DNA from: Aspidiotus rigidus
Taxonomy: Eukaryota > Arthropoda > Insecta > Hemiptera > Diaspididae
Length of the DNA stretch: 64,000 nt
Direction of reading: 5' to 3'
Assembly (NCBI GenBank): GCA_035079385.1
Contig: JAVHKY010000001.1
Coordinates: forward strand, 11,804,501 to 11,868,500
This document shows, piece by piece, positions 1-64,000 of the stretch; position 1 is the first letter of the stretch; the number at the start of each line of letters is the position of its first letter. Below the pieces are notes generated by a model. It saw only the letters and a list, made by a program, of their open reading frames with translations, ran no database searches and had not been told where the DNA came from. The position numbers were made by a program, and so were the translations under genes.

Positions 1-647
1 CTGGTCAATGTCTTTCCGGTGCCTTCATCAGCTATCAAAAATTTGCAAATTTGGGACTGGGTTTCCTCTTTTCAATGTCTTTGCCGGCATTGGCATCCCA
101 GGCCGTCTTTTGAAAATCTACGAGTCCAAGTCGAGTTTGATCTCCCCCCCCCCCCCACCCATCTCCTAGAAAAATGTGCGGAATCCTAGACTTGATCCAG
201 AATAGTTAGCTCATCATACCAGATCAAGAATGAGGACAAACGAGCGAAGCGAACGAGTCCCCGAAAGCTAACTAGCTTAAATATGCATACTAGAAGTCAC
301 GGATGTTGATGACGTCACAAGGAGGTTTAAACTGGTCAATGTCTCTTGTAATACGCCTTCATCAGCTATCAAAAATTCGCAAGTTTGGGACTGAGTTTTC
401 TCTTTTCAATATCTTTACCGCCAACCTGTTTTCGAGAAATCTACGAGTCCAAGTCTGGATTGATCTCCCTCCTCCCCCCCCCCCCCTCTCCAAGAAAATG
501 TGCGAGAAATCTTTGATTTGATCCAGAATAGTTTGCATATTATACGAGGGCAAAAGAGCGGAGCAAGTGAGTCCCCAAAAGATAAGTTAGCTTAAAATAT
601 GTATACTATACGTTAAGGATATTGATGACGTCACGAAGAGATTTAAG
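1..647. repeat. Tandem ~331-bp repeat, two units
   Basis: Two diverged direct copies lie head to tail, unit 1 at 1-331 and unit 2 at 332 to about 647. Both start with CTGGTCAATGTCT, continue through TTCATCAGCTATCAAAAAT, a CTACGAGTCCAAGT segment and a run of C, and end with GATGACGTCAC followed by a short purine stretch and TTTAA. The first base of the window already sits at a unit start, so the array may extend to the left. Each unit carries one TGACGTCA-type palindrome, a motif that recurs in several other repeats of this window. No coding potential is evident; short frames here are chance. Confidence 0.85.
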
Positions 648-659
648 CTGATGCTGAAC

Positions 660-2690
660 TAGAATCTTATTGCCTCATCCTTTGCAAGGCGAAGCCTGAA
701 GCTTTCATCGATTGAAATGATGGACATTTACTCGGCCCTAGCAATTTGCAAGAACCGCTCATGCCCTCCAGTTTACTTTTTCGAGTATTGTGGAGCTTTT
801 CTTCAAGTATTATTTATATTTTTACCGTAGAAACATTTCTCATAACACACAGTCCATTCCAACATAAGTATATAGGAACATGTACGCTACTGTCACTCAT
901 AGAAATTAGGCAGCTACGACAATCTGGAATAACGGTAGTTTCCGATAGAATGTTCGTCATATGAACATCGATGTATAGGATAGAATTATCAAGGAATTAC
1001 AAATGAACTGCTTAGTGGCCTCCACAACCTAAAGCAGATGGATAACATCGTGAAACACTTTACAGCACTTTCAAACGATACATTTTTCCAGCCGTCATCA
1101 GCCTTATCACTTTCCATTTCAAACGAACACGTAAACCAAGTAATATACAAACTTTTTTGTGACTACCATTATCTACAAGGAAACATTACCAAAACAAGAT
1201 ACTACCATACATATCATAAGCATGTACCTACAATTTTTCGAAATTTCAACGCAACGTTAATCCATTATACCACTAGCGGGAATAATTGTTTATCAGCCCG
1301 AAATGAAGCCGTCTTTGCATCATCTGTCATTCGACCTTTAGCTGTCTACCGATAAAGCAAACAAATCATGACTTCGCCTAATCACTTCGCGTGCACGAAT
1401 ATTATGTTACCGATGATGTACTTCAATGTGTCACAGATATAGCTTCGGTTTTTATCGCAGAAACGGAAATTAGTAAGCTCGTCTCTCTGCTGACTGACTG
1501 TAAGGGCAATCCGTCACTCGGTTATAGAAGGGTATTGTTTCATATAATATCCTAGACTGTTTTCGCGTACGACTGCACTCGACAATTATACTGTATCTAG
1601 GTACTGTACTTTCGCTGGCGGCAATTGACGACCGGACATTTCCGGTTCATTCTGTATGAGAGCATTATAAGATTGAAGAGGGAGAACGAGAATATCACAG
1701 TACCAATTCCGACTCACTCCTCATTATGATACAGGCGACAAAGATAGCGTTATAGTATTCGTTCATAATAATTATTACTGTAAAAACCTGACCTACAGAA
1801 GGTTTAATAGCCGACCTGCGACTCGGCGTCCAGACAATTTCAATCGACATGCACAATATTCTTAAGTGTATACTGTGTCCAACTGTTTGGAATATCTTTG
1901 ATGATGGCTACACATGTTGGTCAAAACTTTAAGAGAACTATTAGCTCGATGTATATAAAATTGTGGTCTGAACGGTAGGTAAGTAGATAATGATATAGAT
2001 TACCGATGAAAGAGAATATCTTTTTATTGCGCGCAACTGTTAACGAGAAAAATATTTTCTTCGGTCAATGAATTTAAGCAGGCAGGGTGGTAATTTCAAT
2101 TAGCCAGCGTAATATTGAACGCGATAACATGATATTAAAGGAAAGAATGACGCTCTCTCAAATCGTGTTCTTTGGGAGAGTGAAATGGCTATCTGGAGTC
2201 GACTTTGAATAGTAATCTATACAGTAGGAGAGTTATATATAATATTCTTTCACCTCCGTAATTATATTATACAATATAAGTTGAAAGGTATGAAGGAATC
2301 CTATTCCTATCTCCGATGCGTAATTACGTAATGAATCCTCTTATACGGCTTCTACCCTCTCGATTCACAAACATAGCTCCGGGGGGATAGAGAGTTGAGC
2401 CTCTCTATCTTCTGACCAATTTAATCGCACTCGCGGAGACACAAATTCTATTACAATTGCATGTTCGAGGTTGATATATTTTTATGGAAGACGTGAATAG
2501 TTTATCCTCTTACAAGCAGCTTCACGGCTAAGATCATGGCTTTTGTAAGAGAACCCTCTAAACGTCCTGCTTCTCGACAGTTCTGAGATCCAAACTTCGC
2601 TTCCTTCTGAAAAGCAGCCAGTCTAAAACTATACACGTTTTTAAAATCCCAGAATACTCTGTTTCTCCCCTTGGGAACGCACGTTAAGCC
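660..2690. other. Non-coding stretch, nothing recognised
   Basis: About 2 kb of AT-leaning unique-looking DNA. The longest open frame, 1038-1355 on the plus strand (105 codons), is rich in Asn, Tyr, His and Ser and shows no domain I recognise. I see no convincing promoter, RNA gene or repeat. Confidence 0.5.
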
Positions 2691-2743
2691 TGCAAAAATA
2701 ACCCAAATCGTCTTGTTATCTAGCCTAGACAGTTGCGTACGCA

Positions 2744-2866
2744 AGGGGGGGGGAGTCAACCCCCCCCCCCCCCAAAAAAAAAAAAGCCTTGTGACCCCAG
2801 AATTAAAAATCAAAGGATACGACAGCATCACATCACATCATTTTTCGACTACCCCCCCCCCCCCTC
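2744..2866. repeat. Homopolymer-rich tract (G, C and A runs)
   Basis: A run of about 9 G, then about 14 C followed by about 12 A, and a further run of about 14 C near 2853. Similar C or G runs occur inside the 331-bp repeat (near 147 and 475), at 12517, 15032 and 40767. The tract lies just left of the hAT insertion and may belong to the repeat the hAT invaded. Confidence 0.7.
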
Positions 2867-2902
2867 TCAGAAAAATTCCTGTGTACGCCACTGAGCCTAG
2901 AC

Positions 2903-4568
2903 CAGGGTTTCTCAACCTGTGCCGGAAGCCCGCCTCAGGTGTGCCGCAAAAGTTTTATCAAAAACATGAATTAACAGCATGAACTAAAAAAAAGAATTGC
3001 CATATTTTTTTTTTATAATTTGACAAAAATGTTATTATTTTAATCAAATGAATTAAAAATATTTTATTAATATAAATAAATATTTTCCAATTAAATAATT
3101 TTCTAAAACAAAAATAATTTCAATTCTTAGTGAAAAGTAATATTTTGAAATTTAATTTATTAATTTGAATAAGGAAATAAATTTAAATAATTAAATCGTT
3201 AGTTATATCTTTAAGGATAAGAGGATGATTAAATAAAATATTTTTAATTTGTTACCTCGATGTTGAATTAATAAAATTATATTAAAAGAATTTATATAAT
3301 TTAGTCTGTAGTTCTACTGAATTGATTAGAGATGTAATCTATTTTAATATTAATTGAGGGCAATGTTCATGAATGAATTACATGTAGGTTTAAATGGAAT
3401 ACCCCGACGATACATTATTTTCTCTTGATTTTATTATACTGTATTTTGAAATAATTTATCAACAAAAAATTATAAAATAAAAATATTGTTTTGATAATTA
3501 TAGACAAAAATTTCTCATTTAAAAAATACAATATCAAATTAATTAAATGAATTTTTAATAATAATTGATATTTGAAATTATTTAAAAATTAAAAATAAAG
3601 CTAATAGTTTGTTATTAAACTCATAATTTAAAAATCAAACTTTTCAAAAGCTATTAAAAATCAAATTTCAAATTTAAAAATTAATATTCTGTATACATAA
3701 TCTGAAAATTATAAAAGTTATACTTGAAGAAATAAGATGATTAGACTTATTAATGATATAACAAAAATTCAATTTAAATGTAATTAAATAGAAATTTTTA
3801 CTAAAAAATAAATTAAAATATTTATTTCAATAACATAAATAAAATGAATTGTGTATTTTGTATTTAATTAATATAAATGAAATTTATAATTTATTCATTA
3901 ATAATGATTTTAATTTTTATCATAATCAAAATACTATCATTTTTTTTAAATATTAATTAATTTTTTTTAAATCATCTTTCAATACTTTTTTTATCAATAT
4001 TGATATTTTTGTTTTTTTTTTTTTAAAATTCAAATTAATTATTTCAATAATGAAATCACTCGGAAAAGTAATCATAAGCACTATCTGACCGATGTGTTCC
4101 AATTCTTGAATGATGTCAGTTCCAGTCATGATTACTTAAACTTGAGTCAAAACCTTCACTCACTGCCATGAAAATCAAGAATATTCTGCAACTTGGTCAA
4201 AAATACAGATTATGTCTTATGTTTCCTCATAAATTTCGGAATTAGAACAGCCCAAAGGGTTTCCAGTAAATGCAGGAAATATTCAGACACTTTTGCGTAT
4301 TTTGGCGGCAAAATTTTTTTGAGTCCCGGTGGGAGATCAAAGCTCTTGTTTTCCGGAACCGTAGTATAGAGAAAGAAGGGTGAGGCCTCATATAGCCATC
4401 TTGAAGGCCACAAATTCTGAAATCAGGAGGAGGAAGTCAATAGAGACCTAAAAATGTCAAAACGCACAAAAATTTTCGATACAATTTGGAGTTCTGGAAA
4501 TGCTGTGCCGCAGTGATATCGTCTCATGGAAAAATATGGCGCGATATAAGAAAGGTTGAGAAACACTG
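2903..4568. mobile_element. Non-autonomous hAT transposon with perfect 8-bp TSD
   Basis: The left end reads CAGGGTTTCTCAACCT and the right end, reverse-complemented, reads CAGTGTTTCTCAACCT, so the terminal inverted repeats match at 15 of 16 positions. The element is flanked by identical 8-bp copies of GCCTAGAC (2895-2902 and 4569-4576). The termini and 8-bp duplication are the hallmark of the hAT superfamily. TGTGCCGCA occurs near both ends in direct orientation. The interior from about 2985 to 4060 is extremely A+T rich, and the right quarter is of ordinary composition. No transposase frame is visible; the longest frame inside is 67 codons at 4210-4413 on the minus strand and is unrecognised. 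At 1666 bp it is long for a MITE, so it is probably a deletion derivative or a composite that needs a transposase supplied from elsewhere. The exact duplication suggests a fairly recent insertion. Confidence 0.9.
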
Positions 4569-4745
4569 GCCTAGACCAATTCTTTTGAGCAACATAACCC
4601 CACCTAACTCAGATCACTAATTGATGACGTCATCAAAGTCGGATACAGACATTTCGTAAAGATGCTCGCGCTCTGTGCAACATAATCTAACCTCACTTAG
4701 GTTGATGACAACATCGAAGTAGGACGCGGATATTTTTTGAAGATG
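4569..4745. repeat. Dispersed repeat, inverted partner of 7735-7930
   Basis: The segment begins GCCTAGACCAATTCTTTT and contains GATGACGTCATCAAAGTC. It matches the reverse complement of 7735-7930 along most of its length, including a second GATGAC..CATCGAAGT block near 4705. The hAT element at 2903-4568 lies exactly at its left boundary, and that element's duplicated target GCCTAGAC is the first eight bases of this repeat. It is non-coding. Confidence 0.75.
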
Positions 4746-5554
4746 TGCCGTCCCCCCCACAAAAGAGATAGCGGGTTTTTCGTTAAAAAAGTAATGGAAT
4801 GTGGGAGGATGAGAGCGCGGGAGGAAGCACTCGCGTATTATTTTATGTGCGACTCAAGTTTACTCTTCGGAGTATACCGCCCTCGAAAAATCGAGTCCTT
4901 ATCAACTTTCACTTCAAGTACAGGGAAAGCTGGTGTTTCTCCGCGTCATCTGAGAGATGATAAATTTTATTGTGAAGTTAACCGCTTGCCTTACTTGATC
5001 TCATCTTGACCGAAATTCCGTTACAAAACTGAGGCTGTTCTTTTTTGATATAGAAGGCCGTCCACCAATAATGAAAAATAAGTGGTACTTCAGGTGACGC
5101 TATTTTCATCTCAAACTCGTAGACAAAATTTTAGTTGGTAATTTGAGACTTTACTCGATTTCAGGTCCTCCGATATTCATCAATCTCTCATTATAACGTC
5201 ATGGGCGGCGAAGAGAAATGTTGCCAAACACATTACCATTAAATTTGTTTAAATACGCAGAAAACTTTGTTCCTCTTTTGTTAAGATTACCATCCCATTA
5301 TTCCACTCCCTGCACGGGTCAGTTTTACGAGAACAATTTGAGTCAGCTTATGTGATCTGTAAATGAAAAATTGGTGTTGGATTCGCGTCGACCATCATAA
5401 AACCAAGAATCAATTTTTCGTCTCCCCTATTACGTGGAATCGTTATCGAATTCGATTTCGATACGATTTCCATTAACCTCTGGTTTCTCTCCCCGACCTG
5501 AATCTTCTTAGCTATTAAACGTCTGTCATGATTTCCATTCTATTCTTTCTTTAG
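4746..5554. other. Mostly non-coding; ends at a splice-acceptor-like site
   Basis: The plus-strand frame at 4737-5009 (90 codons) is unrecognised and starts inside the repeat. Nothing else stands out until the pyrimidine tract at about 5528-5552, which ends in TTTCTTTAG and precedes the candidate exon at 5555. Confidence 0.4.
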
Positions 5555-5650
5555 GTTTACGTGGACGAGGATCAACGATCATTCGAAGTATTTCCTTTTA
5601 AGCTGCGTCAAGCTGTAAAAAACGCTGTCGCTCGGATGAAGTCGGATTGA
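5555..5650 (+). CDS. Candidate terminal coding exon, unknown protein
   Basis: A pyrimidine-rich tract ending TTCTTTCTTTAG is followed by 31 sense codons in phase 0 and a TGA at 5648-5650. The peptide starts VYVDEDQRSFEV, continues through PFKLRQAV and ends AVARMKSD. This charged, amphipathic composition is unlike the Phe/Ser/Tyr-rich chance frames that fill the window, and the codons are well mixed. I do not recognise the family. If real, this is the last coding exon of a plus-strand gene whose upstream exons lie before it, probably outside the window; the downstream T-rich sequence would be 3' UTR. The main alternative is a chance frame beside a chance acceptor, which is possible for so short a piece. 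Confidence 0.4.
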   Translation, partial: VYVDEDQRSFEVFPFKLRQAVKNAVARMKSD

Positions 5651-7734
5651 TTCCTTTCCATTTCCGTCGTCTCCGTGTCCCGTTCATATTATATTTATGT
5701 ATGACTCGGAGAATCCCTCTTTTTTTTTTTTTTCATTCATCATTCGTCGAGACAAGTCATTGTTAATGCATTGTGCTCATCCCATAAAGATTAAACACGA
5801 AGTCACTATACTATATGTGTAACTCATATTGCTGCTGCCGCCGCTCGCGTTGTTACAGCAACAGGTCTTCAAAAAGAATACCACGTTCTACGAGGATGGT
5901 TACACGTAAAACAAGAACTTTGTTTGGCGGCTTGTTTAGAAATCATTCTCGCTTTGTCGACGCTAAGCGGCCGCCTTCTCAATTTTTTTTTTTCCGTATT
6001 AACTACATTTAATCCTATCCAAATCGTAGAGATTAGTACGCGGTCCTCGGTTGGTGGGGGAACAGGAGGAAAATAATAACAATGATAATAATTATGTAAC
6101 GTCCCCCGCCGTGCGATATTTGTGAATTCGAGCTCACCGAGAATCATTGTTAACGAGACGGATATCAAGACAGCCGTGCACTTGCTATAATGTTTTAGAA
6201 ACCACTGAACCAGTAGAACGTGTACACAATATTGTGCGCGCATCTGATGGAATCTTGAAACCGGTGGAAGACCGCTGATGAGAATCTGCTACCTGCGTAT
6301 CACGCGATATGCCGATATACCGAGTACAGTATATACTCTTAAAGGCAGGCAGCGGTAAACAGTATCTTTTTTATGCTGTTTTGTATACTGCCACAGGGTT
6401 GGTTGTTAACAAGACAGCTTCGAAAGAGAAAGAATAAGTTGGAGAGGAGAGAAAAAATGGGTACTTAATCGCGAGGTAACAATGGTCAACAGAAACTGCT
6501 CGCGCCACTATATAGAGAAGAAGAAGAAAAAAAAAACGATGTTTTCGCTTATTATATGCGAGACATTTACGGAAATGTTATAAAATAAAAGTTGAGAAAA
6601 GTAGACGACAAATACAATACTATATTAAATAGAATGAAGTGGTAGAAAAATGGACCTTGTTAAGAGAACGGATGACGAAATGATGATGCGAACGTTTGTT
6701 TTATCTATCTGTACGAGCGTGACTGACTGCACTTGATGAGAAGAATGAATAATATTCGACTATATTCAGTCTGACCGCAAAGATGAAACTTTTCTTCTGC
6801 TCTGTAACTTTGCGGTCGCTGTGTTCCTTCGAGGTCATCAAATGATGGTTGTAATGGTCACTCGAAATATTTTCTTTAAGGCGAGTTGCGGCGTGCTCTC
6901 GTTCGACTTTAATCCCTGCTGCTGTCGATAAAGAGACTACGAACGACTTGTGCGAGAAACATTGTAGAAAATTTGTAAATTACGATATTATTCGATCGTT
7001 TACATTCATAAAGCAATAAATCCACTCTACTGGACGTGCACGCTATTCTGGTGAGATTGTTATAATTGCACCAGGAGGTTTTTTCATTCCCAGCACGATA
7101 AAGCCAACGGTTATAAACGTGCGTCAATCATAATATTACATATTGTGACGTAATATGCTGCTGAAATTATGAGGCCAATTTGTTCAATATCTCGTTCACT
7201 CCCTACATTTTCGTATTCGCAGTTGGCGATTGCATCCAAAAAATCCCTTTACCTCATCAAAGGGTGTAAGAAAAGAAGAAGGAATAGCCAAAAGGTATGA
7301 GCTGGAGAAACGGTTTCTTCTCAGCGGTACAATGAATCCAATTATCCAGATCGTGAGTAGATCGAAGCGTGCGTTCGGTGAAGGAGCAAGGGAACCATAT
7401 GTTCTTTCATGGTAGGGAGGGTCATATTGGTCTAATACTGCTCGACGTTGAGAATTTTTTTTAACCTCGCGTCCCATAAATTCTTCACAGATACAACAAA
7501 ATTATGGAGCAGAGAGAGAAATCTAGATCATCATCAGTGCCAATGTTGGACGAAAAAAGGGCCTCTTAGTGGGCGAAAGACGCATAAGCACTACATCGAT
7601 TTCTTATTTCATAAGCATTCACCCGAAATCTTGACCTTCTCCCTCCCCTCCCGCGCTTCGACCCTCTCAAGTCAATGACTTTTTCAGCGAGGAATCCTTA
7701 TCTGTTTTGTTTGAGAAGAGCAAATCCTCAGAAA
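5651..7734. other. Non-coding stretch
   Basis: Ordinary-looking DNA with short A or T runs (for example near 5710 and 6525). The overlapping frames on opposite strands at 7196-7477 and 7230-7415 have no recognised motif. I see no RNA gene or repeat boundary. Confidence 0.45.
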
Positions 7735-7930
7735 ATGTACGCGTCCGACTTCGATGACATCATCAACCCAAGATCTGCCAGAAAATATCCGTGTCTGACT
7801 TTGATGACGTCATCACCTTGAGTAAGGTTAGGTTATGGTTCATAGAAAACTTCCAACTTTGAGTGAGATTAGGTTACGTTGCCTAAAAGAATTGGTCTAG
7901 GCTGGATTTATAGGAATTGGTCTAGGTTAA
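7735..7930. repeat. Dispersed repeat, inverted partner of 4569-4745
   Basis: It contains GATGACATCATC and GATGACGTCATC about 55 bp apart and ends with AGAATTGGTCTAGGC and a second GGTCTAGG. Its reverse complement aligns with 4569-4745. PLE family B starts within about ten bases of its right end. Confidence 0.7.
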
Positions 7931-7936
7931 AAGATG

Positions 7937-9180
7937 GTTTTCCAATTGTACAAATCTACTTTATTAGTTGCTTGTAGGTTAGATTACAGGAATTTCTCTA
8001 GGCGAGATTCTAAGAAGACTTGGGTTTGCCAAAAGAAGTAACCTATTTTATACTCGAGCGCGATGCGTCTCTGTGGAGGAGGACTTTGGCCACCGGTAAT
8101 CAGATGATTCTCCTACGTGTCCTTTTCTCCAAGCTCTCTCATGCTCGACCACTCTGATCGGGAATCCTATGTTGGCGACCGCCGCTGCAGTCTTTACATT
8201 CCACCCATTACACCCCACTCTTCCCAAAAAACAGAACAGGGTCCTCTAACTTGACGAACAATTCCTTTACAGTGATAGGATTATAGAGCGCTGAACAAAA
8301 GCCAAAGAAGCGAAAGACAAGGCTCAGCTGAAGGGAAAACTTCCCCAGAAACGTTAGTCTGATGCAGCGCGTCTTCAATTCGCGAAGGAGGAATCGCGAC
8401 GTTCTCTCGTGAATTTCCTACGTACCATGAGATCGATGTCCAAATTGATCTTATTCACTCTGGCCAAATGTTTTATGGGCATCAATTCTTTGTGGAAAGC
8501 GGACTGACACAACGGGATATGAGTCAGTTGGTGTGTGGAGCTATTAAACGTAGCAATCTTGCAGATAACAAGACAAAATGACGACCTGTGGATTACAATA
8601 TCGGTTCTGTTGATTCAAAGCTCATAGACACGAGTCTGACTTCCATAGTACATTTCATGGAACGATATTGTACATTCAGATACATAAAAAATTCGTTAAG
8701 GAGATCTTGAGGACCAGACCACGTACACAGAACGTCGTCTACATACCTGTGCTGATGGTAAACGTGACTCAACAACACTTGGTCCAAGGAGAATAGATCA
8801 AGTTCAGATTTGGACATGAATACCTCCACAGTAAGGGAATTTAGAGGGGAACCTTGGAGACTCTGAAAATATATATTTAGATTTGCGAAAATTCGGGGGC
8901 CAGCAAAAAAGCGGTTCAAAAAAGTCATGAGCAGACGTTGGATGTTGGATAGCCAGCGGAAGGTCGAATTCGGTGTAGGAGATTGATAACTTTAGGCTTA
9001 CTCTCAGCCAAGGAAGCCGAATTCTTCATAGAGTAGAGAAACTCAAACTTGACACGGGTTTCAAACCAGCGAGCAAGGGAGTTGATGAGTGAAGGGGCGC
9101 ATCGGAATGCCTTGTTTGCGCACCGTAGGCGATTCGTTTCGAAGTAGGTACGGGCTTAGGCTCAAATAGGACTTCAAATG
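7937..9180 (-). pseudogene. Penelope-like element (family B): RT and GIY-YIG remnant
   Basis: Read on the minus strand, the order is that of a Penelope-like element: reverse transcriptase, connector, GIY-YIG endonuclease, 3' untranslated end. The 111-codon frame 8928-8593 holds QGSPLNSL at residues 25-32 and the catalytic RYVDDVLCTW with YVDD at 62-65. Upstream (about 9170-8940) a frame reads SLINSLARWFETRV and LYSMKNSASLAE, typical of the region before the first catalytic Asp. About 8540-8385 reads HIPLCQSAFHKELMPIKHL and INLDIDLMVRRK, typical of the post-RT connector. About 8320-8100 reads VKELFVKLEDP, then SGV, ECKDCS and EHERAWRKGH, as expected around GIY-YIG, but it is broken by stops and frameshifts. 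The low-coordinate end has the sequence TTGTACAAATCTACTTTATT also found at the end of family A. It is 5'-truncated and inactive. Confidence 0.8.
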
Positions 9181-11690
9181 ATTAATTTACTCTTGTTGAT
9201 GACATATCTAACCTCCTTTTCAAAATTAGGAAAACTGAAAAGAGAATCGTTTTAATTTATCCACTTGAGAAAATTTGAATCGACTTTAATCGTGTTAATG
9301 AGAAGTCATCAATTTAGTGTCATCGAATTCAAAACAAAATCTCAAAACAGAAATTTCAAATGAGGAGATCCCTTTGGGCTTAATGATTATTCAACTTGTA
9401 GCAAAATTTTTTCTCAGTCAAGATAAGGAATCTTTTTTTTTTTTCCCCAATCTCCAGATCTTTCAAATTTCAATACCTATTTTATATAGAATCGTTCGCT
9501 AGCTTGCTTCGGACACGAAAGAATCATCGCTGCGTTAAATGAGTTTGGCCGATCAAAAAAAAAAAAAATTGATAAAGGTTTTCTGATAGTTGGATGTAGA
9601 ACTTGAATATAAAAAGTGAGCTAAGAAGAAAATGAATTATTTTTTTGTGCGCGTTCGTTTTCCATCTTCTTAGTATAGTATTGTGATGATACGAAACCAG
9701 TTTCTCCTCTCTATTTTTTTTCACGATACGCCACATTAAGGAAAATACAATCTTATTGTTTTTTACACCGTGTCTGTATTCTAATCTAACGTCAAATTAT
9801 TACAATGCGGACTGGTTTCCATTTTAACAGTTTAATAATAGAAATGAGAAACAAAAATCAAAGCGAAGAAGCGTGTATGCATCAATTTATTGGTGAGTAG
9901 AACACTGTGGATGAAGACTGAGAAGAAAAAAAAAAAAAAAAAATCGAACTACCGAAACGATACGAACCTGAAAAGTCTTCGTCATTGGTATGCGCTTACC
10001 GCGTACAAAGGCATTCTTGTGAAATTGAATTTCAGTTCGGAAAGAGAGTGCACTAACTTATGCACAATGATGTGTATTCGACTGGTGAGTCATACGAGTA
10101 TTTTTCGCAGACACTCGTCGCCTTGTTCTACCGTAATTTCATTATTATTTAAAGTTATTAGTATCGGATCCCGCATCCGATGAAGCCATGTATAGGATGT
10201 ATAGGCATACGAAGTACAATAGCTGCGTGTAAAGTAATGTACCGTACATATGCCGTATTGTACACGATATAGAGTATTATTGAAGAAGTATTTCTCGGCA
10301 GCAACGACTCATCGCTGCCCCGCTGCGGATTTTCAAATGAAATCGGAGGAGGAATTGTGCCATATCGAAGACGAAGCGACCGAAGCTTGATTGATCGCAC
10401 CGTGGGAAGTGAACGTAAAACGTAATCCGGGCTGATCGGTTTTCGTTGTCCATACGATCGAATTCGAGAGAATGCGAAAAAAAAATGGACTGTATACGTA
10501 TTGTATTTATACAGTTGGGACACGTAAACATAGGTATATATGTATAGAGTGCACTATGGGATGATATAAGTCAGCAACCGGTTACTCGTTTGTACTATAC
10601 GTACGATACCACCTACCAAGAATGTACAATGTTTTTAACACGGCCGCGTACAATATCGGGTATTCGCTATGATGGCATCCGCCGAAAAGAGAAGATTTAT
10701 TTATCGCTGTAACGACGAATAATAATGTCCCCATAAAATGGAAAGAAAAGAGAAAATAGTGAGAAGCAATCCATTAAGTTCAGAATTTTGTGCGTGTGTC
10801 TCCTGTAGCGATTGTGTTGACCGCAACGACACTTCTTTCTCCATAATTTTCAGTTCATTCTTCCCTCCGCAGTAGATTTCGCGTGTTCATGTTTGTTCTT
10901 CTGCATCCTGTTATCATTTGACGAAGTATATAAACATCGCGAACTCCACAAAGAGTACCTTATTGTTCACACCCCTTTGCGCAGGTACTGTCCCCATCAT
11001 ATTTCTTCAGAAGATGTAAACATAGTTTACAGCCTTCCTGGTAAGAATTACTCAGCAATGTTGTTTGTCTCTATAGTCGCAAAAAAGGGGGATTTCTCAA
11101 AGCTCGCTGTATCATTATCCTTAAATTCCGCCGAAGCGACAAACAAAAACAGAAAAGAACCAGCCAGTTAAACGAAGGGAAGAAATTTTTTAATAAAAAT
11201 GAAAGTAGGAAAACTTGCGAGCATTTTAAGTAGTTAATGTTGTTGAGTACTTTGTAACATTATCCCACTTTCTGGAAACATCGTATGCGTGCAGAACATC
11301 AAGAAAACAGTGTGCTGCGTGTCAGAAGGGTATTTGACGAGTACACCTCTCGTGTATTCCTCAACTTCTTTGTACCAAGTCGATAAGTGAGATATTGTGG
11401 ATCGAGCTGTGCCTGGAGTATAAATTTTCACGATTTGAGGTAAATCGAGCTCATTTCGAGGCACGATAACGTCGACGAGAATTATGTATGTATATGCGAG
11501 TGAAAAACAGGCGGCGAGCTCTTGAAATTTTATGTTCTTTTAATGGTCGCAGTTTATTAATTACTCCCTCTGTCCTCTCGTGTTCGTCGGGCACGCGAAA
11601 ACCCTCTGCAAAAAGCCAGCAGACGCGCGGAGTTAGAATTATATTATATACTCCTTGTGGAAAACTTTTACTACCTCGACTAATAATTTC
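9181..11690. other. Non-coding stretch with homopolymer runs
   Basis: Contains A or T runs near 9430, 9556 and 9926. The frames at 9890-10183, 10158-10523 and 10893-11171 are unrecognised and of AT-driven composition. I see no gene. Confidence 0.45.
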
Positions 11691-11718
11691 CCTCTTTTTG
11701 TTCTGTTACAGGTGAGTT
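11684..11718 (+). other. Candidate recursive (ratchet) splice site
   Basis: The plus strand reads CTAATAATTTCCCTC then TTTTTGTTCTGTTACAG followed at once by GTGAGTTG. This is a branch-point-like ACTAAT, a long uninterrupted pyrimidine tract, an acceptor AG at 11710-11711 and a consensus 5' splice site at 11712 with no exon between them. Such zero-length exons are known from very long insect introns, where the intron is removed in steps. It implies that this part of the window may lie inside a long plus-strand intron. The motif is directly visible; its function is inferred. Confidence 0.45.
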
Positions 11719-12809
11719 GATAACGAGTGCACTTCATTTCTACGGTTGTATAAATACGTCGTGTGTTCTGTAAGTAGAAGAAAAAAAAAAAATATATATA
11801 TATATATTTTTTTATCAGATTAAGTTCTAGAGTTACTCCTTGTAAATTTCTGCGTGTACGTACGTACGAAAAGGAGCGTAAATATTTGTTGAAAAGGGTG
11901 AAAAAAAAATCGTCGTGATGTCTGATAATTTACAGAGTTCGCCTTGAAAAAGCCTTTTGACATTTTCGTCGATTTTACTCTGGAAACGTTGAAAGACCTT
12001 CCACCTGCCTCTTGTGCTAATTTTCTCTTCGAAAGAATTCGAATGTTCTAAGCGTAAAGCGAAAAAAAAAAAAAAAAGAAAAAGAAAATTCGTCGACGAA
12101 ACTCGAATACGAGAGTGATTCAGTCGACCATTTCTTCTGTAGGAATTTTTGGCCGGAGGCGATACGTGAAGATATGGTTAGCGATAAACTTTCGAGTAAC
12201 CATTCTCGAAAAACTGTTGAACCTCTGAAATATTTTCAAGGGAATTAGTTGCCTCGGAGAGGGAGGTTTTTATTACTATAAAATTTCTTATATTATGCTG
12301 TGGTTATCGATAAGTCTTTCACTGTGAGCTATTTTTCGTTTACAATATCTGTTTTCTTCGAAAATACGCGGGAAAATTTTGAGAAAATACCCCTGTAGCT
12401 GGATTAAAAAGAGGGACAGTTACCAGCTGTGAAACTTGATATTGAAAGTCCAAATTCTTGAGGTTCAAATCACTTGACCCTCCCTTTTCCTCTTGGTTAT
12501 GTAATTGTAGGATGGGGGGGGGGGGAGTGAATGTGAATGTCTGAAAAAAAAACGGTCTGGATAATTGGATTCTTTGTGTGACGAAGAGAAAACCGTTTCT
12601 TCTGATCGTTTCGTTTGGACATTCATGTTTTTTCTTCGGTTCCCTACAATTAGTTTTGAGAAGATTTCTTACTGTTTGAATTTGGTTTCCAAGTCTTCAT
12701 TCAGCGAGCCTCTTCTTCTTTTACTTTTTAAGAGCTTTTAATGTCGATAGATGGAGTTGGGAATCGATTTTGAAAATGAAGACGGTGTAGTAGAGATGGA
12801 TCGAAAGAG
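11719..12809. other. Non-coding stretch
   Basis: Contains a TA microsatellite near 11792-11810, A runs near 12065 and 12545, and a G run at about 12517-12526. Nothing coding is recognised. Confidence 0.45.
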
Positions 12810-14326
12810 GGGTTTTTCAATTGTACAAATCTACTTTATTAGTTGCTTATACAAGAGCACTTTCGCGTGTTATCCCATCAGTAGTTGTGTCGCAACTAGA
12901 GAACAAGGCCTTAACCATGAGTTTTTATAGTATAACACTGTGTTCTTATTGGCTGAAACATACTGCTTTGTGATTGGTTCAATCTATTGTTCTAAATGCT
13001 GCGTTTCTATCGGCTACCTGGATCCTGCCGTCTCATTGGTTGGTTTCGTTCTTCTTCTCTCGTCCAATCACCAGGCCGAATAATTTTTCGCTGTCAAATG
13101 TGATTACATTGTTCAAGAGGCAGGCTTTCTTCCTCTTGGCTTTTGCAATCTCCATTTGTTCCCAGAGTTTTCTTCTCTTTGTGCGATTCTCTACGTGTAT
13201 GACTTCAAATGTGCCCTCTCCATCGTGGTTTTCCTCGTTACAGTGTTTCCCAAACAGTGACTTGCCATCTTCTTTCTCCCTCGACGTTTTGTGCTCCTTT
13301 CTCCTGATCTCAAACTTTCTCCCAGTCTCACCGATATAGATCCCCTCTCACTGTTCACAACGGAGCTTGTACACTCCGCTCAAGCTTTCCTTGTCCTTTT
13401 GTTCCGTCTGGTCATTGCTAATTCTCTTCACCATGGGTTGGTTATTCTGGATACCCACATTCACATCATAGCCAATGAACGACTTTATCACCTTGTTTGT
13501 GTACTTTCCTATATATGGTATCGATCCGGAGTACTTTCTCACTATGCTATCATGGGTTCCTTTCTTTGTTTCCATTTTTCCAAAGACTCCCTCCACCACA
13601 CATCTGCGGTAGCCATTGGCTTCTGCGATCTGCTTTACTATCTCGATCTCTTTCCTCTTCTCTTCGTTGTTCTTGAGGGTAGAAATTGCCCGATAGTAGT
13701 AGTTTTAGATTGCCGCTAACTTGTGGCTGGGGTGGTGGTAGGAGTCATTTGGGATGATGGTGTCAGTATGCGTCGGCTTCCTGTAGATTTTGTATTCTAT
13801 CCTATTGTTCTCCATTGTGAGTGTAAGGTCCAAATAGCTGATGATCTCATTGCCTTTTTCCACTGTGAATTTGATGCTCTCGTTCATCGCGTTCATTCCT
13901 GAGAGGAATAGATCCACCTGTCTATCAGTGCCTGACCACACAATTAGGATATCATCTACATATCTGGCCCAGTGTTTGATCGAGTTTCTGAACCTGCTGC
14001 CCTTCAATATCTTGTTTTCCATATCATTCATGAATATCTCCGCCAGTATTGGTGACAGTGGTGATCCCATCGCAAGTCTCCTTTCCTGACTGTAGAACCT
14101 GTTATTGAAGCGGCAGTAATTCTGGCTCAAGATCTCCTCCACTATGTTGGCGTACTTCGACCCATCGGGGTTCCCATGGTATCTGTTGTTTTTGAGCAGA
14201 GTGAGAATTTCCTCCTTCGGTATGGTACCAAACATATTAGTCACATCAAAGGATATCAGCTTGTCGTTACTCCTGATTTCCAACCTGTCCAGTTGCTCAA
14301 TCAGGAGACATCCAAAAGAAAAAATC
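12810..14326 (-). pseudogene. Penelope-like element (family A, copy 1): RT and GIY-YIG
   Basis: Minus-strand frame 14430-13705 encodes an RT palm. It has SFDVTNMF with the first catalytic Asp at residue 62, AMGSPLSPILAEIFM near 120-134, RYVDDILIVW with YVDD at 157-160, and YRKPTHTD at 216-223, all characteristic of Penelope-like elements. The same frame continues past a stop at 13705-13707 through CVVEGVFGKMETKKGT to the endonuclease segment SGVYKLRCEQ, a second stop at 13348-13350, and then EGIYIGETGRKFEIR. The GIY-YIG module is therefore cut by one nonsense codon between its GVY and YIG motifs. After it come KRRKLWEQMEIAKAKRKKA and LLNNVITFDSEKLFG, then a stop and about 200 bp of untranslated end with several ATTGG motifs. 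The first ~35 residues of the 241-codon frame are not PLE: they are read from the hAT-like repeat that begins at 14327. Two in-frame stops and loss of the N-terminal half make it inactive. Confidence 0.88.
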
Positions 14327-14770
14327 CAGAGAATTGCTGCCAGCTGGAAACCAAAACCCGAATTTTTACTGTTGAGAATGAAGGAGAAGGAGAAAGGTAG
14401 CTTCGTAAGCCAACAGCCGAAACAAGTCAATTTTTTTTAACCTTTTTAGCTTTCAGAACCACATTAAAACTCAAACAAAATAACAAAGATAAGTAAGATG
14501 GTTCCGGTTCAGTTCAGCTGTTCAGCCGTTTAGCATAGAAGCCTGTGTAGTGCGATCATCCAATGGATATTAACACAAACTGGAGAATGGTATCTTCTAC
14601 AGACGGCTCGAGGCTCCAATTCTCCTGATCGTTTCATCGTGACTTATATATTCTATAACATTGATCAGCCGAAAATCAGCAGAATTTTTCCGAAAGCCGA
14701 AGACCAAATGCGAAATTTTTCTAATTCGTAAGTTCCGGCCGGAGCTGAAATATTCGGCTGCAATGCTCTG
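14327..14770. mobile_element. hAT-like non-autonomous element, copy 1 (mate at 59221)
   Basis: The left end reads CAGAGAATTGCTGCCAGCTG and the right end, reverse-complemented, reads CAGAGCATTGCAGCCGAATA, so the outer ends match imperfectly. The interior aligns with the reverse complement of 59221-59783, including TTCAGTTCAGCTGTTCA, ACACAAACTGGAGAAT and CTGATCGTTTCATC. GCCGAAAGCCGAAG lies near one end in both copies. The CAG-type ends suggest hAT, but I found no clean TSD in either copy. It cuts off PLE A copy 1 on its 5' side and supplies the first codons of that open frame. Confidence 0.65.
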
Positions 14771-17700
14771 AAACAGCCTGGAATGTTAGATCTATTGTAC
14801 CCCTTAGAAAAAACCGTTCCCGTTTCTTCCCCTGTACCCGTCAAATTTGTCAGCAGAAAATAAAAATTGGAAATAGAAATATAGGTACTCAAGAGAGTGA
14901 AATGCAAACGGAAGAAATTACTCACCGGAGTAAGGATTAGAAGATCGAATTAATTCCAAAACTGGGATATTTATCTGAGAGGAGATTCTCAAAATTCATG
15001 CAGGGTGATGGTACTGTTGTCGGAAAATGAAAGGGGGGGGGGGGGTTATCGAGGCCAGGATACAAAATCGAAAACCTTGTGACTCAGAGTTTTTTCAATC
15101 TCGAGTCTGTAAAGAGGGAGGAATTAGGTGTCGTCTTCATTTCCAGCGTCGCAAGCTATTTTTCTGACCTGAGCTTGCAGAAGTCGATTTCTGTTCCGCT
15201 ACTTTCTGATATACTTTTGTCAAGTGGAATGGGTCTGACGTGAGTAAGGCTTATATCAGATCTGTCATATTTTATCTTAGATCGGGTCTGACCAGGATAA
15301 AGATTGTACAAATCTGGCTTCAATGAGGCTCATACTGGTCTGGTTAGATTTGTTTTACAGTCTGCTGTTGAACTTGAAGTTCTTCACAAATCAAAACGTG
15401 AATCATTCGAGCTACCTCAGCGTCCTTTTGTGGAATTCCCTTTCACCCAGATTTTCATATAGGCAACGTACCGTTAGATTAGTACTTTCCACCAATACAA
15501 TTTGTCCTGTGAAAGTCTCATTGGTCACGTCGGTTGTGCCCTCATATACCACAAATTATTCGTAACCACTCGCCTAGGTGGTTTTGTATAGCCGTCAGTT
15601 AACAACATTCTACAGGCAAATCCTAATTGAGTATTGAAATTATTGTTTCGTCCAATCCATCTGAATTCGATCTCCGACGTCGAAAGCGATTATTGCTAAC
15701 CGCGCGCCGCGTCCAAAATAGTGGTGAATTTCTTCGACGCCCACTCTCGCGCGATCTTTATCGAATAATATTTACAATCGTTATTTTTTCTGGCATCGAC
15801 GGTGGACCGCGCGTGGTCCTCTTCGAATGTTATTCTTTTTAATCACGCGCTGTCAATCGTCGATTACGCAACGAGATTTGTACCTGCTCTTATCTATACG
15901 CGGATTCACGTAGAAGTGCGGTCGGACGTAGAACGGTAATCGCATTCCAGAACGCAGCGCGACCGGCCGCCGTTATTTCCTTAATAACGCGCGACCTACG
16001 TACGCATTTCATTGTACAATGTTGCAAAACAAACGAAAAAGAAGTTGAGTAATATACGTGTACGGATGCTGCAGCTTTGCCTGCAACTGGCATTGAACTT
16101 CCAATCACGGTGTACACGGATTTCTTTCATGTTTATCGCTGACCGATAAATGCTAATCAGCGTAAACTGGATTTCAGACGACAGTGGACGACGTAAAATT
16201 TACATTAAATAATGCGTGTGCTGTTGTTTGTGCGGCGGTCGCGTCGTGTGCAAAGTGTTTCCAATTCTGCTATGAGGGATGAGAGAAGAGCGAGAAGGAG
16301 ACGAGAAAAAACGCATGTACGTACACAGCTTTTTTTTTTTCTTCTTTTCCTTTCTTCTCTTCAAGTGTTTCTAGAAGTGCTGCTTATAGAAACGACGACA
16401 ATGACGACAAGTACATAAACGTAAAAAGAAAAACATATGTTGTCCTTTCGTGTTCGAACGCTATTTTAATAGCGCTTGATTTGCGCGCAAATGCTGCTTC
16501 GACGAAGTATGTGCACCTCTGTCTTGTGGTGATTGTCGTGCTGAATGCTCTTCAGTCTTCGAATTCGTGTCGAGTTGTCGTATTTTCCCGGTTAAGGAGG
16601 AAAAAAGAATAAATAAAGGAAAAAAATGAGTATGACAGAATAATGTGAATATACTTACATAACTTCGAATGCGGGTAATGATGGCAATAATAATAATGAC
16701 GCGATAATCGCGCGTATCCAGGCCAACGAATAGTGAGGATAAGAGAAAGCTAAACGCGTGTTATAGAATTTGTGTTTGGAAAAAAAATATGGAAAATTTT
16801 GGAATTTCTCACGTTAGGTCTCATTTTTGTTATTTTCGAATGCTGATTAGGGCCGGAAACGACCGCGATTAGGCGTCATCTAACGGGTTGTTGATAGTGT
16901 GTCACGCTGAACGACGTATCGGAGGATATTTCAATCGTATAGCCATTCGAAGGGACATGATATTCGATTTTTATGTGCTCTTATTCGCTGAATTTGATTA
17001 CGCGAATCTGTTTTTAATGCTAAATCGCGAATATGGGCTAGCCTGACACGCGAAGGTGATTAGATTCGTGTTGACCGCGACTCTGAGTCCCGTTTTATTG
17101 CCTCTTACGAAATTATGTTAAAAAGGTATTTTGTATTTCCAATCACACGAGCTCAACTTCCGTTATCATCGTCACCTTCTAGTCCAGATCTGCTAGCTAG
17201 CTGGCGGTATCATTTCTAATGCTATTGATGAACAAACCTGTTGAAAAATAACCAATGGGCTCAAAGGAACCTGAAGACCTGATAAAGTCGAAAAATTGAC
17301 GTAATTCCCATCACTTTGTGGCGTCTCAGAAAGGCATGGTTCTGACCTACATCGAGTTTTGAGCCAATGAAGCTGGAATTGCGCGTTGTTCACCCGAGGG
17401 ATGAGAATTTGTTCGTTTTTCCATTCCTCGAAAGCTCGGTCGCATCCGGTCAACGTGCAAGCCAGCCTTACGATATGAAATCTTGGAATTTTCAAAATTT
17501 CACATTTCTAATGCTTCGTAAACTCCTCTAGCACACGCTATCACGAACCAAGCGTAGTAGCTGTTTGGTTTTTCAGATCAAGAGGTGTTTGGTACCCAAT
17601 GGATGGCGAAAAATGCTAATAACCGATTACACCGCCGCTCCATTAGTATAGCTAGACCAGTTTGTATCTGATTGAATAAACGCACAGTGAAATAATAATA

Positions 17701-19432
17701 ATAACTATAATGATAACAATAATAATACATTCTTTATCGATCGGACCGGGGTCTCCGCGTTCGTATATGTGTTCATATTCTTTAAACACCTTGTACTGTA
17801 TTTGTATAGGTTAAGTATAAAGATCTACTGTGGTTTTATGTAAATGCAAATCGGTGATGACCGATGAGATACATTACGAATGTGTGCATGCGCAATCTAC
17901 GCACTAGGCCGAGAGAGTGAATTCCTATAACCGGGGAGAGATAGGTACGTAAGTTACTTTATTACGTTAAGGAAAGGCCGGCATTTACAATAATGTTCCG
18001 ATATTACCGATACCCGTACCTGTATAGACCCTGCGACACTCTATTGTAGGTAATTTATTTGAAATCAGATCACTCGCGCGCCGTAACTTTTTACCATAAG
18101 CGCACACACAGTCGGTGCTTGTCACACATACGGTGCCGGGGTATAGTGGACACGATATTCATACAGAAGAGAATCCTATTTCCGAGGTAGGCAAGACTCT
18201 CGAATACTATTATACGCAGTATATGAGCAAAAACACTTCGTACACAATGATGTCTTCGACATCGCTGCCCACGGATTCCTATTGTATGGTAATGGTATTT
18301 TAATGCTCGAGCGGACGCAAGTCCGACGCACCAGATACAACGAATTTTGATCGGCAACATTATCATAAATTTCACATTCAAAGGAATCTGAACTCGTATA
18401 TCAACGGGGGTGGGAGGAGAAGCAGAGTGCGCCTGTTGTACTTCTGGTTGGTTTTGTTTATGGTGGTGTCGTCGGTTGTTTTGCTGCTCTTTAACAGAAG
18501 CGAGAGAGCGCGATATCGGTGGCAGCGTTCGACGTCGACGACGACGACAGCGCAGCAACCAGCAATATCATCGAGTTAATTATGTGACACATCGTTAGCA
18601 GAAAACCGCCGAGCAAGAGGAAGTTATGATCGTTCCAGAAAAACATGTGTGGCCTATATGATAATATTCCACTTTATATGTATGGATACGAATACGGAGC
18701 GCGCCGAAATCGCGGAATTTCTCATTAGAGTGAAAAGTGAAACTTTCTTGTGGGACGCTCGAGCGTAAAAGTTGGACGACTTTCGATTTGGGGCGTTGGT
18801 CGAACGTACGAGTATAAGTACGCGACCCGCGTTGTGTCTTGTTAAAACTTTTTCAAGGGTATTAGCTTACAGGCTGCACCAGTATATTGCGGCGGCGAGT
18901 ATATGAAATTCGGTGTAATTTTGTTCCCTTTAGGTTATTTGCGGTTACCGTTTGTCTGGCGAAGACGAATCGATGATGAGCCTACGTTCTTTTGCGTAAA
19001 AGACTTGCTCAAGGATTGCCAACTTTCGGTTGTAGTACATAATTATAACATTACACGGCGACCGAATGGATTTTTGAATTTAATTTGAGGTTACGTGTGC
19101 TCCCACTCGCGATTGGATGTGTTTTTCGGCTTAGAACTTTGATATTGAGCTCGATTTAATAGCTGTATTGCGTAGATAGATGCCCAAATCGTTCTCGCGC
19201 CTCGCAAAAAAGGTGGTAGATGATGAACTAAAAGAGTGCAGAAAGGATAAGGTACCAAAGCGACTGTCTATGACCATGATGTCATGTGTCTGGAGGGCGA
19301 AAGAAAGGCGTGTCTTCTCGGATGACCTTATCTTTAAAGCAAACGATACCCACTATTTCGAAAACAATTTCCTCTGTATTTCTGTGTCTCAAAATATTCA
19401 TTTCAGTTCTTAACACGACCGTAGGCCCCTTT
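14771..19432. other. Long non-coding stretch
   Basis: About 4.7 kb without a recognisable gene. It holds a G run at 15032-15044, a TCAGATC-rich patch near 15240-15330, an AAT microsatellite near 17692-17730 and an Arg-rich frame at 18558-18091 that reflects GCG/CGT trinucleotides rather than a known protein. CpG is common. I see nothing else I can support. Confidence 0.45.
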
Positions 19433-20440
19433 TCAAACTCCTTGTGCTCATATTGAGTGTGACGAGGTGTAAGTCTAGCTTAACATTGAAACAGATGAGG
19501 CCTTAAACATTAGTTTTATTGTATAAGACTGTGATCTGATTGGCTACAACAATGCTGCGTCGTGATTGGTTCATTCGCCTATTGGCTAGCAGGTTTGCTA
19601 TCACCTTATTGGTGTCCAATCACTAAACTGAATATTCTCTTATTGTAAAACGTAATTACGGTGTTTAAGAGGCTAGCTTTCCTCCTCTGTGCCTTTGCAA
19701 TTCCCATTTGTTTCCAGAAGTGTTCTTCTCTTCTTGCGGTTTTCTACTTTGACTATAGATATGCTTTGTATGGACTGCGCGAGGCCCGTGAAAAAGTGGT
19801 AGTGAGATCTCGCCCATTTAAAAACACGTCGCCCCGCCAACGTGACTGAGAGCTGCCATTTGATTAACGTTGCCGCCAAAGTGACTGAAAGAGATCTTGC
19901 TACCACTTTTCAACGAGCGTTAACACGCGTTAGCGTAGTCCATACAAAGTACTATATGGTCAAAGGTTTTCTACAAGTGTACTTTTGAATATTCCTTCAC
20001 CATTGTATCCGTGTTTGCCAAACAGTAACTTGTCCTCTGCTTCGTCTAGTGTTTCTTCAGTTCTTGGTATCCATTCTCAGCGATGTACGACTCCACTTCT
20101 TGTGTGTAGTGCATGGTCCTCCACCTCGACCACTACCGTGTCAAGATCAGGTTGTTCTGTCGGATTTTCTTCTGTAAATTTGTGAGATTCCTCAGCATTT
20201 CTTGCGTTCTTTAATTGGTTCGGCTGATATTCTCCTTGGTGTCAAACAGTATACTTTCCCAATTCTGGTTAGGTCTGCTGGTCTTTGTTTTCGAGCTTAC
20301 ACTGTGCTAATCTTTCTTGATGCTTTTTTCTGACAGTCTTCCGTCAAAGTGACGCTTGATAGGTTCTCCGTTGTGGGAGCAAAGTTGTGCTTTGATGTTG
20401 CTGTCTTTTCTTTTCTTTCTCCTTTGTTTCGGGTTATTTC
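19433..20440 (-). pseudogene. Penelope-like element (family A, copy 2), deleted and interrupted
   Basis: 19500-19746 matches the low-coordinate end of copy 1: the ATTGG-rich untranslated end, then on the minus strand VENRKKRR and the region equal to copy 1's KLWEQMEIAKAK. After a 219-bp insertion (19747-19965) the match resumes (GTTTGCCAAACAGTAACTTG corresponds to copy 1 near 13250). At about 20035 it jumps to a segment matching the N-terminal side of copy 3 (GGTATCCATTC near 20068, compare 34468), so the whole RT core is missing. It then reaches the start region, where NFAPTTENLSSVTLTED is read near 20405-20350; the same NLS..LT stretch marks the N-terminus of many Penelope-like proteins and recurs at 40100 in the opposite orientation. 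No function is retained. Confidence 0.78.
19747..19965. mobile_element. 219-bp inverted-repeat transposon inside PLE A copy 2
   Basis: The ends are CTTTGACTATAGATATG and, reverse-complemented from the right, CTTTGACCATATAGTA. Both are followed by CTTTGTATGGACT(G/A)CGC, giving terminal inverted repeats of about 34 bp. GTTTTCTA flanks both sides (19739-19746 and 19966-19973), an 8-bp TSD; read with the terminal C/G as target it could be 10 bp. Shorter inner inverted blocks include AAAGTGGTAG with CTACCACTTT and AGATCT with AGATCT. It has no coding capacity. The superfamily is unclear: 8-10 bp duplications fit hAT, P or Mutator groups, and the ends are not hAT-like. Confidence 0.82.
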
Positions 20441-23367
20441 ATCAAGTTTCATAGCTCTCACTTCGAATCTTGAAAAACTTTTTCGTCTATATTCCGACCT
20501 TTTCAATCGATGCTCGATAAATTTCATTAAATTTTCATTTTGTTTTTTCAATCACGAATCGACGAAAAGTTCACAAAATATCGAGTCTCCTACTTCAACG
20601 AATTTTCCGAGTTATTTCTTTAGTATCGAATGGTCTTTCATTGCTCTCGTACTATCCGAGTTCTAAATTTGAAACAGGTATTCGAGAGACCCATAAAAAG
20701 CTCCATAAAAGCCTTGAAATAGTTTCTTACAGGAACGAAAAACCTAATCGAAACTTTTTGTCGATCATCTAGAAAAATTTTATGGTAGAGAAGAAGGGAG
20801 GAAGGAGATTTCTATAAATTGTACGAGTAATTTGAGAACATCGCGTCGTTTGAAAAAGCTTCGAGTGGAACGAATTATAATGTTCGATATTTACCCAGAC
20901 TGTATCAATACCTATATGTGGGCAGAGAGTTTTAAAAATATCTATTCAAGAGAGAGAGAGGGGAAGAAAAATTTTTCGTAAAAATAGGTTTTCGATGCTT
21001 ACAAATTTCTCGTATTGGTTTTGTCGTCAACTTTTGAATACTTCAGCCTGCGTCCTCTTCGTGAATTTAAAAGTATAGTAGCCTTATCATAGCCAAAACA
21101 CTCCTTGGAGTATCTCGGAACACCTCGAATAAATCACTTTCTCAAATTTCACGCCAACTTCCACCTATAAGAATCGAAGAAACTTAAGAGCATTCTTACC
21201 TATTATTTCAGCTAGAAAATGAGGTTTTTATTCATCAAAAAACTGTAGGTAAGTCGAAGGAGAGTTTGATAAGACCGAGAGAACCACCGACCGGAGTTTA
21301 ATTCAATTTCACGGCAATCTAATAAATAATATTTTCCTCTTCTCTTTTTCTTCGTCGCTCAACTTTTGTATATAATATGAAAATCTCATTAACTCTTATT
21401 CACTTCGTCGAGTTTCTTCACCTTCTTATTTTTTCTCTTTATTCAATATTGCTTTGTCTTTTCTAATTCAACCGCGGTGGTACGGCGATCGTGGTATACA
21501 TACCGAAAACTTGTACGAATATACGCTGGCTACTAGTGTAGTTTTTCAATATAAACCTGTCAGAGTGAATCTCGTCGTACTTAAAAAGTTCTCGCGCGCG
21601 AAGAAGATACAATTTTTTACGATTACCGTCGTCGTTGCTACATATCTAAGAACTTTATGTACTCCGGAATATGAGGAATAAAGGAAGCGAGCGGAGGAGA
21701 GTCCAGAAGTTATTACGGATATTGGTTTCGCGTTTTTATACTCTAGCGTGTCTTTGCGAGAGCGAGTGCGTACGATATGCGTAAAATGGGTTGAATTTTG
21801 TACACAGAAACGACTCGCTGGTCCATAAAACTGAATAATAAACCGCATTAATCCGTCATTACGGCAAATTAATAACCGTGTATAAAATGCATTCTCCAGA
21901 GTGTCGGAACTCATCTTCGAACGAGAGTATCTCACATAGGGAAACTCCCAGGTGGCATTTTCGGTACCGTCTCCTTCTCTTTTTCGTCCTATATATTTCG
22001 ATGGCTGGACGAGTCAATAAAAGCTAATCAAATTCTCCAGCACATATACGCAGTACATCCTCGAAGTTCAAATTTCCACGAGATACGTTTTCGTGATAAG
22101 TTCTCATCAGTATCATGATACCCTGAGTTTTGGCTCGAATATAAAATTATTCATCGACGTAACTTTTATGAGGCGGGTTCGAGTCTTGAGACTTATTTCA
22201 TCGAATGTCCTTTTTTGCTTTGTAGAGCGTGGAAATGTTTAAAATTGATGCGGAAATTTTCGGCAACGATCTTAAGTTTGTGAGGATTTAATGCATTTTT
22301 TTGATCATTTTACAAAGTGTACGGTACCATCGGACAATTTAGAGCCCAGATTGCTTATGAAACCTTTCACGACTCGAGCAGAACGCCAACAAAGAAATGT
22401 TAAATCGGTTTCTGGAGAATAAATTACAATAAATTATCCTATCGATATCGTGTCTTTCAAAGGAGAAATTTCCTCAAACAAATTCGAAACCCTCGATCAA
22501 TTCGGAAATTTTATTTATTTTTTCTTCACAAAATACGACCAACGTTATCTTCGGATGGTTATCGTAAAATATAACTCCTCCACCACTCTTCGTATAGACT
22601 AACGTTTAGTCGTTTACAAGTTCATCTCCCTATTTTATGTTGGCAGTAGGTATACTTTATGGATTTCATTTCTTATACCTATTTTGTATCGCTAAACGAT
22701 ATTTTATTTTCGTTTAACAGGGCATCATGCGGTTTCAGGGAGATGTAAAGTCGCTATGTTCTCCCCCTTATAGTTTTCCATTTATTCGTAATTCGCTTGA
22801 TGAACGATTTTATTAATCTAACTTATGTCCTCGGAAGGATTAATTTATCATTAACTATGAAATGCTTTACGCTTCGAAGGTTAGATATGTACGAGGATAA
22901 TCGCGGAATAGTCTCGAGTATATTATGGTCGATGTATCCCACGAACAATATCGTCGTATATTAAGAAGAGGAAGAGAAAAAAAAGGACACATTTATACGT
23001 ATATGAGTGGAAAAGTAGAAATACAACGCTGAATATATCGACTACGACTGCGAACACGAAGACGGCGAATAATCATGTACATCGTACATTATAAGAAGTG
23101 CTCAAGAATGAAGTCGGCGGAGGTTATGGTTATTTTGTTTTATTGATTACCGCGCGAGTTCACGTGTGCCGTGCGTGATATCGGTGACCGTACCGGCATA
23201 GTGATACCCTCGCGTCGCGAATATTCTGAAAAATTAACCGAATAACTTTCCAAAATAGAAATCCGAACGCGATTGATGTATTTAATTATCGATACATCAG
23301 CCAAGCAAGCATCGTACAAGACGATTAATAAAACATTCGGAACGCGTGTAGAATTGAATTGCGGGGT
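20441..23367. other. Non-coding stretch
   Basis: About 2.9 kb of AT-leaning DNA with a GA microsatellite near 20949-20961. A weaker AG/GTAAGT junction lies at about 21247 without a good pyrimidine tract. The opposite-strand frames at 21454-21681 and 21546-21935 are unrecognised. Confidence 0.45.
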
Positions 23368-23560
23368 CTAGTTCTGCAAGGTGGTTTTCCGGCCACTTCT
23401 GCATTTAGAAATCTCTGCGGAGTTGAAACTTGGTGCTTCCCGATGAACAGCTGGTGACGTCATCAGCTGTGACCCTGAGGCCCTCTTGAACTCTGACGTC
23501 ATCAACCGTAAGCCCGAGCCTGATACTGAAATCTGCGAGTTCAATCCACGTGTCCTCACT
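23368..23560. repeat. Repeat patch with TGACGTCATC motifs
   Basis: GGTGACGTCATCAGCTGTGAC and TCTGACGTCATCAACCGT lie about 40 bp apart, flanked by near-repeats of GAAATCTGCGAGTT. A related patch (CTGAAATCTGCAAGTTTGAC) sits at 24412-24460, so the two bracket the LINE and MULE relics between them. The overlapping minus frames here arise from the repeat. Confidence 0.55.
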
Positions 23561-23739
23561 CTTGTAATCTATAAGTGGTTTAGTATACGTCTTCATACTG
23601 CTGTATGTTAGGCCGGGCTTCATGAAACCTAATAGTAATCGTAGTAGAGTTTAGTGTACTGTTGTAGTCAGGCCTCGGTCCGAGGATCCCATCCATCACT
23701 GTCGTCTTCTATGCATTCTCCCGTGACTGAGCATTCAAA

Positions 23740-24400
23740 TTCTCGATCCTCTGCTACGACCACATTCAGGACAGATTATCGGGATCCCGTTCGCGTCCGT
23801 TGTTATGCTGGGCTGCATTTCTCTGTTTGACGCGGTCTCTGTATATCTCCTTCCAGTTCCCGTGAATAACGGCATTTTTCAGGGATGCGTGCAGCATATC
23901 TTTGTAGCGCTTTGTTTGTCCGCCCGATGTTCTCCAGCACAGCCTGATCTCCCCGTGTAAGACAGAATGTGCACTGTCCACTTCGGGGTGGTGGTTCCTG
24001 GCCAGGATTCGCTCGATTGGGTCACACTTGTTTAGTTCCAGTACTCGAGTGTTGGAGAAAGTCCTGCCATTTGATCCGCAGAATGCTTCTGAGCTGCCTT
24101 TGTTGGAATTTTCTGAGGTTTTGACGTGTTTTTTGTGTAGGGTCCAGCGTTCGTTTCCATGCAGAAGAGTAGGTAGTGGTTTCACTTCTCAGATCCCTGC
24201 AGACCAGCAACTTTCCGCCTCAACGACATTGATTGTAGGGCTAGAAATCGACGGCGCATCGTATCTTTTGATCACTGCCTTGGTTTTCATGCTATTCACC
24301 TCCATTCCAAAGTCCTGGATAGGTTTTCGCAAATACTTCGACTATCCTCTGTGTTTCGCCCGCCGAGTAGTCCAGAAGTATAATACAGGCTAAGGGGTAG
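23740..24400 (-). pseudogene. RTE-like LINE: C-terminal end of RT, frameshifted
   Basis: Reading the minus strand and changing frame twice gives the characteristic C-terminal series of RTE-like non-LTR retrotransposon RTs: ETQRIVEVFAKTYPG, then a frameshift to MEVNSMKTKAVI, then LHGNERWTLHKKHVKT, then LRKFQQRQLRSILRIKWQDF (the C-terminal LRxIL.I.WQD signature), NTRVLELN..PIERIL, LHGE, GGQTKRYKDMLHASLKNA and NWKEIYRDR. These cover the end of the palm and the thumb. The catalytic motifs upstream are missing because the frame runs into MULE-derived sequence near 24500. It is a 5'-truncated, dead copy. Confidence 0.75.
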
Positions 24401-24499
24401 AACTCCGCAATTCTGAAATCTGCAAGTTTGACGTTATCAGCTGCATGACTCTGACGTCTAGTATGAGGGAGACATATTAGATGTAGTATAGTGGGGACT

Positions 24500-24867
24500 A
24501 TTGGGAGGCTTTCGAGTGGAATAAATGATCCCGAGAGAAGAGACCGAGATGAAATGCACGACACCTGCGGGTAGATCTTCTGGCATGCATTGATGATACC
24601 TTTTTCGAAGTCCGTCATTAGCTTCCGGGGCTCGCAATTATTCAGTCTGTATCCTTCCACAGCATCCTTGACAGCAGTTAAAACGGCTTCATATTGGTCC
24701 TGTGTCTTCCGGGATAGTAGTGCGTACGCAAGAGGCACTGGAACTCCTTCGCTTGGGTCTTGGCCTGTCCTCTTCTGCAGCCCTAGCACCGTAAAAAGCT
24801 GGGTAAATATGGTAGGACTCACTGAAAAGGTGCCGTCAAGGAACCACGTACGGCTTTTGCATAACAC
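24500..24867 (-). pseudogene. MULE transposase domain remnant
   Basis: The first ~105 residues of the minus-strand frame 24867-24292 read like the catalytic domain of a Mutator-like transposase. WFLDGTF has the first acidic residue at 11, then come FTQLFTVLGL and PLAYALLSRKTQDQYEAV, and MTDFEKGIINA has the second acidic residue at 86. The next expected block (the Gly/Cys-rich G.fFH segment) is absent; the frame instead passes into unrelated and then LINE-derived sequence. It is therefore a catalytic-domain fragment, not an active gene. A CCCGAA-rich terminal array lies directly behind its start at 24900-25065, as expected for the end of a MULE. Confidence 0.72.
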
Positions 24868-24899
24868 TTCAATATTTTTTTGAGTGGCAAAGACTATAA

Positions 24900-25065
24900 T
24901 TATTCAATTCAAAGACATAAGTATTCGAGTAAATAAGTTTGCGGGAAATCATTATTCGGGAATTTATTTTTCGGGTAAATAGTATTCGGGTAAACGTCCA
25001 TTCGGGAATTTCTTTATTCGGGAAAATGGCTTTCGGGATTACGGATTCGGGAAAATGTCCGGGAA
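24900..25065. repeat. CCCGAA-repeat array, probable MULE terminus
   Basis: About ten irregular copies of TTCGGG(A/T)AA(A/T) spaced 12-20 bp in the same orientation, ending AATGTCCGGGAATC. Short direct repeats of this kind fill the termini of some Mutator-like elements, and the array abuts a MULE transposase relic transcribed away from it. I cannot find the opposite inverted terminus in the window. Confidence 0.6.
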
Positions 25066-25450
25066 TCAAAGCTGATGACGTCATACGCAGCCATCATGGA
25101 TGGTTATGACGTCACGAGCTAATGACATCACTAATTTTGATAGCTCCCCGTAAGCTAGCCTAACTCGCCTGTATTGATCCAAGTACGGGGGTGAAGGAGT
25201 GAAGCTAGTCAGACCACCGTAAGCTAGACAGCTCAAAATGCAGTATATCAAGAACGGGGGCAAACGGGTGGAGGAAGAGGGAGCACCTCCTTTAGTCCGA
25301 GAACCGGACGTACACTTCCGTGAGAAAAATTTACACGCTGCGTAGGCAATGATTTCATCACAGAGCCTGGAATATAAATGAAGTCACTTACTAGTAGACA
25401 TTTGGCTCTGCCAGAAAATCTCTCGTTTTCGCCTAGGGGTATCTCAGCAA
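25066..25450. repeat. Dispersed TGACGTCA repeat patch
   Basis: GATGACGTCAT, TATGACGTCACGAGCT and AATGACATCACT occur within 70 bp. A block resembling the 331-bp repeat of 1-647 follows, with two related phrases, ATCCAAGTACGGGGGTG and ATCAAGAACGGGGGCA, about 60 bp apart. The minus frames here are repeat-derived. Confidence 0.5.
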
Positions 25451-28400
25451 CCATAAATTATTATCTCGCATAACGTCATCATTTTTCAAGATCAAGTTTT
25501 TGTGTAACATTACACGAATTTGAGTACGGTGGTGAGATTTCTATTGAAAATATCTCATCTAAATAGTTGCTAACTCACCCCGCCCCATTCTACTCTGTTG
25601 ACGATGCCTTTATCAGTAAACTCAGTTATATGGTCTAATATTTAGATACACATCCATTGCGCGTATTGAAGCAGAAAAAGATACCACACTCAGAATTTAT
25701 ACTTCCTTCTTATTGTTTCTCTTTCGCGAATAAAATATCGCCATAAAGTTTGCACGCTGAAAACGAGAAAAAGATTTCCGAACAAATTTGTATTATTTTA
25801 GAGGTTTTGTACAACAATTGAAAAATTCATTATCATACCGATGACCGTGGCGAAGTACGAGTATTATTTAAAAAGAAGGAAGGAAAAAAAAAAAGGCTCG
25901 ACCCTTTAATTAATAAATCTATAGTCGGTTTATTTCGAAACGAATATAGAATAGATTACGGGCTTACATTGTACTGTATCAGAAAATTTATTCCAAACAT
26001 CGCGTTCGAAGATTAAAAAAGTAGAAGTTATATTCAACGTATAAAACCAAAATTAAAAAGTAAACGTTAGAAAAAAACTTAGCCACACGATATCACCTGC
26101 TATCCTTATTATACGTTTTCGTAATAAAAGTAATAAAAGCGTCAGAAGGGGTAGTATCGAAAAGAGAGGGCGACGAGAAAAAAAAAAATTAATTAGAAAA
26201 AAAAGTAGGCTTTCCTTTCATTTTCATTCAATATTTTTCTCATGTAAATATAGGGTAGTAAATACGGGAAGAAAAAAAATGATATTCCAGAAGAGACACA
26301 TAAATATACGTGCGCAGTTTATACACTGATACAATGAATGGTTCGAGTTCGGGTAACATTAATCCATGAAAATAATGAGCATTTTAATCATACTCGCAGG
26401 ATGCCTAGGCATAATTATTCGTATACTGGGAACGACCGAGTAATTTCATTCTCCGTCGAAAACTTTAACCCTGCATCGATCTGTTTGTAAACACAAACCA
26501 TCATCCTAATCGATCAGAGCGCGATGTTTCGAAAAGCAAAAACAACTACACAAGCTCGGAGTAAGTAATTCGTCATCTTCGATAATATCCAGCGGTAAAG
26601 CTGAAATTCTCCAACAAACCTCGGACCACAAAACTCTCCCTTAGCACCGAGCGGATGCGGAGCGAAGTCAAAATTAACTGTCTTGAACCTCTAAACGAGA
26701 AGATAAATTATAGGAACCAAGACACTCTTTAGGAAAAAAAAATCACGCCCTCGGCAATATTTACACAAGTTTTTTTCTCGTTGTTGATGTTCTTTCGTTC
26801 GAGTTACATTACATAGCCGTGCCTTTAATATAGTGCAGCAATAAGTGCCCAATTAAAACGCTCGCCTAAAACTGGTTTCCTTTTCTGTTTTTTTTTTTTT
26901 TTTTCACCAACATGAATGAATCACTCTGTACGTGTTCGATGTTCTAGTAATAAGCGAGAATCTTTATTTTGCTGCATAAATCGGAAATTTTTCTTAAAAA
27001 ATGTTCAACCCAGACTAGGGTGTTACATTTCAAATTACTATACTAGCAGTGAAAAATTTACATTTTCCGCGTTCGAAAATTTTTCTACCTCTATTACCAA
27101 TATGAATTGAGTTACTCGTCACTTCAGCGGGCGCCTACTATACTAGAAAATTTTTCTTATTAAAATTCTACGAATCTCGTCGAAAAATAAAATATACCAG
27201 TCGAACTCACCGAATCGGACCAATAACCGAAGATAACCAGTTTATTTTCCAAAAAAAAAAAAAAATACACACTCCTCGAACATCTACGAGAACATTAATT
27301 TCTTCTACCTTCGAGAAAATGATTGGAAAAATATATATGTACACGAATTAATAATGTATATAAAATAGAGAAGCAAAAATTAGGTCCAGCTCTTGGTCGA
27401 TTCGAATGCTCGAAATAAATAACTCATACCAGAAAACACGTATTGATGTAATTATTTGTTTAGGCAGAACGTATACAAGCTTAAAATGGTCCTATAAGAC
27501 TGCTGATGCTCGAGAGATTTCGACGAACGGGACGCACGATGAATATGTAAATCGAGCGAAAAGGAAAAACTAGGATCTATATAAAAGATCGGAAATCACG
27601 ATATCCAATTCGATCGACACAAAAACGGTAGTTCTTATCAATAAAAATGACACGAGTCTTTTATATACGAATAGTTGTTTTTTTTTTATTTTTTATTTTT
27701 CGATTTCGAACTCATTGAGGCGTGTAATTTACGAGTCGAGCGCCCACTCTGTCACCTTTTTTTTTTTTTTCTTTCAAAACGTAAAATAAGCCTTATCCTG
27801 CGTCTCATCGTTTATACTTTACTCGCCGCCTTTATCGCGAACATCTCCCTGACATGTCCGTTCTTCTTGAAATCGATATTATACACAAGTTGCGATATAT
27901 AGGATTCGATGTGGCCCACACGCCTTTAACCGCAATAAAGTAATTTCCCTCGCGCTCGAAATAAAGCCGAGTATCACAATTTTTTTCCCTAACGAGCGCA
28001 CATTTTCTCCATCAACAGCATTCTCGGTATATATTCGAAAGTAAGTTAATAATTTCCGTTTCCTCGACCGCTCCCGTTCTGTCTTCCGAGTATCAAGTCG
28101 GTATTATTATTTTATTTTATTTTATTTTTTTTTTTTTTGCGCTCATATACTCTCTCAGCTATGTGCGAAGAAGTCTGATCTCAGTCGCGGTGTAGATGAG
28201 TCGGTTTCGATGCAACAGCGACGCAAAGCGGTTGTAAAAGACGTAAGTAATAATCCCGAGAGCCAATTAAATTTTTTTTTTCCTCTCTTATTCTTCCTTA
28301 ATCAATTGAAACGAGTGAAATCGGAACGATTAATTGGTTGAACGAATATAACCGTCGACGCTATCGTGGCACTAATAAAACGGTTTCCTTTCTTTCTTCA

Positions 28401-28839
28401 ATTCTTTTTCTTTTTTCTATACTTTTCGCAATCTAGAACTATTTTACTTTTCTTGAAGGAGAATAAATCTGTCGAGGATTGTTGGCCTTCTTCTTCCTCC
28501 CTGTTGAGTACCGATGATAACCCTGAGCCTCAGATTTACGGAGCTTGTTCTTCCAAATGTAACTGAGTTCCTTTTCGGTGTACATCAATAAATTCAATAG
28601 CACGTGGTAGTTATTTAGCTATATAAGGAAGTTCGTAAGAAATTCCTAACTAGCCGCTACTAATTTTTAGTAAAATTGTATATCAGTTACGTTGATACAC
28701 CGAAATTTTCTTAACCTTCGACCTATGAGGCTATAAATTGGAAAAGAAAAATTCTTGTTGAAACTCTGATGGATACTGAAACTAATTTTCATACAGATAC
28801 CCAACAATCTCATTAAGGATTCACAATAATTATAAAGGC
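25451..28839. other. Long non-coding stretch
   Basis: About 3.4 kb, AT-rich, with T or A runs near 26890, 27250, 27760 and 28120 and TTTTA iterations near 28107-28130. No frame longer than 75 codons and none recognised. Confidence 0.45.
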
Positions 28840-29500
28840 CGGTCTACAACCACGCCTTTAGCCGAACTTGATACCCTTATCTACCAAGCAAACTCCAATA
28901 AATTAAACCTATTTTCAGTTTTTTTCAATTCAAAGAGGGTTTCCCAACAGTCCGGCGACACCACATCCTCCTGCCTCTTCACAAGTATGGTTTCCACGGT
29001 CCGTTCCCTCAACTTTAGAAAACTATCTACAAAATCGTTCCTTTCAAGTTAGACTAGCAAATTAATTCTGTTGTGTTCACATCCAATCCAATGGAGTCCC
29101 ACGAGGGTCATCCCTCAGTGGAACACTTTTCACGACGTCTTTAGTAAGATCGCTTTCCCAGTTGAATCAATTTTTGTATGCCCGATGACCTGAGCATCAA
29201 TAAGTGAACAAATAATCAACTTGGCGCACACAGAATCCTACAAAATTCCATCTTGTCCATCCTTAACTAGCTATCATACCGAGGATTCCGAATATCTTTC
29301 TCCAAGTCCTCTATCGAAAGTTCCGCCCCTCCTCCTCAACCCCATCCCTATCTTAGTTGATGACACAGTAAAATTCCTCAGTTTGCGCTACACATGGCTA
29401 CCGCATATTAAAGAAAGGCATACATTTAATCGCACGCCTCAAAAAACGAAATTGCCCGCCTGTCGATAACACGCCAAGGAAATAAAATTGACACGTCTAA
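28840..29500 (+). pseudogene. Jockey/I-like LINE reverse transcriptase, frameshifted
   Basis: Plus-strand frames read in succession give a non-LTR RT palm. LFSVFFNSKR lies at the first catalytic segment. Then come LHKYGFHGP, ENYLQNRSFQVRLAN, and SNGVPRGSSLSGTLFTTSL, the usual (N)GVPQGS..SP.LF motif. LNQFLYA then runs into the catalytic YADD, disrupted by one extra C at about 29183-29185: TATGCCCGATGACCTGAGC. Next are VKFLSLRYTWLPHIKE (29221-29469 frame), matching the FLG..D..L.W..HI segment. At least four frame changes or stops show that it is dead. The downstream sequence is also present inverted at 41075-42430. Confidence 0.72.
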
Positions 29501-29514
29501 GAAATGTATTACAC

Positions 29515-29740
29515 GGATAAAAACGAAGTAAGTAGTGCACACATCCTCATATAGGTTGTGCACTCAAGATCCAAAACACTAGAAATCCTATGAAACGGAC
29601 AAATACACAAAGTAAGTAGTGCACACATCTTGATACAAGTTGTGCACACAAAATCAAAACACTGAAAATCTCTATTGAAGAGGACAAATACACCACCATG
29701 TAAGTAGTGCACTTATTCCCATATAGTGCACACTTAAGAA
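29515..29740. repeat. GTGCAC minisatellite, about 2.5 units
   Basis: Units of about 83-95 bp each begin AAGTAAGTAGTGCACACAT and contain a second GTTGTGCAC about 20 bp on. They run 29525 to about 29607, then to about 29700, plus a partial unit at 29700-29740. The inverted arm at 42190-42320 holds roughly one unit fewer, so copy number differs between the two arms. Confidence 0.7.
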
Positions 29741-30117
29741 CATGCAGAACAATGTGCGATCCACATTTAATTCATTCAACTATAATATGTAAGATCGTGA
29801 AATCTTAACAAATCATGTCGATGCAGTGTAAACACTGGATCGAAACAAAAAGTCGAGAGTCCCGTAGGAAATGCAGGTCAGCTGACTGCTCTCGGAAGAA
29901 AACCAGATAACTATCGAAATACCTAATAAAGTCTACGTGCAGAAAGAAACCTGCGAGTAGTAGAAGACAAAAAGAATGCGTGCATTCTTACATATCAAGT
30001 AAGTAAACCTGATACAGGAAGAAGAAACAGGAAAGAAGACAATGGAATGCTTTGGTTACTGACAAGTTAGCACAAGCCTCAAGGCAGCATTCCAAGTGGA
30101 GTTTTTTTTTTTTTTTT

Positions 30118-30305
30118 TATCATCACCATATATTTCATGAAGACATTACAATATTGATACATATTAATGCAATTAACAAATATAAGTTTTCAAATAATTT
30201 ACAATGGCAAAGCCCAACCGCTTCTTGAATAAATCTGAGTTCAAGACTACATGGTACCTGCCTTCATAATGACGAACGCCGAGAAGAGTCGACATTAACA
30301 TCCAT
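30118..30305 (-). mobile_element. Small insertion with terminal T run, probable retroposed 3' end
   Basis: Relative to the inverted copy at 41870-41940, this arm carries about 190 extra bases beginning at a T run (30103-30118) and ending before CACTTGACATGTGCAGCGTG. The T run would be a poly(A) tail if the insert is read on the minus strand, consistent with a LINE or SINE end. I do not recognise the family and see no clear TSD. Confidence 0.45.
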
Positions 30306-31128
30306 CTACCACTTGACATGTGCAGCGTGAAAAGGTTCCTGTAGATCGAAAGGAAGCTCCAAATGGGCTTGAAGATTGGACTCCATCAAGAACCTTGATT
30401 GCCAAAAATGGCCTGCGAAAAGGAAGAGTGGAATTGGCAAATCACGGGAAGGATCAGAAGTGCGAATATTGTCAAAACGGCGAACTCTTGAATACAAGTC
30501 AATAATGAAACGTCCACGGCTATTGCACTGACCCATATAACTACCGCGCATCCCCTTGGCATCATACTTCTGCCGAATCATCTTATTTTGACGACGAACC
30601 TCAGTATTTGACCAACCAGAGAAGATCTCACGACAATGCTCGAAATCCTATGCATTAACCAACTGACTCGACTGACTCCTTCGGGGTGAAACAACTGGGA
30701 AAACACCTCCATCAACAGTCATATCTCACTCATAAGGAGGTTGAGGTTTATTATGGAGAGGCAGTCTCTACTGTCAAGCCCATCCTGGCTGGAGTTCCTC
30801 ACAATAAATGCAGCAAAATCACCTTCTTTTGAAATACGGGTCGTGTGCCAGTCCTGGCGTGCATTTATGGCGTTCGTCATGGTTTCAAGTCGTGTCAGTT
30901 TTTTTTCATGGCGGGAGGGGAACTGGCGGTCAATATAATTTTAGGAGGCGTGCACTTATATATTTCCCTTAAAGAAATAAGAGGCGAAAACCTCAGAGCT
31001 TTAACCTTCTTGACCGGTTACAACCGTGAAATTCTACTTCCCTTCTATTGTACCCTAGTCCGATTTATCCTAGACTATAAATCTCCTACATATATAGGCT
31101 CGCGCCCTCGTCTCATCTTTCACTTTTA

Positions 31129-31275
31129 AACGAAGGCATTCGCATTTGCGCGGGCGCGGCGCTCTTCGCACCAGCCCTGCTCTAAGTCTAGCCGCCGAAT
31201 CAGATTCTCCACTTCTACATTTTCGTCGACTTTATACCTAGCTGCCAGTCTCCTCACCTCTGTCTTACAACTTCC
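31129..31275 (-). pseudogene. Short charged open frame, unknown retroelement or exon remnant
   Basis: On the minus strand an open run of 48 codons has no usable Met. It contains CKTEVRRLAARYKVDENVEV, then ENLIRRLDLEQGWCEERRAR, and ends ANANAFV before TAA. Its Glu/Arg/Leu-rich, helix-like composition is strikingly protein-like compared with surrounding chance frames. It begins after an in-frame TGA, so it is a fragment: a C-terminal exon or the tail of a degraded mobile-element protein. It lies just outside the inverted-duplication arm. I do not recognise the family. Confidence 0.35.
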
Positions 31276-31289
31276 TCAAACCCCAGACC

Positions 31290-33825
31290 ACAACATTCTC
31301 GTTAATTCCAACTCAAATCGCCCTACTTATCGCTCAACAACATGCTTTACTTTCTTACCCCATTCCTTCCACATTCTATAATGTATAAATGTTGATAAGT
31401 TAGATTGTGAGCGATACCTCTTAGATAAGTTCAGAAGTAGTCGTCTCCACTGTCGCTTCATGAAAAAAATCGTGTGAATAATTTGACCTTGCCTGGGATG
31501 ACGAATAATTTTGTGAAGTACAAAAGCAAAGATTAAACGAAACAAATCACTCATATTTTATGGTGGTATTATCATCATCCTCCTTCCTGTATACACGTGT
31601 GATACACACGAGTATATCTTTCAGTAACAATTTCTGTTATCGCATATTCAACATCCTAGATTTATTCCAGCTTATCGAGAGTACAATTACGAATGACAAG
31701 AAAGTTCAATTTTTTTTTTATACTGTAAGATTTCGTCATTGCTTGATTTCTCAAGTGACTTTTTTCTGTCAGTCGATCTTCGCCCGGACAAATTTCCCGA
31801 CACCGAAGAAAACCGATGAAAAAGAAAACTCTGGCATGCCACGAGATTCAAGCAAGAAAGAGGGCGACGCCTAGCTTTTTCGCAGGTAAAAGCGCGGCCT
31901 CAACTTCGTACACACTCTGCTACTATCACAAGTGCCGCTAAAAGGATCGACGTAACGAAGAGAAATTTGAATCGCGCGACGTCAAAAAAAAAAAAAAACT
32001 TCTTTCAATTTACGATCCAGTACATGACGACTTTTTTATGCACTTTCCACGCGCTGGCGAAAGTGCAGTAAAAGGTTTCCCTAAATCACGTTTACCGATT
32101 CTGTATAGGTCTATAGTGCAGTGTGCTGACATTTTTACCGTGTGTACGCGATAAATACTTTGTAATCTCTCGGATACAAAGAGTGGCCAGTAAGTTACGT
32201 ACGGTTTTTACGTCCGGAATACGTATTATACAAAAACAAACCGGTCGCGATCGAGGCCACCGATTAAAGATAACAAAAATGTTCCCTTTATTATCAACTA
32301 ACCATAACTGAAAGAGAGAAAAAAAGTGAATGCCGAGTATATAGGCGCGAGTACTCGTGTATAAGTACCACAGAAGAGACCTGAATTGTATTGCGAAAAC
32401 GGGTAGATACCGTATAGCTAAGAATAGAAATTGATGCTATATTTTTACCAGCTCCGACGATGACGATGTGCTCGCGTTAAGGCCCGATTTTTTATGGCAC
32501 ATCCGTACCTGAAAAACTGTTTCTGCGAAATCGATACCAAAAGAGACGTCTCGAATTCGAGTCAATTACTAGATTTATCGCGTTCATAAAAGTATAAATC
32601 GTCTTCTTATTATACGATTGTTGTTCGAGAATGTACCTAAGCGGGTCTTCGATACCTACGTAAATTTAGTTTGAGTGAACATCGGCGACCCCGGGAATGA
32701 AGACTTCGAAAAACCGATGCAAACTCGCCAACGGATTACTCGTAAAGAAATAAATTTTTGATTACTTAATTAGTAGCTGTTAAATAGGAGGACCGTAATA
32801 AAACGGAATTTTATACGTATAAAGCTGTTGCTCTCCAATTTGACTCGAAGCATTTACTTCGTATACGATGTAAAAAATTTGGGCAGGTTTACCACACTAA
32901 CAACACTACGTATTTCCGATTATGATGGTTTTCAAAAAACCATCATACACTCTAACCGTTATATATATGAAGTTGTAAAAAATAGTCGAAATTTCGTCAG
33001 AGTAATGGGAACTGGAGGCTACAGATATCTCTTTTTTTTCGACACATCACTCCGCTTAACTAAAAATTCTCAAAACGAAATGGGCACGATTATATAGCTT
33101 TCCAATTTACGTACCGGCTCGATACCTTATACAGCGTACAATCCTCGGTAAATTCGAAAACTCATCGTATTCCTCCTTAATGATGAAAAAGTAGGTGTTC
33201 GAAAACTCGTAATGCCTATATACCGCATCATTTTTCTTCTCACCTTCTCCCGTTTTTTTTTTTTTTTTTTCAACTATACAGAGCAACGTCTGCTCGCGAG
33301 AATACTGTAAGAAATCGTGCGTATATATACACGAAAAATGTAAAATACCGGTACCGTTTTGTTACGTCTATTTTGACCTATAAATTACGTCGACCGAAAA
33401 AAGAAGAAAAAAAAAATGTATCGGAATGAAAAACGAGGCGACATTTTTCGCTTACCGTATATGCTTCTCGTGAATGCGCTTACTACCTTTTAATTCCTGG
33501 TGATATATTTGTCTTTTTCTTATTTATCATTATTATTATTCCTTCGGCCGTATCAAATTACCTTGAGACTCGAAGAAGTCATCGGCCAGGTGTAAATGTG
33601 TATACTCTGTCTCCATCGCAAACCGGTAACGCCAAATACACTGTGTCTGTGTGCGGTAATTCTAAAAGTATCTTCGATGTTGGCTCTTGCCATCTCCTGA
33701 GACCCGTGCGAACTTTGTCGACCTTCTATTCGCGAGTCGTAGGCAGTATCGATTGAAATTCTTGGTCGAAAGTCGATATATCATTATGGTTGACTGTATT
33801 AATCAAGCCGTTGGCTACTATGATC
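31290..33825. other. Non-coding stretch
   Basis: T or A runs occur near 31990, 33255 and 33408. An acceptor-donor-like TTTTTCGCAG/GTAAAAG lies at 31884, weaker than that at 11711. The frames at 31560-31874 and 32828-33097 are unrecognised. Confidence 0.45.
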
Positions 33826-33829
33826 TATT

Positions 33830-34540
33830 TTAGTATCTCAATTTCTTTCCTCTTCTCTTCGCGCTGTTCTTGAGGAAAGAGATTGCTCGATAGTAGTAGT
33901 TCTGAGTCGCCGAGAGGAATGGTGGTAGGAGGGTGTCGGTATGCGTTGGCTATCCTGTTGTTCCCTTGCTCTTTTCCGCTGTGAATTTGATGGTCTTATC
34001 CATCGCATTCGTTTCCAGCAATTGGTCCACCTGTCTATTAGTGCCTCGTCACACAATGAAGATAATAATCCGAAGTGTTTCTTGCTGCCTCTCAAGTATT
34101 TTTGAGTACTTTAGCACGTCAGGGTAACTATAGTATCCGTTGTTTCGCTGCAGGGTGAGAAGTTCCTCCTCGGTCTGTGACGTCCAAGGCTACAAGTTTA
34201 CGTTGCTTCTAATTTCTACCTTGGCCAATCCTTTTATCAGCTCTCAGTCGTTCCTGATGGTTTGTTTAGGTGCGAAGTGGTAGTTTTTGATTTCTGCCAT
34301 CTTGTAACATAACGGTTGAATCCTCGGACGAATCACTTTGTGAAGTTTTACGAACCCGTTGAATTTTTGTGCTACCGGGTTCACTTCAAGCACCCTCTCC
34401 TTTTCAGTTATATCAGTTTTCAGCCTGTTCTGGTGCTCCTGGGTTGGAATCTTCTTCAGCTTTTGTGGTATCCATTCTATGCAATGTAGGTACGATTCCA
34501 TTTACCTTAATTTTGAGCCGATTATACGTCACTCATCGGC
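33830..34540 (-). pseudogene. Penelope-like element (family A, copy 3), catalytic core deleted
   Basis: The minus-strand frame 34501-34244 gives the N-terminal side of the RT: IEWIPQKLKKIPTQEHQ, a coil-like stretch, and GFVKLHKVIRPRIQPL, where KLHK..RP is a conserved early RT motif of Penelope-like elements. The following sequence matches copy 1 (VEIRSN, LLTLQRNN), then drops directly from the segment equal to copy 1 residue ~98 to the residues after YVDD. The MGSPLSP and YVDD motifs are gone; the sequence after the junction reads GTNRQVDQLL, and the Trp before it is a stop. It continues to the NYYYRAIS and REEIEI region, ending near 33840. An internal deletion plus stops means it is inactive. 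Confidence 0.78.
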
Positions 34541-35960
34541 GAAAGACTTGTAATCAACGTCGAAATTTTCTAATCAAAATTGTGGTCAAAAATGAATCGA
34601 CGCTTGGTGTTGGATTTCAATGTCGACGACGACATTGCTTCGATTCAACCTGTCAAGCATAATTAAGATTCTCAATATTTTGTCGACGAGTACCGAAGTC
34701 ACACAACGCATAAAAAACCCTTCGAAAAAGTGACTTTACATCGATCGACATCGAATTGGGGTCGACTAGCTTACATTCGCATTTCCAGAAAACTAAAAAT
34801 AGGCTTTTGATCGAAACGACAGCGCAGTCGATTTCAGACTGAAGGGAACCGATTTGAAATTGACTCAAGGTCGATGTCGAGTTGAGATCGAGTTGACGTC
34901 GACTTGAAACAGGCACAATAAAGCGTGACCGTTTGTTTCGGCGCGGACGTTTCGGCTCCACCGTTTGGCCGCCAACGTTTGGGCGCGAATCCTTTCCGCA
35001 CTGTATACCTTTCGGGGCCTAGAATTACTTGGAGTAAAAAAACTCATGGTACAGTTTAAATAATGCCAGCAATTACAAGTTGTGTGCAATCGCTCTGAGG
35101 TATTTGATCGCGCTCCGATTCTTGTAATCGGGCACGATTTGGTCTTATTCTGCAGAAGTCTCTTCCGTTTCTTGTTAAAAAATTGATCATTCTATTTTTT
35201 TTTGTTCGTATTCCGTATGAAAGTGCGCGAGGAGCTCTCGAATTCTTACTGACTTCGACCTCACTACGCGATTTTTTAGTGTTTTAGGTTGGTACTCGAG
35301 ACATAGACGCCATAGCGTTGATATCTTTCTTCAGCCCCATCTCCTTCTCGCTCATCCAAACCATGTTTTCTGTATAAAGCATCGTGCCTACCTCCCATTC
35401 ACAAATTGTGCAAAAATTTGCGCGGTCATAAAAATTTGATCTTTACTAGAGCTAGAGAGAAGTTTTTAGTTGATGAATCCAATCACCCTTAAAGCATGGA
35501 AAAAGAAACTCTTTACTTGGCTAATGGTGCGTAAAATTTGACCAGTTGGTCGACTTTGTCATTATAAAGAGCTGAAAAAAAAAGTTACCAGTTAGCAAGA
35601 TCTTCATCCCCCCCTCCCCTCTCCTCTGGTGTAGTCTTCGCGACGCCCTTGGGAAAATCCGAAAAAGTCATTAATTATCGACGGAATTTTTCGTCATCGA
35701 AAAAAAATCGTCCGCGTCGAAATTATATGTCACCCAACAAAGAAGTCGATTTAAGGTCGATAAAAATTCGGAGAAGTCGACTCGAAATTGATGGGGCAAA
35801 TGAGTCGAAATAAAGTCTATATTTGTTGATCTATACGTCAACGTGAGGTTCATTTCAACGATATATCGACGCAACTTCTACCAAAACTGTGATAGAAGTA
35901 AGTTTTTGGTCAATTCGACGTTGATATCAGCATCGATCGCAAATGGACAGTGGACAGGTT
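34541..35960. repeat. GTCGA-rich dispersed repeat, copy 1 (interrupted)
   Basis: The segment is saturated with GTCGA, TCGAC and TCGAT words. Its left part (34541-34915) aligns with 46005-46330, sharing for example AAAGACTTG.AATC, GACGACGACATTGCTTC and AATTAAGATTCTCAAT. Its right part (35680-35960) aligns with 46330-46520 (shared phrases near ATATATCGACGCAA). Between them 34916-35679 is absent from the second copy and looks like an insertion. It has no coding capacity; the minus frames here are repeat-derived. Confidence 0.7.
34916..35679. mobile_element. Probable insertion in the GTCGA repeat
   Basis: This block interrupts homology between 34541-35960 and 45815-46530. Its left end carries four ~15-bp iterations of a GGCGC.GAAACG/GCCCAAACG type (34925-34990, for example GGCGCGGACGTTTCGGC). 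This resembles the short direct repeats at the other suspected MULE termini in the window. No transposase and no clear TSD are visible. Confidence 0.4.
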
Positions 35961-36465
35961 TCATCGAGTTGAATATCCAATTCCCGTACGTTCCTTATTT
36001 TGGTACCTACTTGAAATTTTTGAGTTACTGGTCCTTTCTCTCGAGAGCAGTAAGTCTCGTTTAGACCTCAAGTTCTGACCAGAGTGTACCATAAAATCAA
36101 ATTTATTCTTGGTTTTGGAGGGTATGCTGATAAACTCTCAATTTGTGCGGATTCTACTCACTTGAGATCATTGGAAAACCGTAAGAGAGAGAATAGAGAG
36201 GGCTTTGGCCCGCCTGGAAAAAAACGACGGCTTCCTGAACAAAGTTGAACGAGGAAAGCAGAGAGCCTCTTTTATGGGTCCAATTGGGAGAATTGAAATC
36301 GAAATTTTGAAGAACCTGGAATTTTGTGTCATGGTGTACGTACATAGTCTGAAAATAAAATATTTTTCAACTCCCTTTCCTATCATATTTTCAGGGATAT
36401 TTATGTATTATTTGGTTTGAATCCTTTTCAATATACTACCGTTTTTTTCAGGGTGGAACTTGGAC

Positions 36466-36850
36466 CATTTTCACGTCATGAGATCGTGATGGCACAAGGT
36501 CAAAAGTTGAAATTTTTCAAAATCCTTTTCGTATCATACAATATGGCTCGAAAGTCGAAATTATTCTCGGAAAAATTCCACTGACCTATGACGTCATCAG
36601 TTCGTGACGTCACAGGGTCGAAAATGAAATTTTTTCAAGTCCCTTCCTATCATATATTATGGCGAGGGACTTGAGGAAATTTCACTGACCTATGGCGTCA
36701 TTAGATCGTGACGTCACAGGGTCAAAAGTCGACATTTTTCCGAGTCCCTATCCTATCATATAATAATATAGCTCGAGAGTCGACATTTTTCCAAGTCTAA
36801 CCTTTGAGCTATTTATGATAGGAGGTGAACTTGGACCATTTTTGCCACTG
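36466..36850. repeat. Tandem repeat, about three units of 105-118 bp
   Basis: Successive units start at CACGTCATGAGATCGTGATG (about 36473), GACGTCATCAGTTCGTGACG (about 36590) and GGCGTCATTAGATCGTGACG (about 36694). Each is followed by CAC(A)GGGTC.AAA, a T-rich spacer, CCTATCATATA and ACTGACCTATG. A fourth partial unit (CTTGGACCATTTTTGCCACT) starts near 36830. Each unit carries one or two TGACGTCA palindromes. Confidence 0.8.
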
Positions 36851-39800
36851 ACGTCGGACATACACCATTTTTTTTTGTGGTTGGACATCACGCGGCGTAA
36901 GGCAAATTTTTCGGTAGAAAATTCACGAAAAATTGCTGGCTTGAAAAGAATCAGATATTCAGCTTCAGCACTCATAAAGAGCCGCGAGATCCAAGGAAAT
37001 ATTCACTTGAAAACTTTCTTCTCATCATAATTTTTACTCGCGACACTTTTTCTCCTCTCCCCCTCCCCCACCTCTGGGATTTAAATCGTCTGGTATCACA
37101 ATTAAAAAGAAGGAAAGCAAGCGCGCCACCTTATAATTGATTCGTATAGCATTGGGAGTGCACTGCGTACGTCCGATTCACCTCAATCATTCCGCCTTCG
37201 CAACGTTACTTTCGACGTTTTTACACAAAAGTCGTTAAACTTCCTCGTATATAAAACGGTGTAAAGATAATCAAGGGTATACCGCATTACATATGTAGGA
37301 CATATCGCATTCAAGCCTCTTCTATAATGTTCAGTTACTCAACATTTTGCATATTACTCGTATATTATATTCCACGTCGCTGCGTTTCGGAAAATAATAT
37401 TAATTATCGCGGTATTATTGTACAAATGCGTATATTATATTATGTATAGACGAACCTGTAGGTAAAACACAATCACGTCGTAAATTCTCGACCTGTCTCT
37501 TAAATACTGGAGAGAATTAAAGAAGGAAACTTCACAGAAGATGGGTCAGCTTGTTATTTTGTATAATTTTATTTATTTACATTTTTACTTTTCTCGTCTG
37601 CGTTCCGACTGTATACACACACACACAGACACTCGGCTTTGTTGGGACACCATACGCACACGGCTGAATCGGTGAGCGTGTGGGCAACCAGTTCATTTTC
37701 TCGGCCATCGCAAAAAATGCGGTAGGCGTCGTTTTGTATACACTAACAGTATTTATTATTATCATTTTTTTTTCTCTCTTCCGAAGTATGAAAACAATCA
37801 CACAGGTTCTTTTTTACCTTGCATTTGTACTCATTTCTTGCCCCCTACTCACCCCTGACTTCTTTATTTTGACAGTCTCGAAATTTCGCTGCCTTCGACA
37901 TAAATCACGGGCGGCCGAAAAATGCTGTTGGCAATGTTACAAACGTTCGTCTCGTGGCCTATTCCGGTGCACATCGAGTATACAGAATTGTCGCACGAAT
38001 ATAGCGTATCCGATATAAATTGTAGTATAAAACGTTTTACTAGCTCCGAGAAGTAGAAAATTTGAATCGTCGACTATACGCGACGCGGCGGCCTCTATAC
38101 AGGAAAAACGGTTATTTGTCATTCGAGCGAACGTTATCTCGAACAAGGTATAGGACGCGAGAAACGCGTAAATTTGAAAGAAAGATATAGAAACAAAGTG
38201 TCTCGGCGTTAGTACCGCGTCGAGGCAAATTGCGACGCGAGAAATAGAAAGAGAAAAAAAAAAGATTTTACAAATGATGCGGAAACTTTTTAGAGAAGGC
38301 CCGAGTCGACGTCCTTCCAAGCCGAACTGCCCCCGTCGCGCCGTCGAAACTCACGCACAATTTTTCAAAACGGGGAGAAAAAATTGTTTCCTCCGCGATG
38401 GTTTGTTCAACTCGCATTTGATTGATGAAACTAATTTACTAACGAAGGTAAATAATATTATAACTTGCGCAGCACATGTATGCTCGCTCGTATCACTATC
38501 GTGTATACACGTATGAAATAAAATACATTAAAAACAACTTAGTTTACCTTCGTTTATCGTCTACGATAACTAATCTGTTATAATTTGGAACCAGTTTTCA
38601 CTGGCGCGTTATAGTGCTGTATTATGAATAGTGGATTTATGTATACACATCCTCTCGCCTATGACAATCATATAGTCGTACAAGTATTTATCAGGATTCA
38701 TTGGAGCATCAATCGATGACGACAGGAAGTACCAAACTAAATTTTGAGGTCGTGTGAACTTACGAAGTCAACTTTCGTGAAAATTCATCAGCTGTACGCA
38801 CAAAGGTCTTGTGTACGGTGATTGTAGTACAAAAAATTTTCAAGATAGTGTCCGTGTATATAAGAGCCTTACTCTTTTTCTTGTCTTCCCCTTCGTACGT
38901 CCCTGTCTTATTCGATGCTTCACCACTCTCGTAAACAAAATACACGAATATTGTTTTAATCCAACAAGTAAGGCCCGAGCGTTGTTTTAAATAATGTCTG
39001 CTCGCAGTTCTCGCCTCTAAGCCGGAACGAAGAGTTCCGGGCCTTTTTCTTTCTCTCCGCGGCTGCCCATCGCCGATATCTTTTTTTGTTACGTTCCAGT
39101 CTCTCTGTTTTACTTTCGTTCTTTTTTACAAAATGGACATTTTGTGTTTGAAGTAAATTAGCTGCTGGAGGCGCGTACGCTTCGCTTTACCGTGTCATCG
39201 TGTTCAATAAATTTAACGGTTTCCAGACTATCCAATGAATTATTATCGTATTCAGCTACTCGTACAGTGTCCTATACTTCATGGAACATGAAACAGTACA
39301 ACCAGTGCAGCGTGCTGGACGTGCGAACTAGTTGACTATTATATGCTGCGTATAGGGAAAGGGATCCTATGAGACCACTGTGTAATGTGTGTAGAATCTC
39401 ATTATGCATTATACATACACAATATGTGTACATAAAATACAACACAGTCGTACGAACACGTACCGAATGCATTACGTTCGGAAAGTTTTTTTTACAAAAA
39501 CCAAGTTCACTTGTTCCGATTTCGTCTACGTGCATACGTCCTTTGTCTCATTTTTATGGACCCGCGAACGATGAAATGAGCATTCGGGTCATGGTGTCTG
39601 TACGTTGTCGAGATTGAAATACTTTAGAGAACTTTTTCCGTATTTTGATCACGGACTGCACTGGAGCGACGTTCAAGAAGGTTCAAATCTGAAGAATTAG
39701 GTCGATAATACAAACAAACTCAGAGATATGCCTTTAGATTTCCAAGAAAAAAGGGAGGAATTGTAATGGAAAGAATATTTTCGGAAAAGAGTGAATGAAC

Positions 39801-40090
39801 GATAAAGTCCCCCTTCCTATTCGCGCTGGGGAAAGACACCAGTCGGCGTTTTCCTGCCCTTGCATCTGATATTCTTCTCTGTTCTTCTAATTATTTTCCT
39901 ATTTTTTTGTTCGGGGAGGGGGAGGGGGATAACACCCCTATTCCACGGATTCGCGACGGTCACTTTTTTTTTCACCGATTTCTTCCAATTTTTCCATCGA
40001 AATGACATCATCTAGAAGATTAGGTATACGTCATCACCCATGACTCATCTCATAAACTTTTCAAGACGTCATTATCATATGGTCTTCCTA
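36851..40090. other. Non-coding stretch
   Basis: About 3.2 kb with a CA microsatellite at 37616-37627 and short T or A runs. Opposite-strand frames at 37680-38018 and 37937-38320 overlap and are unrecognised. Confidence 0.45.
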
Positions 40091-40099
40091 CAACTGAAG

Positions 40100-40440
40100 G
40101 AAGAAAAAAAAAAGACAACGACACCAAAGCACAACTTTGCCCCCAGAACCGATATCCTATCAAGCGTCACTTTGACGGAAGACGAAGGAAGACCTCTAGA
40201 AAAAGGCATCAAATGTACAACCAGCCAGAGTGATTGACGCAGGAGGAGCTCGAAAACATGGCCATTAGCTGCGAACAAGTATTCCAGACGATGGAATAGG
40301 AAGCTGGAACCAGAATTGGGAAAGTACTGTAGGACATCAAGGAGATTAATCTTGCTGGCCGAGGCCTAACGAGACAGGGAGCAAGACGGTGTCCGGTTCC
40401 GTATTTCACTTGATTGGAAAGTGAAAAACGCTGATTCCGA
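40100..40440 (+). pseudogene. Penelope-like element (family A, copy 4), N-terminal fragment
   Basis: The plus-strand frame 40040-40237 reads KHNFAPRTDILSSVTLTED then GRPLEKGIK. It corresponds to the minus-strand segment KHNFAPTTENLSSVTLTED of copy 2 near 20400. The nucleotide match continues to CCAGAATTGGGAAAGTA (40310-40330, compare 20245-20265 reversed). The LT.(D/E)E...L.KG motif is typical of the N-terminal region of Penelope-like proteins. Downstream frames are broken. It is the only family A copy on the plus strand. Confidence 0.68.
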
Positions 40441-40469
40441 AGAAAACCCTGAATATCTTCCAAGTTGCG

Positions 40470-40870
40470 ATCTGACAACGTCATAGAGAAGCCCCTACGA
40501 CGTCAATCCAATGACGCCATAGACCGATTCCTATGACGTCACGATCTAATGACGTCATAGAACAATCCTGAGCTCGGAAGAAATTTTAACACGGAACCTA
40601 TTCTATGGAGCAGTGGTATTTCCAAAAATTTACCTTGCACCATGTGGTGTCCAGCGAAAAATTCAAATCGGCAAAAATTGTCTAAGTCCAACACCCTCGT
40701 CCTTCCCCAAGCTCCAACGGTAAAAATAGTCTAAGCTCAAGAAAGGTGGAAATTCTTCCAAGTCCCCCCCCCCCCTATCAAATATAGCTTGCAGGTCAAC
40801 ATCTTTCTAAGTACCCCTCCTATCATCATCATCGAGGAATTTTCCTGAGGATAGCGGATTCCCCGCTAAA
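40470..40870. repeat. Repeat patch with clustered GACGTCA motifs
   Basis: AACGTCATAG, TACGACGTCA, AATGACGCCATAG, TATGACGTCACGATCT and AATGACGTCATAG occur within 85 bp, the last ones at a ~40-bp period. It is followed by phrases related to the 36466-36850 array (TTCCAAGTCC, CTATCAAATATAGCTTGC, CCTCCTATCATC). Confidence 0.55.
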
Positions 40871-41657
40871 AATACAAAATCCATGAGAAAATGGCGAATA
40901 AAATGGATTTTCTACCTCTAGTCTCCAGTACCCGCCGTGGCTTTCTTTGAGCACGCGCTGACCTGAGTCAACATGTTCCCATATGACAACGTAAGTGTGC
41001 GTAAGTCCAATGACGACAATGATCAGGCTCGCGAAGAATCATCGCCGGACCTAATTGGAATCAAAACTTTTATTCTCCAGTTTCTCATAAATTTTCCACC
41101 TTTTTAATGGGAAATAAATAAGTGTACGCCTCATAAAATTATATTGACCGCCAGTTCCCCTCCCGCCATGGAGAAAAACTGACACGACGTTGAAACCATG
41201 ACGAACGCCATAAATGCACGCCAGGACTGGCACACGACCCGTATTTCAAAAGAAGATAGTTTTGCTGCATTTATTGTGAGGAACTCCAGCCAGGATGGGC
41301 TTGACAGTAGAGACTGCCTCCCCTTAATAAAACTGAAACTCCCTATGAGTGAGGTATGACTGTTGATGGAGGTGTTTTCCCAGTTGTTCCACCCCGGAGG
41401 AGTCAGTCGAGTCAGTTGGTTAATGCATTGGATTTCGAGCATTGTCGTGAGATCTTCACTGGTTCGTCAAATACTGCGGTCGTCAAAATAAGATGATTCG
41501 GCAGAAGTATGATGCTAAGGGGATGCGCGGTCGGTAGTTATATGAATCAGTGCAATAGCCGCGGACGTTTAATTATTGACTTGTATTCAAGAGTTCGCCG
41601 TTTTGACAATATTCTCACTTCTGATCCTTCCCGTCATTTGCCAATTCCACTCTTCCT

Positions 41658-41766
41658 ACTAGACGAAGTCATACTCAAGCGAGTAACACAAACGGAGTAA
41701 TACTCGCTTGAGTATGACTTCGTCTAGTAGTTCTGGCCATAAATTGAGAAACCGCATTGATTCTAT
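41658..41766. mobile_element. 109-bp insertion: perfect 30-bp hairpin plus tail, 11-bp TSD
   Basis: Compared with arm 1 (near 30420), arm 2 contains 109 extra bases flanked by CCACTCTTCCT at 41647-41657 and 41767-41777. The left part is a perfect inverted repeat: 41656-41685 is the exact reverse complement of 41701-41730, with a 15-base spacer. A unique 36-base tail (41731-41766) follows. The empty site in arm 1 supports a genuine insertion. The perfect arms point to a recent origin. The shape, a one-sided tail plus palindrome with a retroposition-like TSD, parallels the larger element at 52853-54049. Confidence 0.8.
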
Positions 41767-42065
41767 CCACTCTTCCTTTTCGCAGGCCCTTTTTGGCAAT
41801 CAAGGCTCTTGATGGAGTCTAACCTTCAGGCCCATTTGGAGCTTTCTTTCGATCTTCAGGAAGCTTTTCACGCTGCACCTGTCAAGTGTTGGGCGGAAAA
41901 AAAAAAATCTTCACCCGGAATGCTGCCTTGGGGCCTATGCTGACTTGTCAGTAACCGAAGCATTCCATTGTCTTCTTTCCTGTTTCTTCTTCCTCTATCA
42001 GGTTTACTTACTTATAGTTGAATGAATTAAATGTGGATTGCACATTGTTCTGCATGTTGACAGAA

Positions 42066-42190
42066 TTGACACGGTCCGAAACCTTACGGCTCGACATAAT
42101 GACAGAATACTCAAAGAGTAGAGTAAACGAGAAACTAATTACAAAGACCGCAGATATAAAGGAGAAGATACGAGATCTTTCGGTTAACAA
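42066..42190. mobile_element. Insertion related to the end of the fold-back element
   Basis: About 125 bp replace six bases of arm 1. The stretch from 42071 (ACGGTCCGAAACC, TTACGGCTCGACATAAT, GAATACTCAAAGAGTA) aligns without gaps to 52861-52910 (CCGGTCCCGAAGG, TTACGGCTCGACATAAT, AAATACTCAATGAGTA), and a weaker match continues to AAGACCG. It therefore represents the end of the family to which the fold-back at 52853 belongs. There is no coding capacity. Confidence 0.65.
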
Positions 42191-42439
42191 ACCGTGTGCA
42201 CTATATGGGAATGTGTGCACTACTTATATGGCGGTGATTTGTTCTCTTCAATGGATTCTGAGTGTTTTGATTTTGTGTGCACAACTTGTATCAAGACGTG
42301 TTCACTACTTACTTCGTTTTTATCCGTGTAATACATTTCATAGGCGTGTCAATTTTGTTTCCTTGGCTGTTATCGATAGGCGGGCAAGTTCGTTTTTTGA
42401 GGCGTGCGATTAAATGTATGCCCTTTTTAATTACTTTTA

Positions 42440-45400
42440 CCAGACACCGGGCCCAAAGTTCACTTCCCCCCTCGCCTCCTCTCGTCAGGCCTACCAATAT
42501 TCGTCTATCACCTCTTTCTTGTCTTCACAAGACCAAGTTTTCATATTTGCTACCAGTTCACTGCCTTTCTTCCCTCCCTCCTTTTTTTCGCTCACGCTTA
42601 AAGCCGTGAATTGTAAAATCTCCAAAACATAATTTTTTGTACTTTAAAATTTCCTCGTATTGTTATTCAAAAGTCTTCTAGAAACTGCTTCAAAATGAAT
42701 AATCGCTGAAATTGAGTTTCTGAGACGAAAAATAAACGTGACTTCCACGACAGGATTTGAAGGGTTATGGAAAAGTGGGTAAATGTCCAAGAGAAACGAT
42801 CCAGACAATTAGATCGTTTGTACGGTTGAGAAAACCCCGTTTCTCCGAATCGTATGTTTTCGATATTTCCCTCTTTTCCTCTGTGCATTGTATTTATGAG
42901 TAATTATTCAGAACACATAAGATGATATAAATGAGATTCGTTGCTCTCAATATCATGAGTAACCAAAGAGATGACGGGAAAATGAAATCTAGAAGTACAA
43001 AAATAAAAAATGTGCGAGAATTCAACACTGACTTATTTTTATTCCCACAGAAAAAAAGTGAAAAACGCATGAACAAAAAAATTTTCGATACTGAGAACAA
43101 CGCAGTTTACGCCGGTTATACCAACTTTCCGCGGTTCGTTGCGACGCGTTAACGTGTCTTCCCGGGCTACAGAATCCCGCGAGCGCCAGAAGATACTCTA
43201 CGCGTCGCAAAGAATCGCCAGAACTTGATGTGATCGTTGCACTATAACTAAGGCAAAGTTTGAAAAACTTTGAACGGCATTTTAATCAGCGTCAGAACTA
43301 CTTTTAGAGTTTTCAAACCTTCGTTCCTACGTTTTTGTGTATGATAAATCACAGAGAAGAGGATTTTTCACAATTCTAATGGCGAGGAGAATATCTTTGA
43401 TACTCATATCTGCACTTCCGTATCGAGCTGTCTACACAATTTTGCCTAATATTCTATTGATTGATGAGGTGGAGTCGGTAACGATCGCAATTATTGCGAG
43501 TCATGATCTCCCTATCGCTTCACCGTTGCCTATTCGCCAATTTCACCAGTCATCCTGACCTACTCTTGCGTCAGCAACTCTGTCACAATAAATCGGAAGA
43601 ACTGTACACTGAAATCGATGTTTGATGATCCTACTCGCGTTCACGTTTCACCCATCAGCTTCTTCGCACTCTCATCAGTCGTACTCGAGAAAGGAGGATG
43701 TAACTCGTCTCTTCCGACGACGACATTCAAACAAATCTTTTGGTCCCGCTCGAGGTGCGTGAAGGGTTATTATTTTAATACTTTCTTCAGAGCAGGGTAA
43801 CTTATAGGTCGTATAGCACGCTCAAAACGTATAAATATAGACTACTAGTGTAGGCTGAACTCGCGTCCGAACCTAATTAATTATTTACTTCGCTCGCATT
43901 TCTCTAAGACTTCAAGACTTCTTGTATTATGCGAACGCATTCCGCACCCGACAATATAAAATAGGGTGTTGACGAATTAGAGGCTCGACTCGGGACATTA
44001 CGTGCTCGAGTTGAAACGTGCTGAGTTCGGGCGCGAGGTTAAGCTGCCTTTTCCTTCTCCTCTCCTGATGATGTACAGATCAAAAAATTCGTCGTAGGCG
44101 ATGACGCTTTAGAGAGTATAATATTGAGAGAAAAAAGATGTGCTTTGTGTTTACGAGCGCGTGTTTCTGTTGTATGGCGTTCTCTTTTCAAACATTAAAA
44201 CTTGAGGTCGTTCAGAAGTTCAAGACTAAGTACGCGACGAGAACGTGAGAGTTTAGTCAAGTTTTATATTAGGAGTAAACTGTGTATTTTCACAGAAGTT
44301 GAACTTCGTCGGGATATGCAGATACGGCGGCGGCGGTAGTGACGATGATACTATCATTATATCAAGAACTATATAGTTAGCAGTAATTAAAAGGCTTTAT
44401 TAGTAGGAAATATCGCTATAATTTATTTACATTTTGTATACGCCGCCTCGATGCAGTATCTTCGCGCGCGTCAATGTCGCCGTCATCTTTCTTATATAGG
44501 CTGAGTGCAGCACTTTCTGAAGAGGTGATCTTTTACGTTTTAATAATAATTGTTCGTCGAAGTTTTATTTCGCTAAAATTTCGCTGTTTAGCGAAGAAGT
44601 TTTTAATGCTCGCGCGTGCGAAACTTACTTAAATGAAAATTCGCGTTTATACGTCTACTTTATTTATGTTTTATGGTCTTCTGCGTTGAATATAATTCAC
44701 GTTTAAGTATATTGTACCTACGTGGGTAAACTTATTTACCGTATTTTTTTTTTTTCTTCTTTTTGTTTCTAGATTAATTCAAAAGATGGCTCGTGATAAA
44801 TTTTAGGAGAATTCGTGTACAGCGATTTTTGCCAATACCTCGGGTGAGTTATGCAACCATTGTATTATTCGACAGACCTGAAGCCCCTGCACTGTTGAAT
44901 TCAAAAATTTCACGGTGTCATAAATTTATAAGACGGGGCTTCGAGATCTAGTTTTATCAGATCGGGTCATGTACGTATGTGTAAGCTTAGCGGAGCACGG
45001 GTCATTATAGATATCGGTTCATATCAGTTTCGTTTTCTACGCACAGGGTCGTAATAATAAATCATTAAAAACATAACGCGATATCGGCAAAATGGTCTTG
45101 AAAAAAATACAACGGGAGTTTCGTATTGCTCCATAAACTCTTGAGCAATGTCTGCGCTATAGTTTTATTGTAGCGTGCGCTCCTCTAAATTGAATATATA
45201 TACTCGTATACGATACTGTTTGATGGTAGTAATTGGAATTAATCGATGCTGAAAGCTTTAAGAGTGTATACGTGTATAGAACTCGCGGATAAGTATTGAA
45301 GGAAAGAAGCGCGCCAGGTGGCATTTTAATTAGCGAAAATTGACCGGTCAAAGGAAATTGGGGGCTGTTGAATACGATGTGCGAAGTACGGTAGGCGGCG

Positions 45401-45814
45401 CCGGCTATTCGTCCATCACATCTGTTAAGCTGAAGCGCCAAGTGGGCAAGTTCGCAATGTTGAAAGTGACCTCTTCTGTTGTATACGGCATATGTTCTAC
45501 CCTGGTCAGGTAGAACGATAAGGAGATGAGTGGCCAGTATAGTGTAGTTAACGGCGTGCTTTACAAAAGAGTAATTTGTAGCGAAGTATCGGCGTGGTTT
45601 CTCGAGTTATATCTGCTCCAATAATCCTTACTTATGGAAGATGTAAAATGTTGCGTAAGATTTGGAGGAGGTGATATCGTAGCAACAGCGACGTTGTTCG
45701 AGTTATCTGCTCCAATAATTATGCAGGCTGGTCAAAACGGAATTGAGGAAGTACCTTACTTGTTTCTGGGCCCATTCTCTCAAACTTTATTGATTCTTTG
45801 TAATAACTCGCTAG
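42440..45814. other. Non-coding stretch, one strong acceptor-like site
   Basis: About 3.4 kb without recognised genes. At 44743-44772 a long T/C tract ends TTTTTGTTTCTAG; the downstream frame closes after ten codons (MARDKF then TAG). It could be an unused or terminal acceptor. Opposite-strand frames at 42667-43210 are unrecognised. Confidence 0.4.
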
Positions 45815-46530
45815 TTTGACCGAAGGTCGACTCGAAATCGTCGTCGATTTGTGATATGGATGGTAAATCGACCTAAAATGACGGGAAGTCGACTTCTCTT
45901 TTCTATACCATCGACTCATCGTCGACGTCGAAATTAAGTCGACTCCCATTATCGTAGATTGATGTCTACTGAAAATCAACGTCGATTTCGGGTCGATTAT
46001 GTGTCACTCGTCAAAGACTTGCAATCGATATCGAAATTCCGTAGATTTTATTTGGGCTCCAAAATCAAGGTCAAGAATGAGTCGACCCTCGGTATTAGAG
46101 ATTTTAATGTCCACTGAAAATCGACGTCGACATTGCTTCTATCCGACCGCATAATCAAGATTCTCAATGGTCCTCGTTGTATATTCTGCATGTCGATTTG
46201 AAGTCGACGAGCGTGTACATCTAAAAATCGATTGTTAATCGACGAAACATAATAATCGATTTCAGGTCGATGAAAAAGTTTAGAGAAGCCGACTTTAAAT
46301 CGACTCCAGATCGACGTCGATTTGAAGACTGCAAATCGACTTGAAATCGAAGCAACAGAGCAGGTGGTTTTAGGTCCGCGAAAAATTTGAAGAAACCAAT
46401 TCGAAATCGATCTGAATTCGACGTGGCATATAAGTCGAAACGGGGGGGTGTCTATAAGTCGATGTCGATCTCAACAATATATCAACGCAAATTCGACCGA
46501 GACTTGGAAATATATTAAGTAAATTGTTGA
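45815..46530. repeat. GTCGA-rich dispersed repeat, copy 2 (uninterrupted)
   Basis: Dense GTCGA and TCGAT words occur throughout (AAGTCGACT, CGTCGACGTCGAAA, AGTCGATGTCGATCTC). 46005-46520 aligns with 34541-34915 joined to 35680-35960, so this copy shows the state without the 34916-35679 block. 45815-46004 has the same composition and probably belongs to the repeat. It is non-coding. Confidence 0.7.
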
Positions 46531-47880
46531 TCATGCTGATTGTCGATCCTGAAAATAAACGGTATCGCGGAAGTCATTCAAGAAGGATGGATTGTAGTTC
46601 CAAGACGGCGGTGGTGGGAGGGGCTTGAAACAATTTCTAATATCCAAAATTCATAATCCAGGAGGGAGATTTTCGGGAAAATTTGGGGGAGGAAATTTGG
46701 AAAAATTTAGACTGTTCAGGTAGGTGATACGAGGAGCTTTCGATTTTCGAGCTTTTTACGAAGCGCGGTGAACTCGGAAAAATTACGATCATCGAGGTAT
46801 GTAAATGAGAGGGGTGGAAATGTTTAACTTTCAATATAAATGATGTAAGAGGAGGAAGGCTCTGCAACATCATCAGGAGAGCTTGGAGAAATTTTGATGA
46901 AATAATCGATCCTAATCAACTATAGAAAATGATTATTGAAATAATTATGGATTATCGAAATCGAGATTGATAAATCTCTTTTAAAACAGTTTTCTGCAAT
47001 GCTTCCAACCAAAAAACGACTATAATAGTTCAACTTTTGGGAGTTTTTGGGTCCATTTTAGTTGATGTCTTGATTTTAATCAAAAATTGTACCGACCTTA
47101 CTACTCTCTGCTCACCTCAATTTACGTTGTTCATGAAAGGGTTTCCCTCCTCTCTCGTTGTTTTCATCAACACGTATACATTCTCTTCCTTTTGTAGATG
47201 TTGAAACCAAGATTCGAATAAACTAAACATCGATCTACTTAATAAGTTCATAGATTTTACAGTTCCATAATATAGTGACCTTCATTTCGTACTGTTGCTC
47301 GACCGCGACTCTTCGAAAGTTTTTTGTTCTATGGAGAAATCGGATATTTCGTGGTCGCGGTGGTTACTTGATGTGAATGCAGTCATGAATATGTAAAAAG
47401 AATGTACGATTTGCAATTAAATTGTAGGATATGAAGGTTGACATCGAATTCATTAATTTTATAGGCCTCTGTTTCCGACGCTTTTGTCTTCTAAGATTTT
47501 CCACTTGTCGAATCATACGTTGAGTAAAACTTTAATCGAATGGAAGGAAAAAGAAGGAAATGGTGGGGTTGAGAAATCTTTTGAATAATTTGGACTTCCG
47601 ACATTCTTCACTGTCGTTTCATGATCCATTTGTCTAGTCGTATGACTCGAGTCAACCTGAAAGGGATTCCTCTTCCAAATGATACAAGACCAGAAAAAAT
47701 TTCTCAAAATATCGGAGTGACTCTCAAAGAATAACACTAGCGTTGCTCGTGCATTAATATAATTCGAAGAAAATTACAAAAAAAAAAAAAGAACCAGCAA
47801 TGCTCAGAAAATTGGATTCTGGCATCGAGTTAGCTGTCAGTAATTGTGAGAGCATGCAGGACATCTTGTTTCCGAGAATT
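46531..47880. other. Non-coding stretch
   Basis: No recognised gene; an A run at 47780-47792. Minus frames at 46637-46873 and 47513-47737 are unrecognised. Part of 47500-47880 could be decayed PLE sequence upstream of the endonuclease fragment, but I cannot show it. Confidence 0.4.
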
Positions 47881-47884
47881 AAGC

Positions 47885-48220
47885 GGACTGTTTGAGCTTG
47901 TATGTGGAGGAAACCATGCAACAGTTGTCTACCAGGTTGGATTAGTACAAATTTGATCGAAAAAATAAGAATGGTAAAACTGCTTTGGCAACGCAAGCTG
48001 GTGAAAAGGAACATACGTTTGAGTTTGAGAATGTCAAGATTGCAGCTAATGAGGAGAATATAAGAAGTAGAAAAATTAGGGAGATAGTGGAAATTATGAA
48101 AACTGAGAAGAATATCAAATTTAAAGTGGATAGGAGAGATTTGGCTACGAGTTACGAAGCTATGATGAAGAAAAGAAAGAAGGGAGGGCTGTTCGGTTCG
48201 GATCGTACTTCAGGTTAGAT
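47885..48220 (+). pseudogene. Penelope-like element (family C): GIY-YIG C-terminal part
   Basis: The plus-strand reading from 47907 gives YVEETMQQLSTRLD, a stop, then KFDRKNKNGKTALATQA, GEKEHTFEFENVKIAANEEN, RKIREIVEIMKTEKNIKFK and RRDLATSYEAM. This is the order of the Penelope GIY-YIG module after its YIG.T motif: L..R...H......, KTALA.HA...GH.F.F.N..I...E.N...R...E...I......N. The YIGxT position reads YVEET and the conserved His positions are partly lost, so the nuclease would be inactive even without the stop. It differs clearly in sequence from families A and B. Upstream RT sequence is not recognisable. Confidence 0.7.
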
Positions 48221-51200
48221 TACTTGCACTTTTATCTTATTATTGGTTCTCGTTCTTTAAGAATCTGTACAGGCGGTCATGCTTATAGGTGACAAGAAGC
48301 TATCCAAAATTCCAAAAACTGATGTATAAGAGTATTGCGCAAAAATTTTTCTTATTTTGGGCGGGTTTTTAACTCGTTGATCTCCCAACCTGCAAAACTT
48401 CAGACGGGAAAGACGAAATATTTTTTCTGGCGCTATTCGAACATCCTACGCTGTTTCAGTCGCGTCGGCTTATATAGTGCCCTTGAGAATGGAAAATTAT
48501 TCGCATATCCACTCTTTCCATTCATCATTCCAAAATTTTAGAGAAACGATAGAAGAGATCATTAAATCTGCCAAGGGCTCGAGTAAGAAAGCTGGGGCGA
48601 CAGAATTGCTGAAATTCTCGGCCTTTTTCTCGCGAAAGTTCATCCATCTTGCGTATAGAACGAGAAGGAGATTTTGAATTCCAGCATCGAATTACGAATT
48701 GGGTTTTTGACAGCACCGGATATACTCGTATCGTTACCTAAAATTACGAATAATAATCATACACTTATCGCATTTTACTGTAACACGATGAACAGACATT
48801 TGAAAGCGAGTTAATGAGTTCTTTATCGACAATTGTCGCACAGCGGTAAAACACTTTTATGTATTGCTTAATCCTTTCTAGCTTGAGAACAATTTCAACT
48901 TCAAAACTACAATTCTCGATGTCCACCTAGTAGTTGTAAAACCATGTCGCATAACGGAAGTACATCGCGTATATATTAGAATTTCAATTATCCAAGCTTT
49001 TTACGTTTTTTTTTTCTCTCTCGTCCGCGCGGTCTCACCTGGAATATTAGCGTCCTTATGGGAGACGATTATCGCGTCCGATAATTAACTTATACGAGTA
49101 TGATATCGGTGGTGTTGGAGAAGGGACGTGTAGGTGCCAGGAGAAGGAACAGGTGCTCATCGAGGAAGGTGTCGCGCATAAATATGATACGGGTTGTATC
49201 CAGGTTCATGTATAGAAATGACGGAAAGTAATGACACGAAACTGTCATTTATCGTAGTCATTTTTCACGCTTCTTTTTTTTTCTTACTCCACAGTCTACC
49301 ATAGGAGGAGATGCGATGATTTTTATTCGTTGACGAGCGTGAATATGTTATATACGTTGTTTTTCCGGTGCTCCGGGAAGGAGTTAAGGAGCGATTAGAT
49401 GGCGAGAAGAAGTATACATGTCACCGGAGTGAGACGAATAAGAAATCGATATCCCCGAAAGAATGCTCTTTCCTACCGCATGTAATGAATTAGAGAGGCT
49501 GGATATAGTGGCATTTAAGAAACTCGAACTCCCCGTGAAACAAACGGTTTCGAGGCCGCATTTTATAAACGATGAAAAATCGCTCGCACGTTTTACTCTC
49601 TTGTTTTTGGCTCATTCTCGACATTTGTCGGTGCTTTGCGATGTTCGCTTCGCACGCATTGTCAAAGGGCAGCCAGTAGCACCCCGAGGTTTAGTAAGCC
49701 ATCAGTCTACGGTAGTTCTTTGACATATTTTCCTCGCCTCTTCCGCTCCTAAATAGCCTATAGTATAATTTTTGGTCCACGATAACGAGCTAATAAGATG
49801 AAATTGCTTCGCCGATGTGATCGCATTCATCAAGACGGTTTAAAATACCGCCTGTATATATTATTTATGAAAATTGGTTAATTTCGCCGCCATAATATTC
49901 ATATCTTACACTATACATTGGCCTATAAGTTACGAGGTTGAGTACGAGTATACGACCTGATATTTTAACATACAGACGAACTCCCGTCGCGAGCGAATTT
50001 TTAATTCCGCAACAGATTCGGCATCCTCATTTACGGAATAAGGGCGCTTTAGAGGGTGCTGCGAGAGTTTTTAATTATTTTTTCTGGTAGGTACCTAACC
50101 TAAATTAGTATCGGAATGGAAGTGTGTATAGTTGTATGAAACGTTACGCACACGAATAATGTATATAAATGAAATTTACGAGCTAGAAGCTTTCTTTCTT
50201 TCTTCTCGAGTCAAGGTTGCTTCGCAGCAGGATCCTCCTAGTCTCGTACTCGTTATCAGTTATTAGACGTTTTCAAAATCGTAAACTATGCGGATTTAAG
50301 ACTGTTTTGGTGACACACCTCGGATGAGCAGAAGAGGCAAGACGTATATATAGAGTCGCTAGACCTTAATTTTCGAGTTAACGATCACGCGCGACAGTTC
50401 AGTTTTTACGGTGAGGCTTTCTTTTACGAGTTTTACTGTACGAACTTCTCTCGTACCATTCGCACGTCCATATTTTATTTCAAATATCGAGGAGGTGCTC
50501 GCTTTTTGACAAATTCAGCATTGACCCACTATAGTTCGTACGGGTTTATATATCGATATCTCACCTTGATTCGTATTGTGTCACATCAGTGGGTATTATG
50601 GAATAAATTTTGACAACCCATGAAGAGATACTCTATCGACACTGAGTTGTGTTCCGCATTTCGAAGATGTCAGTTGGTATTTTAAGGAAAACTCTGAGGA
50701 GCCAATGGCGAGAGTACATTTTGATCAGCAATTTAACCTTTTGAAAGTAGAATGTTCCTGATGACTACCGCAGGTTCATATCCTACTAGAAGGGAGCAGG
50801 AGTCGGTACCATAACCTTTCTCACGCTCGTATCACTGTACTCAAGGAAATCATTTCTCTGAAATTAAGTCAAGATGAGATATGATTACTCATAAAGCTAC
50901 TCGTAAACCTCAAAATCTTGTTGAAACGACTCACCTACGTTTAAATAGAAGTATTCTCATCATAAATAATAACCCGGCGTCTAAGGGTACATCAATTAGA
51001 GCACAGCTATAGCCAGAATCCATAGTACAAAACATTAACGTGTACGCTAGTAGTTCTAGAAAAACAAATTATTGCGCAATTATTTTAACATGGAACAGTT
51101 TTGTTACTTTAAGATATGTGCAGCGCGTATGTTATTTATTTATTTTTTTTCTGTATGTGTCATAAAGATATGAGGAACAGCGAGAAAAACACATATGCGT

Positions 51201-52838
51201 TTCGTATTATATTGGTAGTACCTTTAAAACCATATATCCGCGGCGGGAGTCCAATTAGTTCGCCGTGAAACACTGAGGGTGAGCTGATTCCTTCTGTCAT
51301 TTCGAGTCTTTGTATAAGATGGCATCTATACACGTCACCCGTACACACATTATCAACCCGTCTTGGCGTACACGTAATTGCGGGGGCAGCGTAACTCGAA
51401 AATGTCAAATTTCTCTCGTGGAACAAAATCGTAACTCAAGATTTTAATGCTGACGAAGGATCACCGTTGCGGCGTACAAAGAATGCATCTACTCAGCGGC
51501 CAGATGGCGACGGTAGTAAACTCGCGCTTTACTACCGGTATGGCCAACACTGTATAACTCGGTGCTATGCTCGCGACTCATTAATTTTTGGTCGTAAATC
51601 TTACCAGTTCCTTTACGATTGTTATTTCAAGACTTTCCTATAATAGTGTGCTGTAGCATCATCTCTTGAACGGTGTGGCGTATGTGGAATGCATGGACTA
51701 TAACCTATTTTGTGCCTTCATCTGACCCCGCCTCGTGACCTCTCTACGACTTGAGTACCTATAAATCTTTGCGCAAATTCGAGTGCGAGACCAATAGTGC
51801 GTCTGACTTCTGTTAGAAGAGCTGAATCAATTAGGTACTTCACACTTTTCTGTGGAATCCCTGGCAAGAAAATAGAAAGATTGAAAGGGTGTTTAAGAGC
51901 TACAATTTTGTGATCTGATTCCAAGAAGAATTAGAAAGTATCTCAATATCAATCGGGGATTGTGGTCTTTCTAAGGACGCAGGAAGACCTGTATCTCCAG
52001 GTTTATATTTGGACGCTGATTACCTTTTCTTAAAACCAAGTCACATTTCAGCTAATCTCAGTGCTGGCGACGAAAATAAAAAGGGGAAGATTGACGAAAA
52101 TTCCCAAGGTCATTGAGTTGTTGAACTCGGATCTTTTTAGTTATGTAGATTATGTGAGAGAGACGAGGTCATCCAGAGTGAGTGGATATAATTCTATTTC
52201 TTCGATTCAAATCCTCTTTTTTCGAAGGTCCATATGTGGAGGTCGCGAGGGGGGAGAGCCCCCACCAGCCAAGACGCCACAGAAGGTAAGAAGTTGTGGA
52301 GAATTCGAAACCCCACCACAAATTGACTTTGTGTAGCATTGAAAACTGTACCGACTACTGCAGACTGTCGCGTTAGCTAGCAGTCGTCACTTCACAGGCT
52401 CTTCTGTGCTGACGGTTGCAATCTTTCCTTAGTTGGGCAATATTATCGTTCGATCTTTCATCGAAAACTTTGGCGACAGCCTTTATTATCCTCTTTGTTG
52501 CCACCTCTGCATTTTCTTCTTTTTCTTGTCCTTGGTTCCATGTAAGAGCGAGATAGTGAGCTGCACATTTTCTACCAGGTTTTGTGGAGCAGCGACCTCG
52601 ACTTCCCGATGGATGGAGATTCTTAACGCCTCTCCAGTACCACCAACCTTCTATTTCTCGGGCTGGGCTCACTGAAGCAAAAGTCACCCCAATTGATACA
52701 TTCAGGTAGGAATATTGCTCTCGTTGACCGTCTCCAGTCCCCTGTAAGCGTACCTTTGGTGGTCAGTCCGGCCAGAATACCATTCTTTGCACTAGGTATT
52801 ATAATCGCCCTCGTTCTTTGGACGAGCTTTCTTCCAAC
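48221..52838. other. Long stretch, only unrecognised frames
   Basis: Mostly ordinary non-coding DNA. The minus frame 51924-51718 (68 codons, containing LTEVRRTIGLALEFAQRF) and the minus frame 52687-52373 (104 codons, containing ATKRIIKAVAKVFDERSN and a Cys/Arg-rich middle) are more protein-like than average but match no family I know. Their closeness to the fold-back element suggests repeat origin. No RNA gene seen. Confidence 0.4.
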
Positions 52839-53119
52839 TTATCTAGGAAGTCAATTTTATCCGGTCCCGAAGGTTACGGCTCGACATAATTCAAAAATAC
52901 TCAATGAGTAAAATTGCGAAGACCGGAGTAATTAAACAGTCGCGAAATACAATTCCAAATTAGAACTTGAATGGACATTTCAAAAGTAATTCTATTCCGC
53001 CATTTCATTTCATGGTGATGATAATTTCGCTAAAATATTTTTCAATTTCTTTAACGCTGTCATGTTTTTAAGGAGCGTCGATAAAATTTACAGTAGGTAA
53101 TCCTTCATCTGCAAAACGT

Positions 53120-53461
53120 TCAACCACTTCTTATTGCCCGAGCTCTTGCAGAACAGGTACCATTTTCTACGTGTTGCTGTGGCTGAGCAACCTTTTGTTG
53201 CTGAACTTGTTGGTGTTGCTGCTCACTTAGTTGCCGTTGTTTAATAAACGCATCCATTAAGCGAGGATTATTTCGCGGTATTTGCAATACTTGGTCTTGC
53301 TGCTCTGGCGCGGGTGGTAACAATAGAGCGTGCGTGAGCTGCTGTAACGCTATTCCATGTTGTCTCTGCCTCAAATGCTCATCCTGAGTATCAGAGGTTG
53401 GCTGGTATGCTGAGCTTAAACTGGAATTGTGCTGTAGTTTCCGATATTTGATGGACAACAA
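53120..53461 (-). pseudogene. CBP/p300 (nejire-like) NCBD fragment, left arm
   Basis: A 113-codon frame on the minus strand. Residues 38-76 start IALQQLTHALL, continue APEQQDQVLQI and end LMDAFIKQRQ. This follows the pattern of the NCBD (nuclear coactivator binding domain) near the C-terminus of CBP/p300: ALQ.L...L..P.(S/P)P.QQ.QVL.I...NP.LMAAFIKQR. It is followed by a Gln-rich stretch, also as in CBP. Upstream residues (YQPTSDTQDEHLRQRQHG) I cannot place. The full CBP protein has over two thousand residues, so only a small piece is present, with no promoter or start context. A captured or retroposed gene fragment is the simplest reading. Confidence 0.65.
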
Positions 53462-53790
53462 GCGCCATTACCCACCTCCTCAAGTGGTGGCGTTACCAAA
53501 GATACCGGAAACTACAGCACAAATTCCCAGTTCTAGTTTAAGCTCAGAGTACCAGCCAACCTCTGATATTCAGGATGAGCATTTGAGGCAGAGACAACAT
53601 GGCTTCGTTAAAGCAGCTCACGCACGCTCTATTGTTAAGTATCGCAAATACTGCGAAATAATCCTCGCTTAATGGCTGCATTTATTAAACAACGGCAGCT
53701 AATCGAGCACCAACGACAACAAGTTCAGCAACAACAGCAACCACAGCAACAACAGCCGTAGCAAATGGTCCCAGTTCTGCAAGAGCTCGG
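53430..53790 (+). pseudogene. CBP/p300 (nejire-like) NCBD fragment, right arm
   Basis: This reads outward from the fold-back centre on the plus strand. It starts in frame 53427-53672 with PPPQVVALPKIPETTAQIP and DEHLRQRQHG, the same as the left arm. A deletion of about 30 bp within the PPAPEQQ region shifts the frame. In the shifted frame 53645-53698 reads QILRNNPRLMAAFIKQRQ, which is even closer to the CBP/p300 consensus LMAAFIKQR than the left arm (LMDAFIKQR). It is followed by VQQQQQPQQQQP and a TAG. So the captured fragment originally encoded LMAAFIKQR and the left arm mutated later. It is not functional as a protein gene. Confidence 0.68.
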
Positions 53791-54063
53791 GCAATAAGAA
53801 GTGATTGAACGTCGTTTTGCAGATGAAGAATTACCAACTGTAAATTTTATCGACGCTCTTTAAGAATATGACACCGTTAAAGAAATTGAAAAATATTTTA
53901 GCGTGTAAATTTATAAATTATTATCACCATGAAATAAAATGGCGGAATAGAATTATAGAGATTAATTTTGAAATATCCTTGGATATATTCTTTTCGCGAC
54001 TGTTTAATTACTGCGGTGTTTGCAATTTTACTCATTGAGTATTTTTCAATTATCTAGGAAGTC

Positions 54064-57000
54064 CTCAAACTCCAAGATGCTGCGGGAAATTGTACGCGAT
54101 TGCTATTTATCTATTCGCTCTCTATGATTAGATTTTTTAAATCAAAATCGCGTCGATAATCTGTCTCGGGTATCAATGGATGTAGCACATTAACGCGCAC
54201 CCACCGACGAGTGGAAATCATACAAGACAACCTGGCGCTTTTCGGCTCAGTGTAAGAAAGGAATCCCCGCTGTAGACGAACATGTTTTCATGCAGAGAGA
54301 CGTAAGATCTCCGAGAAGGAGAGGAAAAAAATGCGGCAATTTTTATGGTGGCTACCCGCTATCGGACGCTACGGCATCGACTATGTGGAAAGACGGCAGC
54401 GAGACAATGACGACCAAAAATAGTATATAGGAACCATTCGAGTAATATTTTCTCCGGACGTGGCATCGTGCTGGCGTCAATAACCGTTTAATACGACGAA
54501 CTGCGCCGGTGTTGCGCGAGAAAATAAGACTTCCGTAAGACTTTTCTTTATTAATCGTTCCTAATTCAGGTGCCACTTCCATTTTCCTATATGGATATTA
54601 AATCGGGACGTAATAAGGTATAGATCGAAGTATAATAGGTGTCCGGGGACGTAGGGGTAGGTCCTAATAGTTGTCGAAGATGACGACGGGACGCGTAAGA
54701 CGTATCCAAAATTATGTACGAGTATTTTTATATAAAATAATGATGAAATTCCGAGTTTTTCTCTCATTCATTTTGAGGTCGTTGCACCAATATCATCTGG
54801 ACGTTTTTACAACTAACTTTATTTCGTATTATTATTATTCTCGGAATGGGAATAATCATAATCATAAATAAATGACGTTATTGTGTTACTATATTGTTGA
54901 AGAGGAAAAAAGAATGAAAGATACGGGAAGAAGAAGAATGGTAACGAAAAAAAAAAAAAGAAAAAAAGAAGAGAGAGTGAAACAGAAAAGGAAAATACAA
55001 TACTGACGGAGCGTATCGTCCGCGAAATTAATATTTCATGTAATGTTCAAACTGGATAAGTTAACATGGATATGATTCTGCACTCACACACATACGCGTA
55101 TACTCTCGCTTTAGTCAACAGTCCAGCAGCAGTATCATCCCCCTTTTTTTTTTTTTTGTTACTTTAAAATGTATGATGTGTTTTTATCGACTACGCTTCT
55201 TAAGTGCAATTATCTCTTCCTGCATCCTTCGGATGCCAACCACTTTCCTTAGAGTGGAAAAAGTAAAGCTACACGAGCTTTCGGTCTGACCGGACGAGGG
55301 ATCGTGAGAAATTAAGTCCACGTTATTTAATGAATCGAGGAGGACAGGCTGTATAGGTGAGAATAAAATAAACTAATATGTAGAAGCTGTAGACTCGAAG
55401 AAAGAGAATAAGAAGGCCATTTACATATAATATAGGCCATCGTACGTATGTGAACGCATGGGATAGGTTATTGAATTACAAATACGAGTAATACGACGTG
55501 GAACTGATTGGCTTTGTATGTGTTGTTGTTTGTACAATACGGTATGATGTGTAAAGTGTATAACGGACGCCTTTGCGTGCACGGCATCGAAAAAGATGAC
55601 TATAGATGAAAAAAAATTCCATATACGAGAAACAAAATTACGACGACTATTTTTCGAAGCCGTATCAGACAAATTTAATCGCACGCTCGGGAAAGAAAAT
55701 CACGACAATAATATTCTTCTTTCGATGGAAGATTAAATTGCTGTAACTCACGCGGCTTCCTTTTCTCGGCGACGACCGCCACTTTAATACGTGTATGTGG
55801 AAATCCTTTACACATACATAAGGGCCGTATCATAAGCGCGTCTCAGGAAGGCGAACGAAATAAAATCTTGTTTATCATAACAAATTATAATGTACGGTAT
55901 CCTGTACTCGAGTTAATTAAGAGAAGTATCGAATTTGGTCGAGAGTTGAACGAACCTCGTTCGTATACATGTTTAATTAATGATGTGTGTTCGAATGGAG
56001 TGCGCGTGATTCGGAGGAATAACATGACCTCAACATTGCAGCTCTTATTGTCTGATCGATTCATCCCTATGTTATATTTTATCTTGGAACATTGAACGGC
56101 TGGTCAACATTACCATCAGTTCAATCTTTAAATTTGATAAGGCTCGCCAACTCTCCTTAAATGCTCTAGCCAGAGCAGATGCTGGAGGAGAGAGTGTATC
56201 GTCCTGTACTGTTGTCAATGGGGCCACCAACTCTTCCTCGGAACGCTAATCCTGTCTTGTATATTTTTATAACCGGAGCAGATATCGAAGGCGGGGGAAA
56301 GTATCCTGCCTTGATTCCCTCACCATCTGACTTGCAAAGGAGCAAACAATATAATAATTTCGATGCGATGTAGCAATTAAGATATAGATTATAGAAGACT
56401 ACTTTCAATGGCAAGGTTTAGGAATATAGAATAATCTCTTGGTCCTTTCTACGCTTCATTTTTAGTTATATTTCTTCATCTGAGAGGATGCGACAAAGTC
56501 AATAAGAAATATCAATTTCCGCTGTAATATACTATCGCTGAATTGCTGCTAAATTTCGTACTTACAATGAAAAGTACAACAACCATGTGTCTGCGAACGC
56601 TTTTGCCCTATAATATTTCACAAGCAAAGTTTAGTGCTCTCGTGTCTGTTTTCCGAGACATATTCGCTCGCTCTTATTGGCGAGAACGCGCATTTCCCGC
56701 ATTCGTATATTTCCAAATCGCTCTAATATACAACCATTTCGCAATCGTTGTTCACGCTTGGCTGTGGGGGTGGGCGCATCGCGTATGGCATGTCAACATA
56801 AGGGAGTATTTCAGCAGACGTTTTTCTTTGTTTACGTTCTCGAGAATAAACGTGGCTGGTGGTGTGAAAAGGTATATCGCAGGAGAGAGCGCGTCAAAAT
56901 GACGTCGGATATCAATCACGTTAACGCATCTTTCGGTAGAAAGTTATTAAGAGGGTGGATTATGTAAAATGAATATATGTTGTTGTAAATTGTCGCAGAT

Positions 57001-57890
57001 ATTGAACACGAAAGAAGGAAGTGGGTTAGAACTCGCGCAGCGGTCAAGCAAGTTCTTCTACAGCTGCATGAAAGCCTGTATAGCTGTCACGTGTGGCACT
57101 GCATTTTCGTTCATCGAAATACGATCTGCAGGTCCGGAGCAGCGACCCTGATGTAGGCAGTCGTACACAGAAGCTGGTTGCTTTACACGATCATCGATCT
57201 CGAGAAACGATCGATCTCCACATTTTTAGAATTTATATCGACTATGCCGAATTAACGGAGCATCTAAATCACCTTCCAACTTTTAGCTGTTTTCGATATT
57301 TTAGGTATAATATGGTTCGGAATGGCGAAGAAGAATGATGAGATGCGTACTGGCGAGCACAGCGTGTTCCGAAATCCTTTGACTCATCTATTAATCAAGA
57401 GCAAGCACCTTTGCGGCTGTACTAATTCGGGAATACTGCGTGTAATATACCAAAGCTCTCTTTGATTTATAATCCAATCGCGCAAAACTCGTATACTATA
57501 TCATAACGTCGACCGAATAACAAGAGGTCTAAAAATTCGAGTATCGATGTATTACAGGCCTGTAGAGATACTATGTACGTAGGCGCACGCCCGAACGCGA
57601 TACTTTGTTCCGAAACTTTTTCTTTGGAAAGTAAAATAAATACTTAACTCTTTTTTGTGTACAATCAAGGAGAACGAAAGAGTCTAAGATTAATGAGGTC
57701 GAAAATAGTGTCTACATCTGTCGGTGTTGGATAACAGCGTGCGGAGTCGTGTAACTGATATAGAACATAGCCTGTATTTTTGGATTTGAAGGTATCCCCG
57801 TGGTCAGTTCGGTGTATCTCCATATTTGATTATTAGTTTACTGCATCGAATTTTTTTCGTCATGAGAAGTATGACTCTTTTGTTGGAGAT
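54064..57890. other. Non-coding stretch
   Basis: About 3.8 kb. Purine-rich runs near 54910-54985 and a T run at 55146. The frames at 56543-56902 and 56677-56967 overlap in different frames and are unrecognised. I see no gene. Confidence 0.45.
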
Positions 57891-57899
57891 TGTTGAAAA

Positions 57900-59069
57900 G
57901 GGGTTAGGGTGTTTCATCGAAAGATTTTTCACCTAAAAAAATTCACCTACAGATAATTCACCTGATAGAAGTAGTGGTTCACCACATGGTAAGTTCACCG
58001 TGACGAAAGTTCACCGACAAAATTCGATTATATATTTTTATTGAAGAAGTTAATTAATCAGTTTATATTCAAGTTTAATAATAATAAAAAATTAATTCAA
58101 TAATTTTATTTTTGATATTTTATTTAATAAAATTAAATTTTGTATCATTTTTCATATTTTTAAGTATTATTTATTTTTATATTTTAATCAAATTTAATTT
58201 TGAAAAAAATAATAAAATAATTTAATATCTAATACACGCTTTTCTATAAATAATAATAAAAAATTAATTAAGTAATTTTATTTTTGGTATTTTATTTAAT
58301 AAAATTAAATTTTGTATCATTTTCTATATTTTCAAGTATTATTTATTTTTATATTTTAATCAAATTTAATTTTGAAAAAAATAATAGAATAATTTAATAT
58401 CTAATACACGCTTTTCTATAAATAATAATAAAACATTAATTCAGTAATTTTATTTTTGATATTTTATTTAATAAAATTGAATTTTGTATCATTTTTTATA
58501 TTTTTAAGTATCATTTATTTTTATACCTTAAATTAAATTTAATTTAAAAAAAAAATAATAATAAAATAATTTCATATCTAATACACGCTTTTCTATACAA
58601 AATTACGGCTCATCATGACAAATTTAAATTTTATTTGATTACAAATCGCCTGTGATTTGTAATTTTCAAATAATTATTTATTGAAATAAAAATCATTTAT
58701 TAAAATTTTAAAACAATATTTCAAATAAATAAATTGATTTATTAAATTAAAAATTTATAGTTATAAATAATAAAGTATAATATTTATTAATTTAATTTAA
58801 TGGATTTAATTTATAAATATAATAAATTTCCTTGATTAAACTATTATTTATTTAAATAATTATAAATAAAGTTTGGTATATCAAAGCATCAAATAAAAGT
58901 CGAACAGCTGATTGAAAAAGGTGAATTTTGTCGTCGGTGAACTCAGGAAGATGAACTTTCCTGACGGTGAAAAAAAAAACTGACAGGTGAATTTTCTTGT
59001 CGATGATGTGTGCATTCCTTCAAAAAGACTTACTCGGTGAAAAATCTTTCGGTGAACTGGTCGGATCCC
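57900..59069. mobile_element. MULE-type non-autonomous transposon with 9-bp TSD
   Basis: TGTTGAAAA flanks both sides (57891-57899 and 59070-59078). The left end begins GGGGTTAGGGTGTTTCATCG and then AAAGATTTTTCACC. The right end, reverse-complemented, begins GGGATCCGACCAGTTCACCG and then AAAGATTTTTCACC. G-rich ends, a 9-bp TSD and subterminal short direct repeats are the profile of Mutator-like elements. TTCACC or its complement GGTGAA is iterated at irregular 12-20-bp spacing within about 130 bp of each end. The core (58040-58880) is extremely A+T rich and includes a tandem repeat. At 1170 bp with no transposase, it is non-autonomous. Confidence 0.85.
58065..58610. repeat. AT-rich tandem repeat, three units of ~172-177 bp
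   Basis: The phrase CTAATACACGCTTTTCTATA recurs at about 58229, 58401 and 58578. Each is preceded by AATAATTTAATAT-like sequence and TTTTATTTTTGATATTTTAT about 100 bp upstream. The array lies inside the MULE-type element; the units are very similar, so the expansion is probably recent. Confidence 0.85.
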
Positions 59070-59220
59070 TGTTGAAAAATTGAAATATCGCTGCTCGGTC
59101 TCGAGGAAGTTCATAACATGTGCAAGGAAGGCCATTGGCTAAATTGTGTGGAACATGTGAAGAAAAAAGCTTGCTCAACCTGTCAGTAATACGTCAGCGA
59201 TGCGGTAAAGGTCTAAAATG

Positions 59221-59783
59221 CAGAGTATTATAGCCGAAGATTTCAGCTTCGGCTTTCGGCTTAAACTTACAACCTTGAAAAGAAATGGCCTCCGTTCAAT
59301 GTATTTCTGATGGAATGGGGGCCCTCCTCAATTAGGCTTTCGGCTCAGTTCACTGACTTAATACAGCTTCTTTGCGATATGTGAGTTTGGATGAAACGAT
59401 CAGAAAAATTGGGACTTTTTTGTACTTGTGGAAGCTACCTATTCTCCAGTTTGTGTTCATCTCCATTGAATGACTGCTCTGTAAACTTCCATGATGAACA
59501 GCTGAATTGAATTGGAACCAATCTTGTTTGTCTTTGTTGATTCTTCGACATAGCCAGTCTGGCCTAGAGAGTGGAGAAGTTGGAACTTGAAATTTGAAGA
59601 CTGAAGCAGTGCATTTTCTTATTTTGCGAAAATCGGGAAAACTAAAAAGAAGCTGGAAAAATTTTAGCTTATTTTGGCTTCTGGTTACAAAAGTTCAAAT
59701 AAAGCTGGCTTTCAGCTTCTCTTTTATCAGGAAAATTTCCGCTTTGGCTTCTGACTTTCAGCTGGCTGCAATTGTAGCCTCTG
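59221..59783. mobile_element. hAT-like non-autonomous element, copy 2 (mate at 14327)
   Basis: The ends are CAGAGTATTATAGCCGAAG and, reverse-complemented, CAGAGGCTACAATTGCAGCC. The interior matches the reverse complement of 14327-14770 (TTCAGCTGTTCATC, ACACAAACTGGAGAAT, CTGATCGTTTCATCC). Both ends contain iterated GCCGAAAG/AGCCGAAG or CTTTCAGC words. The frame running through it at 59594-59965 is repeat-derived. I see no convincing TSD (left CTAAAATG, right ATCGCACC), so the ends may have drifted or the true boundaries differ by a few bases. Confidence 0.6.
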
Positions 59784-62704
59784 ATCGCACCGTCCGTGTC
59801 TGTAGAATCTTTCTTTTATGGCTCGATCCCCTCAACGTAATCCAGTATTCTAGAATCGACTCCCCCCTCCCCCTTTCCATGTACTTTTCTTTAAACTGCA
59901 TCGGAGCTGGACAAAGTGATGAGGAACTTGGCAGCAAGAACGCGTTTACTGTTTCCGACCCTTAAAAGCGCGAAGCTCAGAGTAATGATTCTCTTTTCCA
60001 GTTCTTTCACACCTCCGCTACGAAAGATGATCACGCCGAGCGAGAGAGCCGGTATCTGTTTGAAAAGAAAACGAAGGATTAAATGTCATTTTGTTCGTCG
60101 ATAGTTTCGAACAATTCACGTATAATATTGCCATAATATAAAACTTTATAGCCTATAAGTTCCTCTATCAATTTTCGTCGATACCCTGCCCGTTTTATCG
60201 TTAGCTTGTACATGCATCTCGAAAACGTTGTTAAAAATAAATACACGCGGGCAACGAGTTTAAGACAATCAATGGAATAGGTAATGCTTTCGGTTATTAA
60301 GTGGTCCAGTTTATCGTCGAACAGCCGAACGGATAGAGAGACTGCGGGGAAGAACGGAGAGAGAGAGAACGAAGGTATATCTAGAAGGAGAAAGAGAAGG
60401 TGCAGAGCGTATAAAAATAAAAAGATAAATGTGTTCGTTAACGAGCTCGACTATAGGATATCGTATTTTAAATCAAAGACTTACTGTACTTGTTTGTATC
60501 TTTCTTGTTTCGTCGATTTGATGGTCCTCCTTATAGTTTACTCTGTTTAAACGCCCTTTCGTTCAATCGTACTCTCCCTATATATATAGTGTATGTACAT
60601 AGCCTGCCCGTATTCGTATAAGTGTAAATAGCGAACCGGTATAATTGTGAGGGAATCTTTATAGCCTTTTGATAATGCCAGTTTTATGACTGATTCGGAA
60701 TGGTGCGCTATTGAATTTGAGCGAATTGATTAGAATCCGTGTACGCGATTGTTCTGTTCTAAGTGGCGATCTGGCAGTGTTTTCCACTCTCTGGAACTCA
60801 ATTTCCTGTACTTGGGACGCTCCCTTCCAACTCAACAGATCTCAGATTTCCGCTTTCTCCATGTCAGATGTTCGATTTCTGACTATTTACCAATCTGTGA
60901 GATGTGCTTAAAAATAAAGAGACACAACGACTATTTCTCTCCCTGCAGATTTCTCTTTCAAAAATATCACAATATCAAATTCTTCTATACGAAAAGCAAA
61001 AGTGGTTCGGTACAGAATATTATCTTGCAATTCTGCTTCCATCAGTTTCTTATTCTAGCATCTCTCCCCCATTTGAAATAATTGTATCAACATACAAATT
61101 AATTTGTTCACCCTTTACAGTGTTCCACACGTGCAACCATCATTGCTATAACGTTTTCCGGCCGCAAGCTGCGTCCATTTTTTCCTTCTCTTTCTTTTTT
61201 TTCGAAAATATTACCACGTCGTTGTTGTGCGCTGAAAATATTTGCCGTTCTCGTTTCCGCGATCGCACGTTCATCACGGAATGTTAATCTGTGCGACCGC
61301 GTCTTCTCTCGTCGACAGCTTTACCGACATTCATCTTTCCTTCCGCGCACCCTTTGCTCTCTCTCTGTGTGTCGCTATATTTTTTGGTACGTATTTATAT
61401 CTTGACTTACGCGAATACCTCCATTAAAGTATAGTCGTCAAGCATGCAGACTCCTCCCAGCTATATACCAAATTGCCCCTCGATAACGGTTGATGAGAAA
61501 CAACAATAACAGTAATAGGCATTCAGAAGAGACGAAAGAAGAAGAAAAAAACATTACGTATAATTTTTCCCAAGAGGAGCGTGCATAATTAGTTTTCAAA
61601 GAAAATAGTATAATATAGTCTCAAAAAAAGATGTCCAGGGATTTCCTGTGTACATACGCTCGTCGTCGTCGAGAACCATAATTAAAACCAGCGCGCCATG
61701 GTTTCGAGCGATTTATGCCAAGCCGAATCATCACTCAAAGGATATAATACGGTATATTTTTCGAGTGCTCTCTTAATGGACGGCTTGATGTATCTCAGGG
61801 ACCACCGAATTAGGTTTTATGGTTATATCTTTTACCTATTCACACGCGAAACATCGTGAATACGTTTCAAATTAATGCCTCCGCTTCAACGCAGTCCTCA
61901 TGATCGAGGTAATTAGTATTTAGAAAACGAGTCGGTATACAACAGAGTATTTTATTGTATCCATATGCCTCGTGTGTTCGTTGACAATATTACGCCAGAA
62001 GATCTTTCGTATTATAATTTTGTCGAAACTAGTTCGCCTTTACTGCGATATACCCATTTTAAGAATAGCGAGTAAGGATCAAGGGGGAGCGGAGGGGTTG
62101 ATAGTGCGGTACGCGATATTTTTACTAAACATCCGTTATACTCGAAATGAAGACGTCGTTTCGACGACAGATCTTTATCGCAATATATATATACATTCAG
62201 TATCGTGGTGAAACGGTCAACCAAAAGAGAATTCTAGCCATAAGGTTCGTCGTCGCTGCCCATCTTATAGCTCTATATACAAATTAACGACGGTTCTTTC
62301 TATCCATTTAGTTAGTGCGTTGCATAATTGTATTAGGCTGTATGGGGACGAAAATTTGCTTTCTTCTCACGATACGATTATGTTTCAAGAAATATCTAGG
62401 TCCAAGAGAGCGAATCAAAATTTTGATCTGGAAAGCGCGGCGAAGAAAGGAAAACTCGTTGCCTTGTGTAACATGAATCGATAATAATATTTTTCAATAT
62501 TTAATACGTCGAGCACGTACTGACGAAGCGAGGAGCAGGCAGAACAAAAATGCGAAGAAGAAAGAATAATAATTTACATCTCGGCGGGAATGCTGACTGT
62601 CGGTTTTTCGTAAGACTCTTTCCATATTAGCGAGTGGAAGTGATGCTGTTTTGCGTGCGTTATTGAGCCTTCTACACACGTATATCGTGTGATTATTCAT
62701 GTAT
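59784..62704. other. Non-coding stretch
   Basis: About 2.9 kb. GA microsatellite near 60355-60367, TA runs near 60584 and 62180. Several overlapping plus frames at 60711-61427 are Phe/Ser-rich and unrecognised. I see no gene. Confidence 0.45.
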
Positions 62705-63300
62705 CTAATGATATGCTGGTACCATCGGTGTTTGACTGTTGCAAATCAATCGAGGATAGACGACGAGTATAAGATTCAGAGAACCAGTTGCGTAGGAAGG
62801 CTGTTTCGGGAGATACGGTTTTGAAAGGAAATTTTCCTTTTTATCTGTGTCGACTTGACCTGAACCTCCTCCATCCTTGTCCGTCATGATTGAAACCTCA
62901 TACTGCCAATGCAGGGAGACGAGAAATCGAGGCAGGGATCTCTCTTCCCTCAAGATAGCTGAGACCTTCTTAAGCGTATACAGAGAATCAAGAGTGCGTC
63001 TCAGAACCAAACCGCGGAAGGGACCTGGGACCTCTCTACGACGATCTGATGCAGAGAAAAACCAAAACATGTAAGATGGTGAAGACTGTTTAAGACTCGT
63101 CTCAGGTGATCGAACAGTATCAAGATTGAAACAGGATCGATTTGATAGCTGAATGAGTAAAGTTTAAGAATCTTTATTTCGTCGATGCTTACATGGACCC
63201 CTCTTCGAGATGGTGTAACACAGGGTGCCCAATCTACTCCAAGCTAAAATAAAAATAGTGGAAAAAGGGACCAGAAAGTGACGAAGAAGAGACAAGAGCA
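62705..63300 (-). other. Possible LTR-retroelement leader and LTR end
   Basis: On the minus strand a segment with AATAAAGATTC (about 63168) is followed by a U5-like stretch. A 121-codon frame 63070-62705 then follows, in which an internal Met starts MTDKDGGGSGQVDTDKKE. This could be an LTR plus the start of a gag-like frame. It would lie downstream of the pol relic at 63330-64000, the wrong order for a single element, so a rearrangement or two elements would be needed. I could not find a matching second LTR or a clear primer-binding site. Confidence 0.25.
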
Positions 63301-63329
63301 TCTAAAAAGTGACTAGAAATGGTACTTTC

Positions 63330-64000
63330 TATAATGGGTAAGAAAACTTGTATAGGGCATCAACATTTTGATGGACCTTTCCGTTGGTCTCTCGCTACTT
63401 GCTCTTCTGACTTCTTAAAGGACATTATTCATTGAAGGGCAACGTGATCTGTTCTTAGCTCACTTAAATACTTATGAAAATGTTCAAATTCCCTGACAAC
63501 CGCTAGTAGTTCTCTTCTTGTGACGCATTGATTCTATTCGGTCTTGCTCAGAACTTTGTTGTAATATACGATTGGTTTTCCTTAGGATAATACAGCTCCA
63601 ATTGCCAGATTACTGCAGTTTTGCATCCATCAGGCTGTGGACATGTTAATCCAGGTGGTGAGCACAACTTCTTCCTCAGGTGGTCAAAAGCCTCTTGACA
63701 TTCTGAAACCCAGAGGATCGGGCTCTCCTTTTTTGTGAATCTACGAGCCTGTAAATTCTTTCGTGTGGTATGTCATCATATGGCTTAGCACGGGGAGTTG
63801 AAGTTGAATCCCACCTCGTAGGGCTGCACTTTTAACCGAGTTGTTATCCTGTCTCATAATCCTCCAAGAGATTAAAACCTTTCTTCCGCCAATTGATCCT
63901 TTTCTGAATTCGAAATTGAAAAAGAGACAGTGCAGCACCTCTCAGTAGAGTCTTTTCGGAGGAAAAAATGCAGTCTGATAGTTACCACGTTGGCAAATTA
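63330..64000 (-). pseudogene. Ty3/gypsy retrotransposon pol relic (RT end, RNase H), partial
   Basis: Minus-strand frames read in order give the junction of RT and RNase H in Ty3/gypsy elements. RFTKKESPILWVSECQEAF is followed by DHLRKKLCSPPGLTCP, GKPIVYYNKVLSKTE, VTRRELLAVVREFEHFHKYL and LRTDHVAL. The weaker GKVHQNVDALYK comes last and corresponds to the H.NADALSR motif that closes RNase H. Missing is the DTDAS segment that provides RNase H catalytic residues, and at least three frameshifts or stops occur. Integrase is absent to the left. The element continues past the right edge of the window (frame 63938-63741 belongs to it). It is inactive. Confidence 0.78.

Follow-up and report, generated by a model that had tools for sequence, protein, structure and literature searches.

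Spliced CBP exons in both arms of a palindrome attributed to a Penelope-like element in Aspidiotus rigidus

We found that a palindrome in the 64-kb stretch of the Aspidiotus rigidus genome analysed here (the window) carries a cDNA piece of CBP in each of its two inverted arms and ends in sequence of a Penelope-like element (PLE) family of the same genome. The palindrome was almost certainly made by a PLE, and the best explanation overall is probably that a PLE inserted it by reverse-transcribing a chimeric sense RNA from a primer end at the target site.

Layout of the palindrome and family of its ends

The insertion is bounded by exact 14-bp direct repeats of TTATCTAGGAAGTC at 52839-52852 and 54050-54063, in agreement with the target-site duplication (TSD) described in the first-pass annotation. 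The left copy lies flush with the tail end, like that of other family copies, and TTATCTAGGAAGTC has two occurrences in the 64-kb window (starting at 52839 and 54050) and none on the opposite strand. The left arm, on the minus strand, consists of a PLE 'tail' at 52853-52887, which holds ORF codons 1-11 (MSSRNLRDRIK) and is present at this end only, a pLTR piece at 52888-52946, which lies immediately upstream of the PLE start codon and was recognized from its letters and from 86-96% identity to family copies over the 94-bp end, a spacer between pLTR and CBP homology at 52947-53028, which is partly common to the other arm, and a CBP cDNA piece at 53029-53450 comprising exon A, exon B with the NCBD, and 3′ sequence shared with a decayed, partial copy of CBP on C3. 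The right arm, on the plus strand, has a CBP cDNA piece at 53448-53916 with a 5′ end that is 54 bases longer and a frame containing stops and a 26-bp deletion, a spacer between CBP homology and pLTR at 53917-53992 in which the longest A run is 4, and an inverted pLTR piece without tail at 53993-54049, which joins the captured sequence at TTCGCGACTG, as in the left arm.

Alignment of 52886-53447 with 53502-54053 showed 475 of 513 aligned bases to be identical, with 12 gaps of 1-26 bp, so that the inverted arms of ~560 bp reported earlier stand, and the arms were identical at 466/540 positions in a four-way MAFFT alignment that included the spacers. The many differences between the arms (38 of 513 positions) argue against a fold-back assembly artefact, as far as the assembled letters can tell. 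The 54-base centre at 53448-53501 is CBP exon sequence too and extends the right arm. Pfam Creb_binding was matched in the left-arm minus-strand frame 53120-53467 (E 1.5e-11) and in the right-arm plus-strand frame 53639-53761 (E 5.2e-7), and the closest PDB structures to the left-arm frame were NCBDs of CBP (E 5.1e-8); the plus-strand frame 53388-53672 had no Pfam match. A CBP-like frame had been claimed for each arm, and an NCBD match was indeed present in both, but a long open frame is retained in the left arm only, with no methionine ahead of its NCBD core, the right-arm frame being broken by stops and the 26-bp deletion relative to the left arm.

Whole-genome searches (441 Mb, 102 contigs, window included) returned at least 83 matches to the full element (40/74 candidates scored), comprising the element itself and its other arm, CBP-like sequence on C3 and C2, and many outer ends, and at least 43 matches to the outer 94 bp alone (40/72 candidates scored). 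A genome search for the arms, recommended with the first-pass annotation, placed the captured piece 53640-53990 at four sites only, namely itself, the other arm, C3 and C2 (4/4 candidates scored), with the C3 match stopping at query position 277 of 351. At a threshold of E 1e-3, the left-arm protein matched both arms and C2; C3 is missing from this protein search because the locus is too decayed.

All 32 other end-sequence loci among the matches listed for the full element were fetched as the family set, and the 94-bp end in the window is 83-96% identical to genomic family copies. Read from the tail end, these copies open, in reverse complement, with a start codon and roughly twelve codons (MSSRNLRDRIN...), which a pLTR piece follows, while their opposite end is an inverted pLTR piece without the tail; the tail codons of the window recur in L012, L013, L016 and L026. 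Matches to RVT_1 were obtained in L012 (E 1e-6) and L013 (E 0.026), and PLE body sequence is present in further family copies. In the related element L037 (C15:743500-748500), an intact 876-aa ORF opening MSSRNVSDRVN is flanked by pLTRs on both sides and contains an RVT_1 match (E 1.6e-6) that, at 28.4 bits, falls just below the Pfam cut-off of 29.6. GIY-YIG (PF01541) had no Pfam match in this ORF at E 0.01, and CNGVYIGETGRQLG was read by eye as a GIY-YIG motif; PF01541 is carried by 2/22 homologues, and no database name among the homologues calls these proteins Penelope. The reverse transcriptase (RT) pieces of L011 gave nothing useful in Pfam, and other RT searches yielded a sub-threshold RT match in NCBIfam only and a best E of 0.14 in PDB. 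The identity of the RT as Penelope-like depends in part on motifs that we take to be typical of PLEs. Assignment of the family to PLEs rests on the RT, on these motifs and on the pLTR/tail architecture, which is described in PMC3846280 and PMC11167929.

The first-pass annotation had interpreted the insertion as a fold-back element in its own right, an interpretation we set aside because the ends are those of the PLE family. A fold-back DNA transposon was likewise rejected, as the long arms occur at one place only and the ends are PLE ends, and so was a LINE processed pseudogene: the captured sequence is spliced and flanked by a TSD, yet poly-A is absent (53917-53992 has runs of 4 A at the longest) and its outer ends are PLE pLTRs. 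No Rfam match to a hammerhead ribozyme was found in 12 loci, the L016 end or the window, but the hammerhead is optional in PLEs, so its absence does not exclude membership; a CTGATGA...GAAA string occurs in family copies, but outside the pLTR piece retained in the window. A ribozyme-cleaved RNA end was rejected as the source of the junction, given the lack of an Rfam match and the position of the junction away from the expected cleavage position in our own alignment. No second captured gene was recognized among the 32 other family loci; in L041, L044, L053 and L054 the pLTR is followed by non-PLE sequence, and the far end is not clear. One family RT fragment had 10,993 first-look candidates in the genome (150 scored), indicating that PLEs are very common in this genome. 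Several PLE copies keep long open frames, L037 with its 876 aa among them.

The tail pattern was matched in 24 of 33 loci (the 32 and the window). Among these 24 tail-bearing copies, a direct repeat of at least 9 bp shared by the tail flank and the 2 kb that follow was detected in 16, the window included, and one of at least 12 bp in 12, compared with 73 and 6, respectively, of 480 control offsets. TSD lengths in the family are 9-15 bp, and with its 14 bp the window element is an ordinary family member in this respect. The tail was at one end only in 16/16 copies with both ends known (L011-L014, L021-L028, L045, L050, L051 and the window), which had been picked for a left-side tail. Two of these copies, L027 and L028, fold at a palindrome within the pLTR and resemble small self-primed hairpins. 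Two others, L021 (C32:14800-17500) and L023 (C77:81100-83800), are short PLE insertions with identical flanks on two contigs, and probably represent one insertion in duplicated sequence.

Origin of the captured CBP sequence

The C3 locus has an intron of ~1.6 kb with donor AGGAG/GTGAG and acceptor TGTAG/ACAACAT (GT-AG). Both arms follow C3 through exon A, skip the intron and continue with exon B, reading AGAG/ACAACAT, and the exon join GAGGCAGAG/ACAACATGG is identical in the two arms (53364/53363 on the left, 53593/53594 on the right). An intron missing from the fragment, which the first-pass annotation had suggested looking for, is therefore found at a related genomic locus, and there is little doubt that the captured RNA was spliced.

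The working CBP gene, nejire (C2), has its HAT domain at C2:6738758-6739510 and shares the donor position with C3, but its coding sequence continues upstream of the acceptor position. C3 carries a decayed partial duplicate of the 3′ part of nejire that has kept the intron and is 72% identical to nejire over 2648-3417 of the nejire stretch, intron included. In the four-way alignment, 78 of 416 columns unite both arms and C3 against nejire, while 42 are private to C3, 14 are shared by the two arms only, and the left and right arms have 15 and 13 of their own; the remaining columns are mixed. At two positions where nejire has a CAG/CAA glutamine codon, C3 and the arms have TAG/TAA, and the arms and C3 share 3′ sequence past the point where nejire homology stops. 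The 78 columns, the two stop codons and the common 3′ sequence indicate that the arms came from a C3-type transcript, and the source was very likely the C3 duplicate or a closely related sequence, which displaces nejire itself, the parent assumed in the first-pass annotation. The arms are only ~73-76% identical to C3, so the direct source was not found. A second diverged CBP-like locus, L065 (C5:5347000-5356900), carries HAT_KAT11 matches (E 6e-20 and 5e-9) and ~50% amino-acid matches along the nejire order, with no NCBD match and no PLE ends.

In the left arm, the CBP sequence and the PLE start codons are read on one strand, with CBP upstream. Together with the TTCGCGACTG junction at which both arms enter the pLTR from the captured sequence, this shared orientation makes one chimeric sense RNA the simplest template. 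No PLE was present in the fetched C3 stretch, hence no read-through source is visible there; the RNA may have arisen by read-through, from an insertion since lost, or by a polymerase jump.

Copying mechanism and competing explanations

The proposed mechanism would begin with a transcript of the C3 duplicate, or of a lost sister, that after splicing read on into a PLE pLTR and ORF start, or became joined to them, giving a template in the order CBP exon A, exon B, 3′ sequence, a spacer of ~75-80 nt, pLTR and PLE start. The PLE protein would initiate reverse transcription near its own ORF start, so that host exons lying upstream would be copied. According to PMC11167929, a purified PLE protein begins copying at two internal sites of the RNA close to the ORF start, with the tail as the interval between them, and the protein cuts and elongates each of the two target strands. 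In the palindrome, the two strands at a staggered cut of 14 bp would then be extended on such RNA, with the left strand begun at the outer site, leaving a tail, and the right strand at the inner site, leaving none; both products would run through the pLTR into CBP and be joined at exon A, the right product being 54 bases longer (53448-53501). We favor this copying from both sides of the cut with modest confidence.

Several observations run contrary to the model, among them the lack of a PLE in the fetched C3 stretch, the identity of only ~73-76% between arms and C3, the missing hammerhead match, and the limited domain evidence for L037 described above. The tail was one-ended in all 16 of the copies selected for a left-side tail, a pattern that a symmetric two-sided model leaves unexplained; PMC11167929 saw no strand difference in start site. 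The ~75-80 bp between CBP homology and pLTR match nothing beyond chance: the spacers beside the pLTRs had no match to a PLE copy, and chance-level matches only (E 0.034 or worse) in the fetched loci. The hairpins of L027 and L028 fit self-priming better.

Self-priming is the strongest alternative, though on balance we consider it unlikely. On this view a PLE cDNA, or the antisense RNA suggested in PMC3846280, would have folded back and served as its own template, making the second arm a copy of the first. The identical pLTR/captured-sequence junction in both arms would be expected from such copying, family copies like L027 and L028 end in small hairpins, and PLE palindromes are read in this way in PMC3846280. 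If a first strand attached to the target had been copied, however, the tail should recur at both ends, whereas it is confined to one. The 54 additional bases would be expected on the tail-bearing arm but lie in the tail-less one. The tail on one arm and the 54 extra bases on the other thus argue for two separate starts of reverse transcription and against a single strand that copied itself, which is testable in the published in vitro system. In PMC3846280, the choice between a sense and an antisense PLE template and the origin of the inverted ends were left open, with the authors leaning to an antisense template, which would keep introns; the palindrome lacks the intron, and its exons are joined as sense GT-AG splicing would leave them. 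The captured exons therefore serve as a direction marker: a GT-AG intron was removed in the sense of the PLE ORF, so that they document, in nature, a template that was both spliced and sense.

A two-step origin, in which an older PLE copy received an ordinary spliced CBP retrocopy and was later made palindromic through gene conversion or an inverted duplication, is improbable. In native PLE copies the pLTR ends are inverted from the outset, such that only the inside would need doubling, and 14/416 columns record changes on the branch common to both arms, before they separated. Against these points, the CBP/pLTR junction is identical in both arms and no PLE body remains, a poly-A tract is absent, and the CBP piece is found nowhere beyond the arms, C3 and C2.

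Selection as a hairpin-RNA locus with siRNAs acting on CBP genes is very improbable, as the arms differ mutually at 38 of 513 positions and their longest exact match is 19 nt to the 9.9-kb nejire stretch and 19 nt to the 9.9-kb C3 stretch, despite a hairpin predicted to be very stable, at -768.5 kcal/mol for 1225 nt with a longest uninterrupted helix of 54 bp. Nothing here supports a putative siRNA role against parental CBP, and any coding or regulatory role of the palindrome is putative. We see the palindrome as a decaying by-product of retrotransposition, in which the right-arm frame is broken.

Returning to the chimeric sense RNA, the mechanism may extend to PLEs in general, such that a start at their own start codon would lead to spliced sense host exons upstream in a chimeric transcript being copied, and extension of both cut strands on the RNA would insert the host piece as a head-to-head palindrome. 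We advance this 'upstream transduction' tentatively and regard it as rather doubtful. If true, a single mechanism would account for both captured host genes and inverted pLTRs, and genomes would be supplied with ready-made hairpins of their own genes.

Related systems and other features of the window

The palindrome resembles in structure short head-to-head pLTR copies in the same genome (L021-L026, L045, L050), which likewise have tail and pLTR at one end, an inverted pLTR at the other and direct repeats of 9-15 bp, but consist of pLTR sequence only, without captured host exons. Capture of host sequence between pLTRs is described for Penelope of Adineta vaga (Pen3a_Av, Pen1_Av) in PMC3846280, and the two cases share a host gene between pLTRs (there NRPS), one inverted pLTR, a short TSD and an optional tail, of 31 bp in Adineta vaga. 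The NRPS gene has kept its introns and lies once between direct pLTRs with an 8-bp TSD, whereas in the window two exons are spliced, each arm contains the host piece and the TSD measures 14 bp. Host capture between pLTRs is thus known from PMC3846280, while the spliced exon pair in both arms is new: searches of the open PubMed Central literature brought up no earlier description of a PLE with spliced host exons in its two arms.

The tail at the ORF start and an internal start in the RNA also link the palindrome to the Anolis Poseidon PLE PAc, for which nicking and extension of both target strands were observed in vitro (PMC11167929). The main start site of PAc lies 111-118 nt into the ORF, whereas the ends in the window lie ~2 nt ahead of the ORF start and 35 nt past it, and the main-text section on PAc reports no palindromic full product. 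As an inverted repeat of gene-derived sequence, the palindrome is similar to hpRNA loci of Drosophila, which yield siRNAs against genes in genomic conflict, as described in PMC10317233 and PMC10292708; in the palindrome, complementarity to nejire is short (19 nt). The palindrome represents a route by which a retroelement turns a gene fragment into a hairpin-forming locus, and its value lies chiefly in being evidence on the PLE copying mechanism.

Other traces of mobile elements occur in the window on the minus strand. An RT remnant from a different PLE family at 13705-14436 matched RVT_1 (E 1.3e-12), with 39% identity over 120 aa to the piece in L013, and diverged PLE body sequence at 8180-8853 is 66-72% identical to copies of the L037/L012 type. 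A short pLTR and tail fragment at 42062-42193 is 95% identical to the intact PLE of the L037 type, with no flush direct repeat found, and a frame at 24292-24903 encodes a MULE transposase domain (PF10551, E 4.8e-10). A search of the window for tRNAs returned none. An AT-rich unit of 172 bp is present at 58077-58597 in three tandem copies with 92% matches.
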